From Gammaproteobacteria bacterium (lineage in GTDB: Bacteria > Pseudomonadota > Gammaproteobacteria > Enterobacterales > Kangiellaceae): a stretch of 64,000 nucleotides of DNA. Under the pieces are notes generated by a model. It made no database searches and was not told the origin of the DNA. It worked only from the letters and a program-made list of their open reading frames with translations. The translations under genes and the position numbers were made by a program. Where the stretch lies: positions 1 to 64,000 of the forward strand of contig JABXHY010000057.1 of NCBI GenBank assembly GCA_013373375.1. The letters are read 5' to 3'. Position 1 is the stretch's first letter. Each line of letters opens with the position of its first letter. Shown here one piece after another: positions 1 through 64,000 of the stretch.

Positions 1-5
1 AGCGA

Positions 6-335
6 ATGAGCAAAACGAAAATTTCAGAAAAGACTGTCGCTGAAGCAATGGCTGCAGCGAAAGCAACCCAGAAACCGGGTCAAACCAAAGAACAAACCAA
101 ACTTATCGCTCAAGGCATTGAAAAAGGCATCGAACACTATAAAAAGAAACACAAAGCAAAATTGCGCGAACAAGATAAAGCTCGCAAGGCAAAAGAAAAA
201 CAAAAGAGTCGGCAAAGCGATTTAAATAATACTGATGTCGAAGTTAGTGACTCTCAGGCTTCAAATAAATTGCCATGGATATTGCTGGCTGTAAGTTGGA
301 TTGGCTTTGCGGCTTATACTGCGCTTTCCGCTTAG
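6..335 (+). CDS. DUF2956 family protein
   Basis: 109-residue basic protein. The N-terminal half carries the block ATQKPGQTKEQTKLIAQGIE (about residues 20-39), which I recognise as the hallmark of DUF2956, a gammaproteobacterial family of unknown function. A Lys/Arg/Glu-rich, probably helical stretch (about 40-70) follows. A single hydrophobic segment near the C-terminus (WILLAVSWIGFAAYTAL) suggests a tail-anchored inner-membrane protein with the charged part in the cytoplasm. The ribosome-binding site lies outside the window. A strong hairpin follows the gene. Family assignment is good; function is unknown. Confidence 0.85.
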   Translation: MSKTKISEKTVAEAMAAAKATQKPGQTKEQTKLIAQGIEKGIEHYKKKHKAKLREQDKARKAKEKQKSRQSDLNNTDVEVSDSQASNKLPWILLAVSWIGFAAYTALSA

Positions 336-373
336 CTATCTCACATACTAAATCAAAATTTTTTAGTAGAGCT

Positions 374-405
374 AAAGAAAAGGAGCTTAAACGCTCCTTT
401 TCTTT
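374..405. terminator. bidirectional terminator hairpin
   Basis: Perfect 13-bp inverted repeat (AAAGAAAAGGAGC / GCTCCTTTTCTTT) with a 6-nt loop. It is T-rich on both strands because the stem ends in A and T runs. It lies between the convergent DUF2956 and metalloprotease genes and would serve both. Confidence 0.8.
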
Positions 406-448
406 TACGGCTTATAATTTTTAGAGTTTATAAAAACTAACTAGGCTA

Positions 449-2854
449 TTACTCGAAAAGGTTCACACCATTAGAACGAGACACATAAGCGCCTGCATTT
501 CCAAAACCAACAATATCGCTATCTCCATCGCCATCAACGTCAGCCATTATGCGAGGATGATTTTCTACTCTCCAACCTCCAGCACTATAACCGTAGGTAC
601 TGACCCAAAGTCTTGGAGTAGTAAAAGTGCTGCTATTTGAGAGCGATACATAAGCGCCTGCATTACCAAAGCCAACAATGTCAGCGCGACCATCACCATT
701 TACATCTGTAAGCATTCGTGGATGTCTGTCAACACGCCAGCCACCCGCATTGTATCCGAACGAGTTAACTTTGCGAGAAGCAGCCGTTAATCCTGCGCCT
801 GTCGAGTAAGACACATAAGCTCCAGCATTTCCAAATCCGACAATGTCATCCATGCCATCACCATTAACATCGGCGACCATTCGAGGATGCTGATCTACGC
901 GCCAACCGCCTGCATTATATCCGTAGCTATCTAACCAACGTGAAGGACCCGTAAATCCGCTTCCTGTTGATAGTGAAACGTAAGTCCCTGCGTTCCCAAA
1001 ACCAACGATATCAGCTCGACCATCACCATTCATATCAGCCATCATTCTTGGATGCTGGTCGACACGCCAGCCACCTGCATCATGACCAAAATTGTTGACC
1101 CAACGAGAAGGAGATGTAAAACCACTGCCGGTCGATAGAGAAACATAAGCACCAGCATTGCCAAACCCAACAATGTCAGCGCGGCCATCGCCATTAACAT
1201 CAGCCATCATTCTTGGATGCTGATCGACACGCCAGCCGCCTGCATCATGACCAAAATTGTTGACCCAACGAGAAGGAGATGTGAAACCACTGCCAGTCGA
1301 TAGAGAAACATAAGCTCCAGCATTACCGAAACCAACGATGTCGTCACGACCGTCGCCATTAACATCAGCCATCATTCTCGGATGTTTTTCTACTCGCCAA
1401 CCACCAGCGCTGTACCCGTAAGCATTTACCCAGAGAGACGGTGACGTAAAACCGCTACCAGTGGAAAGTGATACATAAACACCAGCATTACCAAAACCGA
1501 CCACGTCTTTTCGACCATCACCATCGACATCCGCCATAAACCGTGGATGTTGATCAACACGCCAACCGCCTGCATCATAACCAAAGTTATTGATCCAGCG
1601 ACGCCATCCACCAGTTACTGACTGTCTGAAGTTCGACACTGTTACGCGAGTTTGATTAAGTACTCGAGCATTATCACTCTGCGAAGAGGTACCCATTGCA
1701 ACACCACTGCGTTGAACGTTTGGGTTCGACCAGTAAGGTAACCGTGTGCAACTTCCTGGGCAATCATAAGACATGATGGTACGCCAACTGCCTGCTTGAT
1801 AATAATAACCATGTCCGTAAGCGTAAGGGGAAGTTGTTGGATCCGCTTGAGGGTTGTGCCTCGCACCTAATAAGTGTCCTACTTCATGGGCGAATGAATA
1901 ATAGCCTGTTGCACAGCTTCGCTTGACCACAGCAAAAGCACTATTGGCATCGGCCATAATCGTTGCCGCGCGACCACAGGAATTCAATGAGTTTGTGATT
2001 AACAAAGCGACATCGGCGCGATAGGTATTACGTTTTGAGTGCACCTCGTCCATTTTGCCATCATTGGTACTTTCAAACGCATTTACGTCTGTTGCAGAAT
2101 TGCCCGACTCTGTATAGTTAGTTTGATAACTATGAACCAATTTAAAATTTGTGTTTACATTACTATTGGAAAAGCTTTGATTTGATTCATTGATCGCTAA
2201 TTGAATGAGCGAATTTATGTCGCTGCTGGCTGAGGCCGCTGCGGCTGTATAGGCGACTAATACAGTAATTTCATTTCCACTGTCCGACAAGGTATCAAGC
2301 AGGTCAGATTGTTTTAACGCTTCCTGTATTTTTTTCTGGTAAACATCTTCATTTAGATCCTCATGTTCATCATCGACGAATTCGCTGTGATCGAGCTCCA
2401 TGATAATATGTTGATCAGAACCTATCGGTTTAACACTAAACGTTTGGCTTTTATATTGAATCGTGCCGGTCAGTTGTTGATTTTTACCAACTACAAAAAT
2501 AGCAGAGTAATCACTTTTTGAGTTTGATAAAAACACACTGTATTGGCCGTTTTCATTTTCCTCAGTACGAATTTGATCAAACTCCAACCTCGTGCCGTCT
2601 GGTAATGTAAAGCTAACATTATCAGCTTCGCTTAAACCCTTTATGTCGGGTTGAATAGCATTAACACTTTTATAAAGTGGACTTGATTGAACTTCTTTTA
2701 AAATTTCATTATCAGTTTGCTGTAAAGATTTAGTCGAAATATTAGAATACTCGAATAAATTATGCTCACCAGTTTTTTTAGCAAATACGATCTGACTTGA
2801 AGCTAATAACATGGAGCTGGCAATAAAAATACCAAAGGGTTTGCCTAACCTCAT
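449..2854 (-). CDS. secreted reprolysin-like zinc metalloprotease with seven FG-GAP/VCBS-type repeats
   Basis: 801-residue exported protease. A signal peptide (about 1-25) is followed by a propeptide-like region (about 26-190) and a metzincin catalytic domain with HEVGHLLGARH (zinc ligands H323, H327, H333; catalytic E324). A downstream Met-turn reads IMSYDCPGSC. This matches the M12B/reprolysin-like secreted proteases. Residues about 418-801 are seven 55-residue repeats, each with a DxNGDGxxDIVGFGNAG core. The core resembles the calcium-binding loops of FG-GAP/VCBS repeats and predicts a seven-bladed propeller for substrate or surface binding. Repeats 3 and 4 are almost identical in DNA, 165 bp apart, so recent internal duplication is likely. 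A good AGGAGAA ribosome-binding site precedes the ATG. Confidence 0.88.
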   Translation of the reverse strand: MRLGKPFGIFIASSMLLASSQIVFAKKTGEHNLFEYSNISTKSLQQTDNEILKEVQSSPLYKSVNAIQPDIKGLSEADNVSFTLPDGTRLEFDQIRTEENENGQYSVFLSNSKSDYSAIFVVGKNQQLTGTIQYKSQTFSVKPIGSDQHIIMELDHSEFVDDEHEDLNEDVYQKKIQEALKQSDLLDTLSDSGNEITVLVAYTAAAASASSDINSLIQLAINESNQSFSNSNVNTNFKLVHSYQTNYTESGNSATDVNAFESTNDGKMDEVHSKRNTYRADVALLITNSLNSCGRAATIMADANSAFAVVKRSCATGYYSFAHEVGHLLGARHNPQADPTTSPYAYGHGYYYQAGSWRTIMSYDCPGSCTRLPYWSNPNVQRSGVAMGTSSQSDNARVLNQTRVTVSNFRQSVTGGWRRWINNFGYDAGGWRVDQHPRFMADVDGDGRKDVVGFGNAGVYVSLSTGSGFTSPSLWVNAYGYSAGGWRVEKHPRMMADVNGDGRDDIVGFGNAGAYVSLSTGSGFTSPSRWVNNFGHDAGGWRVDQHPRMMADVNGDGRADIVGFGNAGAYVSLSTGSGFTSPSRWVNNFGHDAGGWRVDQHPRMMADMNGDGRADIVGFGNAGTYVSLSTGSGFTGPSRWLDSYGYNAGGWRVDQHPRMVADVNGDGMDDIVGFGNAGAYVSYSTGAGLTAASRKVNSFGYNAGGWRVDRHPRMLTDVNGDGRADIVGFGNAGAYVSLSNSSTFTTPRLWVSTYGYSAGGWRVENHPRIMADVDGDGDSDIVGFGNAGAYVSRSNGVNLFE

Positions 2855-3383
2855 TTTGTTCTCCTTGAAACGAATTTTAAAATTAAGACACGGCTACGCA
2901 ATACCTCAAATGAGTGAAGTGTAAATTACGGTGAATTGGACTGGGAAAGACTTGTAAAAAAGTAAATCGCTTATCCATAGCCTGAAAAGCCGTGTCTACC
3001 TTTAACACGATGTTGGTGCAACAACCCTTATGCATCAACGCGGGCATAATAGAAAAATAAAGTAATTGAAACAAGCTTACATTTAAATAATTAAATGATT
3101 TATCTCAATTGAATAATTTAGCAATAGTTAAGAATGTAATTCACTAAATTAAGAAATAAAAACATCTCAAATAATCACGCGGCTTGTCTCGAATATTGTG
3201 CTGCGTGTTTAAAGATATTTGAATTCCTTATTAATTATTGGGGCTGGTCACTCGATAAATCGTCAATGGCGATATTGAAAAAGAATGGGTGACAACTGAC
3301 ACTCAATGTAAAAAAATATAAAAATTGTTTATACTGGATTGATACCTATAACCTCATCGACAACATCGATTGGAACTTCCGCA
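2855..3383. other. intergenic region, divergent promoters
   Basis: About 530 bases between divergently transcribed genes (protease leftward, cupin rightward). The part from 3080 to 3170 is very AT-rich. The region must hold both promoters, but I cannot define convincing -35/-10 pairs. A short leftward reading frame at 2883-3074 has no family resemblance or ribosome-binding site and is not called. Confidence 0.4.
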
Positions 3384-3758
3384 ATGACACAAGCAACGAT
3401 TATAAATTTTGATCAAACTCGCGAATATTACTTTAAAGAAGGTTGCTTTATTAACGAACTGTCTAACTCCGAAGCGGATCCTGATGTATCCATCGCACAA
3501 GCCAGAGTCAGTCCCGGTGTCACAACACAATGGCACAAGTTAAAAAATACGGTAGAGCGTTATATTATTTTGGGCGGCGAGGGCCTGGTTGAAGTGGAGG
3601 GCTTATCATCTTCCAAAGTTGCAGCTGGCGATGTCGTTATTATTCCAGAACAGCATTGGCAGCGAATCACTAACATAGGCACAGTAGACCTAATATTTCA
3701 TGCGATTTGTTCTCCGCGATTTGAAGAGGAGAACTATGAGTCGAAAGAAGATGATTAA
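3384..3758 (+). CDS. small cupin-domain protein
   Basis: 124-residue single cupin barrel. Motif 1 is represented by PGVTTQWHKLKNTVERYIILGGEG (positions about 44-67, H51 and E58 as likely metal ligands; the usual second His of HxH is Lys here). Motif 2 contains GDVVIIPEQHWQRITN with a further His. Such stand-alone cupins bind a metal and act as isomerases, dioxygenases or small-molecule binders, so the substrate cannot be told. I chose ATG 3384: an upstream TTG at 3339 has no ribosome-binding site and would add a tail lying outside the cupin fold. The gene stands alone and is divergent from the protease. Confidence 0.75.
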   Translation: MTQATIINFDQTREYYFKEGCFINELSNSEADPDVSIAQARVSPGVTTQWHKLKNTVERYIILGGEGLVEVEGLSSSKVAAGDVVIIPEQHWQRITNIGTVDLIFHAICSPRFEEENYESKEDD

Positions 3759-3795
3759 TTTTGCATTGGAATTATCATTAAGGCTTTACAGGCTA

Positions 3796-3860
3796 GTGTG
3801 GTGACAAAGAGTTTGGTGACAAAGAGTGTGGTGACAAAGGGTTTGATGACAAAGAGTTTG
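3796..3860. repeat. 15-bp tandem repeat, 4.3 copies
   Basis: Four units of 15 bases beginning at 3796, 3811, 3826 and 3841, with a partial fifth copy. The consensus is GTKTGGTGACAAAGA, with one or two mismatches between units. It lies downstream of the cupin stop codon. One frame would read GDKEF repeats, but a stop codon directly upstream and the lack of a start argue against coding. The rest of the 3759-4096 gap shows nothing else I can support. Confidence 0.85.
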
Positions 3861-4096
3861 GCTTAATCTGCATGCAAGCTTGGTGGTACAAAACACCGAG
3901 CATCACTTTTCTTATTATTGTAAAAACCTGCTAATTCGACTGGCATTATTCACATTAATATTCATTTACACGCCAACTTTGAATTTTATAATTGCTCGGC
4001 CTTTAACTTCCTGAATTTTAGGCTTTAAGCCGCAATTAATATCAGGTGTGTAAGGCAGTCATAACAATCAATTAAATATTCACATGGTGTCATATA

Positions 4097-4675
4097 ATGA
4101 TAAAAAACGTAAAAACAACAACTTTGGGTCTCGCACTTATTTTAATTGGCTTATCACAATCAGCTTTCGCAAGTGGCTACGGAAAATATTGCAAAACACC
4201 TATGACAGCGCTTAAAAAAACGCTTACCTGTGTTACTAAAGGAAACGAAGATGCCGAGTGTGCAACCGCTGGATACAATCCTGAGTTTGTAAAGTTGCAT
4301 AATGGTGTTGATACTAACACGGTTATCGATGGAACAAACTTTTGGGAAGGTGCGTTTCAAATTTTAGATTTGTCGCTTCATATTAATCATGCTGCTCGAA
4401 TCGATCGAGACACAGTTAGTTTACGCTACGTAGAATACGTAGAAGTTGGTATACCAGAATTCGGTATTATGTTCCCAACTATTGTTCAGCACGAACATGC
4501 GTTGATTACCATGGATAAAGACTGCAAGATTTTGAAATGGGATCAATACGGCGATAACAAAGAGCAGACAGATGTGGATGATGCTGTTGCAGCATTGCTT
4601 CAAATTATTGGTCAAGCGCCTGCTGCATCTACAGAGGTTCCTGTAACCAACATAGAAAGCTTGGAAGATAAGTAA
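4097..4675 (+). CDS. secreted NTF2/SnoaL-like protein
   Basis: 192 residues with a clear signal peptide (about 1-25, ending AFA). The mature part has four cysteines near its start and pattern features of the NTF2/SnoaL-like alpha+beta barrel: a helix with FWEG, a strand block ending YVEYVEV, and a strand pair around QHEHALITMDKDCKILKWDQY. Members include ligand-binding and polyketide-cyclase-like proteins, and no catalytic residues can be named here. The gene stands alone; a partly matched GTGCAG/CTGCAC hairpin follows at about 4702-4742. Fold assignment is inference from pattern. Confidence 0.6.
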   Translation: MIKNVKTTTLGLALILIGLSQSAFASGYGKYCKTPMTALKKTLTCVTKGNEDAECATAGYNPEFVKLHNGVDTNTVIDGTNFWEGAFQILDLSLHINHAARIDRDTVSLRYVEYVEVGIPEFGIMFPTIVQHEHALITMDKDCKILKWDQYGDNKEQTDVDDAVAALLQIIGQAPAASTEVPVTNIESLEDK

Positions 4676-4883
4676 TTAACTCATTTTAAAAATTGAATCA
4701 GGTGCAGGCTCACGTCTTTGATTAGAAGGGTGAGTACTGCACTAATTTCGTAAAATACCCTTACAAACCTCATTAATCAGCCGTTATTAACGTGCGTTTC
4801 GGTTGTCTGGAAATCTCAAAACTTGTGCTCTATTTAATACTCCACTATCTTTAATTGAATCAAGGAGTTAACAGGTTGCTTTA

Positions 4884-7800
4884 ATGCGTACCAAAGGGTA
4901 CCTCTTTTCCTCGCTCATATTATTTTTTGCCTACGTTGCTGCCGCGGCTGAACCGTCGATCCGCTTCGAGCACTTGTCGGTGGAAGACGGTTTGCCACAA
5001 AGTAGTGCTAAAGCTGTGTTACAGGATCGCCAGGGATTTTTATGGGTGGGTACTCAGGATGGGCTGGCACGCTACGATGGTTACAGTTATCGGGTGTTTA
5101 AGCGCACCGAAGGCAACTCGGCTTCTTTGTCGGCGAATTATATTCGAACGCTCTACCAAGATCGGGCGGGTTATATCTGGGTGGGTACCGATAGCGGACT
5201 TAATCGGTTTGATCCCAAAACCGAACAGTTTAAACGGTATCTGGCCGATGCGAATAATCCAAACTCCATAAGCGGTAACAATATTTGGGCAATTGCTGAA
5301 GACCAAAAAGGTCACATTTGGATTGGAACCTTCGCGAAAGGTTTAAATCGCTTTGAGCCAGAAACCGAATCTTTCCTTCACTTTAGTGCCAATGAGAATA
5401 ATCCGAGTGCTTTATTGGGCAATTCTGTGAGAGCGATAACGGCTGATAGTCGTGGCAATCTGTGGATTGGAACCGATGAAGGACTCAATCGACTGAATGA
5501 TAAAACAACAGGGTTTACACATTTTCGAAATCATCCCGAAGATAACAGCAGCTTAAGCGGGACTGAAGTGAATACAATTTTCGAAGATCGTAATGGGATT
5601 ATTTGGGTTGGCACTCATGGAGGTCTTAATCGCTTTGATCGCATTAAAAATCAGTTTGTGCGTTATATAGCTAATACAATTGATCCGAATACGCTAAGTG
5701 ACAATACTGTTAGGGCGATTTATCAAGACTCGCGCGGGATCCTTTGGGTGGGAACCAACAATGGATTCAATCGGTTTAATATCGAGACTGAAAAATTTAA
5801 TCGTTACTACGTTGATGCCAACAATCCTAATAGTTTAAGCAGTAACAGTATTTATGTTGTTACCGAAGATCATGAAGGTTTTATTTGGGTCGGAACTTAT
5901 GCCGGTGGTCTCAATTATTTTAATCCAGCTATTGAGCAGTTTAATCATTACCGTTCGAATTCGAATGACCCTAATAGCTTGACCAATAACAACATCTTCT
6001 CATTGGCGTTAGATCAAAAAGGTGATCTTTGGGTAGGAACCTCAGGTGGATTGAATCGATTTGATTCGAAAATGAAGATGCTTAAGGCGTATCGTTATGA
6101 TCCAAATGACGAATCAAGTTTGCGCCATAATGTCGTCTTGGCACTGACCGAAGATCGTCGAGGTCGGTTATGGGTTGGAACGCCGGGAGGATTAAGCTAC
6201 CTTGACTCTATTAATGAAAAGTTTGTTCATTATTTACATGATCCACAAAGTCGAAATAGTTTAAGCAGTAACGTTGTATCGTCGATAACCGAAGACAGCC
6301 AGGGAAACTTCTGGATTGGAACCATTGGCAGTGGGCTTAATCGGTTTAATCCCGATACCGAAATTTTTACGCATTATCAATTTGACCCCGATAACCCCAA
6401 CAGTTTAAGTCACGATCGAGTGAAAACTATTTTTGAAGATCAGCGGGGCACTATTTGGGTTGGGACTCGAGGTGGGTTGAATCGTTTTGATCCGGAATCT
6501 CAGCAATTTAAGCGCTATCGTTTTGATCAAAAAAATTCAGATACCATTAGCAGTGAAGTGATTTTTTCGATCATTGAAGATCACAACGGACTGTTGTGGA
6601 TTGGTACGAACAATGGAATGATCCGTTTCGATCCGCTGAATGAAGACTATCAACACTTCAATGAATCGGACGGTCTTCCGAACAACGTTATCTACACCAT
6701 TGAACAAGATAGTCAGTATAATCTGTGGGTCAGTACAAATAATGGATTGTCTCGTTACAATCCGGAGCGCAATGAGTTTACGTCGTATTATGCTGTTCAT
6801 GGTTTACAGAGTAATGAATTTAACGGTGGAGCATCATTTAAAAGTAGCCGTGGTGAATTATTTTTTGGTGGTATTAATGGATTTAATCGATTCTTTCCCG
6901 AACAATTAAATGTTGAACATCAGAAACCTAAAGTGGTGTTTACTGATATGTTGTTGCTAAATGAGTCGGTGCCGATTGTACCAGAAAGTGGCAGTGATGG
7001 GATAAACAATTCAGGAGTAAACAATTCAGGAGTAAACAATTCAGGAGTAAACAATTCAGGAGTAAATACTTCTGATAAAAAGCCAAAAGGAATAAAGGCA
7101 TCCGCGAACAATCAAAGCGAAGCTTCTGTTGCAATAGGCCGGCAAAAAGCTAAGTCCGGTTATACGCTTGAACAAGCGATTAGTTTTACTCAAGAGCTGA
7201 CCTTAACTCACCGAGAAAATTTGGTCGCTTTTGAGTTTAGCTCATTGCATTTTAGTAATCCAAATGAAAGTCAGTACGCCTACATGCTTGAGGGTTTTGA
7301 TTCGGACTGGATAATGGCTGGTCATAAAAATAGACGAGCAACCTACACCAACTTACCTCGTGGCGATTTTATTTTACGAGTTAAAGCGAGTAATTATGAT
7401 GGTGTCTGGAGTGAACAACCGAGTTCGATTCGCGTAACCGTACTTCCACCACCATGGTTATCCTGGTGGGCCTATACTATTTACAGTGTTGTATTGGTTG
7501 GCTCAATATCAGCGTATATTATTCGTCATCGTAAAAAGCTTATTGCCGAGCGTCAATTTTTGGAGGCGCAAATTCAAAAGCGCACAAAAGCTATTCGAAC
7601 CCTTGCCGATATTGCGAAAGACATCAGCTCAACGTTAACCATTGAGCAGTTAATTACTCAACTGCATAATCATTTAGCAAAATCGCTTGACCTGACCGTA
7701 CTTGCATTAGGGGTGCTAGAACAAGAAAGCAATCGAATAAGGTTTGAAAGCGCCCTGGAAAACGGGCAAACCATGCCTCTGTTTTATAGAGACATCGATC

Positions 7801-8609
7801 CTAAAAATGATCTTGCGGGTTGGTGTGTTGTCATTGGTGAAGAAATATTACTTAGGCAATACTCGGATCGATTCGCATTTTTAAGCCAGAGTAATGAGCC
7901 CGTGGTAGGGGGGAAAATGCAATCTGTGATCTATCTGCCCATTCGTTCTCGTAGCAATAAAATGCTTGGGTGTTTAACAATCCAATCGGTTAAAGTTGAT
8001 ATGTTCAGTGATGACGATGTTGATTTTATTCGAACCATTACCAATTATGCAGGGATAGCGCTTGATAATATCATTAGCCACGAAGAACTGAAACGAATGT
8101 CTTCGACCGACTATCTCACAAACTTACCCAATAGACGGTCATTTTTAGAAAGCAGTCAATATTTAATTAGTGTCGCAAAACGAAGCAATACGGCTATTTC
8201 CGTGGCGATGGCGGACATTGATCACTTTAAGCAATTTAATGATCAGTATGGTCATGACTGTGGTGACTTTGTATTGCAAAAAGTCGCTTCGTTGTTTCGA
8301 ATGCTATTGCGCGAACAGGACATTGTTGCTCGATGGGGCGGAGAAGAGTTTATATTTATGTTGCCCAATACAGCAATTGAGGGCGGAGTCATTGTGCTGG
8401 AAAAGTTGCGTAAAAAGTTGGAAGAACAAGAATTTGACTACGATGGAAAGCAGCTTTCGATTAGCGCAACATTTGGAATTAGCTTTCTATCGCCAGCTAT
8501 TGATTTGGAGACGGTAATCGATCAAGCCGATCTCGCTTTATATGACGGAAAAAACGCGGGTAGAAATTGCGTACAGGTCTATCGAGCATCATCTAAATCG
8601 AGTGTCTAA
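4884..8609 (+). CDS. Reg_prop/Y_Y_Y periplasmic sensor diguanylate cyclase with GAF domain
   Basis: 1241 residues. Signal peptide (about 1-22), then some 14 propeller motifs of the form G-x-hWhGTxxGLNRF (about 30-670), consistent with two seven-bladed beta-propellers. A Y_Y_Y domain follows (about 770-855), then a transmembrane helix (about 862-880), a coiled coil, a GAF domain (about 910-1060) and a GGDEF domain (about 1070-1235). The active-site motif is GGEEF at 1152-1156, and the RxxD inhibitory site (R1143-D1146) is intact five residues upstream. It is therefore probably an active, product-inhibited c-di-GMP synthase controlled by a periplasmic ligand. A four-copy NNSGV insertion lies between propeller and Y_Y_Y. 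It stands alone. Confidence 0.92.
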   Translation: MRTKGYLFSSLILFFAYVAAAAEPSIRFEHLSVEDGLPQSSAKAVLQDRQGFLWVGTQDGLARYDGYSYRVFKRTEGNSASLSANYIRTLYQDRAGYIWVGTDSGLNRFDPKTEQFKRYLADANNPNSISGNNIWAIAEDQKGHIWIGTFAKGLNRFEPETESFLHFSANENNPSALLGNSVRAITADSRGNLWIGTDEGLNRLNDKTTGFTHFRNHPEDNSSLSGTEVNTIFEDRNGIIWVGTHGGLNRFDRIKNQFVRYIANTIDPNTLSDNTVRAIYQDSRGILWVGTNNGFNRFNIETEKFNRYYVDANNPNSLSSNSIYVVTEDHEGFIWVGTYAGGLNYFNPAIEQFNHYRSNSNDPNSLTNNNIFSLALDQKGDLWVGTSGGLNRFDSKMKMLKAYRYDPNDESSLRHNVVLALTEDRRGRLWVGTPGGLSYLDSINEKFVHYLHDPQSRNSLSSNVVSSITEDSQGNFWIGTIGSGLNRFNPDTEIFTHYQFDPDNPNSLSHDRVKTIFEDQRGTIWVGTRGGLNRFDPESQQFKRYRFDQKNSDTISSEVIFSIIEDHNGLLWIGTNNGMIRFDPLNEDYQHFNESDGLPNNVIYTIEQDSQYNLWVSTNNGLSRYNPERNEFTSYYAVHGLQSNEFNGGASFKSSRGELFFGGINGFNRFFPEQLNVEHQKPKVVFTDMLLLNESVPIVPESGSDGINNSGVNNSGVNNSGVNNSGVNTSDKKPKGIKASANNQSEASVAIGRQKAKSGYTLEQAISFTQELTLTHRENLVAFEFSSLHFSNPNESQYAYMLEGFDSDWIMAGHKNRRATYTNLPRGDFILRVKASNYDGVWSEQPSSIRVTVLPPPWLSWWAYTIYSVVLVGSISAYIIRHRKKLIAERQFLEAQIQKRTKAIRTLADIAKDISSTLTIEQLITQLHNHLAKSLDLTVLALGVLEQESNRIRFESALENGQTMPLFYRDIDPKNDLAGWCVVIGEEILLRQYSDRFAFLSQSNEPVVGGKMQSVIYLPIRSRSNKMLGCLTIQSVKVDMFSDDDVDFIRTITNYAGIALDNIISHEELKRMSSTDYLTNLPNRRSFLESSQYLISVAKRSNTAISVAMADIDHFKQFNDQYGHDCGDFVLQKVASLFRMLLREQDIVARWGGEEFIFMLPNTAIEGGVIVLEKLRKKLEEQEFDYDGKQLSISATFGISFLSPAIDLETVIDQADLALYDGKNAGRNCVQVYRASSKSSV
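7005..7064 (+). repeat. in-frame 15-bp tandem repeat (NNSGV x4)
   Basis: Four exact copies of AACAATTCAGGAGTA inside the diguanylate cyclase gene. They encode NNSGV four times (about residues 708-727), in a low-complexity linker between the last propeller blade and the Y_Y_Y domain. Because the unit is a multiple of three, copy-number change would alter linker length without breaking the frame. Confidence 0.95.
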
Positions 8610-8726
8610 AATACAGCATTAAAATTTTAGTTGTTTATGACGGTCGCATTTTGCTTAACGTGAAGTATCAGAATAACTACTAAAAGTTTACATCTTATTA
8701 AGTGATACCTCTTTAAGATGACTCGA

Positions 8727-8954
8727 TCAGTATTTGGGTTGGTTGTTATTTTGGACTTTGTCTGAAGTGGCCTCGGTCTTCTTTTCAGTCTTACCTGGTT
8801 CTTTTTCCGGCCAGTCATCCTCATCGTCAAAACCCACTTTCGATTTGTCATAAGTATCGGGAAATTTATACTTGTTGGCCGTTCTTAGCAGTGTGATCAT
8901 GCCTCCGATGATAAAGGCGAAGACCAAAGCGATAATAATAATGGTTGTCGTCAT
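8727..8954 (-). CDS. small single-helix membrane protein (DUF2897-like)
   Basis: 75 residues: one N-terminal transmembrane helix (about 4-23) ending in GGMITLLRTANKYK, then a strongly charged Asp/Glu/Lys tail. The pattern resembles the short DUF2897 proteins of gammaproteobacteria, of unknown function, but I am not certain. I chose the inner ATG at 8954, because the upstream extension to 9089 is His/Arg-rich, unlike the family, and would displace the membrane helix from the N-terminus. It is convergent with the diguanylate cyclase gene. Confidence 0.6.
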   Translation of the reverse strand: MTTTIIIIALVFAFIIGGMITLLRTANKYKFPDTYDKSKVGFDDEDDWPEKEPGKTEKKTEATSDKVQNNNQPKY

Positions 8955-9314
8955 GTTGTTTATCCGTGTGTATGTATGAGCGTGTTGCCATTCAAGCTTG
9001 GTTTCAATAAAGGGGGATGGCCGCCAAAGACTCCGAGTCTTTACCAAATGCTCGGTGAGCGCAATAAAACGATGATGATGAGTGAGCATTGAATGGTTAC
9101 TGAAGAAAGAACAACCTCGAATTAATTGTACCGCTATAATTCAGCTATTGTAATACAGATTCTGGATTTCTCTAGGTCATTTATTCGTTATAAATCGGAA
9201 AGGGATCTTCAAACAGAAACTAAAGAATGTTGGAGAATAAAAAGTCGTAAGGGTCATCGAGTCAGCCGCATAGAGCAGCCGACCCGAGAACAATCTAAAA
9301 ACAATTGATAATGA
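8955..9314. other. intergenic region
   Basis: 360 bases between two leftward genes. It contains the upstream region of the small membrane protein. A rightward 60-codon frame at 9126-9308 shows no protein-like character. I see no structured RNA or repeat. Confidence 0.35.
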
Positions 9315-10331
9315 TTAGTAAACTTCTAACTCATTAACCCGTACGTAAATGTATTGATTGTCTGGACCGCGACGACCAATCACACGCAATTTAGAACCAA
9401 ACACTGGTGAGAAAGTGTGGGTTCGAGAAACACTGGTGTTACCACGCTGTGTAACAACGGTATTCCAAGAGGAACCGTTCCAAACTTGGATGTCGTAGTC
9501 TTTGATTTCATAACCTAAGCTGGTGTAAAGAACAACTTTTGAAATGCGCTTATATTGACCAAAGTCAAGTTGTAGCCACTGCGGTAATCGACCGTCTGGC
9601 GTGTATTTATGACCATTTGCCCAGCTATAAGCACCACCAACACGAGTATTTCGGTTGCCGTCATTAACATTACTTGGGCTGTAACCTGAGAAAGTAGATT
9701 GAGCTGAAGCACGCGCATTCAATGCCATGTTTTCTGCAGACTCGTATACTTCAAGTTCGTTTACTCGTCCGTAGATGTATTGATTGTCTGGACCACGTAA
9801 AGCAACCACTCGAATAACATTACCTGAAGTCGGTGTGAAGGTATGAACACGTGTTACGCTGGTGTTGCCACGTTGACGAACGACGGTAATCCAGTTTAAA
9901 CCACTGCGAACTTGAATGTCGTAGTCTTTGATTTCATAGCCTCGACTTGTGTGAAGCACAACTTTAGAAAAAGATTTTGTTGAACGAAAAGCCAGTTGAA
10001 CCCAATTAGGTAAACGACCATCGGGAGCGTAAGTATGGCCATTGGCCCAGCTGTAGTTTCCACCAACGGTCGAGTTGGTATCACCATCGTTTATGTTACT
10101 TGCACTGTAACCCGGGAAAGTGGATTGAGCAGATGCGTATCCTTGACCCGCGATATTACCTGAAGAGGTTAACTGCGGTAATTGATAATCGTTAATCACA
10201 TTAACTTCATCGGCCGACTGTATTTCCATTTTTGAATGGGCATCTTCCATTGAATTGCTTTTTGGACCTGCTAGTAGCGAAGTCGAAACTAACGCTCCGG
10301 CTGTCAACATAAGTAATTGTTTGATATTCAT
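9315..10331 (-). CDS. secreted protein with two F5/8 type C (discoidin-like) domains
   Basis: 338 residues: signal peptide (about 1-21), a short linker, then two homologous domains (about 55-198 and 200-338). Each has the discoidin/CBM32-type pattern: ASAQSTF-x-GY-x-(A/P)SN(I/V)NDG, then GRLP-x-W-x-QL and a final R-x-NELEVY strand. Such domains bind sugars or membranes. With no catalytic domain present, this is probably a secreted lectin or adhesin. The two copies are about 60% alike, so they arose by internal duplication. An array of palindromes lies about 160-240 bases upstream of the start, and a CadC-like regulator gene lies immediately upstream on the same strand. Confidence 0.85.
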   Translation of the reverse strand: MNIKQLLMLTAGALVSTSLLAGPKSNSMEDAHSKMEIQSADEVNVINDYQLPQLTSSGNIAGQGYASAQSTFPGYSASNINDGDTNSTVGGNYSWANGHTYAPDGRLPNWVQLAFRSTKSFSKVVLHTSRGYEIKDYDIQVRSGLNWITVVRQRGNTSVTRVHTFTPTSGNVIRVVALRGPDNQYIYGRVNELEVYESAENMALNARASAQSTFSGYSPSNVNDGNRNTRVGGAYSWANGHKYTPDGRLPQWLQLDFGQYKRISKVVLYTSLGYEIKDYDIQVWNGSSWNTVVTQRGNTSVSRTHTFSPVFGSKLRVIGRRGPDNQYIYVRVNELEVY

Positions 10332-10489
10332 AATTTCTCCAAGAGATTTTAAGTAATAAGCATCTTGTTCTGAATCTATGATATTGATTCAACGCTTGTG
10401 TGATTCTTTGCCTTTTGAAAAACCGCTGAGACTCACTTCAGTTTCGACGGTGATTCAAAATGCATGGAGAAAGTAATCGAATTATCTTC

Positions 10490-10570
10490 GTGAATTTATG
10501 AAATCACGGTGAAATATATTTCATGAAATTTAATTTACCTTTGTGAAATCTGAAATTTCACAGTGAAACT
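10490..10570. promoter_or_regulatory. cluster of TGAAA/TTTCA palindromes upstream of the discoidin gene
   Basis: Within 80 bases there are three perfect palindromes: TGAAATATATTTCA (10510-10523), ATTTCATGAAAT (10518-10529, overlapping the first) and TGAAATTTCA (10551-10560). Further GTGAA half-sites occur at about 10490, 10543 and 10563. Overlapping dyads of one half-site are typical of an operator for a dimeric regulator. The rest of the 10332-10798 gap has no gene I can support. Confidence 0.55.
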
Positions 10571-10798
10571 GAGCGGTTTATTCTAAATAAAACGAGTAAA
10601 TCGTCGGAAAATTTGTGACAACTTCCCGGAATGTGCGTGTATGTTGAGCAAGTTGTCCGATTAATAGACAGATTAAAGTTATTTAATACAAACCATATGG
10701 CTGATAGGTGGGGGGAGATAATATGAGTTGAATGATTCACTCAACTCATAAAATGAAGCGCAAAGTAATAACGAAAGAATGAATGTACATCAAATAGA

Positions 10799-12946
10799 TC
10801 AGTCTGTTGATAAAGCTGCAGTAATCTTCGGACAAGTTTCAGGATTAATTTTGGCGCAATTTTCCAGCGCTCGTTTTTTTAGAAACTCAAGATCTGTTTG
10901 ATATAAATATCGACTGCTGGGTTTCCACTTTTCTTTAATGTGCTCAATGGTTTTCACATAGTGCTCATTTAAATTTGAAGGAAAAATTTTAAGAAGTTGA
11001 GTTTGGTACTCATGCAGCAGTAACGATTTAGGTGATTTGAACTTTTCTTTTAATGTGGGTATTTCCTGCTCAATTTTTTCGAAGCTCTTAGGATGGTTAA
11101 GCGCCGTTTCAATTCGAAGCTGGGTCACAATAATGGCATCAAAAATGATATCAGGCGGCGTTAATTTATGCCGTTCGATAATATCAAAGGCTAATTCAAT
11201 CCATTGGTTGGCACTTTCAGTATTGTCTAAATACAGCTGAGCACGGGCAATCAGCATAATGTTTTGTAGATTTTGAGAGTTTCCTTCACCTAAACTCGCG
11301 GTATTGATATCAATCGCCAGAGTTAAATAGTGGCTGGCTAAATCCAGTTGACCGGTCATAAAGAAGTGTTCGCCAATGTAACTGTGGATTTTTCCCATTT
11401 CTGGATGAATATCAGGAAATAATTTTTTCCTCACTTCCAGTGCCTGGAATAACATCTGTTCGCCAATTTTCCATTCTTTGTTCCAGAAAGTGAGCGTACG
11501 AGCCAACTGCTCTAGAGCAGACGCCGTTTTTTCGTGAGTCAAACCCTGCGTATTTTGATATATCGAAAGGGCTTGTTGACTGAGTTTGATTTTCTCATCA
11601 CCGTCCCAAATAAACCAGTTGAGTAGCCAAATTGTGTCGGCTACTTCGATACTATTTGGGTCTAACGTATCAGAAAAAAGTGCTAATGCTTGTTCTGTAT
11701 GTTGTTCACCAATTAATAAAACTTTATCTCGATTACAAAATGGAGCAACACAGTAAAGATGAGCTTTTCCAGAGTAATAATAGGCTTTCGCTAACAAATA
11801 GGTATTGCTCGCAAAATTGCTCATTACATTTTCAAGAGCAGCTTGTGATAAATTAAGTGCTTCTTGTCGTTTATTAAGTTTAATAAGTAGATCGATAAGG
11901 TTAAAGTTTAATTTAATATGCTCTTCTGAATGCACGCCATACACGAGTTTAATCAGCTTCTCAATTCGATTAACGATCACTCGCGCATTCTCGTAAAATC
12001 CTGCAACGGTATATAACTCCATAAGTCCATTCAGCATTCCTATTTTTTCAATATCGGAGCCGTTAAATGCGTCGATCTGTCCAATTGATTTTTTAAGAAT
12101 TGTATTTAGTGTATTTCTGTCTTGCTCGGGTGAGTCGTGATACCGAATCAATATATCCTGGTAAAAGTCCTTTTTGGATTGAATTTCTGTGATCTTTATA
12201 GTGCGATCACTAAGCTGTTGATGTGTTTTAACGTATTGATAAGAAATAACCAGAGCCCAAACCGTTACCAATGTTAACGCGAATAATGACCAAAACCGAC
12301 TTTTAATAATCGATTTAAATTGATTTAGATTTGGGTGAGTTTCAATGTCGACTGGTTGTTTGGTTGTACATTTTGGTTCGTAATGGTTGTTCAGATTAAA
12401 CGGTAAGTCTTTTACAACCGGTTGTTCTGAATTTGACGGTTGTTCTGAATTGTCATTCGACTCTGACAAGTTAAAGGTGAGTTTTTCTGATTCAGTAATT
12501 GGTGTTACAGTGTCGTTTATGGCATGAACGCGCAATTTAGCGTGTAAACTGTAGCCTTTTCTTGGCACTGTTTTTATTAATTGTTTTTTATTGTCTTTAA
12601 AGCTGGTTCTAAGCTCTTTTATACTTTGTTTGAGCACGTTCTCACTAACCTGACGTCCATTCCACACATATTCAAAAAAGTCTTGTGTTTCTACCACCCG
12701 ATGTTGTCGTTCGATCAGTAAGTTTAAAACGGCAGCAGTTTTCTCGCGAAGTTTAACGGTTTGGTTTTTAGTGTTTGAGAGTTTTCGGTTCTGGCAGTCA
12801 TAGATCCATTCGTCATCTATTTGATACACAGTTTGCTCTTTGCGAAACGGATTGCCTTTTTTAGGGTATCGAAAGCCCGAGTTTAGTTCGAAAGCGGAAG
12901 GGGCTTGTTGTTGCTTCAATCCTTCTAAGCCAAACGCTCTTGTCAT
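10799..12946 (-). CDS. CadC/ToxR-like membrane transcriptional regulator with periplasmic TPR domain
   Basis: 715 residues. The N-terminal region (about 40-135) is an OmpR/PhoB-type winged helix, recognisable by VWNGRQVSENVLKQSIKELR and the wing segment TVPRKGYSL. An Asn/Ser/Pro-rich linker follows, then one transmembrane helix (about 218-240) and a long helical periplasmic domain with TPR-like repeats (about 300-690). This is the one-component membrane regulator architecture of CadC/ToxR relatives, which sense periplasmic signals and bind DNA directly. The neighbouring discoidin gene, with its palindrome array, is a plausible target (inference). A GGAG ribosome-binding site lies about 10 bases before the ATG. 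Confidence 0.85.
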   Translation of the reverse strand: MTRAFGLEGLKQQQAPSAFELNSGFRYPKKGNPFRKEQTVYQIDDEWIYDCQNRKLSNTKNQTVKLREKTAAVLNLLIERQHRVVETQDFFEYVWNGRQVSENVLKQSIKELRTSFKDNKKQLIKTVPRKGYSLHAKLRVHAINDTVTPITESEKLTFNLSESNDNSEQPSNSEQPVVKDLPFNLNNHYEPKCTTKQPVDIETHPNLNQFKSIIKSRFWSLFALTLVTVWALVISYQYVKTHQQLSDRTIKITEIQSKKDFYQDILIRYHDSPEQDRNTLNTILKKSIGQIDAFNGSDIEKIGMLNGLMELYTVAGFYENARVIVNRIEKLIKLVYGVHSEEHIKLNFNLIDLLIKLNKRQEALNLSQAALENVMSNFASNTYLLAKAYYYSGKAHLYCVAPFCNRDKVLLIGEQHTEQALALFSDTLDPNSIEVADTIWLLNWFIWDGDEKIKLSQQALSIYQNTQGLTHEKTASALEQLARTLTFWNKEWKIGEQMLFQALEVRKKLFPDIHPEMGKIHSYIGEHFFMTGQLDLASHYLTLAIDINTASLGEGNSQNLQNIMLIARAQLYLDNTESANQWIELAFDIIERHKLTPPDIIFDAIIVTQLRIETALNHPKSFEKIEQEIPTLKEKFKSPKSLLLHEYQTQLLKIFPSNLNEHYVKTIEHIKEKWKPSSRYLYQTDLEFLKKRALENCAKINPETCPKITAALSTD

Positions 12947-13745
12947 TAGAAATCAACTCCGTTGATATATTTGTGAAATGGAACGATTAAAAAATAGTCT
13001 ATCCATTTTTTAGTATTAGTTACGGCATTATTTTTGGTTAGATCTGCACTGTGCATCCATTTTGGGGCACCAATATAAGGTGGATAAAAAGGACTGTCTA
13101 CCAAGGTCTGGCAAACATTCAGTTATTGAGATAAAGCCCGCTTTGTTTTGGAGAAAAAGAAGTTTAAAAACCAGGAGGAATTTGGTACTGGTTCTCAAAT
13201 ATTGTGAGACACAATCACTGTTTGTTTTGTATGGAATGATTTTTGGTCAATAAACAAATGCGAGACGCAACATTTAGTCGACTGTAAATAATGCACACTT
13301 AATAAATGCCTTGTTTTATTGATTATATTAGACAGATCGTTTTACTGCCCCTAATCATTTTAGGATCGGTGTTATCACGACAAACCTTATATTCAAATAA
13401 GGTTCATCTAACTCATTGATATATGAACAAATATAAACTGAATATTAATGAAATCTCCCCGAATGTAGCTCGTGCTCAGTTACCTCGTTGTACAAGTAAA
13501 AAGTTAATTTTAACTGGCCAATTGTCAATCAAATAAGCGACTGAAATTTGAACATTTTTTTTGGCGTTGAACCTAATTGTCAATACCGTGAAATGTTCAC
13601 AGACTTAAGTATATCAATATGAGAATCTTCGCTCACGAAATAGGGTCGAGTGATTTGTTGAATACGTTGAATAAGGATTTTCAAGGAAAATTTGGACTCG
13701 AACTCTGGATAACTGAATTATTGTAAACGGAAAAATTGATAACTT
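12947..13745. other. long intergenic region
   Basis: About 800 bases with no convincing gene. It contains the promoter of the leftward CadC-like gene. At 13588-13600 there is a GTGAA-ATG-TTCAC dyad, similar in half-site to the palindromes upstream of the discoidin gene. A 63-codon frame at 13062-13253 lacks a ribosome-binding site and a protein-like composition. Confidence 0.4.
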
Positions 13746-14036
13746 ATGGAAGTGAAGTCTAGCCTTATTGTTAGCCGGCCTCATGCTCGTGAAAACATTC
13801 GTAACGTTAATCGAAAGGTTAAGTCAGTCGAAAAGATTGAAGTGGTGGATTCTGAAGAATCTGTTGTGTCTTTTTCGATCGATTCCATTGGAAAAGACTT
13901 TGATAATCTTCACCGAGACGATTTGTCTGGACTAAGCTACGGCTCTAAAAAAGCATTAAGTAAATTTGAACAATTTGAAAAAGAAGAACAAAAGGAACAG
14001 CTCAAGAGCTTTTTTGAATTTAAAGTGGTGGTATAA
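13746..14036 (+). CDS. hypothetical small protein
   Basis: 96 residues, soluble and charged, with no signal peptide or membrane segment. A Lys/Glu-rich C-terminal helix (about 70-90) may form a coiled coil. I do not recognise a family. The start has no strong ribosome-binding site. The base composition and amino-acid make-up look protein-like, and no overlapping alternative frame is better, so I call it with moderate confidence only. Confidence 0.5.
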   Translation: MEVKSSLIVSRPHARENIRNVNRKVKSVEKIEVVDSEESVVSFSIDSIGKDFDNLHRDDLSGLSYGSKKALSKFEQFEKEEQKEQLKSFFEFKVVV

Positions 14037-14109
14037 CCGAATAGGCTCGACGTGACTAAGTTTAGTGAAAATAGGGTTTTAACAAGTTTGTTAATTGTTC
14101 CTTCGAAAT

Positions 14110-14295
14110 CTATGCCGATACGGTAGCCAGCAACAAACCAATACAAAGCGATGCCGAAAGAGCGGCTAAAGCAAATTTAATAATCTTAGAAGTTCTGTAT
14201 TTGCTAGACGATAAGGCAAGCACCAGACTTACGCCGCCCATAATCAGACAGACAAAAGCTAATAGTCCCGCAATAGCGGTGAGTAAAAAAGTCAT
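14110..14295 (-). CDS. small membrane protein with two transmembrane helices
   Basis: 61 residues, almost entirely two hydrophobic helices (about 4-28 and 38-60) joined by a short basic loop (SSSKYRTSK), a hairpin topology with the loop probably cytoplasmic. No family recognised. It starts 16 bases after the stop of the upstream small gene on the same strand, so the two are probably co-transcribed. Confidence 0.6.
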   Translation of the reverse strand: MTFLLTAIAGLLAFVCLIMGGVSLVLALSSSKYRTSKIIKFALAALSASLCIGLLLATVSA

Positions 14296-14311
14296 ACGAT
14301 AAACCTAGCGC

Positions 14312-14497
14312 TTAGGCAACGTCTTTAAGCTGGCTTTCGAGAGTGCTCAAAACTTTCGCGTATTTTTCTGCTTCGGCGTAGCTTTTAATTGGACCAAACC
14401 GGGTCTCACCATTAAGGCTTAAATACCAGTTTCGGCCCTTATTAAAGATTAAGTAGCTGATCGGCATAGAATAATCTTGATTATTGGAAGTGCTCAT
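14312..14497 (-). CDS. small DUF6316-like protein
   Basis: 61 residues. The core ISYLIFNKGRNWYLSLNG, then GPIKSYAEAEKYA, follows the pattern W/F-Y-(F/L)-x-(T/S)-R/L-(E/N)G-x(2,4)-GP-(F/I)-x(3)-EA shared with the protein at 22034-22234. I associate it with the DUF6316 family, short proteins of unknown function. A good GGAGATCAAT ribosome-binding site sits just before the ATG. Probably first gene of a two-gene unit with the membrane protein downstream. Confidence 0.6.
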   Translation of the reverse strand: MSTSNNQDYSMPISYLIFNKGRNWYLSLNGETRFGPIKSYAEAEKYAKVLSTLESQLKDVA

Positions 14498-14914
14498 ATT
14501 GATCTCCTTTCATCCTAAGTTCGTCTATTCAACTGGCGTCTTTCACCAGCGACGCGGATTGTATATGAGAACTGTGTCACAAAAAATGGGAAAATTGCCA
14601 TTTGCTATATTTAATGAAAATAGGAGCAAAAAGATTTTATCTAGTTCGAGTGCCGCTTAAGTGTTTTTGGAGGTAGGCACTGGTTTCTAGCATTGATTCG
14701 TAACTCGGATATAACCGCTGTCGTCATTCAGTACATTTGAATTATTCACTCTGGTTGTTCACCTGCCAGTACTTCGCCTGAGTTTTTGCGGTGGCAAGTC
14801 CTTTTCAACTACGACGAGGAAATTTGTGCATCGTTGAACGATAAAAAAGATTTGTTTTCGCAGTCCTAATAGCGCGTGGACGACGTCACATTATTCGTGT
14901 TTTGAATAGGAACT
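14498..14914. other. intergenic region
   Basis: About 420 bases upstream of the duplicated secreted-protein pair and of the leftward DUF6316-like gene. No reading frame, repeat or RNA structure that I can support. Confidence 0.3.
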
Positions 14915-14957
14915 GTGAATTTTACCGAACTAATATTGCAAGATGCTATGTTAAAAT
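14915..14957 (+). promoter_or_regulatory. probable promoter, copy 1 of a duplicated upstream element
   Basis: A 43-base block beginning GTGAATTTTACC and ending GCTATGTTAAAAT, 31 bases before the ATG of the first duplicated gene. It aligns with a 42-base block at 16068-16109 upstream of the paralogue, whose -35-like part reads TTGACC. The shared 13-base end contains -10-like hexamers. The spacing of the -35-like and -10-like parts (19-20 bases) is longer than ideal. Confidence 0.5.
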
Positions 14958-14987
14958 CGCGCCAACTTACAAGCATGAGGCTTTACC

Positions 14988-15896
14988 GTGAATCGCATTT
15001 TTTTGTTTACCGTAGCATTATTTAGTTCTTTAGTGTCTGCTGATATTTACTTTAAACCCGCCAACAAAAGCGAAGGTTCTTATTACATCGCTTGTGACTC
15101 ATGTAACTCGAAGGCGGACTTCCTGGAAAAAGCTGAGTCAGCTGCCTTAGAGCTAAATCACACTGACGTATCAGATAGCATGATTTTTGTTGTCGTTAAC
15201 TCTACTGACGAAGCCTTCAAAACCGTACGAGTTACCAATGCGTTATCTGACATTAGTTCAAAGTTGCGAAAAAATAGACGATTCGACAAAACTTACTTTG
15301 AAAGTTTTTTGAGTAAAAAGCGTACGTTTAATGCTGTATATAAATATGAGCCATTGTCATTTTATTTAACAGATGGAAGTTATTCTGCTTATTCAAATTG
15401 GCTAAATGTTGTTGATACTTTTGATAATGGTTTTGCTAACGTCACTCGTTCTTGGACTGATGAGCCTGATTTTGTTGGGTCAATGCGCGATGAAATTAAT
15501 GACATTATAAAAGAGCAAGATCTAAACCCTTTCAATTTTACACACGCACCATTGAGTATCAATGTTCTTACACCGAATATGGAAGTTGTGAATCTGTCAG
15601 CCACTTCACTCAGTAGAAACCCTGACTGGGCTGTTAATCTAGTTTTTCATGAGCAGCAGATATATGGGGCTCAAGGGAACCAGCTTCATTTAATTGATGA
15701 ATATAATGAAAGTTTGACATGTTTCGCTTCTGAGGAGTTTGAGTTTTGTCGAGAACTGATTCCTGGGACTAATATAGCTGTGGGCGACGCAATATTTAGA
15801 CTTAGAGTGTTTGGCACTGGAAATCCAACTCTCCCTCCTGGTTGTAATTTATATACAAATAATTGTGGAAAAATTGAATTCTCTCAATTTTTCTAA
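14988..15896 (+). CDS. secreted protein of unknown family, paralogue 1
   Basis: 302 residues with a signal peptide (about 1-18). I recognise no family. It is clearly paralogous to the next gene: both have an N-terminal CDSC pair, a DYSAFSN/SYSAYSN block near the middle, a conserved PLSINV/PVSINV strand and a C-terminal CFASEEFEFCRELI segment, and end with PPGCN-x-T-x-C. The six shared cysteines could form disulfides outside the cytoplasm. No catalytic motif is evident. An imperfect hairpin at about 15974-15999 may end the transcript. Confidence 0.75.
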   Translation: MNRIFLFTVALFSSLVSADIYFKPANKSEGSYYIACDSCNSKADFLEKAESAALELNHTDVSDSMIFVVVNSTDEAFKTVRVTNALSDISSKLRKNRRFDKTYFESFLSKKRTFNAVYKYEPLSFYLTDGSYSAYSNWLNVVDTFDNGFANVTRSWTDEPDFVGSMRDEINDIIKEQDLNPFNFTHAPLSINVLTPNMEVVNLSATSLSRNPDWAVNLVFHEQQIYGAQGNQLHLIDEYNESLTCFASEEFEFCRELIPGTNIAVGDAIFRLRVFGTGNPTLPPGCNLYTNNCGKIEFSQFF

Positions 15897-16067
15897 TGAT
15901 AGGACACAGTGCGTATTATTTACGAGATTTTCTAAACAGGGAAATTAAAGGTCTCTAACCTAACTAAATGATAGAAACGTCTCTACATAGGGGCGTTTTC
16001 CGTTTTCAAGCCATGAAACTAATAATCGCTATTAATGGGCGATTTGCTGCAAATTTACAGAAAATGT

Positions 16068-16109
16068 GTGAATTTGACCTAAATATATAGCAATTCGCTA
16101 TGTTAAAAT
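16068..16109 (+). promoter_or_regulatory. probable promoter, copy 2 of a duplicated upstream element
   Basis: 42-base block from GTGAATTTGACC to GCTATGTTAAAAT, 33 bases before the ATG. It matches the block upstream of the first paralogue over most of its length, so the duplication included the promoter and each gene probably has its own start site. Confidence 0.5.
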
Positions 16110-16141
16110 TTTACTGATTTTTCGAAAAGGAATGATTTGCA

Positions 16142-17038
16142 ATGAAAAGCATAATGTTAGTTTCGGGATTGTTGATTAGCTCTTTCGGTTATTCATACAC
16201 CACAAGTTCATCTTCCACGTCATTTAATGACAAACTTTACATCGAGTGTGATTCTTGCTTAACCGAGAATGACTTCATCAGAGCTGCAGAGTCAAAGGCC
16301 TTTCTTGATTCTTTCTCTTATAATTTAAAAGAGCTAGTGTATGTAGTCTTTAACTCAAAAGCATTAAAACTATCAACAGTACGAGTTGAAATTGGAGTCA
16401 ATGAAATTGGAAAGGTAATTGACAACTACGAGCAAGATGTTGCATTTCTTGACCAATATATTCAGAAACGAGAGGAACTAGAGTTAAGTGCATTTGAGCC
16501 TACAGAGACAAGGCCAGATGATTACTCTGCTTTCTCCAATATGTTCAATGTAATCGATATTTCTCCTGAGGACTCATTTAAAGTAAGTCTTTCTTGGGCT
16601 TATAATCCAGCTTTTAATGAAGACATTAAAGACGAAGTTAACCAGTTAGTTCAACAACATGCTAATCCATTAATGTTTATTGATCGACCCGTCAGTATTA
16701 ATGTAAAAACCTCCGATGATGCAATTGTCAATTTAATCGCTGAAAGTTTAAGTGAAAATTCGGATTGGGAAGTTGCTTTGGTGTTGTATGGATATCGAGC
16801 ATACCGAGGTTCAGAAAAAGAATTCGATGCGATGGGGAATCGATTAGAAATGGTTGAGAGTCGCCCATTTCTTTCTACTTGCTTTGCTTCTGAAAAGTTT
16901 GAATTTTGCCGAGAACTAATTAATGGTAACCAGGCAATTGGAGCTACCGTGTTAAGACACATTACACTAAAGCCTAATCCGACTCCACCTAAAGGCTGCA
17001 ACATCCTTACTGAAAAGTGTACGACGTTCGAAAACTAA
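16142..17038 (+). CDS. secreted protein of unknown family, paralogue 2
   Basis: 298 residues, signal peptide (about 1-18), then the same cysteine framework as the preceding gene (CDSC near residue 40, CFASEKFEFCRELI near 258, PPKGCN-x-T-x-C at the end). Overall identity to the first copy is about one third, so the duplication is not recent. A GAAAAGGA ribosome-binding site precedes the ATG. Function unknown; export and disulfides are inference from sequence. Confidence 0.75.
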   Translation: MKSIMLVSGLLISSFGYSYTTSSSSTSFNDKLYIECDSCLTENDFIRAAESKAFLDSFSYNLKELVYVVFNSKALKLSTVRVEIGVNEIGKVIDNYEQDVAFLDQYIQKREELELSAFEPTETRPDDYSAFSNMFNVIDISPEDSFKVSLSWAYNPAFNEDIKDEVNQLVQQHANPLMFIDRPVSINVKTSDDAIVNLIAESLSENSDWEVALVLYGYRAYRGSEKEFDAMGNRLEMVESRPFLSTCFASEKFEFCRELINGNQAIGATVLRHITLKPNPTPPKGCNILTEKCTTFEN

Positions 17039-17044
17039 ATCTAA

Positions 17045-17069
17045 AAGCATGTTCACGATGAACATGCTT
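17045..17069 (+). terminator. hairpin after the second paralogue
   Basis: Perfect 11-bp inverted repeat AAGCATGTTCA / TGAACATGCTT with a 3-base loop, seven bases after the stop codon. It lacks a T run, so it may be a weak terminator or an mRNA-stabilising end. The remaining 17070-17461 gap holds only a doubtful 64-codon frame (17198-17392). Confidence 0.5.
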
Positions 17070-17461
17070 AATCGACACATTCAATGACTTAGCTTATTAG
17101 TGACTATAATTTATGTACTGTAACATTAAGCCATTAGTCGCATTAATATTGCAAGTGGGATTGCTCACATTACATCTTTAATTCGGTAGACGCAGTAATG
17201 AGTTGTTTTAATAACTCTATTCGTGAAGTCTGTCGTGTGATTAGGATGGAGGGGGTTACCAGTAAGTTGTACGTGCAATCCATCAATGATAATGGAATAA
17301 TATCCGATTTAGACCCTGTTTTGGGGGCCATTGAGACCTCCCTGTTGCGCAGTAATGAACCCAACCTGCAATTCAAATCTTCAATAGAATAACCGAAATC
17401 TAATTGCTGAATACGAACTTGCAGCTAGACTATTAAGTAATGTAATAGATAGAGTGAATAC

Positions 17462-20400
17462 ATGTTATTGAGGCAAATAAAAAAATATTGGACTAGCTCG
17501 AGAATTAAGAACAGAGTTGGACTAAACACTGTGTGGTTTGTCTTTTTTGTCTCCGCTTCGTTAAATATTGCTGCTGAGTTGACGCCAAGCTTAAAGTTCA
17601 AAGCTCTTAAATCGCAGTTATCACAAGTCACGGTTAACGATCTAGAAAAAGATGAGCTCAATTATATCTGGATTGCTACAAATAGTGGGTTGAACCGATT
17701 TGATGGTTACGAGGTCAAAGTTTATTTAGAAGATAAAGGAAAAGCAATTCAACTTCATAGGGACGATAAAGGCAGTCTACATGCACTCACTGAATCAGGT
17801 GTTTTTAAATATTCAGCGACGAAGGATAATTTTACTGAGCTGAAACAATTTTTAAATCAAGATGTTGATTATTCTAATGTTACTGATTTTTTCTTGAAAG
17901 ACGACCTTCTTTACTTATCAACGAAAGCAGGAACCGTTGTAGAACTTGGAGCTAACAGTTTTACATCGTTTAGCTTGAATCGAAATATTAATGCAAACGA
18001 TTTAGTCAACTATCCGTATACACTTTATGTGAATGAAAGAGGCGTGATTTTTGTAGGAACGAATTATGGTGTTTGGTCAAAGTCATTGTCTGACTCGGCG
18101 TTTGAGGTAATTGAGTCGACAAAACTTTTCTCAGTGCGTTCGATCTTAAAGTTAGCTAATAACCAATTTGCGTTGGCAACCAGTAGTGGATTAGTGTTAT
18201 TGAATGACCAAGGGGAAGTTCGGCAATATGATTTTTCGTCTAACACTAACGTTGACAAGCGATTTACTGATGTTGTGGCCACAGGCAATGAAAACTTATG
18301 GTTGGCCGGCTTTAATGGATTAGTTAAGTTTAACTATAAAACTCAAGACTTTCACTTTTATCAACACAAGCCAGCTCTTGCGCATTCTCTTTCTTCGAAC
18401 AATATAAAAAGTTTGCTGTTCAATGATAATGTCTTATGGGTCGGAACGGAAACTTCGGGTGTCAATTATGTGGCTTTTGACACTCTTGAATTTGGTTTAT
18501 TTCAGTCGCAATACCAAACTCCTGAATGTTTGAGTGGCAATGTAATTTATTCATTGGATGGTGATACCGATGTTATGTGGGTGGCTTCGTATGGAATAGG
18601 CGTTCATGGAATTAACCTTAGGGATGGCACATGTATAAAATTAAGTGCCGAAAACGGCGACTCAATTTCCAGTAATTATGTGATATTTGTCGAAGCCACT
18701 GATTCCGATGTCTGGATAGGACACTCCGGAGCAGGACTCAGCCGTTATAATAAAGCCACCAAAGAAATTACTAATTACAAAAGAGAACCAAATAATCCAA
18801 ACTCTCTAGTACATCAAGATGTCTTTGCTATAAAAGAAGATAATGATAAGAACATTTGGATTGGAACTCAGTTTGGGCTTTCCAAGCTTAAGCCAGAAAG
18901 TAATGAATTTAAAAACTTTAAATTGAACAATAGTGATCTACATAACTTTCAGATTAATGCTCTGGAAATTGACAACAAGAATCAACTTTGGATAGGCTCT
19001 GAGAAAGGTGTTGATGTCTACAATATTGAGAGGGAAGAGTTTGTACGTAACGAATTAAGTCAAAAGCTACAGGACCTCAATGCAAGTATTTTGACAATTA
19101 AATCCACTCAGCTAGGTGATCTTTGGATTGGAACTCTTAGTAAAGGACTATGGCGAATTGATAAGGATGGAATTATATCAATATGGAGTAACACGAGTGG
19201 GCTGAGAGACAACACTGTTTATCGTATTGAAGAAGATAAGTACGGAAATATTTGGTTTACATCAAATAAAACGCTTACTCGTCTTGAGCCAGATACCGGT
19301 GTTATGCGCCATTATGAGTCAAAGCATGGTTTACTCAGTGGAGAGTTTACTCAAGCGGGTTTTTATAACCCCATGAATAACACTCTATTTATTGCAGGTA
19401 CAGATGGTTTTAACCGAGTAAATTTAGGAAAGCTAACAGCTGAAAGTGAAGCAAGCTCTCCGTTGATATCTAAGTTCTTAATTGAAAATAAAGAGTTTCC
19501 GCTTCAGAATAGTTTGCCTATCAGTAATGGCGAGTCAATATTAACCGCTAATGCTTTAAAGCTAGACTATACCTTTGACTTTATTGGATTCGAATTCATT
19601 AGTTCGGACTATTACTTCTCTGATTCTCTAGGTTTTCGTTACAAGCTTGATGGATTTTCATCGAAGTGGATAGAGACTAGTGCTGATAATAGAACGGCCA
19701 CCTTTACAAACCTACCTCACGGTAACTTCAAGTTATTAGTGGATGTAACAGATCGACACGGAAGATATCAAAATAAGCCAACAGAACTTCAAATATCGAT
19801 TGCACCGCCATTTTGGTTAACTTGGTGGGCTAAGACAATTTACATTTTGCTACTGGTACTCGGTCCTTATGGAATTTATTTTTATCGCTCACGAGCATTA
19901 CGTGAGAAAGCTAGGAAACTCGAAGCAGCAGTCAACAAAAGAACGGCCGAGTTGAGTCATGAAAAGAAAACCGTTGAGCGTTTGCTTGATTTTAAAAATG
20001 AAGAATTTGCCAACGTATCACACGAGTTTAGAACACCTCTGACGCTCGTTCTCGGGCCATTAAAACGTCTTTTAGAGTCAGAGCAAGATGACTCTAAACG
20101 TCGACGGATGAACATTATTAAAAGTAATGCATACCGTCTACTCCGTATGGTCGATCAACTTATTTTCATGGAAAAATTTCGGTTTAAGCAAGAGGCAAAA
20201 AAGAAATCGATAAATGTTTCACAATTAGTTGATGAATACGTGACTAACTTTCGAGATTTAGCTGCAGAAAAAGATATTACCATCAACCTCAGGAGTGATG
20301 AGGGTATATTTTTTGAGTCACTTCCTGACGCCATTCAAAAGATACTCTTAAACTTAATTTCTAATGCACTTAAATACACTCCTAATGGCGGTAGTATTGA

Positions 20401-21583
20401 TGTTAGTCTAAAGACTATTTCTAAGGAGTTGTTTGAGTTTAAGGTTTCAGATACGGGTATCGGTATTGAGCCAATTATGCACGATAAGATATTTGATCGT
20501 TATAGTAGGGTGCTGGATGATAAATCTGAAAAAGTTACAGGTGCGGGAATAGGCCTTTCTCTGGTCAAGGAGCTAGTCGAGTATCACGGAGGAAATATTA
20601 GAGTTGAAAGTGCCTGCGGCGTTGGCAGTAGTTTTATTTTAACATTACCTCAGCATTTCCTTACGATCTCCGGAGAATCGCGTGATTCGATTGAAGGGGA
20701 ACGCATTGAAACTGATGAACTGCTCGATATTGAAATTGAGAATCTAACATCACAGTTAAGTTCTGAGGCTCATACTCATGCTGCCGTCACTAAGAGCACG
20801 GATGAAATGGTTGCAGATAAGACGACAGTTTTAGTCATCGACGATAACCCATCAATCCGAAATTATCTTCAGGATATTCTGATGCTTGAATATAATGTAC
20901 TGCTGGCTGAAAATGGGCAGCAAGGCATTGAGGTTGCAACCCAATATATACCTGACTTGATAATTTCCGACATTATGATGCCGACAGTGGATGGGTATCA
21001 ATTAACCGAAAGCTTAAAATCAAACCTGTTGACTAGTCATATCCCCATTATTTTACTGACCGCTCGTGGTGATACCGAGTCGCGGCTGAAAGGTTGGAAA
21101 ATTAATGCTGATGAATACTTAACTAAACCTTTTGATGAAGATGAGTTAAAGCTTCGAATAACTAACTTACTTTCTATACGTCAGCTTATACAGATGCGGT
21201 TTGCAGCCAATCGCGATAATGAGCCTGCTGAAAAGCAGAGTGAGGAAGAGGAAACTCTCAGCTCAGTTGATAAAAAATTCCTGGAAAATTGTGAGGCGAT
21301 CATCGAAGAGAATTACAAAGACAATCAATTTGCTCCTCAGGCACTTGCAAGCAATATTGGACTTAGTGACCGGCAGTTACAAAGGAAGATAAAAGGGCTA
21401 CTTGGCCAAAGCCCTTCAGATTACATACGTAATTTTCGACTTAAAAAAGCAAAACTAGCTCTAGAATCTGGCGATCCGATTAAAAAAGTGACTTTTGAAC
21501 ATGGATTCTCGTCGGTGTCCTATTTTACTCGCTGCTATAAAGCTTTTTATGGGGTAACGCCAGGTCAAATTTTGAGCAATTAG
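17462..21583 (+). CDS. hybrid sensor kinase: Reg_prop/Y_Y_Y sensor, histidine kinase, receiver, AraC output
   Basis: 1373 residues, all two-component modules in one chain. An N-terminal hydrophobic export segment (about 20-40) is followed by propeller repeats (about 50-680), a Y_Y_Y domain (about 695-780) and a transmembrane helix (about 783-805). Then come HisKA (VSHEFRTPL, phospho-acceptor H854), HATPase_c with SNALKYTPNGG, DTGIGIEP and GAGIGL, a receiver (DIMMP, phospho-acceptor D1170; conserved TKPF Lys), and an AraC HTH at about 1275-1372. This is the HTCS type best known from Bacteroidetes polysaccharide-use loci, where periplasmic oligosaccharides are the ligand. The neighbouring target genes are not obvious here. 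Confidence 0.93.
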   Translation: MLLRQIKKYWTSSRIKNRVGLNTVWFVFFVSASLNIAAELTPSLKFKALKSQLSQVTVNDLEKDELNYIWIATNSGLNRFDGYEVKVYLEDKGKAIQLHRDDKGSLHALTESGVFKYSATKDNFTELKQFLNQDVDYSNVTDFFLKDDLLYLSTKAGTVVELGANSFTSFSLNRNINANDLVNYPYTLYVNERGVIFVGTNYGVWSKSLSDSAFEVIESTKLFSVRSILKLANNQFALATSSGLVLLNDQGEVRQYDFSSNTNVDKRFTDVVATGNENLWLAGFNGLVKFNYKTQDFHFYQHKPALAHSLSSNNIKSLLFNDNVLWVGTETSGVNYVAFDTLEFGLFQSQYQTPECLSGNVIYSLDGDTDVMWVASYGIGVHGINLRDGTCIKLSAENGDSISSNYVIFVEATDSDVWIGHSGAGLSRYNKATKEITNYKREPNNPNSLVHQDVFAIKEDNDKNIWIGTQFGLSKLKPESNEFKNFKLNNSDLHNFQINALEIDNKNQLWIGSEKGVDVYNIEREEFVRNELSQKLQDLNASILTIKSTQLGDLWIGTLSKGLWRIDKDGIISIWSNTSGLRDNTVYRIEEDKYGNIWFTSNKTLTRLEPDTGVMRHYESKHGLLSGEFTQAGFYNPMNNTLFIAGTDGFNRVNLGKLTAESEASSPLISKFLIENKEFPLQNSLPISNGESILTANALKLDYTFDFIGFEFISSDYYFSDSLGFRYKLDGFSSKWIETSADNRTATFTNLPHGNFKLLVDVTDRHGRYQNKPTELQISIAPPFWLTWWAKTIYILLLVLGPYGIYFYRSRALREKARKLEAAVNKRTAELSHEKKTVERLLDFKNEEFANVSHEFRTPLTLVLGPLKRLLESEQDDSKRRRMNIIKSNAYRLLRMVDQLIFMEKFRFKQEAKKKSINVSQLVDEYVTNFRDLAAEKDITINLRSDEGIFFESLPDAIQKILLNLISNALKYTPNGGSIDVSLKTISKELFEFKVSDTGIGIEPIMHDKIFDRYSRVLDDKSEKVTGAGIGLSLVKELVEYHGGNIRVESACGVGSSFILTLPQHFLTISGESRDSIEGERIETDELLDIEIENLTSQLSSEAHTHAAVTKSTDEMVADKTTVLVIDDNPSIRNYLQDILMLEYNVLLAENGQQGIEVATQYIPDLIISDIMMPTVDGYQLTESLKSNLLTSHIPIILLTARGDTESRLKGWKINADEYLTKPFDEDELKLRITNLLSIRQLIQMRFAANRDNEPAEKQSEEEETLSSVDKKFLENCEAIIEENYKDNQFAPQALASNIGLSDRQLQRKIKGLLGQSPSDYIRNFRLKKAKLALESGDPIKKVTFEHGFSSVSYFTRCYKAFYGVTPGQILSN

Positions 21584-21670
21584 CTTGTTGATTCATTTTT
21601 GCTCCAGACTTACTCAAATTTCACTTTAGAACTGGGTCGCCTACTCAAGATAATACCGAAGTCCGTTGTT

Positions 21671-21706
21671 GAATAAGAAACCCTGCTATAGCAGGGTTTC
21701 TTATTC
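21671..21706. terminator. strong bidirectional terminator hairpin
   Basis: Perfect 16-bp stem (GAATAAGAAACCCTGC / GCAGGGTTTCTTATTC) with a TATA loop, 88 bases after the hybrid kinase stop codon. The strongest hairpin in this part of the window. The rest of the 21584-22033 gap shows no gene. Confidence 0.85.
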
Positions 21707-22033
21707 ATAGTATTGTTCCAACTTTTTGTTTTTACTATTTCTAATCGCGGTTACTTTTAGCGAATCGGTTTACATTATTGATAGTTATATATTTGCAATG
21801 GTAAGCATTTAAGTTATTGAATAATAAAGAAAATAATCAATGTCGCTGAAGTGACATTAAATGTCGCTTGAGTGCAATTCGAATCTCTTCCCTACAGACT
21901 TAATAACGAGAATAATGCCGTCATCAAAACGTGATTAAAAGTTCTGTATCAGTAGTCCAGCATGTAATTGCGCAGAGAGTGACGTGATACATATGAAATT
22001 AACAAATGGAATCATAAGTAAGTGGAGTATGAG

Positions 22034-22234
22034 ATGAGGCAAAGAGAAGCAGGTAATATGGCACTCAGTCGGTCTTCTAGATTTATTATTAATCAATTGG
22101 GCCTTTTTTTTAAAACTAGGGAATCGGATATTTATGGACCTTATTCTAATTTGGGCGAGGCGAACAGAGCATTAGAAATATACGTCGCCTTGATGGATCT
22201 GCATGAGCAAAGTGATTTAACTGTAGCTGCTTGA
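22034..22234 (+). CDS. small DUF6316-like protein
   Basis: 66 residues. The core SRFIINQLGLFFKTRESDIY then GPYSNLGEANRALEIYVAL matches the DUF6316-type pattern and resembles the product of 14312-14497. I chose ATG 22034 over the GTG at 22022, because a GGAG element lies seven bases before the ATG and overlaps the GTG. Function unknown. Confidence 0.65.
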   Translation: MRQREAGNMALSRSSRFIINQLGLFFKTRESDIYGPYSNLGEANRALEIYVALMDLHEQSDLTVAA

Positions 22235-22312
22235 ATATCAACAGGAAATTAAAACATCAAATCATGGCAGCTGAAGGCTCATATTACGCTAAACAGATTC
22301 GTAGCCAAAACA

Positions 22313-22789
22313 ATGCATAAAATACTCTACGTTACACAGATTCTTTATTTAATGTATTTGATTTTGACTCAGACAGTTTTGGCCTGTCACGAATCAAAAG
22401 ATCTAGTTTTGCTTGCGTATACGGGAAAGTCAGAAGAGGTTTTAAGCATTATTGAAACTGGTGCCGAGTTGAATCAACTGACGGGTGACTTAACACCTCT
22501 TATAGCCGCAGTTAAGAAACGAAGATATCACCTTGTAAAACTATTACTCGAGAATAAAGCAAAAGTTGACATTAAAAATGATGAAGGACTTACGGCTTTG
22601 ATGTATGCCGCTCAATTAAATGATACCGCGATAGTTCAATTATTACTGCTTTTCGGAGCGGATCCATTTCTGACTAATAATAATGGAACTTCCGCAATCG
22701 ATATAGCGAAGATAACAAGAAATAAAAAAATTATTAATACGCTTGTGAATAGCCGTGACAGAAATGAGATTGACCCTTATAGAAATTGA
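22313..22789 (+). CDS. exported ankyrin-repeat protein
   Basis: 158 residues. N-terminal hydrophobic signal segment (about 1-25, ending LA before Cys), then about four ankyrin repeats (about 28-150), recognisable by TPLIAAVKKRRYHLVKLLLE, GLTALMYAAQLNDTAIVQLLL and GTSAIDIAKITRN. Ankyrin repeats bind protein partners. A periplasmic location is inferred. The start codon lies just downstream of the DUF6316-like gene, with no good ribosome-binding site. The secreted M9 protease follows 80 bases downstream. Confidence 0.8.
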   Translation: MHKILYVTQILYLMYLILTQTVLACHESKDLVLLAYTGKSEEVLSIIETGAELNQLTGDLTPLIAAVKKRRYHLVKLLLENKAKVDIKNDEGLTALMYAAQLNDTAIVQLLLLFGADPFLTNNNGTSAIDIAKITRNKKIINTLVNSRDRNEIDPYRN

Positions 22790-22868
22790 GCAGCGTGTGA
22801 GCTACTTATCTTACTAGTGCAAAGTGACTTAAATATAAATAATTAAAGACGTAAAAATAGGAATTATT

Positions 22869-25800
22869 ATGGGAAGTAAAAAGGCGTATATCGCATATAT
22901 ATTAATGGCAGTACTTTCTCCTGCTTTGGGCGCGAGTAAAGCACACCCGATAAGCCATAATCAATCAATTGAAAAGAGTGACGTTCAATTTCAACATTTC
23001 ACAATACAAAGCCACAATTCCAGTGAGAGTGTTAATAAATTGATTGGCGCGATGCCAAAAAAGGATTTTAGACACTCACTTGAAAAGAAAAGAAGTAAGA
23101 TAGCAAAGCAAGGACTCGAAGAATGTAATTTGAGTAGTGCTTTGGCTGCAAGTGGAATGAGTAGAGCGGAAATACTCGCTGATGAAGCGGTTAGTTGTTT
23201 TCAATCGGGCGAGTATTGGTTACTAAGCGAAGACACAAAGGCTCTTTATAACATGGACACCATGTTGGCTATAACTGACCTAATTAAACAGCGAAGTGGG
23301 CAATATGATGGACAAGAAACTTCAGGTATGTTTCAACTTTTTGCAGCACTAAGAGCTGGCTTTTATGTTCAAGGCCAGGAAACAGAAAGCTTTGATTTTA
23401 ATGAGTTTAGTGAACCTTTGAGAACAAACGTTATTGAAGCATTAAAGTCTATATTCGACGAAAGAAAAATGATTATTGAAACCGACTATCATAAAGAAGA
23501 AGTGGTTTATGAGTGGTTGTACCTTATTTATAACGAGTATTTTCATACTTCATTATTCTCTGAGTTAATGCAGATGCTGGATACAATACAAAATGATGCT
23601 CGTTACGATAAACAGTGGTTGGCAAATGTTTGGCGGATTTTTGATGTTTTCTCGCGCACTTCATCGGAGGATAAATCGGCCTTAACTCAACTTATTTTGG
23701 ATGATTCTGCATTTTTTGAGCGACTTCGTTATTGGAGCAGTGATCGAAGTACGCTAGGTTTAGTTGACTACATTCCTCATGCGCCACTATATTTAATGGG
23801 AGAGTTGTTTCGGTTTGAAGACCTCTATGAGCAGGTTAAAAGCGAATTTATATTGGCGCTTGATTATTACCCAGTAGACAGTGAATGGTTTTTTACACTA
23901 ATCGACAACTATTACTTTCAGCAAAATTGTGCCGACGTTGCGCCTAAATATTGTGAATCTACTTATCGAAATGAAGTTTTAAATAAGGCCTTTCCTTTTA
24001 CTTACAGTTTTGACGATGGTCGGTTTGTAGTACGTACAGGATTAGATAAAGCAAGAGTAGAGTTATTATACAACGCAAGCAAACAAGTCAAAGCGCAGTT
24101 TCATCGTATTACTAAGAACTTGACGCCAACGCCAGAAGATAGCGCATCGGTACTTACAATGTTTATTGCTGACTCTCGCAATAATTACGAGCGCTATCAA
24201 CGATTTTTGTTTAACCTCGGAACTGATAACGGCGGGATTTATATTGAGAAAGACGCTACGTTCTATACCTATGAACGAACTGAAGAAGAAAGCTTTTTAA
24301 GTCTTGAAGAACTGTTTCGTCACGAATATGTTCATTATCTGGACGGACGATATCAAATTCACGGACTTTGGGGCGAAGGTGACTTTTACTCAAGCCCACA
24401 CGAGCATTGGTATTCCGAAGGTCTTGCTGAATTCATCTCCGGAAGTACTGCTAGTCAAGGGGTAAAAATTCGAAGCAATATTATTGGACGCGTTGCCAGC
24501 GAAGCTGGAGAGCGTATGTCGATTAGTGAAATCGTAAACGAAAAAAGTGGATTTACGGTCTACCGATATGCGTCTTTGTTGCATTCCTTTTTATATGAAC
24601 ATGCAAATGAATTGCACAGTCAAATATTAAAGGCTATTCAAACCAATAATATCGAAAAGTATAATCAGCTTATGCAGCAAATAGCTGTAAATGCCAATCT
24701 TAATACACAGTTCCAAGCCTACATGGATGCTCTTTATAGTAGTCAAGAGCTATGGTGGGATGTTAATACACCTTGGGCTCCAACTACAGAAATGAATATT
24801 ATCGAGTTTGATGACATTGTTGAGGCATTCTCGAATATTGAAGATTTAACATTCGAATGTCAGACTGAGTTCGTGAGTAAAATTCGACGCTTCGCTTGCT
24901 CGGCAAATGACTCGGTTATCGCAAATGATGAATTGTCTTTGTCTGTCTCAATCGATGAGTTAGTGAGCCAAGTTGGCGAGTTGATCAGTAATAATGCTTT
25001 ATCTCTTACCTGTTATTACGGAGAAGTTTTAATATCTGAGACAGGCGTAGAAGCTTCTCCAATTTGTAAAGGAAGCATGGGAGACTTTGACTCACAAGGT
25101 ATTAATCATGCTCCAATAATTTCAGGCGAAGGCAACTTCCGGTTATTCGACGGTGGGGAAGCTACACTAGATGTATTTGCTTTCGATCCCGAAAATGATC
25201 CGCTTACTTTTCAGTGGCAACAGTTGTCGGGACCTCAGTTTTTATTCAATTCAGCGTTAAATGTGAAAAAAATAGAGCTCCAGGCACCACTCGTTGAAAG
25301 AGATGAAGTCGCTGAATTCAAGGTGACAGTGTCGGATGGACATTCGAGTGTAGAGGATGTTGTTTCAATCCAATTGGTTCAGTTGGATAACCATGCCCCT
25401 AAATTTGAACAAAGGTCTTTGGATCTAGATTTTAATTACGGTGATGAGATTATTTTGTCGGCAGAAGCTCGAGATGTTGATGATGACGCTATCAACTATC
25501 GATGGGAAGAACTTGATTTTGATAGTGAAGAATCATTGTTTATTGGTTTACCATCAAAAGTGGGTAATAGTTATTCTTTCGACAGTACGTTAATTCCGCT
25601 TGAGGCATTTTCAGGAAAAGAGCGCGTGATTGTTAGCTTTGAAGTTCAGGCATCTGATAATGTTTTCTCAACAGAACAATTTCAGCGTGTTTATATTTCA
25701 AAACCTCAAACCATAATAATTGAGGAAGATTTTCAGGAGTTTAATGCTGAGTTTGGAGAAAGTATTAGTCTATCAGTAATAGCTACCAGTATGCTTGACG

Positions 25801-26540
25801 AGGATGTAAGTGTTCAGTGGGAACAAAATATAAATGGAGATAGCACCTTTGACTTAGACCTTGGAGTGCTTGAGGGGGAAGCTCAATCGATTGACTTAAG
25901 TGTGATTCCAATTGAAGCATTTACTGAGAATAGTCGAATAATTTTAGAGTTTGATGTGAGCGTGTCAGATAGCATAAGCCGTGATACAGCATTAGTACGA
26001 GTGTATATCGAAAGGCCTCAAACAATTACAGTCGATAATGATTTTCAAGAGTTTCATGTTAAAAGAAGTGAAACCATAAATTTATCGGTGCATGCGGAAA
26101 GTCTTGCAAGTGAAAACTTGAATTACATTTGGAACCAGAACAATGAAGGTGAAGAGAGCTTTGACTTACAACTTGGAACTTTATCAGGTCAACATCAAGA
26201 AATTGATTTAAATCAAATACCGGAGAATGCATTTGAAGGTCGCTCTAGAATAATAATTGAGTTCGATGTAGAAATATCCGACGGTCTTAATACAAATAGA
26301 GCTTTTGTTCGTGTTTATGTTACGCCTTCAGATGATGATGGGTCAGACGATGGAGATGATGGCTCAGACGATGGAGATGATGGCTCAGATGGTGGTAATG
26401 ACTCTGACGGAGACAACGATTCAAATAATGAACCTGACGATGGTGCAAGTTCAGGCTCCAGTGGTGGAGTAATGAGTCTTTTCACTATTTTCATGATACT
26501 ACTTCGAAACAGAAGAAAGCGTGTTATTAAGTTGAATTAA
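22869..26540 (+). CDS. secreted M9 collagenase-like metalloprotease with Ig/PKD-like domains and GlyGly-CTERM
   Basis: 1223 residues. Signal peptide (about 1-21), an N-terminal helical activator region (about 90-370), then a gluzincin catalytic domain with HEYVHYLDGRY (H485, E486, H489) and WYSEGLAEF (third ligand E517), typical of Vibrio-type M9 collagenases. Four Ig/PKD-like domains follow (about 745-1155), the last two clearly duplicated (both begin PQT and contain DFQEF). An Asp/Gly/Ser-rich linker with a 21-bp DNA repeat leads to SGSSGGVMSLFTIFMILL and a basic end. That is a GlyGly-CTERM signal, normally cleaved by rhombosortase after type II secretion. Substrate (collagen or other) is inferred. 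Confidence 0.88.
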   Translation: MGSKKAYIAYILMAVLSPALGASKAHPISHNQSIEKSDVQFQHFTIQSHNSSESVNKLIGAMPKKDFRHSLEKKRSKIAKQGLEECNLSSALAASGMSRAEILADEAVSCFQSGEYWLLSEDTKALYNMDTMLAITDLIKQRSGQYDGQETSGMFQLFAALRAGFYVQGQETESFDFNEFSEPLRTNVIEALKSIFDERKMIIETDYHKEEVVYEWLYLIYNEYFHTSLFSELMQMLDTIQNDARYDKQWLANVWRIFDVFSRTSSEDKSALTQLILDDSAFFERLRYWSSDRSTLGLVDYIPHAPLYLMGELFRFEDLYEQVKSEFILALDYYPVDSEWFFTLIDNYYFQQNCADVAPKYCESTYRNEVLNKAFPFTYSFDDGRFVVRTGLDKARVELLYNASKQVKAQFHRITKNLTPTPEDSASVLTMFIADSRNNYERYQRFLFNLGTDNGGIYIEKDATFYTYERTEEESFLSLEELFRHEYVHYLDGRYQIHGLWGEGDFYSSPHEHWYSEGLAEFISGSTASQGVKIRSNIIGRVASEAGERMSISEIVNEKSGFTVYRYASLLHSFLYEHANELHSQILKAIQTNNIEKYNQLMQQIAVNANLNTQFQAYMDALYSSQELWWDVNTPWAPTTEMNIIEFDDIVEAFSNIEDLTFECQTEFVSKIRRFACSANDSVIANDELSLSVSIDELVSQVGELISNNALSLTCYYGEVLISETGVEASPICKGSMGDFDSQGINHAPIISGEGNFRLFDGGEATLDVFAFDPENDPLTFQWQQLSGPQFLFNSALNVKKIELQAPLVERDEVAEFKVTVSDGHSSVEDVVSIQLVQLDNHAPKFEQRSLDLDFNYGDEIILSAEARDVDDDAINYRWEELDFDSEESLFIGLPSKVGNSYSFDSTLIPLEAFSGKERVIVSFEVQASDNVFSTEQFQRVYISKPQTIIIEEDFQEFNAEFGESISLSVIATSMLDEDVSVQWEQNINGDSTFDLDLGVLEGEAQSIDLSVIPIEAFTENSRIILEFDVSVSDSISRDTALVRVYIERPQTITVDNDFQEFHVKRSETINLSVHAESLASENLNYIWNQNNEGEESFDLQLGTLSGQHQEIDLNQIPENAFEGRSRIIIEFDVEISDGLNTNRAFVRVYVTPSDDDGSDDGDDGSDDGDDGSDGGNDSDGDNDSNNEPDDGASSGSSGGVMSLFTIFMILLRNRRKRVIKLN

Positions 26541-26570
26541 TTGCTCGAATTATCAATTTAAATTAATTGT

Positions 26571-26594
26571 GCCGCCAGTTGTCAAACTGGCGGC
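26571..26594. terminator. hairpin between convergent genes
   Basis: Perfect 10-bp stem GCCGCCAGTT / AACTGGCGGC with a 4-base loop, 31 bases after the protease stop codon and 140 bases from the end of the convergent lipoprotein gene. No good T run on the plus strand. Confidence 0.65.
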
Positions 26595-26733
26595 AAAAGT
26601 TCAAAGTACTATAGGATTTACTTTGCGCATTTCTAATCAGAAAGAATAAATTCCTTGCTAACGAGTTTTAAAAATAGAGCCGCACTTAACCTTGATTGGC
26701 AATGTTTATGTGAGCTAGTCTTGTCAGTTCTGA

Positions 26734-27474
26734 CTATCGGCAGTTTTCTGGTCCATAAATTTTGGCATCTTTACTTAACGCTTTTCGAATCGCATCAACG
26801 TGATTACACAACTTGACCAAATCTTTATCGATTCCTAGCAACTTCAAGCTAAAGTTATCTTCAAGTGCCCCAAGGTAATTAATCGGATTAGAGTAAGCCT
26901 GTAAGTGGACTAGCCTTGGTTTTCTCTCAAGTGGCGATAGGTCAGTTATTGAATTGTAATTCAGAACGACTTCTTTTAAGTACTCGAGATTTCTTAAGGC
27001 GCGAATATCGTCAATATTAGCCATCATGGCCGCGAATATTTTAAGTTTATTTAAATATTGTAAATCGGAAATATCTGTCAACTTGGGTGTTTTGTTCGCT
27101 TGAACTTCTTCAAGGTTGGGAGCAGAACCTATACCAGAAAGCGACGAGAGGGTATTACTACCAGCGACACTGATCGTTTTGAGCGACGGCATTTTTCCAA
27201 GTGTTGATAAGTCTGTTAATTGATTATCCTGAATGTATAGGCTTTCTAATTCCGAGAGTTGATCAAGCCCGGTTAAGTCAATCACTCCTTTTTGACAAAC
27301 CAAAGTATTAATCTGACTTGGATTGGTGTACCCGCGCTTAGACATTTCATCGATGATGCACGTTGCTAAATTTTTATCAGGAGTGAAGTCATATACGTAA
27401 TCATGCTCGCTGCTACACGATAAAATGAGCAGTCCTATGCTTCCAGAAATTATTAAAGACAATAGATGTCGCAT
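26734..27474 (-). CDS. leucine-rich-repeat lipoprotein
   Basis: 246 residues. N-terminal signal ending LLILSC, a lipobox with Cys as the lipid-modified residue. About six leucine-rich repeats follow (about 65-215), with internalin-like units such as LSELESLYIQDNQLTDLSTL and LEYLKEVVLNYNSITDLSPL. Two further cysteines flank the repeat block. LRR proteins of this type bind other proteins at the cell surface. The partner is unknown. Convergent with the M9 protease. Confidence 0.85.
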   Translation of the reverse strand: MRHLLSLIISGSIGLLILSCSSEHDYVYDFTPDKNLATCIIDEMSKRGYTNPSQINTLVCQKGVIDLTGLDQLSELESLYIQDNQLTDLSTLGKMPSLKTISVAGSNTLSSLSGIGSAPNLEEVQANKTPKLTDISDLQYLNKLKIFAAMMANIDDIRALRNLEYLKEVVLNYNSITDLSPLERKPRLVHLQAYSNPINYLGALEDNFSLKLLGIDKDLVKLCNHVDAIRKALSKDAKIYGPENCR

Positions 27475-27709
27475 CAGATGACCACCTTATTTATTCCTTA
27501 AAAGTACCGAGTTAAGCCGTTGAATGTTCGTTGTGATCTGACTTGCTCAAATTTCAACTTTTAGTTCACGGTAGTTTTCATTTGAAAATTAAAATCCATT
27601 ATTCAAGTTATTGTTATATTTGTAAAGCTGGTCACAAGAATGGATAAAAGGCATTCTGGGTGAATGCCTTTGTTTGTGGTGTTTCTTAAGTGGCTAAAAC
27701 AAACGAAAG

Positions 27710-29806
27710 TTAGCCTTCAAATCGATATTGCACGTCATCGATATACAAATAAACGTTATAACTGGTTTGTGCCCGATAAAACCAGATGGCGTCCATGGTG
27801 ACACTCGAAGAAGAAATAATGCCATTGCCGCCAACCCAGGCATTCCACTCTGCAGAGTCATCAAGCTTCCATTCGAGATAAGTCCATTGATTGGCTGGAA
27901 TATTTTTCGCGATAGTTCTTTCAGTGCCATCGGAATCATCTACGCCAATCGCTGCTGACAATCCACTGCCACCCGAATACACCCAAAACCCAATGCGGCC
28001 GCCTGCTTTTGACAAAGCAACATTGTTTGAAGACGAACCGCCGCCCGATAAAAATCGAACCTGCCAGTCATCGTTGCTGTAGGAGTTATCCACTAATTTA
28101 ATTTGCTCAGAATAACTGCCGTTACGGCTGATACTAGAAGTGCGTTCTGCGGTGGAATAGGTGGAAATACCTTGTGTTGATCCTGAGTAAGCTGGGGTGT
28201 AAGTAAAGTGGCCTTCGTCAGATTCAAAGCTGTCGAGTATTTTACTTTTGGGATTGGTTGATCCATTAATGCGAGAGTAATAACTGGCCCAGTTCCAATA
28301 AATTCCTGGGTCGGTGTGGTTTTGGCTGGAGTAATGTTGATGACCTTTAATCTGAATACTGCTGGGCAAAACCACAATTCCAGAAGACGCTGAACCACTG
28401 TAAGTTTTGGTACAGTTGATACCCCAGCGTGAACAGAAATGTTTTACTAAATTCGCCGACGCGTTATACATATTACTGGTGTAATACGAGGGATTACTGA
28501 CAAAACCTTCGTGTTCTATTCCTAAAGTGTAACCATTATGTACGCCTACGTGATGCGCTTTTCGGTATTCACGCACCATCTGCGTGATTTGGCCGTCGGA
28601 ACTTCGAATGACATAGTGTGCAGATACCGAGTACGGATTGTTTTTAAACCAAGAAATAGTACCTGCGTAACTGCCCTGAGTAGTATGAATGGTAACAGAG
28701 GAAACTGAATTACTGCCGCGCGAACTGTGATAGGGCGACTGTTGGTACAATGCAGGACCGTAATCGGTACTTAATAGTTGGATCGGCGAATAGTCCTGTA
28801 GATTTTGTTCTGGATGATTTTGTTTAGGACTTTGCTTATGACTCTGCTTATTATTTTGCTGTAGATTGTCAGAGTCGTTTTTTGGCTCGTAAGTTTCTGA
28901 CTGCTTATTAAACTCGTAACCGGGAATTTCTATCTTATCGTTTTCCAAATCCATTTCGAGCATGGGCGCTTTTAATTGCAGCAATGTTTTTTGGTCGAAA
29001 ACTTTTTTCCAATTAACGTTTATTTGTGGCACATGAATGCCTTGATCGTCGACACCTTGTTTTGCCGCTAATAACACATCGTAAACGTAACTGTTGACCG
29101 CGTAGTGATTCATCTGACTTTTACTCAAATTTGACGATTGAAGACCAGACAGTTGTTGCAGAAGAGGTGCCATTTCTTCCAGGGTTGGCGAGAATATAGA
29201 GTGCGCACCTCGCCATTGATCTAACAAGGCTGCTGTCGCCAAAATATTGGTTCGCGGATTTGTTAACACTTTATTGACCGAGACGTTGTAAGCGTTTGCT
29301 GCTTCACTGGCAACGTCACGAAATAATGGAGTATTATGATACAACCCCATTACTCCATAAGCTTTTGGCCGTTCGGTGTGGCCGTGCTGTATTGAACTGG
29401 CAGACTTATGGATAGGGTGCGTGTTACCGTTTGAGTTCTTTGTAAATACCGGAACGTTGTTATTCGACCAGCGGCTTGCACTGTAGGCAATGGCTTCTAA
29501 TAGACCTTCCGGTAATTCGGGAAACGCCATATACGCTTCTTTAAAAAATTGTTGGTACTCAATTCGTTCGTTGTACAGTTGTTGCAGTTTTGTGTTTAAC
29601 CGACTGTCGAACCGCTGCTTTTGTAAAGCGATTTCGAAATCGGAAGCATGCGGCAAAGTTGGTTCTTCAGACAACTCAGAATTTGCATTGTTAGCTGTTT
29701 CGTCCAGGTTTTTGGCAAATAGCGGGGAATGCGTAAGTGCGAGAATAAGCGCGCAGAGTTTAGCGCGATATATCCATCGACGGGTTTCTATTTGGAGTTT
29801 TAACAT
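27710..29806 (-). CDS. secreted N-acetylmuramoyl-L-alanine amidase with transglycosylase-like and C-terminal beta domain
   Basis: 698 residues. Signal peptide (about 1-31). Residues about 80-230 resemble a soluble lytic transglycosylase domain (PEGLLEAIAYSASRW, YGVMGLYH, NPRTNILATAALLDQW), but the expected catalytic Glu position is Ala110. A Gln/Asn/Lys-rich linker follows, then an Amidase_2 domain (about 365-510) with zinc-site residues H374 (IHTT), H489/H491 and H497 in HTDPG. The C-terminal 170 residues form a jelly-roll-like domain (FESDEGHF to YIDDVQY), probably carbohydrate binding. It should cut the amide bond between MurNAc and L-Ala in foreign or own peptidoglycan. It stands alone. 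Confidence 0.87.
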   Translation of the reverse strand: MLKLQIETRRWIYRAKLCALILALTHSPLFAKNLDETANNANSELSEEPTLPHASDFEIALQKQRFDSRLNTKLQQLYNERIEYQQFFKEAYMAFPELPEGLLEAIAYSASRWSNNNVPVFTKNSNGNTHPIHKSASSIQHGHTERPKAYGVMGLYHNTPLFRDVASEAANAYNVSVNKVLTNPRTNILATAALLDQWRGAHSIFSPTLEEMAPLLQQLSGLQSSNLSKSQMNHYAVNSYVYDVLLAAKQGVDDQGIHVPQINVNWKKVFDQKTLLQLKAPMLEMDLENDKIEIPGYEFNKQSETYEPKNDSDNLQQNNKQSHKQSPKQNHPEQNLQDYSPIQLLSTDYGPALYQQSPYHSSRGSNSVSSVTIHTTQGSYAGTISWFKNNPYSVSAHYVIRSSDGQITQMVREYRKAHHVGVHNGYTLGIEHEGFVSNPSYYTSNMYNASANLVKHFCSRWGINCTKTYSGSASSGIVVLPSSIQIKGHQHYSSQNHTDPGIYWNWASYYSRINGSTNPKSKILDSFESDEGHFTYTPAYSGSTQGISTYSTAERTSSISRNGSYSEQIKLVDNSYSNDDWQVRFLSGGGSSSNNVALSKAGGRIGFWVYSGGSGLSAAIGVDDSDGTERTIAKNIPANQWTYLEWKLDDSAEWNAWVGGNGIISSSSVTMDAIWFYRAQTSYNVYLYIDDVQYRFEG

Positions 29807-30419
29807 GATGGGCTCCTCATCATTGGATGGTAGATTGACGTTTGATTTTGAATGGCCGATAGAGCGCTTTTATTGTGGTTTATTAAATATACTGGCAGCG
29901 GGATGACTCTTTCTTTATCCAGACAGTCTTAACTCAAACTGACTTAACCTAAACCGTTTTAACTAAAGGAAAAGACAAGCTAACAGACAAAAGGCAAGTT
30001 AAAGAACAAACTCTCCAGGTTGGTTGTTTTTTGATCTAACGGTCAAGAACTGTTCTACCCGTTAATAACCAAGTGCGTCAATTGCAGTTGGATTAAAAAC
30101 GACAGTTTATTATGAGTCGAGATTGAGTAGGGGGATTATGAACAATTGGACTGAGACTTAAAGCCATGAAAGCTGACTTTTATCTCTAATCAGGCTGCAT
30201 TGAGATGTTGGTAAAACCTTAGTCGTTTTTATCAGAGTTCACTTAAAAACTTTCTAATTCATGGGACGTCGTTGCACTAATATTGTTGGGACGAATAACT
30301 ATTTTAGAAATAATTTGCTAGTTTTATTTTTCCGTGCTATTTAAGCATCTACCCGTTAGAGGGTGCCCCAACCTTCACTCCTTGATGTGCCAAAGCCCCT
30401 CACTCAAGGACATTACTGA
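29807..30419. other. long intergenic region, divergent promoters
   Basis: 613 bases between the leftward amidase and the rightward ATP-grasp cassette. The stretch at about 29930-30010 is rich in short CTTAAC/AACTAAAG/CAAGTTAAAG-like words, but I cannot define an operator. Both promoters must be here. No gene seen. Confidence 0.35.
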
Positions 30420-31859
30420 ATGCACAAAACTCTGTTTGTTGTCGATGACAACAACTCCTCACATCTTCCCAGTGGTGCGATAAGCTTTGCTGATTACTTG
30501 CGCGATTATCCGAAACTTGGAGAGCCCAACACTCGCATTATTAACTTATGTGACACGGCCCGATATTTAAGCCAGGGTTACTATTGTTCACTGTTGGCAG
30601 AAGCTCGACTTCACGTTGCAATTCCTAGTGTAAAAACCATCAACGCGTTGCGTGGAGATGGCGCCTTACTTTGGATTAAACAGCATCAGCTGAAAGGAGA
30701 GGCCGCACCGAGCGAAACGGTTCAGTTGACGTTATGCATGGGCAGTCCTTTGGACGGTCGCTTTGCTTCTATTGCTGCGCGTATTTTTAGAGATTGGCCT
30801 GCGCCTTTGTTAAAAGTTGAGCTTACGCCCGAAAGCAATGGTATTCGGACTCAAGTGCAACGACTGTGCATTAGCGAATTATCTTCAGATGATCAATCCT
30901 CTGCAGTAGACATTCTGTTGCGTAATACCAGTTCGCGCTGGCATAAACAAAAAGGTGGAAAAAAATATCGCTGGGACCTTGCGATGTTGGTTAATAAGAG
31001 CGAAAAAGTTCCTCCCAGTAACAAAGGTGCACTGGATCGTTTTGTAAAAGCAGGAGCTAAATTGGGGATTGCTGTGCACACCGTTGAAGCGCATGAGCTT
31101 GCCAACTTAAATCAGTTTGACGCTTTATTTATTCGTGAGACAACGGCAATCAACCATATAACCTATCAACTGGCTTGTCGTGCTGAAGAACTTGGTTTGG
31201 TTGTGATGGATGATACCAACTCAATTCTACGATGTTGTAATAAAGTGTACTTGCACGACGCTTACAATTATCAAAAAGTTCCGAGTTTAAAAACTGAATT
31301 CATTCTTGATAACACCGAACAAACCCTTAACCATATTGAAAAAGTATTCAACTACCCTTTAGTAATTAAAATGCCAGAAGGGTCATTTTCGAAAGGTGTT
31401 TACAAAGTTAAGACTCGCGCTGACCTGGAAAAACTCACTACCGAGTTGTTGAATGATTCCGCTATGTTATTGGTTCAAGAATATTTATTCACCGATTACG
31501 ACTGGCGTATTGGCATTATAAATGGTCGAGCAGTATATGCTTGTCGCTATTATATGGCGCGTAATCACTGGCAAATCTATAACCATAATTCGTCACGTAA
31601 TTTTTCAGGTGGTTTTGATGCGTTACCAACCTTTGAAGTTCCTCCTCAAGTGTTAAAGGCTGCTCTAAAAGCTGCTGCGGTTATTGGAAATGGCTTATAC
31701 GGTGTGGACCTTAAAGAAGTGAATGGTAAAGCTTTCGTGCTCGAAGTAAATGATAATCCGAGTATCGACCATAATGTCGAAGATGCGTATCTGGGTGACG
31801 AACTTTATATGCAAATTATGGGTGAGTTTTTACGCCGATTAGAACAACGCGGTCAGTGA
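30420..31859 (+). CDS. RimK-like ATP-grasp ligase with N-terminal RLAN domain
   Basis: 479 residues, cytoplasmic. The N-terminal RLAN domain (about 1-160; LFVVDDNN, RIINLCDTARYLSQGYYCSL) precedes a linker and an ATP-grasp domain (about 200-475). ATP-grasp motifs: YPLVIKMPEGSFSKGVYKV (ATP-binding Lys and glycine loop), VQEYLFTDYDWRIGI and FVLEVNDNPSID (metal-binding Glu/Asn). ATP-grasp amidoligases of the RimK type join an amino acid or peptide carboxylate to an amine. Published domain analyses link RLAN proteins with GNAT and peptidase partners in possible peptide synthesis or protein tagging, which matches this locus. First gene of a tight three-gene unit; AAGGA lies before the ATG. Confidence 0.9.
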   Translation: MHKTLFVVDDNNSSHLPSGAISFADYLRDYPKLGEPNTRIINLCDTARYLSQGYYCSLLAEARLHVAIPSVKTINALRGDGALLWIKQHQLKGEAAPSETVQLTLCMGSPLDGRFASIAARIFRDWPAPLLKVELTPESNGIRTQVQRLCISELSSDDQSSAVDILLRNTSSRWHKQKGGKKYRWDLAMLVNKSEKVPPSNKGALDRFVKAGAKLGIAVHTVEAHELANLNQFDALFIRETTAINHITYQLACRAEELGLVVMDDTNSILRCCNKVYLHDAYNYQKVPSLKTEFILDNTEQTLNHIEKVFNYPLVIKMPEGSFSKGVYKVKTRADLEKLTTELLNDSAMLLVQEYLFTDYDWRIGIINGRAVYACRYYMARNHWQIYNHNSSRNFSGGFDALPTFEVPPQVLKAALKAAAVIGNGLYGVDLKEVNGKAFVLEVNDNPSIDHNVEDAYLGDELYMQIMGEFLRRLEQRGQ

Positions 31860-32992
31860 AAATGAACGTAGAAACATTTTTACATAATAGTTTAATTAAT
31901 AGCCGTGATTTTTTCAGTTGCGATTATACGAGTGCACGACTGAAATTTTTAAGTGCTGTAGAAAACCTGAAACTGCCTCATTCCAAACAAAGTTGGCATT
32001 TAAATTCTGAACTTTGCTGTGACACTGTTTGGATCGGTCCCAGTAATGCCAATAACTTGTTGGTGATGATCAGTGGCACTCATGGTGTCGAAGGTTATTG
32101 TGGGAGCGCTGTGCAAAGTTTTATTGTCGAAGGTGTCATCAATGGCTTTTTCAAGATACCCGATGACTGCGCTATTTTATTGATTCACGCTCTTAATCCA
32201 TGGGGCATGCATTACTACCGTCGTTGTGATCAAGAGGGCATTGATCTCAATCGTAACTTTATTGACTTCAATCAAACTTTGATAGAAAACTCTGAGTTTA
32301 CCAACTATCTTGAACAGTTGGCTTCCGTTGAATCGTCTGTTCGTTTTGAAAAGTTTAAGCAGTTGGCGAATGAAGTAGGTCAACAGTTATTTGATGAGCA
32401 GTTTAGTGGCGGACAATATCACTGTAATTGGGGGCCGTTTTACGGTGGTCAACAACCCTCTTGGTCAAATCAGGTGATTGAATCGATCATAAAAGAGTAC
32501 AAGCTTAGTGACAAACTACTGGTGGTTCTAGATGTTCACTCTGGACTTGGTCCATTTGGTTTTGGAGAATTGATTAGCGATCACACGCCTGATACAGCGG
32601 GTTTTGAATTCGCAGAGAAACTGTTTGGTCCAGCCGCGGCTCAAACCTTACTTGGCGATTCATTTTCGGTGACTAAACGAGGTTTGCTGGATTATCGTTG
32701 GCATAAGCTAATGCAAAAACAGGGCTGCTTTTTAACGTTGGAGTTCGGAAGCTACGGAACTGCTGCTTTATTTAAAGTTATTCTGGATGACCATATTGCT
32801 TGGCGTGGTGAAAAGGGTGTGTCAAAAGAAGAATTGAATTTGCAAGCGCAAAAGATGTTGCAACACTTTTGCCCTGAACAACATATGTGGCAACAAGCGG
32901 TGCTATTCAAAAGCTGGCAGGTAGTAGAACAAATTTTTGTAGCATTTTCTGAGAATTCAGATTATTCGGAGTTTCAAAATGGCAAAAGTTAA
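31856..32992 (+). CDS. DUF2817 (M14 carboxypeptidase-like) protein
   Basis: 378 residues, cytoplasmic. Zinc-peptidase features of the M14/succinylglutamate desuccinylase superfamily: GTHGVEGYCGS (first zinc ligand His and Glu), the NPWGMHYYRRCDQEGIDLNRNF segment and VLDVHSGLGPFG with the later His ligand. The family is annotated DUF2817 and its substrate is unknown. A GTG start at 31856 overlaps the ATP-grasp stop codon; ATG 31862 is an alternative six bases on. Overlap on both sides suggests translational coupling. It could hydrolyse the amide made by the upstream ligase, or trim its substrate. Confidence 0.85.
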   Translation: MKMNVETFLHNSLINSRDFFSCDYTSARLKFLSAVENLKLPHSKQSWHLNSELCCDTVWIGPSNANNLLVMISGTHGVEGYCGSAVQSFIVEGVINGFFKIPDDCAILLIHALNPWGMHYYRRCDQEGIDLNRNFIDFNQTLIENSEFTNYLEQLASVESSVRFEKFKQLANEVGQQLFDEQFSGGQYHCNWGPFYGGQQPSWSNQVIESIIKEYKLSDKLLVVLDVHSGLGPFGFGELISDHTPDTAGFEFAEKLFGPAAAQTLLGDSFSVTKRGLLDYRWHKLMQKQGCFLTLEFGSYGTAALFKVILDDHIAWRGEKGVSKEELNLQAQKMLQHFCPEQHMWQQAVLFKSWQVVEQIFVAFSENSDYSEFQNGKS

Positions 32993-34226
32993 CTCTAGCA
33001 ATAATGCTATAACGGCGATGCAAGATGCCTTTTTAGAAAAGAATGAAACAGCGGCTTTAGTTGAAGAAGCTGTATTAAGTGAGAAAACTGCATTGATTGA
33101 AAATGACGTGTTGACTAAGCAAACCGTGCTAATTAAAAAGGCTACGTTATCGGATTTGGACTCATTGTTAGTACTGGAAGCGGCAAGTTTTAATTCCGAC
33201 CGTTTAAGTCGACGCAGCTTTAAGCATCATATTCAATCGGACAACTCGAGCTTACAAGTTATTCATGAAGAAAATCAACAATGTATTGCTTATGGTCTGG
33301 TTCTGTACCATCAAGGTACTCGATTAGCTCGACTTTATTCTTTGGCGGTTAGCCAAGAATATCAAGGTCAAAAATTAGGATTGAAACTATTAACACAACT
33401 CGAAGTTTTGGCGGCTGATAACGAACGCCATTACATGAGACTTGAAGTCGCAAAAAATAACGATAAAGCAATTGCTCTGTATCAAGCAAATGGCTATCGA
33501 ATTTTTGGTGAATATCAAGATTATTATGATGATCACGGTGACGCACTTCGTATGCAAAAGCGAATTCGAAAACCACGCGATCAAGGCATACATCGTCATA
33601 TCCCCTGGTATCGTCAGTCAACTGAGTTTACGTGTGGACCGGCCGCCTTACAAATGGCAATGGCGAGTTTGTCCGATAATTTTAAATGCTCACTAGAAAA
33701 CGAGTTGGATATTTGGCGGGAAGCGACCACCATTTATATGACATCAGGCCACGGAGGTTGTCATCCTTTTGGATTAGCCCTTGCTGCGAACAATCGAGGT
33801 TTTTCTGCCGATGTTTGGCTGAGTACTTCACAACCTTTATTTGTTGATGGCGTGCGTTCTGACCATAAAAAACAAATTATGGAAACGGTACATCATCATT
33901 TTTATCAGCAGTGCCAAGCATCTAAAATCAACATCTATGAAAAACCTTTGAGTTTTGATGATATTGTTAAAGCGTTAGACAATAACAAAGCAGTTTTGAT
34001 CTTAGTGAGCACCTATCGATTAGATGGGAAGAAGGCGCCGCACTGGGTAGTGGTGACCGGTATGGACAATGACTGTTTGTTCGTTCACGATCCGGACCAA
34101 GATGAGCCTACTCAAACGTCTTTTGATTGTCAGCATATTCCGATTGCTCATGAAGATTTCGAACGCATGTCTGCGTTTGGTAGTCAGCGTATTAAGGTGG
34201 GGTTAATATTAAAGGCATTAAAATAA
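32979..34226 (+). CDS. GNAT acetyltransferase / peptidase C39-like fusion protein
   Basis: 415 residues. After a Leu/Thr/Glu-rich N-terminal stretch (about 1-50) comes a GNAT domain (about 51-190; LYSLAVSQEYQGQKLGLKLL is the acetyl-CoA loop, followed by VAKNNDKAIALYQANGYRIF). Then a papain-fold C39-like domain (about 205-412) has RQSTEFTCGPAALQMAM, with oxyanion Gln213 and nucleophile Cys219, and PHWVVVTG with His355; an Asp follows in HDPD. The same fusion occurs in other proteobacteria beside RLAN/RimK proteins. It overlaps the DUF2817 gene by 14 bases and has its own GGAG site. It could acetylate and cleave the peptide product of the cassette (inference). Confidence 0.88.
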   Translation: MAKVNSSNNAITAMQDAFLEKNETAALVEEAVLSEKTALIENDVLTKQTVLIKKATLSDLDSLLVLEAASFNSDRLSRRSFKHHIQSDNSSLQVIHEENQQCIAYGLVLYHQGTRLARLYSLAVSQEYQGQKLGLKLLTQLEVLAADNERHYMRLEVAKNNDKAIALYQANGYRIFGEYQDYYDDHGDALRMQKRIRKPRDQGIHRHIPWYRQSTEFTCGPAALQMAMASLSDNFKCSLENELDIWREATTIYMTSGHGGCHPFGLALAANNRGFSADVWLSTSQPLFVDGVRSDHKKQIMETVHHHFYQQCQASKINIYEKPLSFDDIVKALDNNKAVLILVSTYRLDGKKAPHWVVVTGMDNDCLFVHDPDQDEPTQTSFDCQHIPIAHEDFERMSAFGSQRIKVGLILKALK

Positions 34227-34423
34227 GAGAAATACTCTCAATTAGTTGTTGCAGAATAGTTGCTTGAAAATGAAAAGTGGTCCTATGAGCGCAGTAGTAT
34301 CGTTTATATTAATTACTCCGAATAATGTAATTATTTCGCTAGATACTCATGAAGTCATAATTTATTCTGAAAGTTCATCAATATACTAATTAATTTTTAT
34401 TTTTAGTGAGTTAAGGCGTAAAA

Positions 34424-34768
34424 ATGAAAATAAAATTTGCGGTTCTATTTACTCTAGTGCTGACCGGGTGTGTCTCCTCGGAGCTAAGAATTTTAGACTT
34501 TCAATCACGTTGTGAGTTGATAGGATTTGATCGAGAGTCGAAAGAGGGTAAGGCTTGTGTATTAGAATTAGAAAAAGAATATGTTTCTGCGGTTAATCAG
34601 CCTAAGTCTGGAGATGGAAAAAACTTTAAAAGTAGTAATATTAATGAGCTCCCTTCTGTGAACCGTAATTCATGTCTTTTTAATCCTTCTAATAACCGTT
34701 ATGAGACTTGCTTTCATGTTACCGCTGGTGGCTCTTGTGCACATTTTGGTTCTGCTTGTACTCCATAG
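34424..34768 (+). CDS. small hypothetical lipoprotein
   Basis: 114 residues. Signal ends LVLTGC, a good lipobox, so the protein should be lipid-anchored. The mature part has six more cysteines, including the C-terminal SCLFNP, TCFHVT and SCAHFGSACTP, which suggests disulfides in the periplasm or at the surface. No family recognised. It stands alone between the GNAT-C39 gene and a leftward pair. Confidence 0.65.
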   Translation: MKIKFAVLFTLVLTGCVSSELRILDFQSRCELIGFDRESKEGKACVLELEKEYVSAVNQPKSGDGKNFKSSNINELPSVNRNSCLFNPSNNRYETCFHVTAGGSCAHFGSACTP

Positions 34769-34876
34769 CTAAAACAAATTTCTTCAATAGTTTCAGTTTT
34801 AATTGCTGTAGCACATCGTATAGGTATGTGTTACAAAGTAACAGTATCCTGCTTATTTATAAAGTTAGTTTACTAG

Positions 34877-35155
34877 CTAACTAAAAGCTTGAGTTAAAGA
34901 TTTTTCTAATTCCTTTTCGATGGTTCCTTTCATCGCTTTTAATAAAAAGCCAAGCTTTACTTCGACGGTGACTTGTTGCTCTTGAAGTGTAATTAAACCC
35001 TTGGCACCACTGCGTTCAAAACTCAATCGATTGTCATCGAGCCATTTCGTGGAAAGGCCCAGGTCTGTTTCTAGCTGTTGTGTCAATTCATCGACTTTGG
35101 AGCGCGCTTCTTGCTGCGTCATTTGATGACTCTTTGATAATTGAATATCTGCCAT
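34877..35155 (-). CDS. polyhydroxyalkanoic acid system family protein
   Basis: 92 residues. The pattern ADIQLSKSHQMTQQEARSKV, a central (L/V)-x-F-x-R-x-G-A-x-G-x-I strand block and an amphipathic LGFLLKAMKGTIEKELEKSL tail match the family annotated as PHA granule-region / polyhydroxyalkanoic acid system protein. Its true role is unclear and no phaC or phasin lies nearby. I chose the ATG at 35155, six bases after AAAGGA, over an ATG five codons upstream whose own site is poor. Confidence 0.75.
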   Translation of the reverse strand: MADIQLSKSHQMTQQEARSKVDELTQQLETDLGLSTKWLDDNRLSFERSGAKGLITLQEQQVTVEVKLGFLLKAMKGTIEKELEKSLTQAFS

Positions 35156-35221
35156 GAAAAATCCTTTCATTTCAAATGAGCTGCATTTTTTAAAACGCAG
35201 CTTTGATTAAATTATAATTAT

Positions 35222-35902
35222 TTAGCTCGCTGGTGCTTCTGACTGTTCGCCTCTTGCCAATGCAAGATCTTTACGTAACTCTTTTGCATAGATGTAGGAT
35301 AGCACCAAAAATACAACGTCAATAATTAATCCTGCAACAGCGGTTGGCAGGGTCATAAAGATTACCCAGTTACTCGACGAAATCGCGATGCCGATCAATA
35401 CCAAGTTCCATGAAATGGACAGAGTAAGTGTCGCGGTTAGCAGGCGAAAACGAGCACGTTTTTGAGTGAGTAAAACGATACCTGACGTTAAGTAAAGAAT
35501 AGATATGATGAGCTTTACCATACCTAAATAGGGTGTTAATTCGATGTACCATTTGGGCAAATTAAGCGCTTGGTCTATCATTTTATCTGCAAACTCAATT
35601 CCTAGTATTTCGTGTTTCTCTTGTTTTTCGTCATCTGATAAACCGTTATTAGACTCATTCGACTCAAGTTTAAATGGGTTTTGCTCCGTATTCGAATCGT
35701 CCTTGTTCTCCGGAGAACTCTTTGCTCTTTCATCTTTTATTTGTATCGAAACGTCTTGCAGTTCCTCTCGCATTTCTTCATAGTTTGGCGAAGCCATCTC
35801 GCTTGCACCGCCGAGAATTCCCATTGCGCCAAAAATAATCATAATGATTCCTATGACCTTCATCCAGGTCGGGCGATATGAAATAGTATCCACAGGCGTC
35901 AT
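35222..35902 (-). CDS. hypothetical membrane protein
   Basis: 226 residues with four predicted transmembrane helices (about 15-33, 126-146, 153-172 and 180-205). A long charged Ser/Asn/Glu-rich loop (about 45-110) lies between the first and second. No family recognised. It sits 66 bases upstream of the PHA-system gene on the same strand and may be co-transcribed. AAGGAATACAT before the ATG gives an acceptable ribosome-binding site. Confidence 0.65.
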   Translation of the reverse strand: MTPVDTISYRPTWMKVIGIIMIIFGAMGILGGASEMASPNYEEMREELQDVSIQIKDERAKSSPENKDDSNTEQNPFKLESNESNNGLSDDEKQEKHEILGIEFADKMIDQALNLPKWYIELTPYLGMVKLIISILYLTSGIVLLTQKRARFRLLTATLTLSISWNLVLIGIAISSSNWVIFMTLPTAVAGLIIDVVFLVLSYIYAKELRKDLALARGEQSEAPAS

Positions 35903-36257
35903 ATGTATTCCTTTTGTACAAATTGTAAAGTATCAATTGGTTGGAAAGTTTACCTTCTTAAGCCTGATTAGTCACCGATTTGCCATAATCCTTACAGTCG
36001 CACGGAAGATGAGATACATACTGAAAAAAGTTCGAATAAGTGTATAAACTATAGTTTAGAACGAAAAATGAACAGATTAACTGCGTATTTGCTATAAATA
36101 AATACAAAGTTCATAAATAGGCATTTACCTCCTTACAAATTGTTTGTAAGTGATCCGCTCTCTTCTACATCTTGACCCTAAATCTAGACTTTGAGCTTTA
36201 TTCTGATAGTCTAGCTGTCAATTCACTTCGCATTGACAAAAATTAGAAAAATAATAT
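35903..36257. other. intergenic region, divergent promoters
   Basis: 355 AT-rich bases between the leftward membrane protein and the rightward histidine kinase. No gene, repeat or hairpin that I can support. A TTGACA at 36234 lies too close to the kinase start to be its -35. Confidence 0.3.
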
Positions 36258-38276
36258 ATGCGCTTTCAACTGTTATTACGAATATGTTGCATCGGGTTCG
36301 TAAGTCTACTTAGTGTTTACAATAACCTCTATGCAGAAAACACTATATGCCTTAAGGCTGGACAAAGCTTTTTTGGGAATGTCTCAAGTGAAAGCTTGAT
36401 GTTAGATAAAGACCCAATACAAAATAGCGACAGAAATTCTCCTATCTTTATCACTGAATTTTTGAGCCATGTAAAATTTGATAAAGAGATAGCCTTATCA
36501 GAAATTATTAGTGAAGATTTAAATTTTCAAAAAGTGGATAAAAAAGTACTGAATTATGGGTACAACAAAAATTTTTACTGGTTTAAAGTAAAGCTAGTTA
36601 ATACGTCGAACGAAGATGGGGAGTGGCTGTTGTCAACAGGGTTACGCTCCCCCGCATTACTGGATATTTATGAAATGGCAGAAGGGCAGTATCATAAAAT
36701 ATTCCAACATCGTTCAAATTATCACTATTCTCAGAGACCGATTGATCACCGTTATCTTTTTATTAAACTGCATCTAGACGCACATCAAGAAAAAACGATT
36801 TATATCCATCTGAAAAATACATTGGGTTTGAGAATGGTTCCCAAGATTTTCAGCCCGACAGATTTTTACAACCACTGGCGTGTAGACTATCTCTACATTG
36901 GAATTTTTCTTGCCTGTTTAGCAACTTTAATTGTTGTGAATTTAGCTCAATATATTGCAACACTGAAGCCTATTTATTTCGTTTACTCTAACTTAGTACT
37001 CTGGAGTGGTCTGTCAGTTACTCAGCACTCAGGATTGAACTTAAAGTTTTTATGGCCGAACCATCCTGAAGTTGATCAGTTGATGACCAGTATTATTACA
37101 GTTCCGAGTGCGATATTAATGATTCAGGTTATGAGAACTGCAATGCAACTTGGCAAGCATTCGCTTATTGTGGACAGAATTGCTTTGTTTTTTATGAGTC
37201 TTTGGGGATTGAGTATTCCATTAATGCTGATATTTGATTCTAATTTGATATTTTCGTGGCTAACTTTAAGTGTTCCTCCAACGGGGCTCATCCTATTAAC
37301 TGCGATTAGTGTAGTAAGCATTGTTAAGAGAATACAAAGTGCAGGGTTTTATTTTGTTGGTTGGGTTAGTTTTTACATAGCAATTTCCACTTTTAACTTG
37401 ATGCACAGCGGTATCGAAATCTTAACGAATGTTGAAAGCTCCGTTTATATTTATGGAGCTGGCGTCATGATTGAAGGGTTGTTATTGTTTTTAGCTCTTG
37501 CTCATCAAACGCGGATATTTCATAGAAATAATGCAAAGAATAGATTAAAAACCATTGAGTTATTGGAAGATAAGGTTGTTGATCTAAAGTTGATAGGTCA
37601 ACTAAATTCTGAAAAGCAGCAAGCTCAAAATGAAAATCGACAAAAGTCGTTACAATTTGCTTCGACCAGTCATGATATACATCAACCTCTGTCTGCGATT
37701 AGAACCTTTTTATCTGACTGGAAAAATACGAAAAATAATGAAGTCTTTCCCAACAAAGTGATTGAAGAGATCGAGTTAATAGAAGAAATGTTACGAGATA
37801 CTATATTGAATTCAAAAGATGAGATATCAAGACCGTTAGAACTTGTATCGTTAAATCGTTTATTCAATCAGCTGTTTACTCAAAATTATGAACAAGCAAG
37901 ACAAAATAAAATCCAGTTAAAGTTTGTTCCCACATCAATAAGTTTCTCTGGCTCAAAAATAATTATACTGAGGATTCTTGATAACTTAATAAAGAATGCA
38001 TTGAGAGTTACAAGTAATGGTAAAGTGATGTATGGCGTTCGAAGAGTGAATAATGCTATCGAGATTCAAGTTCTGGACAATGGTCCAGGAATTCACGCAT
38101 CTGATATCGATAGATTAACCAAGCCTTTTCAACAAGGTATAAATGAGGATGATAATGGCAGCCATGGATTGGGATTGAGTATAGTGTCTGCCTTATGTGA
38201 ACAACAAAACTATCATTTTTCAGTTACTTCCAAAATTGGTATTGGTTCCAAATTTAGCATTGCAATTACTCAATAA
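36258..38276 (+). CDS. 7TMR-DISM sensor histidine kinase
   Basis: 672 residues. Signal peptide (about 1-27), then a DISMED2-type periplasmic beta domain (about 55-195; NYGYNKNFYWFKVKL and a later TIYIHLKNT strand). A seven-helix 7TM-DISM region follows (about 210-420), then a coiled coil and a HisKA-like domain with TSHDIHQPLSAIRTFL (phospho-acceptor H472). The HATPase_c domain has DNLIKNALRVT, LDNGPGI and GSHGLGLSI. The extracellular domain of this type is thought to bind carbohydrates or other small ligands. The NarL-type regulator gene is convergent, its end 33 bases away, and is the obvious partner. Confidence 0.9.
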   Translation: MRFQLLLRICCIGFVSLLSVYNNLYAENTICLKAGQSFFGNVSSESLMLDKDPIQNSDRNSPIFITEFLSHVKFDKEIALSEIISEDLNFQKVDKKVLNYGYNKNFYWFKVKLVNTSNEDGEWLLSTGLRSPALLDIYEMAEGQYHKIFQHRSNYHYSQRPIDHRYLFIKLHLDAHQEKTIYIHLKNTLGLRMVPKIFSPTDFYNHWRVDYLYIGIFLACLATLIVVNLAQYIATLKPIYFVYSNLVLWSGLSVTQHSGLNLKFLWPNHPEVDQLMTSIITVPSAILMIQVMRTAMQLGKHSLIVDRIALFFMSLWGLSIPLMLIFDSNLIFSWLTLSVPPTGLILLTAISVVSIVKRIQSAGFYFVGWVSFYIAISTFNLMHSGIEILTNVESSVYIYGAGVMIEGLLLFLALAHQTRIFHRNNAKNRLKTIELLEDKVVDLKLIGQLNSEKQQAQNENRQKSLQFASTSHDIHQPLSAIRTFLSDWKNTKNNEVFPNKVIEEIELIEEMLRDTILNSKDEISRPLELVSLNRLFNQLFTQNYEQARQNKIQLKFVPTSISFSGSKIIILRILDNLIKNALRVTSNGKVMYGVRRVNNAIEIQVLDNGPGIHASDIDRLTKPFQQGINEDDNGSHGLGLSIVSALCEQQNYHFSVTSKIGIGSKFSIAITQ

Positions 38277-38309
38277 CTGAGTATTCACTAAGTCGTGCTT
38301 AATTTATAT

Positions 38310-38930
38310 TCAATAATCTAGCAATTTAAGTTCTTTGGCTTTTAAGATTAAAGCGGTTACATTGTTGACATCCAGTTTTCTCATTATATTCTTTCGATGA
38401 CTTTTTATCGTTTCAGGCGAAATATTTAGTTGAAAAGCGATGTCTTTTCTTGGCAGTCCCATTATGATCAAGTTAAGTATTTGTATTTCTCTTGGCGTTA
38501 AACAAATCGATGCCTCATCAAGGTAAGGTTCTACAAGTGGTGAAATATAACGTTGACCACTCATAACGGTCTCAATGGCTTTCATTAGTTCTTCGATAAT
38601 GCCTTCTTTTAGAAATAAACCATCGACCTCAGATTCATTTATTTGCTTTAAAGCGGAGGCTGAGTTTATTCCTGTGACCATGATAACTTTAATCTTTTTC
38701 ATGTCACTCTTTATGCGATTCGCTATCTCAAGTGTGTCCCCGTCAGATAATTTAAAATCCATTAATATTAAATCTGGCGCAGATTTCACTATAGTATCGT
38801 AGATCTGCATCAAATTATTTGCTTCCGCTGTAATCTCATGGCCAGCACTAATTAAATACTGCTTTAAACTTTGACGAACCAATAAATGATCCTCAATTAG
38901 TGCTATTTTAAGCTTTGTAAAATTTATCAT
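38310..38930 (-). CDS. NarL/FixJ-type response regulator
   Basis: 206 residues. Receiver domain (about 7-120) with the acidic pair E13/D14, phospho-acceptor D58 (LILMDFKLSDGD) and the conserved Lys in LFLKEG. A LuxR-type HTH follows (about 140-203; LTPREIQILNLIIMGLPRKD, SPETIKSHRKNIMRKL). Convergent with the 7TMR-DISM kinase gene, so the pair is probably a cognate two-component system despite opposite strands. Upstream it shares a divergent promoter region with the phosphoesterase gene, where a CCCCC-GGGGG dyad lies. GAGAAG before the ATG is the ribosome-binding site. Confidence 0.92.
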   Translation of the reverse strand: MINFTKLKIALIEDHLLVRQSLKQYLISAGHEITAEANNLMQIYDTIVKSAPDLILMDFKLSDGDTLEIANRIKSDMKKIKVIMVTGINSASALKQINESEVDGLFLKEGIIEELMKAIETVMSGQRYISPLVEPYLDEASICLTPREIQILNLIIMGLPRKDIAFQLNISPETIKSHRKNIMRKLDVNNVTALILKAKELKLLDY

Positions 38931-39103
38931 AAGCTTCTCTTGATTAAATTAATTAAAGTTCTCCGACAGTCAATTTAAGTCGGTTTTTATCTTTATTTAT
39001 TAAGTTTTTTTCGGTTGAGTTGTCTAAGTGAAGCCAATATATCAATGAACTTAATATTTCAAAAAATGATAAAAACAGAATAAAAGAATATTTTTCTAAA
39101 GTC

Positions 39104-39121
39104 ATCCCCCCAAAGGGGGAT
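39104..39121. promoter_or_regulatory. ATCCCCC-N4-GGGGGAT dyad in a divergent promoter region
   Basis: Perfect 7-bp inverted repeat around CAAA, striking in this AT-rich 307-base gap. It lies 117 bases before the phosphoesterase ATG and 174 before the response-regulator start. A palindrome of this size suits a dimeric LuxR-type HTH. That the adjacent regulator binds it is inference. Confidence 0.5.
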
Positions 39122-39237
39122 AAGCAGAAAAATCAAATTTCATTACACTTCAGCTTGCTTGTGCTACTCGGTCTTAGAGCAGTGCCTAAGCAACTCAAAT
39201 ATAAACTAATAATTAGTTCATCCAAAAGGTAAATACT

Positions 39238-40971
39238 ATGGTTACAACAAAAAATACAATTATTTTTATAGTAAAGAACGTATTTGTTCTTTTAACTTTA
39301 TTTCTTTCTATGTCTATTAGTGCTTCTAAAAAAGTAACATTTTTTGCTACTGCTGATCCTCAGTTTGGATATACGAATACTCAGGCTGATAATCGAGCAA
39401 AGGCTACTATGATAGATATTGCGAAATTAGCAGATAAATGCACGGATTGCGCAAAAGCCTATACGATTGCAGGTGATTTAACAATGGACGAACGATCGAA
39501 AAGCATTCAGTATTGTGGCGCTTACAAAAGTGCGAAGCAATATAATATACAGATATTAGATGGAGCTGGTAATCATGATGGTGTAAATTGGTCTCTGTTT
39601 GGTAATAAATGTAATTCTTTTAGTTCACTCGTTAATTTAACTGGCAATGAAAGCTTGTCTTTAAGAGGTTGGAAAATAGTAGATTACAAGAAGGAAGCAA
39701 TAGACGGTGGAGACTGTGAATTTATTGCGTCACCAAAATACTTCTGTAAAAATAAAGCGGCTTATTATTATACTGCTGTATTGGCGTCTCCTGGAGCAGA
39801 TAAGCCATCGGTTTATTTAGTTCAATTACATAATGTAATGATATCAGATAGCTCCGTTGGATATCTAAAAGATATACAAAGCAAACTCAATCTAGGACTA
39901 TTAGATAATACCGTTCCCATCTTAATCGTCGGGCACCAGTTTGGTCCACTATCAGATAGTCGTTATTCGATGAATCGATTCGAATTTCAAAATATTCTAA
40001 GTACGATGAATGTCGCTGCGATTCTACATGGTCATTATCACTGTCCAGGAGATCGAGACGATCACTGTGATTATACTGAAAATTTGCCTACCGATTTGAT
40101 TGATCATCCTGGCTTTGGTCAATATTGGAATTCACATGGAGCGAGAGTACCAGTCGTAAATGTGAATGCTGCTCGGAACAATATTTTTTGGAGCATTTCT
40201 GTTTCCCCTGATAATAATGAAATATCGTTTAAAAGATTCGACCGTCACTTCATTGGATCAATCGATAATTATACGAAGGGAACATTCAGCTCTTTGATGT
40301 CCCAAATGGCTCAATCTCAGCACGGCAGTAATACTCTTGTATTTAATCAACCTTATAAATCATCTGCAGCTTTAACTTGTAACTACACAAATTCTGCTAA
40401 GAGCTGTGTTCAGCAAATTATAGATGGAACTTTGATTCCTTCTGACCAGGGAAGGCGAGTATTTAGTGATGGTTTTTGGGGTGGTTGGGGAGCAATTAAA
40501 CGTTGCCCAAAAGGTGAGTTTGTTTTTGGGTATCGGCTACGAAGTGAGCAAGCTCAAGGCGATGGTGATGATACTGGCTTAAACGATATTGAATTATATT
40601 GTGGTAAAAACAATGATACTGGGAAGAAACGTATTTGGAGTAAGTATTTGACTTGGGGTTCGTTCGGCCAGCCAAGGTTTTGTTCTGGTACAAACAACCC
40701 GGTTGTTGGTTTTGATATAAAAATAGAGTCAAAACAAGGTGGTGATGCAGATGATACCGCTGCTAACGATATCGATCTCTACTGTAAAAACTCAGATATG
40801 ATTTCAGCTAATACCAATACAAATTGGGGCACCTGGTCAAAAGTATATCGTTGTCCGAATGATCAAGCTGTAACGGGTTTGATAACACGAGTAGAAGACA
40901 TTCAAGGCGATGGCGATGATACTGCTCTGAATGGGATTCGATTGGTTTGCGAGCCCTACAGTACAAATTAA
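39238..40971 (+). CDS. secreted calcineurin-like phosphoesterase with VMO-I-like C-terminal domain
   Basis: 577 residues. Signal peptide (about 1-29), then a metallophosphoesterase domain (about 33-350): D40 and Q42 in ATADPQF, GDLTMDE, GNHDG (N112, H113), VGHQFGP and HGHYH (H266, H268). The C-terminal region (about 410-577) has three repeats with a (W/F)G-x-W/F-x(2,6)-RC-P opening and a QG-x-(G/A)DDT-x-x-NDI-x-L-x-C ending. This matches the three-fold VMO-I (vitelline membrane outer layer protein I) beta-prism, known mostly from animals and a few bacteria. It is probably an exported phosphodiesterase or phosphatase with a sugar-binding module. Substrate unknown. Confidence 0.87.
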   Translation: MVTTKNTIIFIVKNVFVLLTLFLSMSISASKKVTFFATADPQFGYTNTQADNRAKATMIDIAKLADKCTDCAKAYTIAGDLTMDERSKSIQYCGAYKSAKQYNIQILDGAGNHDGVNWSLFGNKCNSFSSLVNLTGNESLSLRGWKIVDYKKEAIDGGDCEFIASPKYFCKNKAAYYYTAVLASPGADKPSVYLVQLHNVMISDSSVGYLKDIQSKLNLGLLDNTVPILIVGHQFGPLSDSRYSMNRFEFQNILSTMNVAAILHGHYHCPGDRDDHCDYTENLPTDLIDHPGFGQYWNSHGARVPVVNVNAARNNIFWSISVSPDNNEISFKRFDRHFIGSIDNYTKGTFSSLMSQMAQSQHGSNTLVFNQPYKSSAALTCNYTNSAKSCVQQIIDGTLIPSDQGRRVFSDGFWGGWGAIKRCPKGEFVFGYRLRSEQAQGDGDDTGLNDIELYCGKNNDTGKKRIWSKYLTWGSFGQPRFCSGTNNPVVGFDIKIESKQGGDADDTAANDIDLYCKNSDMISANTNTNWGTWSKVYRCPNDQAVTGLITRVEDIQGDGDDTALNGIRLVCEPYSTN

Positions 40972-41020
40972 TTCTAGTTTAGCTAGATCTTAACATTTGA
41001 ATGAATATTTGAGACAAAAG

Positions 41021-41065
41021 TTCCAAGCCTATTCTTTGCTCTTTGAACAATGAAGTGGCTTGGAA
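41021..41065. terminator. possible terminator between convergent genes
   Basis: Perfect 9-bp inverted repeat TTCCAAGCC / GGCTTGGAA with a 27-base loop, between the phosphoesterase stop and the end of the leftward gene. The long loop makes it weak. Confidence 0.35.
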
Positions 41066-41075
41066 GTAGGGAGGC

Positions 41076-41411
41076 TTAGAGGTTGGTTTTTGAAAAATAG
41101 CTGACCATCCAATCATAGAGCATCTGCTCTGATAACTCTTGATGGGAAATGTCCTCGTACTGATCACCAGGATCTTTATCCAAGAACGCGAACTGATAAC
41201 GTACGGTGTTGGGTGAGTCGTCATGCAGTAATAAAATGATTCTTCTTTTGGTGGAATGGCAATCAATCATAATCACATCGACATCATACCCAATGTCTCG
41301 CATTTTCCGACTCAATCCAACAACCGGATTAATATCTTGAAAGTCTTTTTGCACGCGCTGATGAGCAAGCTCAATTCGGTCGGACATTTCTTCAAGTTTG
41401 GATACAGTCAA
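41076..41411 (-). CDS. hypothetical protein
   Basis: 111 residues, soluble and acidic. An N-terminal helix (about 5-30), then a beta-rich block (YDVDVIMIDCHSTKRRIILL) and a C-terminal helix. I do not recognise the family. A strong GGAGGT lies four bases before a TTG at 41411, which I take as the start; the first ATG is eight codons further in and has no comparable site. It stands alone. Confidence 0.55.
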   Translation of the reverse strand: MTVSKLEEMSDRIELAHQRVQKDFQDINPVVGLSRKMRDIGYDVDVIMIDCHSTKRRIILLLHDDSPNTVRYQFAFLDKDPGDQYEDISHQELSEQMLYDWMVSYFSKTNL

Positions 41412-41657
41412 TTGACCTCCGGTATTATCGTGACTGATTGGTAATGTTTATATCTGGCAAAAATTAGATGAAGAGTGAGTATATCGAACTGGATGTAGAT
41501 TGTCATATGTCAACGGCATTGGATTCGACCGCCTACAGAGTCGTGCTGCTAGTTCGTTTCGATTATTAAAATAAATTTGGCTAGGTTAAAGAATAATATA
41601 GAGCATATTATTTCGTTAATTATCAAGTTTTTCTAACGTAAAGTGAAAGGTGTGGCG

Positions 41658-41668
41658 CTATACTTTAA
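41658..41668 (+). promoter_or_regulatory. possible sigma-S type -10 element
   Basis: CTATACTTTAA lies 30 bases before the ATG of the next gene and closely follows the known sigma-S extended -10 consensus (CTATACT). No clear -35 is seen, as is usual for such promoters. It would fit stationary-phase or stress expression. Confidence 0.45.
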
Positions 41669-41697
41669 GTGTTAATCACATAACCAAGGAGTTATCG

Positions 41698-42234
41698 ATG
41701 ATTCGTTTATATTTTTTGGTTCCAACAATCGAAAGTACCACTCAAATTATTAGTGAGTTAAAACAACTTAGTGTGGCTGAAGAACATATCCATATTGTAG
41801 GTAAAGATCATGATCGACTTGTGCTGGAACATCTGCCTGAAGCGGGTATGGCTGAAAAAACCGATCTTTTACCAGCTCTCAAACGAGGCTTGATTTACGG
41901 CGGCTCTACCGGACTGTTGGCAGGCATTGCTGCTGTCACTTTTCCTCCAGCTGGTTTGGTTTTAGGTGGAGCTGCGATTTTAGGAATGGGTGCTGCAGGT
42001 GCGGGTTTTGGTGCGTGGATTTCTGGCATGATTGGCATATCTGTAGAGGACAAAGGTGTAGCTCACTTTGAAAAGCAATTAGAACAAGGTGACTTTCTAA
42101 TGCTTGTTGATGTGGATAAGTATGACTTTGATGCAGTTGAATCAGCTATTAAATCGCATCATCCTGAAGCTACTGTTGAATGGGTCGATTTAAAAAGTCG
42201 AAGTGTTGAATACGCCGTTAGTTTTAAGCATTAA
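41698..42234 (+). CDS. DUF1269-like protein with glycine-rich membrane hairpin
   Basis: 178 residues. An N-terminal alpha/beta region begins MIRLYFLVPTIES. A Gly/Ala-rich hydrophobic hairpin follows (about 65-110; GGSTGLLAGIAAVTFPPAG, GAAGAGFGAWISGMIG), then a C-terminal ferredoxin-like half with the acidic FLMLVDVDKYDFDAVE. Similar proteins are annotated DUF1269 or general-stress type. The hairpin resembles those of glycine-zipper membrane proteins. I chose ATG 41698 because AAGGAG precedes it; the upstream start at 41650 has none. Confidence 0.7.
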   Translation: MIRLYFLVPTIESTTQIISELKQLSVAEEHIHIVGKDHDRLVLEHLPEAGMAEKTDLLPALKRGLIYGGSTGLLAGIAAVTFPPAGLVLGGAAILGMGAAGAGFGAWISGMIGISVEDKGVAHFEKQLEQGDFLMLVDVDKYDFDAVESAIKSHHPEATVEWVDLKSRSVEYAVSFKH

Positions 42235-42676
42235 AATTCGATTAAATTTTGATATACGGATAAATAAGTAGGGTTAGAATTCAGTTCTTCTTCTGGAAGG
42301 TATTCTATTGCTGAATCTTTAGCATCAAACAACTTGCCGCGCCTGGATCTCAATCATGCGAATAAGAGCTCTATGAAAGTGCTCGGATAATGTCTCGACG
42401 CTTAAGCTCTTGATGAAAGAAGGCATTTTAAGTTTATTTTCGCAACTGATTAGTTCAATTAATTATTTCAACTAACTGTACGAACGGATTATCCCAACTA
42501 ATCGTCTCAACAAATATTGCGATTAAACTCAACTCATGATAATTGAATACATACACATTAAAATTTAGCTCTTGCTGAGTTTAAAAGTTTTATATCTCAG
42601 TCTTTACCTAGATAAAACAAACAATCTGGCGTATCCCTAAAGGTAGGTTTAAATTTAAATCAACAGGGAGACAGTT
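42235..42676. other. intergenic region
   Basis: 442 bases, AT-rich, with scattered AACTAAT/AACTAACT words between 42449 and 42510 but no regular repeat. It must include the promoter of the CARDB gene. No gene seen. Confidence 0.3.
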
Positions 42677-43414
42677 ATGAATCGTTTAATCCTTATTCTT
42701 AGCAGTATTTTTATTTCTATTATTTCGTTTGCCGATCCTATTCAAGATTTATCAATGAATAACTACAAAGCGGGTTGGTATCCAAATTTCTACAAAGGTT
42801 ATGGACCAATGACATGTCCGCGAACCTGTAAGTATTGGGTAGGAACGGATGCAGAGCACGAGGCCAGTCAAGAGATAGACGGTCAATCTGAACGAGTGAA
42901 TGTATGCAAAATTACTCGTGATGAATCAATTATTCTTGAGCCGAAGAATGATCCAAAATCTCATTGGATTTATGGTGGGCAATACGACGACTATCCCGTT
43001 TGTTTTGCCAATTCTTTAGGTTACGGTCCAGTTCAATCTCGTTTATTTATGTGTGAATGTGTGGAGCCCCAAAAACCTTCAGGTTGCCCTAATCCAGATT
43101 TGGTTGTTTCGAAAATCCACGATCCTGTTTGGGATCATCCCAACGGAGTTTCCATAGTAAAAGTCGATATTACTAATATAGGTGGTAGTGCAGCAGGTGC
43201 GTTTGTCACTCGCTTGGTTGATCCTGGTACTGGCGCAGACGATTATGTGGCAGCAGGGGGATTAGGCGCAGGCATGACCACTACCAAAACATTTTATTTT
43301 AACTATTGGGTGTTTGATCCAGATGCAGAGCTTATTGCGATTACAGATGTAAAAGAAGAGGTCGATGAATGTAAAGAAGACAATAATAAGCTTCGTTATT
43401 TTAAAATGGGTTAA
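42677..43414 (+). CDS. secreted CARDB-domain protein
   Basis: 245 residues. Signal peptide (about 1-19). The first half has Trp/Tyr-rich and Cys-containing segments (MTCPRTCKYWVG, YPVCFANSLGYGPVQSRLFMC). The second half (about 135-243) is a CARDB-type Ig-like domain: PNPDLVVSKI opening, VDITNIGGSAAG in the middle and VDECKEDNNKLRY at the end. CARDB is a bacterial cell-adhesion-related fold. Function of the N-terminal part unknown. GGGAGAC ribosome-binding site; own terminator downstream. Confidence 0.75.
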   Translation: MNRLILILSSIFISIISFADPIQDLSMNNYKAGWYPNFYKGYGPMTCPRTCKYWVGTDAEHEASQEIDGQSERVNVCKITRDESIILEPKNDPKSHWIYGGQYDDYPVCFANSLGYGPVQSRLFMCECVEPQKPSGCPNPDLVVSKIHDPVWDHPNGVSIVKVDITNIGGSAAGAFVTRLVDPGTGADDYVAAGGLGAGMTTTKTFYFNYWVFDPDAELIAITDVKEEVDECKEDNNKLRYFKMG

Positions 43415-43457
43415 GGCTTAACAGTATTTATTCATAGTAAAATAAAGCAATAATGAT

Positions 43458-43489
43458 AAAAGCCTCTACAGTCATCTTTGGAGGCTTTT
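43458..43489 (+). terminator. Rho-independent terminator
   Basis: 9-bp stem AAAAGCCTC / GAGGCTTTT with a 14-base loop and T-rich tail (CTTTTCGGGTTTTATT), 43 bases after the CARDB stop codon. Confidence 0.75.
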
Positions 43490-43688
43490 CGGGTTTTATT
43501 GGATTCAATTTTTAATAACTAAGATAAACCAAGATGAGTACTATTTTTCTATAATATCCAATCATCACATTCTTAAGTTTAAAATATCCCAATTATTTGT
43601 AACTATTCACAATCTTTTAACATCACAACTTCGTAGGATTTTAACGCGCATACAACGCGACTAATTCCATTTCATAAAAGAGGTCTGT

Positions 43689-45776
43689 ATGTTTAAAAAA
43701 TTATCAGTGGTGCTGACTTTTGCGGCAAGTTTTTCAAGTACTGTAGCAATTTCAGCCACACCAGAACAACAAGCGGCGTTTCAGCCACTAAGCAACTCCA
43801 GGCAATACATACAACTGCCGAGTTATTCTGATGAGCAAAAACAGTTGATTGCTGATCAAGCAAAAAAACTGTTGAGTATTTATGTTAATCGAGAAAATAA
43901 GACATTGTTGTATGGCAACCAGCTGGACGTTGTTCCTCGCATTAATGCTATTCAACAAAATGCTGTGAATCTAAGTGACGAAGAGTTGCACAATGGTATT
44001 CAGACGATTTTTAAATCACAACGAGATTTACACCTTAATTACAGCTATCCGACACCATACTCTTGTTTCTTAGCCACTCAAGTGTTTTCTCTAACAGAGA
44101 TATATTCGCCAACAACAAGTCGTAAAGCAGTCATCAGCTCCTTTTTAGATTTCCTAATACCTTTGGCACCAGAAGTTGCTCAGCTGTCTATCGGAGATGA
44201 ATTAGTATCCATTAATGGTCGTTCTCTAACTGACGTGGTTAACAGTTTAGTGGATGAGGGTGCTGGTGCGAATAATTTTGGCAGTTTTAATCGAGCACTT
44301 GAAAAGATTTCGTTTCGTTCTTTTCGTGTTGATCGTTTACCGAATGAAAACAGTGCGACCTACCAATTTAAAAGAGCCAGTGATGGTTCTCTAATAACTG
44401 TCAATGTTCCATGGATTACCGTGGGCGATGCCGACTGTATTCGCTCTTCCGAAACATTACTTAATCGTCCGATGGCAAGTAATGGGTATAAGGAAGAATT
44501 TTTAACCCCATTTGGATTATCGTCTGATAAGTCTGAAGATTTGTATCAACAAGAGTTTAATAAATTGTATGGTCGTACGACCTCTCAAATGCTTCAGAAT
44601 GCCGGTGTTGTGTTAAACGATACGGTTGATACGACTATTCAATGGGCAATTATTAACAATCGATATGGCAGTTTCGGGTATTTATCATTAGCATCAATGG
44701 TGCCATCTACCGGTCCGATCGGCGGTGTTAAAGTTATCAGTGAGCTTTTGAGTAATCAGCTAGCGGATACCGATGGACTGATCGTTGACGTTCGTAATAA
44801 TGGCGGTGGTTTTGTTATTTATGCAGAAATTTTACCCCAATTATTTACAGGAAATACCATCGAGCCCTATGGCAGTCGAGCATTAAAGTCTGATATCAAT
44901 GAATTTATCTTTGTTGACTTACAAGCTGAGGGAGCGGAATGGCGTGATGCTTATTTAAATATTCTCGATACTGATAAAAAGTATACTCAGCCAATTAAAT
45001 TAACCACTCCCTACCTTGCCAATGATCTTGTTGGACAGTTGTATTTTAAACCTGTTGCAATGTTAACCAATGCAGCTTGCTATTCGGCTTGCGACTTAAT
45101 TGCTGGACTTATGCAAGATTTTACTGATACCACGTTATGGGGAGAGGATTTGCTGACGGGAGCTGGTGGTGCCAATGTGATTGGTTTTAATGATGCGCTT
45201 ATTGGTGCTTTTGAATTAGATCAGTTTCCACAGACAGGAATAAAGCCTCTACCCGGTGGACAAGACATGAGAGTGGCTTGGCGACAATCGATTCGAACAG
45301 GTGAAAGTGACAATCGTATCTTAGAAGATCTCGGTGTTCGAGTGGATCGACGTGCTCGACCGACGGTAAGTGACTTACAAGGAAAAACTCAATCGCAGTT
45401 TGATCGAATCGGTTCTGATTTGAAATATAGATCTTGGGATAAACAAAGTAAAATTGAATTTTTAGCGCCACAACAATTTAACGATTTCGCGTTTATCAAT
45501 CTAACAGGGACCATTTACTTTGGATATGAATTGATCGCCGACCCTACTCAACCTAATTCTATAGATATAAAAGTAACTAAGACTGATCGTGTTAATGTGT
45601 CCTTAAATGGTGTACAAATTTCTTCCGTTTACACATACGGTGGTGGTTCCTCTGGTAAAGAAGTTAGCATTCAATTACCGGATAATCTTCCCGCAGGCAA
45701 CAATTATTTGTTGCAACTTGAAGGTGTAACGTATGGCGATATCGTATGGCGAGCGAATCGATTAATTCGTAAGTAA
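43689..45776 (+). CDS. secreted S41-family peptidase
   Basis: 695 residues. Signal peptide (about 1-23), a helical N-terminal region (about 45-110), a PDZ-like insert (about 150-230; LSIGDELVSINGRSLTD), then the S41 tail-specific-protease core. GLIVDVRNNGGG is near 365-376. The nucleophile segment TNAACYSACDLIAGLMQDF aligns S466 with the catalytic Ser of CtpA/Prc enzymes, although the usual A/S neighbours are Cys/Tyr. A C-terminal beta domain (about 585-695) may bind substrate or surface. Secreted members degrade peptides or process periplasmic proteins. It stands alone, with AGAGG before the ATG. Confidence 0.82.
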   Translation: MFKKLSVVLTFAASFSSTVAISATPEQQAAFQPLSNSRQYIQLPSYSDEQKQLIADQAKKLLSIYVNRENKTLLYGNQLDVVPRINAIQQNAVNLSDEELHNGIQTIFKSQRDLHLNYSYPTPYSCFLATQVFSLTEIYSPTTSRKAVISSFLDFLIPLAPEVAQLSIGDELVSINGRSLTDVVNSLVDEGAGANNFGSFNRALEKISFRSFRVDRLPNENSATYQFKRASDGSLITVNVPWITVGDADCIRSSETLLNRPMASNGYKEEFLTPFGLSSDKSEDLYQQEFNKLYGRTTSQMLQNAGVVLNDTVDTTIQWAIINNRYGSFGYLSLASMVPSTGPIGGVKVISELLSNQLADTDGLIVDVRNNGGGFVIYAEILPQLFTGNTIEPYGSRALKSDINEFIFVDLQAEGAEWRDAYLNILDTDKKYTQPIKLTTPYLANDLVGQLYFKPVAMLTNAACYSACDLIAGLMQDFTDTTLWGEDLLTGAGGANVIGFNDALIGAFELDQFPQTGIKPLPGGQDMRVAWRQSIRTGESDNRILEDLGVRVDRRARPTVSDLQGKTQSQFDRIGSDLKYRSWDKQSKIEFLAPQQFNDFAFINLTGTIYFGYELIADPTQPNSIDIKVTKTDRVNVSLNGVQISSVYTYGGGSSGKEVSIQLPDNLPAGNNYLLQLEGVTYGDIVWRANRLIRK

Positions 45777-46276
45777 TCGATCAAGATAACCCTGGACGGA
45801 AAAAGAAGCCTGCTGAACATAATCCGCAGGCTTCTAAACGAAAGCCAGTTAAGAGGTATTGTTTTTTTCTCTGAAGGTCAAACATTGGTTTGATTCTGGT
45901 TTGCTACAAGCCTGGTCACTCCGAGGAGTGATATTCAAAAATAAAGAAATCTATGCTTGTCTTCATTTCCGACCGACTTACCAAAGTGATACGCAACTAA
46001 AAAAACAAAGATTTCTATAACATTTAATCAGCCATTTGAGGTTGGCGGTATCTATTTAGAGTCAGATAATGACTATGAGGAATAGCTCGTGAGCCAATGG
46101 AGTTTTGGTATTTTATTCAAGGCTTTGATATAAAAAATTAAATAACAGTCGTTTTATTGATGAACTGGCTGAATATTTTAAACCTGCTTGAGATCTAACT
46201 CAGATTATCACTCGTATTTTAATGCAGAGATAACGTCTTCAAAAATCAATTCTAATTCTGAGATGGCGCAATTAAT
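45777..46276. other. intergenic region with terminator-like hairpin and possible coding relic
   Basis: A perfect 10-bp hairpin AGAAGCCTGC / GCAGGCTTCT (45804-45835) follows the S41 gene. Beyond it, two short frames read protein-like but are broken: about 45901-46020 (contains IFKNKEIYACLHFRPTY) and about 46008-46085 (contains SITFNQPFEVGGIYLESDND), in different frames and without a start. They may be remnants of one decayed gene, but I cannot name it. Confidence 0.3.
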
Positions 46277-46672
46277 ATGACATTTATGCAATGGTACAAT
46301 GCTTTAGAAAAACCAAGTTGGACTCCTGACCCATCGTTCATAGGTACTATGTGGTCGATTCTATATCCGATTATTATTGTGACCTTTCTATTTGTATTCA
46401 TTCAAGGGTTTCGTGGTAAGTTTCCTAAAACGGTTATGATCCCTTTTGCGATTAACTTGGTCGCCAATATTATTTTTACTCCAATTCAATTTGGTTTACG
46501 CAACTTAACATTGGCCTCTATCGACATTCTTTTAGTGTGGGGAACGATTGTCTGGTTAATGGTCGCGATATGGAAATATTATCGAACGATTGCGCTAGCA
46601 CAAATTCCTTATTTGGCCTGGGTGTCTGTAGCGTCTGTTTTACAAGTAACTATCAATATTATGAATTTTTAG
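46277..46672 (+). CDS. TspO/MBR-family protein lacking the first helix
   Basis: 131 residues with four predicted transmembrane helices. The opening WYNALEKPSWTPDPSFIGTM then WSILYPIII matches the loop and second helix of TspO (tryptophan-rich sensory protein). An NIIFTPIQFG segment and the final YLAWVSVASVLQVTINIMNF match the later helices. Typical TspO proteins have about 150-160 residues and five helices; the first helix is absent here. TspO binds tetrapyrroles and related ligands; whether this shorter form does is unknown. The gene is followed by a strong hairpin. Confidence 0.78.
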   Translation: MTFMQWYNALEKPSWTPDPSFIGTMWSILYPIIIVTFLFVFIQGFRGKFPKTVMIPFAINLVANIIFTPIQFGLRNLTLASIDILLVWGTIVWLMVAIWKYYRTIALAQIPYLAWVSVASVLQVTINIMNF

Positions 46673-46695
46673 TTTTCAACTTTGAATGCCTCTCA

Positions 46696-46732
46696 TCTCG
46701 TAAAAGTGGTACTAAATACCACTTTTACGAGA
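46696..46732. terminator. strong hairpin terminator
   Basis: Perfect 16-bp stem TCTCGTAAAAGTGGTA / TACCACTTTTACGAGA with a 5-base loop, 24 bases after the TspO-like stop. The tail is not T-rich, but the stem is very stable. The rest of the 46673-46988 gap shows no gene. Confidence 0.7.
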
Positions 46733-46988
46733 CCTCAATCATAGAGCTAACCCTTGCCGCTAATAATTTTCTTTAAGTTGCATCGTACAATATTCATACA
46801 GTCCGGTTAAGTCAAGCAGTAGGAGCCAGGCGATAGAACGCTTCTAATATAGGTTTTTTACTTCTCTTATGCTCAACTACCGTTCGGTTACCACTTACAT
46901 CGAAAAATGACCGTTCCTCATATTTATAACCTTTTGGAAGAATCTGCGTGGCATAGTAAACTCAGACATTAAACAAAGGGATTAAAAA

Positions 46989-47690
46989 ATGAAAAATATT
47001 TTATTAGTTTTTACCGGTTTTATATTATTTTCCGCTTTTCAAGTTATGGCGAGCGATGAGATCGCTGGCGAGTGGCACGGAAGCCTTAAAGTTCCCAATG
47101 GGGAGTTGCCGATAGTCATTCATTTGAGCAAATCTGGCGAGAATTGGTCTGGTAAATTAGACTCTCCAGCTCAGGGCGGTTTTGATTATCCAATGTCGTC
47201 GGTGGACGTAGAGGGTAATAAACTTATTTTTACAATAAAAGCGATGTCAATTCATTACGAAGGTGAATTATCGGCCAGCAACAATCAAATCAGTGGCAAT
47301 TTTATGCAAGGAGCAGTATTTCCATTAACGTTCGAGCGTCCGGTTGACAAACAAGCTCAACGTGTAAAAACTAGTGAGGCGTCGATGGTTGTTGGCACAT
47401 GGAGTGGTGTTTTAAATATTCCAGGAAATCCATTGACAGTGGTTTTTAACATTTCTGGAGACAATAATGAATTATCCGCTACACATGAAAGCCCAGACCA
47501 GGGAGAGGGTTCCATTCTTGTCGACTCAGTGAAATTCGAAGATGGAGAGCTTACTTTAAAAATGAAAACCATTGGCGCAGAGTTTAAAGGTCTGGTGATA
47601 AAAGAGGGTAGCGTGATTGACGGAACCTTTATGCAAAATGGTTTTAAATTAGCATTAAAGTTGACCCCAGGAAGACTAAAAAAAAACTAG
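46989..47690 (+). CDS. N-terminal part of alpha/beta hydrolase: secreted duplicated beta-barrel-like domain
   Basis: 233 residues as read. Signal peptide (about 1-21), then two homologous domains of about 100 residues (26-115 and 128-228). Each starts W-(H/S)G-x-L-x-(V/I)P and ends with a G-x-F-MQ(G/N) segment, lipocalin-like in pattern. The frame stops at TAG 47690 directly after a run of nine A. A -1 shift there (AAA AAA AAC TAG re-read as AAA AAA AAA CTA GTT) joins it to the hydrolase frame, giving one 570-residue protein. In related exported hydrolases these domains precede the alpha/beta hydrolase in one chain. So this is either a sequencing or mutational frameshift, or programmed slippage. 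Confidence 0.75.
   Translation: MKNILLVFTGFILFSAFQVMASDEIAGEWHGSLKVPNGELPIVIHLSKSGENWSGKLDSPAQGGFDYPMSSVDVEGNKLIFTIKAMSIHYEGELSASNNQISGNFMQGAVFPLTFERPVDKQAQRVKTSEASMVVGTWSGVLNIPGNPLTVVFNISGDNNELSATHESPDQGEGSILVDSVKFEDGELTLKMKTIGAEFKGLVIKEGSVIDGTFMQNGFKLALKLTPGRLKKN
47678..47690 (+). other. A9 slippery site with A-AAA-AAC heptamer and stop
   Basis: Nine A residues (47678-47686) followed by CTAG. In the reading frame this is AAA AAA AAC TAG, which contains the classical A AAA AAC heptamer for -1 slippage; the zero-frame stop follows immediately. Transcriptional slippage adding one A would have the same effect. No clear downstream pseudoknot is visible. Confidence 0.6.
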
Positions 47691-47866
47691 TTAATCGCCC
47701 TCAAACGCCGAAACCTCCATTCAACTACACGACTGAAGAGGTTTCGGTACGTAACGAGCAAGATCAAGTCACACTCGCTGGAACACTGTCTATTCCGAAC
47801 TCGAAGATCAAAGCAACTGCCATTCTTATCACAGGTTCAGGTCCTCAGGACCGCGACGAATCCATC

Positions 47867-48700
47867 ATGGGGCATAAACCTTTTGCGGTCATCGCTGATT
47901 ATTTAACAAACCGTGGTTTTGCCGTGTTGAGAATGGATGACCGCGGCGTTGGTAAGTCTGAAGGTTCATTTAAAGATGCTATCCCTCAGAATTTTGCAAA
48001 CGACATTAATTCCGCAGTCAATTATTTGAAACAAAGAAAAGATATTCCATCGGATACCATTGGTTTAGTTGGTCACAGTGAAGGCGGGATGATCGCACCA
48101 ATGGTCGCTAGTAAGCGTGACGATATCGCATTTGTCGTTCTATTGGCTGCACCGGGTATTTATATTGATGAATTATACGCAGAACAACGCTACTTAATAA
48201 TGAGAGCCAGTGGATTAAACGATGAATGGCTAAAAGAAATGTATGAGAGCGAGAAAAAAGTTTTCGCTGAAATACGTAAATTACCAGTTGAACAGGATAT
48301 CCCAGAGTCATTAATCAATGATTTAAAAGCCGCTCATTCTGCGTTGGAACTTAACGATAATTCTACCGACCAATTAATTGAATTTATGTCGTCACCCTGG
48401 TTTCGCCATTTTTTCAAATATGATCCAGAACATTATTTGAAAGATCTAAATGCTCCAGTATTGGCTTTAAATGGCACACTTGATCTTCAGGTGGCTGCTG
48501 AGTCAAACTTAGCGGGTTTGCGCAGTATTTTTGAAAAGCACCAACATAAAGACTATACGATTAAAGCTCTAGAACAACTTAATCACCTTTTTCAAACGGC
48601 AAAGACAGGTAACGTAACGGAATACCATTCCATCGAACAAACCTTTGCTCCGGTCGCTCTAGAGTCTATGGTAAGTTGGTTAGATAAACGATTTAAATAG
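47867..48700 (+). CDS. C-terminal part of alpha/beta hydrolase (peptidase S9/esterase-like)
   Basis: 277 residues from the first ATG, but the open frame with protein-like sequence continues back to the A9 run: NRPQTPKPPFNYTTEEVSV and AILITGSGPQDRDE come before this ATG and are conserved in such hydrolases. The nucleophile elbow is GHSEGG with the Ser at residue 71 (364 in the joined protein); a DDRGVGKSEG segment precedes it. Asp in LNGTLDLQV and His in LNHLFQ probably complete the triad. Most likely an exported esterase or peptidase, but only if joined to the upstream signal peptide. The LytS-like kinase gene follows 58 bases downstream. Confidence 0.78.
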   Translation: MGHKPFAVIADYLTNRGFAVLRMDDRGVGKSEGSFKDAIPQNFANDINSAVNYLKQRKDIPSDTIGLVGHSEGGMIAPMVASKRDDIAFVVLLAAPGIYIDELYAEQRYLIMRASGLNDEWLKEMYESEKKVFAEIRKLPVEQDIPESLINDLKAAHSALELNDNSTDQLIEFMSSPWFRHFFKYDPEHYLKDLNAPVLALNGTLDLQVAAESNLAGLRSIFEKHQHKDYTIKALEQLNHLFQTAKTGNVTEYHSIEQTFAPVALESMVSWLDKRFK

Positions 48701-48758
48701 TCTTTGAAATATAAGCCAGAAGTAATAGAGTGTGACTAAAAATGAAAAGGCATTATAA

Positions 48759-49826
48759 ATGCAATTATTAATAGCGCCAAAACCGGGTGGTAAGTTCTGG
48801 TTATTCCACATAATGGGCTGGAGCTTTATTTCACTGTTGAATTTTTTGAATCGACAGAGTTTCGGGGTAGAACCACTATCACATGGTTTAATTTCTTTAG
48901 GTTCTATGATACTGGTGAATGCATTTGTCTGCCTTGTTTTCCGTGAATTGTTGTATCGGCTTAAAATAATTGATATTCGACCGGGCATTCAGTGGATATT
49001 TTTGGCACTGGGTTCTGGTTTGATGGGGTTTATTTCAGGCAGTCTCATTCTCTATAGCATTAGTGTTTATTATTGGTTGGCGGGCTACACATCTTCGATC
49101 GTATTTTTTATAAATCAGGTTTATGCTAACTGGTTGATCATGACCCTCATGATATTTTTGTGGAGTATGATTTTTACGCTGACCAATCACTTTATGAAAT
49201 TACAAAAGGTTCAGGCTGAGCACGATGCACTCAACTTGAAATTAAAAGAAGCTGAACTGACAACCTTATTAAGTCAATTAAATCCACACTTTTTATTTAA
49301 TGCTTTAAATAATATACGAAGCTTAATGAGGATTGATGTGGATAAAGCACGAGCAATGGTTACTTCTCTGTCTGAGCTGTTGCGCTATTCGTTGCGTTCG
49401 AACAAGCAGCCATTTCGTGCGTTTAAAGAAGAGCTTGAAATCGTTCATAACTACATTGAGTTGGCTCAAATTCAATACGAAGAGCGTTTGTCGTTTCAAG
49501 AGGATGTTGAGTCAAATGTTTTGGATATCAGTATTCCATCCATGGTGGTTCAGTTGTTAGTGGAAAATGCAGTTCGACATGGAATAGATAAGCACTTGGG
49601 AGAAGGTACTTTGAAACTTAGTGCTAAAATAGTGACTAATAAACTCATGGTGACTGTCATTAATCCTGGATACATATCTACCTCGAATGAGAATGAGGGC
49701 AGTACTGGAATAGGTATTGAAAATATTAAACGTAGATTAGCGTTAAGTTATGGCAATGAAGCTTCTTTAGAGGTACAACAAAAAGCTGAGCAAGTTGAAG
49801 CGAAGTTGATTTTGCCACTAAAATGA
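48759..49826 (+). CDS. LytS/YehU-type membrane histidine kinase
   Basis: 355 residues with four transmembrane helices (about 15-150), then a coiled coil and the His_kinase domain with LNPHFLFNALNNIRSLM (phospho-acceptor H177). A HATPase domain follows (VVQLLVENAVRHGID, GSTGIGIENIKRRL). There is no separate sensor domain, so the membrane helices are probably the sensor. The LytTR response regulator gene starts 65 bases downstream and is the cognate partner. AAAAGG before the ATG. The system may control the upstream hydrolase or TspO-like genes, which is inference. Confidence 0.9.
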   Translation: MQLLIAPKPGGKFWLFHIMGWSFISLLNFLNRQSFGVEPLSHGLISLGSMILVNAFVCLVFRELLYRLKIIDIRPGIQWIFLALGSGLMGFISGSLILYSISVYYWLAGYTSSIVFFINQVYANWLIMTLMIFLWSMIFTLTNHFMKLQKVQAEHDALNLKLKEAELTTLLSQLNPHFLFNALNNIRSLMRIDVDKARAMVTSLSELLRYSLRSNKQPFRAFKEELEIVHNYIELAQIQYEERLSFQEDVESNVLDISIPSMVVQLLVENAVRHGIDKHLGEGTLKLSAKIVTNKLMVTVINPGYISTSNENEGSTGIGIENIKRRLALSYGNEASLEVQQKAEQVEAKLILPLK

Positions 49827-49891
49827 TATTTGAAGTATTAATTTCTTCTATTAGCCGTTTGACGGCTAAAGTAATTTGATGGTGTATAGAA

Positions 49892-50590
49892 ATGAGAGCA
49901 TTAATTGTTGAAGACTCGAGACTGGCCCGCCTAGAATTACTTGAGTTATTGAAAGTACACAATGATATTGAGATTGTTGGTGAAGCTTCGAATGTAGCGG
50001 ATGCGATCGATATGGTTGATGAGCTAATGCCAGATCTGCTACTACTGGATATTAATCTACCGGATGGTACAGGTTTTGATGTGTTAGAAAAAATATCAAA
50101 TGTGCCGCAAGTTATTTTTACCACTGCTTATGATGAGTTTGCGATACAGGCGTTCGAAGTGAACGCATTGGATTATTTAATGAAACCCATTAATCCAGAA
50201 CGGTTGGCAAAGTCACTTGATAAATTAGCTACGCCTGAGGACAGTAAAAAGCTATTAGATGAAAATAGTAAGATCTTCTTGAAAGATGGTAAACGCTGTT
50301 GGTTAGTTAAAGTGGCAAACATACGATATTTAATGAGTTCGGGTAATCACGCTCAAGTATTTTTTGATAAAGAAAAGCCGTTTGTTTACCAGTCACTTTC
50401 AAAGCTTGAAGAAAAGCTAAAGACGGATTCGTTTTTTCGTGTGAGTCGACAGTTTATTGTTAATCTCAACTTTATCGAGTCAATAGAGCCTTGGGATAAC
50501 GGTGGTTTTGTGTTAACCATGTCTGATGACCGAGAGATTGAAGTATCTCGAAGATATGCTGCATTATTGAAAAACGCGTTATCGATTTAG
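49892..50590 (+). CDS. LytTR-family response regulator
   Basis: 232 residues. Receiver (about 1-115) with E7/D8, phospho-acceptor D53 (LLLLDINLPDGTGF) and the conserved Lys in DYLMKPI. The LytTR DNA-binding domain (about 130-230) has FFRVSRQFIVNLNFIESIEP and EIEVSRRYAALLKNAL. It pairs with the preceding LytS-like kinase. Its last 12 bases overlap the end of the convergent acetyl-CoA hydrolase gene. The start has no strong ribosome-binding site. Confidence 0.92.
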   Translation: MRALIVEDSRLARLELLELLKVHNDIEIVGEASNVADAIDMVDELMPDLLLLDINLPDGTGFDVLEKISNVPQVIFTTAYDEFAIQAFEVNALDYLMKPINPERLAKSLDKLATPEDSKKLLDENSKIFLKDGKRCWLVKVANIRYLMSSGNHAQVFFDKEKPFVYQSLSKLEEKLKTDSFFRVSRQFIVNLNFIESIEPWDNGGFVLTMSDDREIEVSRRYAALLKNALSI

Positions 50591-52459
50591 TCCTTCTAAT
50601 ATGAGTGCTCGATAGACGTGTTCTTTGAAAGATTTCACTTGAAGCAGCTGCATTCGTTTTAGACAATCTTGTTCTTGAGTTGTTTTCGGCTTTTTCAATA
50701 AACCAGACGAGAGCATTTTTATTAATGCAACTTTACTATGGGAAACATCTTCTATTTCTTCGAGTGCAGAAATTAAACGTTCTTCTACTTCTGTAAAATC
50801 ATTGCTGATAGGAAAGGCTGGGAATAGAAGGCCATCGCTCTCTGAATGCTGAGTAGACTGTAATTGCTTAGCGATAAATTCAGGAGTGTTTCTTTGGCTT
50901 AGCTTTGGTAATTGATAACTCTGCTCGATTTTACCGGAATCTTTTGCTTGCTTTATAAGATTATTTTGAAAACGTGAGTCTGTTATATTCAACATGGATT
51001 TAATGGCTTCGGATTCTGTCTTACCTCTTAAATCTGCAATGCCATATTCGGTAATAATAATATCCCGCATGTGCCAAGGAACTGTTTGATGACCATAGCT
51101 CCAGACAATATTAGACACAACTTTCCCTTTGGTTTTTCTAGTCGAGTTTAGCGTTATTATTGAACGAGCACCGGGCAGAGAAAACGACTGTGATACAAAG
51201 TCGAACTGTCCACCAACACCACTGATTACTTGACCATTCTCAAGGCCATCAGAAACAATTGCTCCACGTAAAGTTACCATCATAGCGGAATTAATGAAGC
51301 GCGCATCACGACGTTGTTTTATTTTCGTTTGAATATCACCTTCGAGTTTGTTGGTGAAACTCACGGGCATCATTTGAAACAACCTTCTTAAATCTTTCGG
51401 CATGGATTTAAGTTTTTGATAAAAAGATTGGTTGCCAAGAAAAAAACCACCGTGTAATAAAGCGTCATTAACTTTACGTTTTAATACGCCGGATTCGTAT
51501 AGTGTGATAAATCCATCGACAAACATTTCACTTAATGCGTAAAGACCCTCAGTGAAAGGAGGGATGGTTTCTATTTCAGCCTGTTCATAGGAAAGCTCAC
51601 TTATCACTGAATTATAAACTTGATTATTGTTTTGTCGTAAAGTGAGTGCGTGGCAAATGGCATCACCAATAGCGCCAATACCAATTTGTAGTGTGCCACC
51701 ATCTTTCACCAGGCGGGAGGCATGTAAACCAATGGCATGATCGGCATCACAAAGTGGAGTTTTAGGTACACTGAAAACGGTGTGCTTAAGATCGGAGGGA
51801 TTAACTTGTTCGGCATTTAGTAAATAATCGATCTCTTTGGCATCGATTTCTGCTTCTCCGAACATGTAAGGTAAACCCGGATTAACTTCTGTGGCAAAAA
51901 TAAAATCTGCTTTGCCTTGTTGTCGAGCCTTTAATAAATCAACTGTGATGTCAGGATTGCAGGATAAGCTGTAGTTGCCGTCGTCTTCACTGATGGACTG
52001 AGCAAGCACATTCATACCTTTACTCAATAAAACCGACATTGCATGAGTATAATTGGCTGGAATATAGTTTTGCTGAACATGCTCATTCCCAATCCATTGG
52101 CCTGACATCAAGAAAAACTCGTTGACTTCAATGTTATCGGGTAAGTTTTTTTGTTGAATTTTCTTGGCGTACAGTAATTCAGGTGCTTGACCGAATAACC
52201 GATCGGAAATAGGGGTTAAAAATCGTTTTGCCAGTTCACTCTTAGGCGTTGGTTTTACCAATGTCAGAGCGGTAAATATAGTGAGCTTTATTGAACTGTC
52301 TTCGAGAGCAATTTGAGTCAAAGCATTTGCAATATTTATGGCTTTTCCTGCTCCCAGTGGTAATCCCAATACGATTGTCTTACCCATTCTCTGAATAATA
52401 TCGTTAGCAATATTTTGAGCGGTTTTCACAGAGTCTTTGTCTCCGTTGTTTCTGAACAT
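50579..52459 (-). CDS. acetyl-CoA hydrolase/transferase family protein
   Basis: About 626 residues, cytoplasmic. Family features: GKTIVLGLPLGAGKAINIAN at the N-terminus, GGTLQIGIGAIGDAICHAL, VISELSYEQAE, GVGGQFDFVSQS, and IITEYGIADLRGKTESE near the C-terminus. These fit the class I CoA-transferase/acetyl-CoA hydrolase family, here longer than the roughly 500-residue simple members because of an insertion between about 320 and 400. Likely reaction is CoA transfer or acyl-CoA hydrolysis in acetate or short-chain acid metabolism. I take ATG 52459; a TTG at 52483 is possible, and neither has a clear ribosome-binding site. It stands alone. Confidence 0.82.
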   Translation of the reverse strand: MFRNNGDKDSVKTAQNIANDIIQRMGKTIVLGLPLGAGKAINIANALTQIALEDSSIKLTIFTALTLVKPTPKSELAKRFLTPISDRLFGQAPELLYAKKIQQKNLPDNIEVNEFFLMSGQWIGNEHVQQNYIPANYTHAMSVLLSKGMNVLAQSISEDDGNYSLSCNPDITVDLLKARQQGKADFIFATEVNPGLPYMFGEAEIDAKEIDYLLNAEQVNPSDLKHTVFSVPKTPLCDADHAIGLHASRLVKDGGTLQIGIGAIGDAICHALTLRQNNNQVYNSVISELSYEQAEIETIPPFTEGLYALSEMFVDGFITLYESGVLKRKVNDALLHGGFFLGNQSFYQKLKSMPKDLRRLFQMMPVSFTNKLEGDIQTKIKQRRDARFINSAMMVTLRGAIVSDGLENGQVISGVGGQFDFVSQSFSLPGARSIITLNSTRKTKGKVVSNIVWSYGHQTVPWHMRDIIITEYGIADLRGKTESEAIKSMLNITDSRFQNNLIKQAKDSGKIEQSYQLPKLSQRNTPEFIAKQLQSTQHSESDGLLFPAFPISNDFTEVEERLISALEEIEDVSHSKVALIKMLSSGLLKKPKTTQEQDCLKRMQLLQVKSFKEHVYRALILEGLNR

Positions 52460-52483
52460 AGTATTGCGAAATGAATGCAACAA

Positions 52484-52870
52484 CGCTTGGTGTATCGAAA
52501 ATTGGAGCTTGTATTACCAATTGAAAGTATCAATAAGGTGATTGATGTGGATTCAAGATAATAGATTAAGTATTAAGTAGCAAATTTATAAGGAAAGCAT
52601 CTTTTTTAAGAAAAGTACCTTTTTAGGAAAATCTCTATTCATAGCTGAGCTAAGTCCCGGTAATAAGTCAAAATGGTTGAAATTCATTCAATGTTTTTGG
52701 CCAACTGTCAACTGGTGCATTCAGGGGGAAAACACTGGGGCAACAATCGGGGCAACAATCGGACTAGGGAAGAGAAATTGAGTAAATATTTAACAGAATT
52801 CACTGGGTAAAACCCCAAAACCCACTGAATAACGTCTAATAATGTCGAACTAATTTGAAAGGAATTTACT
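52484..52870. other. intergenic region with a short direct repeat
   Basis: 387 bases. Two adjacent exact copies of GGGGCAACAATC lie at 52737-52748 and 52749-52760, about 110 bases before the next start. Divergent promoters expected. No gene seen. Confidence 0.4.
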
Positions 52871-53449
52871 ATGAACTATAGAACATTAACCTCTTTTATT
52901 CTTGCAATGGTAATTGCCTTACCAGTGTTAGCAGAGAAGTCCAACGAGAACAAATTCGAAAGTGTAGAGTCTTTATCTGATTTAGTTGAACAATACTCAG
53001 CTCACTTCAGTAAGCCAATTATTTATCCTTACAGCTTAAAAAAAGATTTTATTGGTTCTGCTAATTTAGATGTCTCAAAGATTACAGAGGATGATTTAAA
53101 GCTATTACTGGGGGTTAATAATTATGCCGTATTGTCAATAAATGATAAATTGGTTATCACGTCTATTTCAAGACTAAAACAAGTGTCAACGACACCAAAA
53201 ATAGAAAATCGAGAAAATGTCCACCGCTTTGATCTGGTCACCGAAACAATCGAAATGAAATATGTTTCGCCAACACATTTGATGCCTGTGCTTCGACAGT
53301 TATTGCCTCAACCGGCACATCTAGGTCAATCAGGAAACTCTATGCTGATTTCTGGATTTAAGATAAATGTTGATTATATTAAAACTATTGCTGCTTCTTT
53401 AGATACAGAAGCGAATGCTGAAGCTCTTGTAGAGAGGTTTTCAAAGTAA
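52871..53449 (+). CDS. exported orphan secretin N-domain (N0/N1-like) protein
   Basis: 192 residues with a signal peptide (about 1-21). Residues about 30-115 fit the N0 (STN/secretin) pattern: LVEQYSAHFSKPIIYPYSL, then DLKLLLGVNNYAVLSINDKL and VITSISRLKQV. Residues about 125-185 fit a secretin N1 domain: IEMKYVSPTHLMPVLRQLLP, GNSMLISGFKINVDYIKTIA. In GspD and PilQ these ring domains lie before the outer-membrane barrel, which is absent here. It may cap, adapt or inhibit a secretin. AAAGGA before the ATG, and a terminator hairpin follows. Confidence 0.75.
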   Translation: MNYRTLTSFILAMVIALPVLAEKSNENKFESVESLSDLVEQYSAHFSKPIIYPYSLKKDFIGSANLDVSKITEDDLKLLLGVNNYAVLSINDKLVITSISRLKQVSTTPKIENRENVHRFDLVTETIEMKYVSPTHLMPVLRQLLPQPAHLGQSGNSMLISGFKINVDYIKTIAASLDTEANAEALVERFSK

Positions 53450-53494
53450 TACTGTAAACACCTAAAAGATCACTTTTATTGAAATTTCGCAAAG

Positions 53495-53530
53495 GAAACA
53501 TAACTCTCTAAGTATGAAGAGTTATGTTTC
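53495..53530. terminator. hairpin terminator
   Basis: Perfect 13-bp stem GAAACATAACTCT / AGAGTTATGTTTC with a 10-base loop, 45 bases after the secretin-like gene. It separates that gene from the LuxR-type gene. Confidence 0.75.
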
Positions 53531-53611
53531 AGTATTGAATTAAATTGTATGTTACGATTGACTTAAGTCTATAATATTCGAAACTTGATATTTTAGTTTA
53601 ATTAACAATTA

Positions 53612-54307
53612 ATGATTTCTGATTTTATATCTGAACCAGAACAAAAACGGTTAAAACTGTTCAAGAGTCGATTGATTATCACTTTGATAACCATGCTAGT
53701 ATTAATACTGTCACTTATTGCAGTTACGGTATTAGCATTTGTTGATCCTGAGGTTTTTCCTCAAAATCAACATTATGTGATCATCCCTTTACTGATCTTT
53801 TGGTTATTTTTGTTTCGAAATACACCTAAACTTGCGTTTCAATTTCAACAAGATCTTAAGCAGCACCTAATAGAGACGATAGAAGGGGTTGCGGTGGTTC
53901 ATAATAAGCCCGGGTTTAGGGTTCTGTTTCCTCTTGAGCAGCAATTGTCTGTAAAAGGCATTTCTGTCGATCTAAGAGGCTTCCCTCAAGAAAAGTGTCA
54001 TATTGGATGTAATGTAAGAGTTCGGTATTTGCAGAGCTCTAAGTTGTTACTTTCGGTAGAAGCGGTAGAGGCTGAAGTTGAGACTCACTCATCAGACAAG
54101 CTTAGCGCTTTATTAACCGAAATTGAGCTTTCGATTGTTCGATTAATGGCTGATGGGAATTCGGACAAGATAATTGCTCGAAAACTGAATCTGGAACCGG
54201 CCACAATAAGAACATACAACTCCACTCTCTATCGAAAGCTTGACGTTAAATCTCGTAAACAAGCAGCAGAGAAAGCGCGTGAACTAGGATTGTTGAATGT
54301 CAATTGA
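53612..54307 (+). CDS. membrane-anchored LuxR-type transcriptional regulator
   Basis: 231 residues. Two transmembrane helices (about 22-45 and 53-72) form an N-terminal hairpin, so both termini are cytoplasmic. A central domain follows (about 85-155; unknown), then a LuxR/GerE HTH (about 167-228; LTEIELSIVRLMADGNSDKI, LEPATIRTYNSTLYRKLDV). There is no receiver or autoinducer domain, so activity may depend on membrane state or a partner. No ribosome-binding site is evident before the ATG. It lies between the orphan secretin-domain gene and the CPBP protease gene, from which it is separated by 83 bases. Confidence 0.8.
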   Translation: MISDFISEPEQKRLKLFKSRLIITLITMLVLILSLIAVTVLAFVDPEVFPQNQHYVIIPLLIFWLFLFRNTPKLAFQFQQDLKQHLIETIEGVAVVHNKPGFRVLFPLEQQLSVKGISVDLRGFPQEKCHIGCNVRVRYLQSSKLLLSVEAVEAEVETHSSDKLSALLTEIELSIVRLMADGNSDKIIARKLNLEPATIRTYNSTLYRKLDVKSRKQAAEKARELGLLNVN

Positions 54308-54390
54308 CATCAACTAACATCTAAATACGTGCAATAACTAGTTGTTTCCAATAGCCTTTTATTCATGTTTAACATGATTAAGAGGTCACA

Positions 54391-55158
54391 ATGCTTCTCT
54401 CTAATAAAATGAACAGTCCTTGGGATTTCCGTCAAGGAATGTTCATTCTCGTTTCATTTATTGTCGTGTATTGTTCTTTGTCTGCAGGTCATATGTTGCT
54501 GGTAAAAGCGACAGTGGGCTTTGACAACTACCTTAAAAATGACACCGACTTCTACACGAAAGTTTTATTAGGTGGTCAGATCATAAAAGCGATGGCAATT
54601 TTAATCGCAATAAAATTCGTAGCTTTAAACCGATACCAATTAAATTGGGAGGCATTGGGATTTGTCAAAACGTCGACTCAATGGATTTTGGTAGCAGTTT
54701 TTATTTCATTGATTGGCCTGGTTTTACGGTTTCTATTAATGAAGTGGATGGTAACTGAGGTGCCAGCCTGGATACCATTTGTACAGCCCCCATTAAAGGA
54801 TCTGGCGATTAGTTTTAGTATATTGACATTCTTTTTAATTTTTACCGTCGTTATAACGCCAATTGTAGAAGAAATATTCTTTCGTGGATTTTTGTTTAAG
54901 TGGTTTGCTGGTAGAAAACCCATTTGGCTTGCCGCACTTATTAGTTCTGCGATGTTTGGTGCTTCTCATATTATTCCACCTCAGGCTATTTCAGCGGCGC
55001 TGATGTCGTTTCTAATTATCTATCTGTATGTCGCGAGCGGATCGATTTGGCCCCCGATTGTCTGCCATATTGTCAATAATGCTCTTTCTATTGTCGGTAA
55101 TTTGCTAGCAAGTACGCATTTATTGCCAGATTTTTTAATGCCACCAGGTATTTCATAG
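54391..55158 (+). CDS. CPBP-family intramembrane metalloprotease
   Basis: 255 residues with about seven transmembrane helices. CPBP/ABI motifs: EEIFFRG (E160, E161, R165), FGASHI with the second-motif His, and HIVNNA in the last helix. The family includes CAAX-type proteases and bacteriocin-immunity or regulator-processing proteins; the substrate is unknown. AGAGG precedes the ATG. Directly downstream of the membrane LuxR regulator, which raises the possibility of regulated proteolysis of that regulator (inference). Confidence 0.88.
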   Translation: MLLSNKMNSPWDFRQGMFILVSFIVVYCSLSAGHMLLVKATVGFDNYLKNDTDFYTKVLLGGQIIKAMAILIAIKFVALNRYQLNWEALGFVKTSTQWILVAVFISLIGLVLRFLLMKWMVTEVPAWIPFVQPPLKDLAISFSILTFFLIFTVVITPIVEEIFFRGFLFKWFAGRKPIWLAALISSAMFGASHIIPPQAISAALMSFLIIYLYVASGSIWPPIVCHIVNNALSIVGNLLASTHLLPDFLMPPGIS

Positions 55159-55374
55159 GTTGATGGGAAATATTTTGGTCGATATACCTTCTTATTTGGT
55201 TTCTCTGAAAAGCTGGCTGGTCTTAGTCTTTTATTAAGAGAGATTTATTTTTAACCAAAAGCCAGCTCGCTTTTATCACTAACGTTAAGTTCTATCCGCT
55301 AAACTATTGATGGTGGACACACTGAACGAAGAGATCTTTGATAGTCAAATTGTAGGTTACAGAATGCTCAATGT

Positions 55375-56625
55375 TTATAAGTTTGAGTTTGCCGGATGAT
55401 TAGGATTTGAAACGCTAACAACGGCAGAGTTATGTTGGTAATTCTTGGTGCATTTTATTTTCATACCAAATATGAACCTTGTAATCGAATTGCGACGCAA
55501 AAGCTCATAACCTAAAGCACAACTTGCAAATGTAAAGATCACTAAAAGTATCGGTTCCAGTACTGGTCCTAAAGACATTTTTGACAGCTGCATTGCAATG
55601 ATGATGGTCATCGTTTGATGCAAAATATACCAAGGTAATACCGCTTCATTCATGTATGTCAAAAACTTGTTATTATTTCTCAAGTATCGTCCGGCGTAGC
55701 CTACCAACATAAACAGCCAACTCAATACATTTAAAACCAAAATGAGGTTTATGATGAGGTGAGTTTCAAATTGTGCCGCCAGCCATTCAAGGTCATATCC
55801 ATTGTTAATGAGCCAATGGTCCAGTCGGTCATTATGCAAAATAAGAGTTGATACATAACCTAAGGTTGCCCCGGCTAACCATTTTCTTCTGTGAGTTATG
55901 ACTTGATCCCAGGCCACCTGACACTTTGCTAAAAAATAGCCGAGCAAAAAAATTGAGAAGTAAATTGCATGGGCATACCAGTCGTCGACTAACGCATTAG
56001 TATTGGGAAATATTGGTCTTAGCCAGAATCGCGCTAACAACATCCAACAAAGAATGAATAGCGTAATGCTGATAATCCCGGCCTGTTTAACTTTTTGATG
56101 AGACGAAATTTTGGACAAAAGAGGCCGAATGAATAGAAAAGCTAAGGTATAAAACCAAAGATACGCTAGGTACCAAAGATGATTCCAGGTAAGCAAGCCC
56201 AAAGGGCTGTACTGATAGTCAGGAAACTGCGATGTATTCGGGTCAATATAAAACGTCATGAATTCAAAATAACTTCCTTGAAACCCTTGGTTTTGAACCA
56301 ACTCATAATACAGCTGTGGCGGTACAATAAGGTACATTCCAATCACTAAGGGAATGAATACTCTGACTAACCGGATATGAAACAATCGGGTGAAGGATAA
56401 CTTAGGTTCAACTAACGACAGAGCGATTCCTGATATTAAAAATATAAGTGGCATGCGCCATCGGTTGGACAATAACATTAGGTTTTGCAGGAACTCACTC
56501 TGATGCTCACTTTTTACATGCCAGCCCCAATCGAAGACATAGAACATGCCAATGTGATAAAAAATCAGTAACAAGAAGGCTAAGGTTCTCAGCCAGTCGA
56601 TATCGTACCGTCGGTTGTCGATCAT
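55375..56625 (-). CDS. acyltransferase 3 family membrane protein
   Basis: 416 residues with about ten transmembrane helices. The opening DNRRYDIDWLRTLAFLLLIFYH contains the R/H motif of acyltransferase family 3, followed by RWRMPLIFLISGIALSL and later WNHLWYLAYLWFY. Such proteins, including the MdoC/OPG-type group, transfer acyl or succinyl groups to exported glycans or lipids across the inner membrane. Substrate unknown. It stands alone on the minus strand. Confidence 0.87.
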   Translation of the reverse strand: MIDNRRYDIDWLRTLAFLLLIFYHIGMFYVFDWGWHVKSEHQSEFLQNLMLLSNRWRMPLIFLISGIALSLVEPKLSFTRLFHIRLVRVFIPLVIGMYLIVPPQLYYELVQNQGFQGSYFEFMTFYIDPNTSQFPDYQYSPLGLLTWNHLWYLAYLWFYTLAFLFIRPLLSKISSHQKVKQAGIISITLFILCWMLLARFWLRPIFPNTNALVDDWYAHAIYFSIFLLGYFLAKCQVAWDQVITHRRKWLAGATLGYVSTLILHNDRLDHWLINNGYDLEWLAAQFETHLIINLILVLNVLSWLFMLVGYAGRYLRNNNKFLTYMNEAVLPWYILHQTMTIIIAMQLSKMSLGPVLEPILLVIFTFASCALGYELLRRNSITRFIFGMKIKCTKNYQHNSAVVSVSNPNHPANSNL

Positions 56626-56877
56626 TTAAGCTCCAATATTCTCAAACAGAAAATTCTCAAAAAGAAAGTCTTAAAAGGGAAGTCAAACAAGGACTAAAAA
56701 TATGCCAGTCCAAGTGAGGCAATTGGAATAAATGTGTTTAAAAAACAAAGAATTGGGATAAGCGGTGATATACTGGGATAAAAAGGAAGGCAATTTGACT
56801 TTGGTCTCTATATTGTGACGAAGTAAAACTGTGCTATAGAAAATAGTGGTTTAGAGAAAAGGTAATTTAGAGAAAAG

Positions 56878-57765
56878 GTGATAAAGAAAAATCCAGTGGC
56901 GAAGATGAATCGGCTTGAACATTTCCAAACCTATCAAAAATGGTACTTAGTAGCGTTAATCACTCTGTTTTTTGCGGTGAATAATACTATCTTGGCAACG
57001 TCTACCATAATGGAGGCTGGGCGTGATGGAGATATAGGATTCCAATTATGGGAGCCATTTGTTTGGGAATACACCAGTGCATTCAGCACTATGTTGCTAC
57101 TGTTTCCCTTTATCTGGTTTATGGCTACATTTCCGTTTGATTGGCAACGACCAATTCGTTGTTTGGGCATATACCTTGTAGCTTCTGTCGTTTATTCCTT
57201 GCTGCATGTCGCGATTATGGTGGTACTTCGTAAATTAATCTATTTGGCTCAAGGCGATATTTACAATTTTGGTTCTCTCAGTTTCGAATTAGTTTACGAG
57301 TACAGAAAAGATTTGTGGTCTTTTATCTTTATGATTGCGGTTTATTACAGCTATCTTTTTATTGTTAGTCGCTTAATCGGCGAAGCTAAAATAGTTCAGT
57401 CCGGTGAAGAATCTGTTCAAAATAATTTCAGCGATAGATTGCTCGTCAAAAAGCTGGGAAAGGAATTTATTATTCGCGTTGTTGAAATTGAATGGATGGA
57501 GGCATCTGGAAATTACGTCAACCTTCATGTTAAGGGAAGGGTTTATCCGATGCGTACAACACTTTCTAGTTTGGTGGAGCAGGTTGAGGAGAGAGGCTTC
57601 TGCAGAATACATCGCTCTTTTGCGATAAATCTGGATTTTATTGAATCGATATCACCAATCGGAGGCGGAGACAGCGAAGTATTGCTACTCAACGGAAAAG
57701 TTCTTACTTTGTCTCGTCGATATAAAGATCAGTTTAAAGAAACTTTTTCAGCAAATAACAATTAA
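56878..57765 (+). CDS. membrane LytTR transcriptional regulator
   Basis: 295 residues. Four transmembrane helices (about 22-42, 60-85, 95-118 and 142-163), then a LytTR DNA-binding domain (about 190-290; IEWMEASGNYVNLHV, FCRIHRSFAINLDFIESI, LTLSRRYKDQF). There is no receiver, so this is a one-component regulator that senses at the membrane. The start may be this GTG, preceded by AGAGAAAAG, or ATG 56905. A 14-base direct repeat TTTAGAGAAAAGGT spans the region just upstream. The acyltransferase gene is divergent. Confidence 0.85.
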   Translation: MIKKNPVAKMNRLEHFQTYQKWYLVALITLFFAVNNTILATSTIMEAGRDGDIGFQLWEPFVWEYTSAFSTMLLLFPFIWFMATFPFDWQRPIRCLGIYLVASVVYSLLHVAIMVVLRKLIYLAQGDIYNFGSLSFELVYEYRKDLWSFIFMIAVYYSYLFIVSRLIGEAKIVQSGEESVQNNFSDRLLVKKLGKEFIIRVVEIEWMEASGNYVNLHVKGRVYPMRTTLSSLVEQVEERGFCRIHRSFAINLDFIESISPIGGGDSEVLLLNGKVLTLSRRYKDQFKETFSANNN

Positions 57766-57900
57766 ATTACTGATTTAAAGAGAAAAACTGATATTGAAAA
57801 TATGTTAACAAAGAGCATTGCTTAACACTTCTTGTATAAAGTCTCATGTTAATATTTTAATAATTTTTGACTAGCCATTGGCAAAAATCAGAGGTTTACA

Positions 57901-58440
57901 ATGACAGAAGAATTACTCGTTAGCGAAGCAGAGTTTACGCAAAAAGTTTGTAACTACTGGGTTACACAAGGTGCTCTTGCTCTAGTTTTTTCTATTGTCG
58001 GCATTCCATTACTTTTAATTTGGATTCCAGTTGGATTATTTTTTTCGCGCCATTACTTAAGAAAAATGGAATGCAAACTCACGAATAAAGCACTTAAATT
58101 TAAAAAGGGCTTGCTGGTAAAAGTTGAAAAAACCATTCCGCTCGAAAAAATTACTGATATGGGATTAGAGCAGGGACCATTGATGCGATTTTTTGGCATA
58201 TATAAATTAACTGTTGAGACTGCAGGCCAGTCCGGTCATGGTGCATTAGTTTCTCTCTTAGGTATAGTGGAAACCAAGACTTTTAGAGCGAAAGTCTTGA
58301 AACAACGTGAAAAATTTATGATTAAGTCGCATCGAGAAACTGAGGTTAGTTCAGTAGATGAGTCGCCTGACAATGTAGCGTTACTGGTAGATATTCGAGA
58401 TGCTCTTTTAAGAATTGAAAAGAGACTGGAAAAGAGTTGA
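57901..58440 (+). CDS. PH-domain (bPH2/YdbS-like) membrane protein
   Basis: 179 residues. A membrane hairpin (about 25-55; WVTQGALALVFSIVGIPLLL) is followed by a bacterial PH-like domain (about 58-130): KCxLTNKALKFKKGLL-type start, KVEKTIPLEKITDMGLEQGP and GIYKLTVETAGQ. The C-terminal tail forms a charged helix. The family (bPH2, formerly DUF304) occurs in membrane proteins of unknown role. AGAGG precedes the ATG. Confidence 0.85.
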   Translation: MTEELLVSEAEFTQKVCNYWVTQGALALVFSIVGIPLLLIWIPVGLFFSRHYLRKMECKLTNKALKFKKGLLVKVEKTIPLEKITDMGLEQGPLMRFFGIYKLTVETAGQSGHGALVSLLGIVETKTFRAKVLKQREKFMIKSHRETEVSSVDESPDNVALLVDIRDALLRIEKRLEKS

Positions 58441-58496
58441 TTTAGATTAAGTATTATTAATGCACAATTTGGAGCCAGATTTAAACAAGAGGTTGA

Positions 58497-58533
58497 AACA
58501 ATAGAATAGATGTTTGAAATCTATTCTATTGTT
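58497..58533. terminator. bidirectional terminator hairpin
   Basis: Perfect 15-bp stem AACAATAGAATAGAT / ATCTATTCTATTGTT with a 7-base loop, between the convergent PH-domain and TonB/Sel1 genes. Confidence 0.8.
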
Positions 58534-58567
58534 AAAACTGCTTTTATAAAATTAACTGAGTTAAGCG

Positions 58568-59938
58568 TTAACTTTTTTGAAACCACAACTGTTTTGCTTT
58601 GTAGCTATCTAAGCGTTCTTTAATTTCAGAAACATCATAATCTAGGTCTTCAGCATCATCTAAAGCTTCTTCCTGATAATCAATAGCCTCTTCAAAGTCT
58701 CCGAGTGCAGCATAAGAGGCCGCTAATATTTCATTTTCAGTAACTGTGTCGCGGTAATTGCGCCATGAAATATTATCCATAACTTTGATCGCGCGTTTTG
58801 GATTGGCAATATCTTCATAAGGTGACGTTGCTAAAAGCCATGCCAATCGTATTGTTGCCGAAGAACTCATCTCACCTTGTTGTTGTAGGTTATCTAAATA
58901 AGACAATGCGAGTAATTGGCTTTCACGAGTTGGTGTTTGTAACGCTAGTCCAGCTAATGATTCTTGCGCATTTAATTGACCGTTCGCCGCCGCTCGAGTT
59001 AACCAGGCAATACCTTTTTCTTTATCCTGGCGGCAACCGTTTCCGTATAGGAGTGATAGTCCCAGCTTATATTGTGCAGAAGCAAATCCTTGAACAGCAG
59101 AGTTTAAGTACATTTCAGTTGGATTTACATCGCCTTCGAGAGACGATAGCTTTTCATGCCAGTAACCCAAAGCAAATTGTGCTGGTGCATCGCCTTGCTT
59201 TGCTTTATTGGCCAGGTCATCGTAAACGCTCTTTTTAAGGGTTAAGTCGGCACCTTGTAACCGAAACTTAAGTGTATAGCCCAGATCGAAAGACGGTATA
59301 AGTTCATTCTGCTCATTTCTAGCTGGTTCAAAGCGCCATTTACTGATGCTCTTTAAGGTTTCGCTGACAAAAGTACTGTCAGGAAAACTTTCAATTACAC
59401 GAATGTTTCTCGGGTTTCCTTTCACATCTAGGTCGAGTCTTACGCGAACCCATCCTTGAATACCCCGTCGTGCAGCGTCGTAAGGATAACGCGGCTCGAC
59501 AATCTTAAGGGCCGTTGCATCGTGACTTTTTCCTGCTTTCTTCTCCTCGAGAAGCTCGGGATAAAGTCGTTTAATCAGCACTTCGGAATCGTAATTTTTT
59601 ATGAGGCTTTCGTATTCTGCTGCTGCGAGATCCATATTCACAACTTTTTTGGTGATGATGTTATGAATTTTCTTTTCTTCTGCATTCGCTAACGCCGATT
59701 CAGTCGCCAGTTTGGTCCACGCATACGCCTTATTGATGTTTTTTTCAACATGCTGACCCTGAAAATACATAACACCAAGGTTAAACTGTGAACGTTTTTC
59801 GCCGAGCTGAGCCAGTTTTTGGAACTCCTCAAACGCTTTATCGTATTGCTGCTTCTCATAGAAGTTGAGCGCCGAATTGAAGTCAGCAGAGGCGATGAGT
59901 GAACAGACACTCAATAGTAATGCAATTACATTTTTCAT
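58568..59938 (-). CDS. exported TonB C-terminal-domain protein flanked by Sel1-like repeats
   Basis: 456 residues. Signal peptide (about 1-18). N-terminal TPR/Sel1 repeats (about 20-80; FEEFQKLAQLGEKRSQFNLG) are followed by a TonB_C domain (about 145-232; PRYPYDAARRGIQGWVRVRL, then SISKWRFEPAR). More Sel1 repeats follow (about 235-340) and a helical tail. Unlike TonB, it has no N-terminal membrane anchor or Pro-rich arm, and the TonB domain is internal. It is probably a soluble periplasmic adaptor rather than an energy transducer. AGGGAG precedes the ATG. Confidence 0.85.
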   Translation of the reverse strand: MKNVIALLLSVCSLIASADFNSALNFYEKQQYDKAFEEFQKLAQLGEKRSQFNLGVMYFQGQHVEKNINKAYAWTKLATESALANAEEKKIHNIITKKVVNMDLAAAEYESLIKNYDSEVLIKRLYPELLEEKKAGKSHDATALKIVEPRYPYDAARRGIQGWVRVRLDLDVKGNPRNIRVIESFPDSTFVSETLKSISKWRFEPARNEQNELIPSFDLGYTLKFRLQGADLTLKKSVYDDLANKAKQGDAPAQFALGYWHEKLSSLEGDVNPTEMYLNSAVQGFASAQYKLGLSLLYGNGCRQDKEKGIAWLTRAAANGQLNAQESLAGLALQTPTRESQLLALSYLDNLQQQGEMSSSATIRLAWLLATSPYEDIANPKRAIKVMDNISWRNYRDTVTENEILAASYAALGDFEEAIDYQEEALDDAEDLDYDVSEIKERLDSYKAKQLWFQKS

Positions 59939-60306
59939 TATTAACTCCCTATTTATCTAAGTAATTGTGAATTTCCGCACTCTTTGTTCACGATTGAACA
60001 AGACCTCTTGATGCGGTAATCAAACTCTACTTAGAAACCAGAAATGGCCTTATTTCATTTTCGACCATTATTAGAGAAATTTAGACTTATCGCTAGTGAA
60101 TATCAGACAGTTGTTGGTGAATTTTGGCCAACCCCTTACAAATAAAGGATTACAGCGAAGTTAGGAGAATTAAACGATAGGCGAGCTAAGAAACTAGTTT
60201 TGTATGAATAATAGCCACTTGAGGATCTGCTGTGATGTAATTCTTCCTCTTGTTGATACTTTTTTCCTTAGATATTATTGATTGATTAAGAAGGAGAGGA
60301 TATTTC
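59939..60306. other. intergenic region, divergent promoters
   Basis: 368 bases between the leftward TonB/Sel1 gene and the rightward hybrid kinase. Nothing beyond a good AAGGAGAGGA ribosome-binding site at about 60290-60299 for the kinase. Confidence 0.4.
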
Positions 60307-63300
60307 GTGAGGAAGATTGCCAGTATTTTGGTGATATTAATGGCTTTAGGGGTGGGGAAAGTTTCGGCAAATCTTGAAACCTACGTCGCAAAGTTCCAGT
60401 TTCGACCATACTTAATTGAGAATCAGCAAAAACTAGAGTCTCCCAGACTGATTTTTCAGGATAGTCGAGGGGTATTCTGGTTCGTTTATCAAAATAAAGT
60501 CATTGTCCAAAAAGGCAGTGCTTTTCATACTATCCAAATTCCGACTCTACAAGGCGATACGCGTTCCAATTCAGCTCGATGGCGCCTCGTTGAATTTAAT
60601 GAGTCAGTATTACTCAGTGTCGGTAGTGCGATATTTCAAATAAAATATAATGGACTTCAGGTAGTCCAGTGGCCGATTTATTCTGATAACTCGCAGGAGC
60701 GAGTCGAGGGAACCATAACGGATTTAATGGTTGACCAATCTAATAGCGTATGGATTGCTACTTCAACGTCAATTTATCGCTGGCGCAGTAATAAGCAGCA
60801 TTTACAAATACTCGAGAGCGATAACAGCGCTGAAAATCTATTTCCTAATGTTTTATTGCAGCTGTCGTCAGGAGAAATTTGGGTAGGCAGCTTTTTATCA
60901 AAGTTGGTCAATATACAAACTAATAGCGATCGACCCTCGATATCCAGAACCCTAATATTGGATTCCGATCAATCGATTGTCGTTCAGAGTATGCTTGAGC
61001 TTCCAGACCGAAGTGTGCTGGTTGGGACATCTAACGGACTTTATCAGTTTGACAGTCATTCAGGGCAAATAAAATTGTTACCACTCGATAGTGGGATCAT
61101 CGATATCACTCATATTCAGTTGCAAGATAATTTACTTTGGTTGGTTGCTAACGGAAAAGCTTATTTTCTTGAAACGAATGATGTCGGAAATATAAATGTT
61201 GAGCATCTTTCTAACAGTGGCATGGTGCTTACGCCTAAAGTTCTGAATGCAAAATCGCATCTTTCTATTTCAGAGCCTGGAATGAAAGTTCACGATCTCT
61301 TTATCGATTATGAAGATAGTGTCTTAATTTCAGTTCATAACTGGGGGCTATTTCGTTTCCATCCCTACCAACATCAGGCACAAAAACTGTACATTAATTC
61401 CAGTCAGGAGTTGAGTCGGTTTCTTACTATTTTTCAAGTGATGGATAACAAGATAAAAATCGTTGGCGATAACAGCAAAACGCAATTATTTTCTACTCAG
61501 GACGCGATTGATTTCGTAACATATAGTGCAGATATTTCTCAGCAAGGAACAGTTTGGCTCGGTGGATTTGGTTCGATAAGGAAAATTGAAGAAGGCGCAA
61601 TGGCCTTTGAGTTTAAATTAAATGAGAAATTTCCATCGAAAGTTTTAGCGGTACTGCAATACGACGATTACTTGTGGGTACTGTCGGAATTAGGTGGGCT
61701 ATCTATTTATGATAGGTTGGGTAACCAAATTAATCTTGATATGACCAGTATTGAGTCTCAGCTAATTAGCGCGAAAACGCTAATTAGAGTACCCGATGGA
61801 ATTTTATTAATCTCAGAGCAATCTCTGTCGTTGCTCACTATTGAGGAATCTAAAGTTAAAGTGTCGCAGATGATGACACTGCCGATGTCTGTTGTTTCTT
61901 GGTCGTATCAAAACGGTGAATTTCTTATATTACATCCAGGCCAACAAATATCCTGGCTGGATGTTAAAGACCTGAGTTTGAGCACGCAGAATTTACCAAT
62001 AGATTTTGAAGGATGCGCGGTGAACACAGGTAATGTTATTTGGTATTCAACTAATCTTGGGCAAATTAAAGCCAAGAATTTACTGACCGGTGTCATAACG
62101 GCTTTCGACTCTACTAAAGGGGTAGAAATCAATGGTGCGACAGGAGAGTGGTGTGCTGGTTATAAAGAAGGAGTGATTTTTTCAGGCTATACCGGCTTTA
62201 TTTATATAGACGAAGCTTATCTGAAAGATTCTTTTCAATCGATCGTGCCCAGACTGTATGTTGATTCAGTAACAACAAGCACAGCAAAGGTATTTTATGA
62301 TTTTGACGAGCCACTAAAACTTCGCTCTGAAGACTTTCCTATTCAAGTTGAATTTTATAAGAACCATTATGTTGCTAATGATCGGCAAACCTATGATTTT
62401 ATGCTCAATAACTCTGGTACTTGGCAGACGCTGAATGATAAGCAGCAAGCAATAAGCTTAACTCAGTTAGATTCTGGCAACCATCAACTCCAGATACGAA
62501 CAACTAATTATCGTGGCGACAGTGGCATAAGCAATACGGTTCGACTTTCTGTGTTGCCTAACTGGTGGCAGTCAAAATGGGCGTACGTCATTTATTTACT
62601 TTGTGCTGCAATAGCCGTTTATTTGATCGTAAAAGTCAGAGTCCGGTCGGTTAATCAAAAAGCTCAATTATTAGAAGAGATGATAAAACAGCGCACTTAT
62701 GAGTTATCGAATGCAAAAAAGCATGTTGAGTCACTTCTGGAACAAAAAGAAGTCGAGTTGGCCAATGTATCACACGAATTTAGAACACCACTTACCTTAA
62801 TTCAGGGGTACACTCGTCAACTTTTGTCAGGAGAAAAGGAGCCTGAAAAAATTAATTGGCTCGCTGGCATTACAAAATATTCCACTCGTCTTATTCGTTT
62901 GGTCGAACAGCTTCTCGATCTGGAAAGGTTCAAGCATAAGAAGTTATCGGATAAATCAGTGCTTAATGCTAGCAAGTTAACGCGTTCAATTGTTGACTCT
63001 TTTAATATTCTTATTCAAGAGCATAAATTAACTTTGAATCTAAACGTTGAAGATAAAATATTTGTTGAAATAGTCCCGGACGTTTTAGAAAAAATACTTA
63101 TCAATTTATTGAGTAACGCCATTAAATATACACATCAAGGCGGAAGTATCGTCATTTCCCTGAAGGGTGATACAGCTAATCGACTTCATCTTTCAGTTAA
63201 AGATAATGGCATCGGAATCTCACCTGAAGAACAGATGAAAATATTTGAAAGATTCGAGAGGGTGAATTCAAATGATCATTTAGAAGCGGAAGGAACGGGA

Positions 63301-64000
63301 ATAGGTTTGTCACTGGTGAAGGAATTGGTTCGACTTCACGACGGCACAATTAAAGTATTAAGTGATCCTAACCAAGGCAGTGAATTTATTATCAGTCTTC
63401 CTGTGATTACATTTTCGTCAAATGATTACCATCTTCAATTTGATAGTAAGCGAGTCGAGAACGAAGTCTTATTGCTACAGCATTCACAATTAGAGAAACG
63501 GCCATTATTGGAAAATGCAGATGAACAATCTTTGTTAAGTGGCCAACCAGAGTCGTCAGAAAAGCCTATTCTCTTAATTATCGATGATAATCACGATATG
63601 GTGTTGTTTCTCAAACAGCTTTTGGATAATGATTATCACTGTTACAGCGCTATCAATGGACAAATGGGATTTGAAACTGCCAAGGAAGTCATTCCTGATA
63701 TTATAATTTGTGACATCATGATGCCTGTAATGGATGGCTTTGAATTTGTACAAACATTACGTTCCGATACACTGACCAGTCACATACCGATTATTATGTT
63801 GACTGCGAAGGGAGACCGAGAAAGCCGATTAAAGAGTTGGGAAGTTTCTGCGGATCAGTACTTACTTAAACCATTTGACGAGCATGAGCTCAGGCTACAA
63901 TTATCAAATTTATTAGAAATACGCAGTCTGGTACAGTCTCGTTTTAGTGACATGAGTTACTCTGGTAATTCAAAAGTTTCGTTCTCGTCTACTGATCAAA
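60307..64000 (+). CDS. hybrid sensor histidine kinase with Reg_prop/Y_Y_Y-type sensor (cut by window end)
   Basis: At least 1231 residues, running past the window. GTG start with a strong AAGGAGAGGA site. Signal peptide (about 1-22), divergent propeller repeats (about 40-640; SVWIATSTSIYRW, VLVGTSNGLYQF), Y_Y_Y-like domain (about 680-755) and a transmembrane helix (about 758-780). HisKA follows with VSHEFRTPL (H823), then HATPase_c (SNAIKYTHQGG, DNGIGISP, GTGIGLSL) and a receiver (DIMMP, D1136; LLKPF). After the receiver the sequence still resembles the hybrid kinase at 17462-21583, so an AraC HTH probably follows outside the window. Paralogous to that kinase, but the propeller is far more diverged. 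Confidence 0.9.
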   Translation, partial: MRKIASILVILMALGVGKVSANLETYVAKFQFRPYLIENQQKLESPRLIFQDSRGVFWFVYQNKVIVQKGSAFHTIQIPTLQGDTRSNSARWRLVEFNESVLLSVGSAIFQIKYNGLQVVQWPIYSDNSQERVEGTITDLMVDQSNSVWIATSTSIYRWRSNKQHLQILESDNSAENLFPNVLLQLSSGEIWVGSFLSKLVNIQTNSDRPSISRTLILDSDQSIVVQSMLELPDRSVLVGTSNGLYQFDSHSGQIKLLPLDSGIIDITHIQLQDNLLWLVANGKAYFLETNDVGNINVEHLSNSGMVLTPKVLNAKSHLSISEPGMKVHDLFIDYEDSVLISVHNWGLFRFHPYQHQAQKLYINSSQELSRFLTIFQVMDNKIKIVGDNSKTQLFSTQDAIDFVTYSADISQQGTVWLGGFGSIRKIEEGAMAFEFKLNEKFPSKVLAVLQYDDYLWVLSELGGLSIYDRLGNQINLDMTSIESQLISAKTLIRVPDGILLISEQSLSLLTIEESKVKVSQMMTLPMSVVSWSYQNGEFLILHPGQQISWLDVKDLSLSTQNLPIDFEGCAVNTGNVIWYSTNLGQIKAKNLLTGVITAFDSTKGVEINGATGEWCAGYKEGVIFSGYTGFIYIDEAYLKDSFQSIVPRLYVDSVTTSTAKVFYDFDEPLKLRSEDFPIQVEFYKNHYVANDRQTYDFMLNNSGTWQTLNDKQQAISLTQLDSGNHQLQIRTTNYRGDSGISNTVRLSVLPNWWQSKWAYVIYLLCAAIAVYLIVKVRVRSVNQKAQLLEEMIKQRTYELSNAKKHVESLLEQKEVELANVSHEFRTPLTLIQGYTRQLLSGEKEPEKINWLAGITKYSTRLIRLVEQLLDLERFKHKKLSDKSVLNASKLTRSIVDSFNILIQEHKLTLNLNVEDKIFVEIVPDVLEKILINLLSNAIKYTHQGGSIVISLKGDTANRLHLSVKDNGIGISPEEQMKIFERFERVNSNDHLEAEGTGIGLSLVKELVRLHDGTIKVLSDPNQGSEFIISLPVITFSSNDYHLQFDSKRVENEVLLLQHSQLEKRPLLENADEQSLLSGQPESSEKPILLIIDDNHDMVLFLKQLLDNDYHCYSAINGQMGFETAKEVIPDIIICDIMMPVMDGFEFVQTLRSDTLTSHIPIIMLTAKGDRESRLKSWEVSADQYLLKPFDEHELRLQLSNLLEIRSLVQSRFSDMSYSGNSKVSFSSTDQ

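What the first reader, a model, noticed from the sequence alone, without database searches (positions are those of the whole stretch)
47678..47690. A9 run with A-AAA-AAC slippery heptamer splits an exported hydrolase into two frames
The frame from 46989 carries a signal peptide and two repeated domains and ends at TAG 47690. Protein-like sequence with the conserved hydrolase segment TGSGPQDRDE continues in the -1 frame right after it. Slipping once on AAA AAA AAC gives a 570-residue fused protein. The stop follows the slippery site immediately, so both a short form (domains only) and a long enzyme could be made. Without slippage, the hydrolase would lack export. A plain sequencing or mutational indel is the main alternative.
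Basis: partly seen in the sequence, partly recalled or inferred. Interest (0 to 1): 0.7.

Follow-up and report, generated by a model that had tools for sequence, protein, structure and literature searches.

The report
Conserved A9 slip splits exported hydrolase
In three related bacterial genomes, one gene for a predicted exported enzyme is interrupted at the same run of nine A's, where likely slippage of the copying or reading machinery would let the cell make both a short enzyme-free form and a full-length enzyme.

Summary
A9 (47678-47686) ends a 233-codon frame (predicted signal peptide, two predicted beta domains) at TAG; an alpha/beta-hydrolase frame with its catalytic motifs continues in the -1 frame. 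Pleionea sediminis (67% identity, synonymous sites saturated) and a genome of Aliikangiella's genus (about 50%) have the same A9, phase, adjacent stop and continuation. Of 86 distinct homologous loci (from capped, best-first searches), 81 are fused in frame, two lack the front domains, and three are split; only those three carry A9. Metagenome proteins suggest further split copies. The three split genes share a predicted hairpin 17-32 nt downstream, ranking 1-3 of 67 homologs for structure beyond what the peptide predicts. I read this as conserved, productive slippage: RNA polymerase slippage on A9 most likely, -1 ribosomal slippage the main rival or helper. No expression data were available, so slippage and both products are inferred. 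It is a new, well-conserved case of a known kind of recoding, in a chromosomal enzyme gene.

The parts
46989..47690 (+). 0-frame ORF (front part, 233 aa): predicted signal peptide plus two predicted beta domains, ends ...GRLKKN-TAG
   Evidence: AF2 model of the part with strands 27-116 and 136-227, residues 1-21 low confidence; homologous fronts end in the same alignment column; signal peptide judged by eye
47678..47686 (+). run of nine A, predicted slip site
   Evidence: identical A9 in L002 1495-1503 and L004 1471-1479
47681..47687 (+). A_AAA_AAC heptamer in -1 slippery phase
   Evidence: read directly; A_AAA_AAT in L002, A_AAA_AAC in L004
47688..47690 (+). 0-frame stop TAG directly after the heptamer (TGA in L002, TAA in L004)
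47684..48700 (+). -1 frame, alpha/beta-hydrolase part (338 codons and stop), no ATG/GTG/TTG before 47867
   Evidence: (Pfam Hydrolase_4, Peptidase_S9)
47705..47752 (+). predicted mRNA hairpin downstream of the slip site; core pairs 47708-47717 with 47738-47747
48071..48088 (+). GHSEGG nucleophile motif; further triad motifs LDLQV at 48479 and LNHLFQ at 48578
48759..49826 (+). neighbouring histidine kinase gene (PF06580, same strand), also next to the hydrolase in L002, L003, L004
49892..50590 (+). neighbouring LytTR response regulator gene
   Evidence: similar frame in L002 and L004

Best explanation
Nine A's at 47678-47686 separate the front (two predicted beta domains behind a predicted signal peptide, 0 frame) from the catalytic alpha/beta-hydrolase part (-1 frame) of one conserved gene, and slippage there, most likely by RNA polymerase, would let a minority of products be the full-length exported enzyme while the rest end at TAG as a short, enzyme-free form. 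Shown: the split, its conservation in three genomes of two genera (with saturated synonymous divergence between the two Pleionea), low dN in both frames, fusion in frame in 81 of 86 compared loci, and a shared downstream hairpin prediction. Inferred: that slippage happens, that the polymerase rather than the ribosome is the main agent, that both products exist, and that their ratio matters.
For: Same A9, phase, adjacent stop and -1 continuation in P. sediminis (L002) and G016 (L004). Of 86 distinct loci (at least 40% identity over at least 300 residues), 3 are split and 3 of 3 have A9; 0 of the other 83 have A9 at the junction. Window versus L002: N-part dN 0.45 and C-part dN 0.25, NG86 dS not computable for saturation (YN00 failed); differences by codon position 94/62/157 and 95/50/202. 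Catalytic motifs are kept. Metagenome fronts P0002, P0003 and P0004 end in the same column, KKK or KKN. P0003 and detached C-part P0041 are reported with the same source and contig length of 17015. The split falls in the coil after beta domain 2 in the model of the naturally fused A. coralliicola ortholog (GQYKKKVSSRPQTP at residue 233), so the short form would be two whole domains. Polymerase rather than ribosome: the wobble A outside the heptamer is kept in 3 of 3; P(A9 given the peptide) is 0.11-0.22 per gene with the window's codon use. A_AAA_AAC is a low-efficiency heptamer in E. coli (PMC4066793 passages). A9 goes with 50% slippage product in Thermus dnaX (PMC1088944 passages). A11 before a stop gives 20-25% in Citrobacter tssM1 (PMC4256274 Discussion).
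Against: No RNA, ribosome or protein data. The shared downstream hairpin cannot act on a polymerase still at A9 and so speaks for a translational or other RNA role. No unusual structure lies upstream of A9, where a nascent-RNA stimulator of polymerase slippage would act (z 0.48, 0.66, -0.08). In 11 of 40 A9/A10 runs of this genome the run sits inside a frame open at least 100 codons on both sides, so A9 slippage here may be modest or tolerated. One E. [quoted passage not shown] Synonymous conservation around the junction is not significant (p 0.10 for window versus L002, 0.68 and 0.91 for the other pairs).
Confidence: 0.6

Rival explanations
1. Programmed -1 ribosomal frameshifting on A_AAA_AAC/U, helped by the downstream hairpin, makes the long form.
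For: Heptamer in the right phase in 3 of 3 split genes. Hairpin ranks 1-3 of 67 homologs under peptide-preserving shuffles in four window settings and is the lowest-z window of 177, 178 and 180 windows in the three split genes. A_AAA_AAC is a proven site in one IS cluster without a known stimulator, and among the commoner heptamers of IS1/IS3 elements (PMC4066793 passages); it is also among the heptamers of GeneTack clusters (PMC3711429 passages).
Against: Hairpin spacers are 17-20 nt (window, P. sediminis) and 26-32 nt (G016), against 5-9 nt usual and 11-14 nt known (PMC5009743 passages); weak outer pairs from 6 nt appear only in one fold of the window. In one of four settings two fused homologs come close (-3.12 and -3.02 against -3.14 for L004), and fused L003 has a stronger structure elsewhere (z -6.1). 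A_AAA_AAC is weak in E. coli and the strong A_AAA_AAG is not used. No Shine-Dalgarno-like element common to the three was seen by eye.
Confidence: 0.3
2. Phase variation: replication slippage in the A run switches the full-length enzyme on and off between cells.
For: A homopolymer inside the frame of a predicted exported protein; poly-A phase variation is described for other genes (PMC3711429 passages).
Against: All three genomes show the same split state, and three metagenome fronts end in the same column. The P. sediminis contig title gives 56-fold coverage; its consensus has A9. The exact run with an adjacent stop is retained at saturated divergence.
Confidence: 0.06
3. A fresh mutation, decaying pseudogene or sequencing error.
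For: Most compared homologs are fused in frame (81 of 86), so the split state looks derived; one relative, G067 (L023), does show an ordinary-looking frame break elsewhere.
Against: Identical split in three genomes from separate assemblies, no stops in the -1 frames, low dN with saturated dS in both parts, and two well-supported split clades.
Confidence: 0.02
4. Two separate proteins: the hydrolase part is started on its own, by reinitiation or an internal start, and works in the cytoplasm.
For: P. sediminis has TGATG at the junction, giving an ATG in the hydrolase frame, and its database protein starts there (P0007). G016 has GTG codons about 22 codons after the junction, before the conserved TGSG segment, and the gene calls P0041 and P0044 start at that place.
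Against: The window has no ATG/GTG/TTG in the hydrolase frame before 47867, which is after the conserved TGSGPQDRDE segment. 81 of 86 compared loci are fused to front sequence, and the two short ones begin at their own signal-like sequence.
Confidence: 0.05

Closest known systems
Citrobacter rodentium tssM1 transcriptional frameshifting (A11 before a premature stop; PMC4256274, abstract and Discussion read)
   Same: A run of A's shortly before the stop of a front part; slippage makes a minority full-length protein beside an abundant short form in a non-mobile gene.
   Different: A9 instead of A11; a predicted exported hydrolase, not a secretion-system part; here conserved across two genera; no experiment yet; a shared downstream hairpin prediction.
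Thermus thermophilus dnaX A9 transcriptional slippage (PMC1088944, PMC3711429 passages)
   Same: Nine A's; two products of one cellular gene.
   Different: In dnaX slippage makes the shorter product; here the templated frame is the short one and slippage is needed for the fused enzyme.
IS1 (heptamer link partly recalled) and E. coli dnaX type -1 ribosomal frameshifting (PMC4066793, PMC5009743 passages)
   Same: A_AAA_AAC heptamer in phase (IS1), downstream RNA structure (dnaX).
   Different: Hairpin 17-32 nt away instead of 5-9; no shared Shine-Dalgarno element seen; a full nine-A run is kept.
EstD-like / S33-type alpha/beta hydrolases with N-terminal beta domains (NCBIfam NF041096 best hit, far under its cut-off: 139.4 of 600 bits)
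   Same: Catalytic domain and GHSEGG motif; Pfam Hydrolase_4 above cut-off.
   Different: Gene is split between two frames; not an EstD by the curated cut-off.

Membership tests
Genes with productive transcriptional slippage on poly-A | A or T run of about nine or more at the frame break | tested here: met
   A9 in 3 of 3 split genes
Genes with productive transcriptional slippage on poly-A | Extension in the shifted frame conserved among homologs | tested here: met
Genes with productive transcriptional slippage on poly-A | Run of that length avoided in the genome | tested here: inconclusive
   1 against 9.9 expected in the window, 40 distinct runs in 4.53 Mb, yet 11 of 40 sit inside open frames
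Genes with productive transcriptional slippage on poly-A | mRNAs with altered run length | not testable with these tools
   no RNA data
-1 programmed ribosomal frameshifting | X_XXY_YYZ heptamer in phase, then open -1 frame | tested here: met
-1 programmed ribosomal frameshifting | Stimulatory structure 5-9 nt downstream (usual, not obligatory) | tested here: not met
   shared hairpin starts 17-32 nt downstream; weak outer pairs from 6 nt only in the window's 80-nt fold
-1 programmed ribosomal frameshifting | Shine-Dalgarno-like stimulator upstream, common to homologs (not obligatory) | tested here: not met
   AGGAAG in the window only, by eye
-1 programmed ribosomal frameshifting | Frameshift product detected | not testable with these tools
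   no protein data
Esterase EstD (NF041096) | score above curated cut-off of 600 bits | tested here: not met
   139.4 bits
alpha/beta hydrolase superfamily (Hydrolase_4, PF12146) | score above gathering cut-off, triad motifs | tested here: met
   53.6 against 27 bits; GHSEGG, LDLQV, LNHLFQ (triad assignment from recalled knowledge of the fold)

The most novel reading that the evidence does not exclude
A chromosomal enzyme gene sets the dose and delivery of an exported hydrolase with a two-layer slip signal: an A9 that both RNA polymerase and the ribosome can slip on, plus a remote downstream hairpin unlike known stimulators, making a free exported beta-domain protein and a minority full-length enzyme in a fixed or regulated ratio, kept since before the Pleionea species diverged and present in a second genus.
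Probability: 0.25. Interest if true: 0.7.

Novelty: new member of a known kind. Interest (0 to 1): 0.52.

Why it matters
Long-lived productive slippage in ordinary bacterial enzyme genes is, as far as I recall and the read passages suggest, seldom documented outside mobile elements, secretion systems and dnaX. Here the split state can be set against 81 fused relatives, which allows a direct test of what a cell gains by making the domain-only form. The P. sediminis hydrolase part is held in NCBI as a stand-alone protein without the front (P0007), so the enzyme appears non-exported. The hairpin 17-32 nt away is an unexplained signal that can be tested in a simple reporter.

Tried and rejected
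Sequencing error or pseudogene: rejected through relatives. Other apparently short homologs: L069 and L104 begin at their own signal-like sequence; L023 is an ordinary-looking break elsewhere without an A run; none is a slip site. L159, the only other of the 40 A9/A10 runs where a frame of at least 100 codons ends at the run and another of at least 100 continues, is an overlapping pair that looks like rnc and era (names recalled, by eye). Upstream RNA structure: none unusual. Synonymous-site conservation near the junction: not significant. Single origin of the split: not decidable; two split clades, AU p 0.41 for one clade (31 rows, with 25 of the fused proteins chosen by me). Fold of the front part: no PDB match at E 0.001 or better, only weak small-barrel or lipocalin-like matches. 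Literature for this gene: one search gave 2 papers, one search gave 1, searches gave none; by title none is about this gene; only listings were seen.

One search did not list the P. sediminis or G016 fronts, and one search did not list a G016 hydrolase part, so those searches or their database miss known cases. One search kept the best 80 of at least 571 confirmed relatives, and one search scored 7999 candidates; 56 of its 60 listed proteins are 450 aa or longer and 4 are detached hydrolase parts (P0006 from the window, P0007, P0041, P0044). For the hairpin ranking only loci with the RPQ-type motif were used: 67 distinct of 113 loci; the rest were dropped.

Full report
What is there. The window carries A9 at 47678-47686 followed by C. 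The 0 frame, 46989-47690, ends CTA AAA AAA AAC TAG; the -1 frame is open from 47684 to the stop at 48698-48700. The front part (233 aa) has a predicted signal peptide (by eye) and no Pfam or NCBIfam hit. The back part is an alpha/beta hydrolase: Hydrolase_4 53.6 bits against a cut-off of 27, with GHSEGG, LDLQV and LNHLFQ. Between the junction and ATG 47867 the hydrolase frame has no ATG, GTG or TTG, so an ordinary separate start would cut away the conserved TGSGPQDRDE segment (47831).

Relatives. In 41 genomes including its own, the relatives that share the split are G001:C26 (67% identity) and G016:C134 (about 50%). NCBI places both named species in Pleioneaceae. L002 reads GTA AAA AAA AAT TGA, L004 reads GTA AAA AAA AAC TAA, and both continue in the -1 frame. 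A. coralliicola is fused in frame, with AAG AAA AAA G at the junction. In the held family 6 of 40 genomes have a match at 1e-30 or better, 3 of them split; in a sample of the order, 18 of 394 have a match.

How unusual the split is. Of 113 loci (one search kept the best 80 of at least 571), 111 match the hydrolase part; 86 are distinct with at least 40% identity over at least 300 residues. Of these 81 have at least 80 open codons upstream in frame. Five do not: the window, L002 and L004, each with A9, and L069 and L104, which lack A9 and begin at their own signal-like sequence. Among 60 proteins at 1e-90 or better (7999 candidates scored), 56 are 450-589 aa and four are detached hydrolase parts, one being the window's own. 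A length-limited search with the front part found three further close fronts (P0002, P0003, P0004), all ending in the same column (KKK or KKN); the distant P0005 is not counted. That search did not list the fronts of P. sediminis and G016 that I had read from DNA. P0003 and P0041 share source and contig length (17015), so they are probably two halves of one split gene.

Age and constraint. Window against P. sediminis: 111/233 and 225/337 identical residues. NG86 dN is 0.45 and 0.25 with dS too saturated to compute (YN00 failed), and third codon positions change most. The hydrolase-part tree (31 rows) puts five split rows in two clades with 100/100 support, Pleionea (2) and G016 with P0041 and P0044 (3); one or two origins both fit.

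Where the split falls. An AF2 model of the natural fused ortholog P0024 (pLDDT 84.7, pTM 0.65) gives a low-confidence leading helix 3-21, beta domains 32-122 and 141-232, coil 233-251 and a hydrolase fold 252-580. GQYKKKVSSRPQTP starts at residue 233, so the short form would end just behind two complete domains. A model of the window's front part alone agrees (pLDDT 82.7, pTM 0.53). PDB matches to the fused model are esterases, lipases and S9-type peptidases; the front part has none at 1e-3 or better.

RNA signals. Downstream 80-nt folds have z -3.66, -2.83 and -3.85; upstream 60-nt folds are unremarkable. With shuffles that keep the peptide and codon use, the three split genes rank 1-3 of 67 distinct homologs (-3.40, -2.82, -2.77 against -2.05 for the best fused one), and again in three other settings, though in one of these two fused homologs come close (-3.12, -3.02 against -3.14). 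Along each split gene the junction hairpin is the lowest-z window (of 177, 178 and 180; in the window gene codon 177 is nearly as low, -4.08 against -4.11); fused L003 has a lower minimum (-6.1) but elsewhere. Both Pleionea genes pair the same codons (7-9 with 17-20); G016 uses the same 5' codons but a 3' arm one codon off. The spacing of 17-32 nt is beyond the usual 5-9 nt and known 11-14 nt (PMC5009743 passages), so its role is open. Codon-level synonymous conservation near the junction is not significant.

Polymerase or ribosome. For the polymerase: all nine A's are kept, including a wobble base outside the heptamer (P of A9 given the peptide 0.11-0.22 per gene). A9 is a known slippage length (PMC1088944 passages). 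Insertions rise exponentially with run length up to 9 in E. coli (PMC5574713 passages), although that study saw no restored frame, and one measurement at an A7 gave only 0.39% (PMC6260861 passage). A_AAA_AAC is a weak heptamer in E. coli (PMC4066793 passages; AAU not covered). For the ribosome: the phase is right, the heptamer is used by IS elements, and the hairpin can only matter after that stretch is transcribed. I lean to polymerase slippage as the main agent and leave a ribosomal share open. Against strong A9 slippage here: 11 of 40 A9/A10 runs lie inside frames open at least 100 codons on both sides. Only this run and L159 have a long frame ending at the run and another continuing; L159 is an overlapping gene pair.

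Neighbourhood. A histidine kinase (PF06580) and a LytTR regulator follow on the same strand. The kinase motif lies in 12 of 98 loci with the nucleophile motif, among them all split genes and A. coralliicola; L002 and L034 are the same place, and flanks differ in length. A shared regulatory role is a guess.

Verdict. A real, conserved frame split and not an artefact: a new member of a known kind (closest: Citrobacter tssM1, PMC4256274), with an unexplained remote hairpin. Slippage itself and the two products remain to be shown.

Noticed in passing
L002 1495-1510: In P. sediminis the front's stop TGA overlaps an ATG of the hydrolase frame (TGATG), so reinitiation could add a detached hydrolase there; the window and L004 lack it.
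   Followed up: partly
L144, L149, L150, L152, L154, L162, L163, L198, L201, L202, L203 (A run near 1501 in each): Eleven other A9 or A10 runs of this genome sit inside sense frames open at least 100 codons on both sides; slippage there would truncate the products.
   Followed up: partly
L159 1491-1510: A9 at an overlapping pair of long frames that look like rnc and era (recalled, by eye): gene overlap, not a frame break.
   Followed up: yes
L023 923-2343: A relative (G067) of the hydrolase is broken just after ISGSGP with no A run, in a draft genome: looks like an ordinary indel or error.
   Followed up: partly
L069 and L104, about 3000-3130: Flavivirga and Elizabethkingia homologs put a signal-like sequence directly before the hydrolase domain, without room for the beta domains.
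   Followed up: partly
   Followed up: no
L003 (fused ortholog), codons 114-120 of the frame: Very strong peptide-independent RNA structure (z -6.1) inside the fused A. coralliicola gene, away from the junction.
   Followed up: no
The fronts of P. sediminis and G016 and the G016 hydrolase part were not among the protein hits although their frames are plain in the DNA; they may be missing from protein databases as supposed pseudogenes.
   Followed up: no
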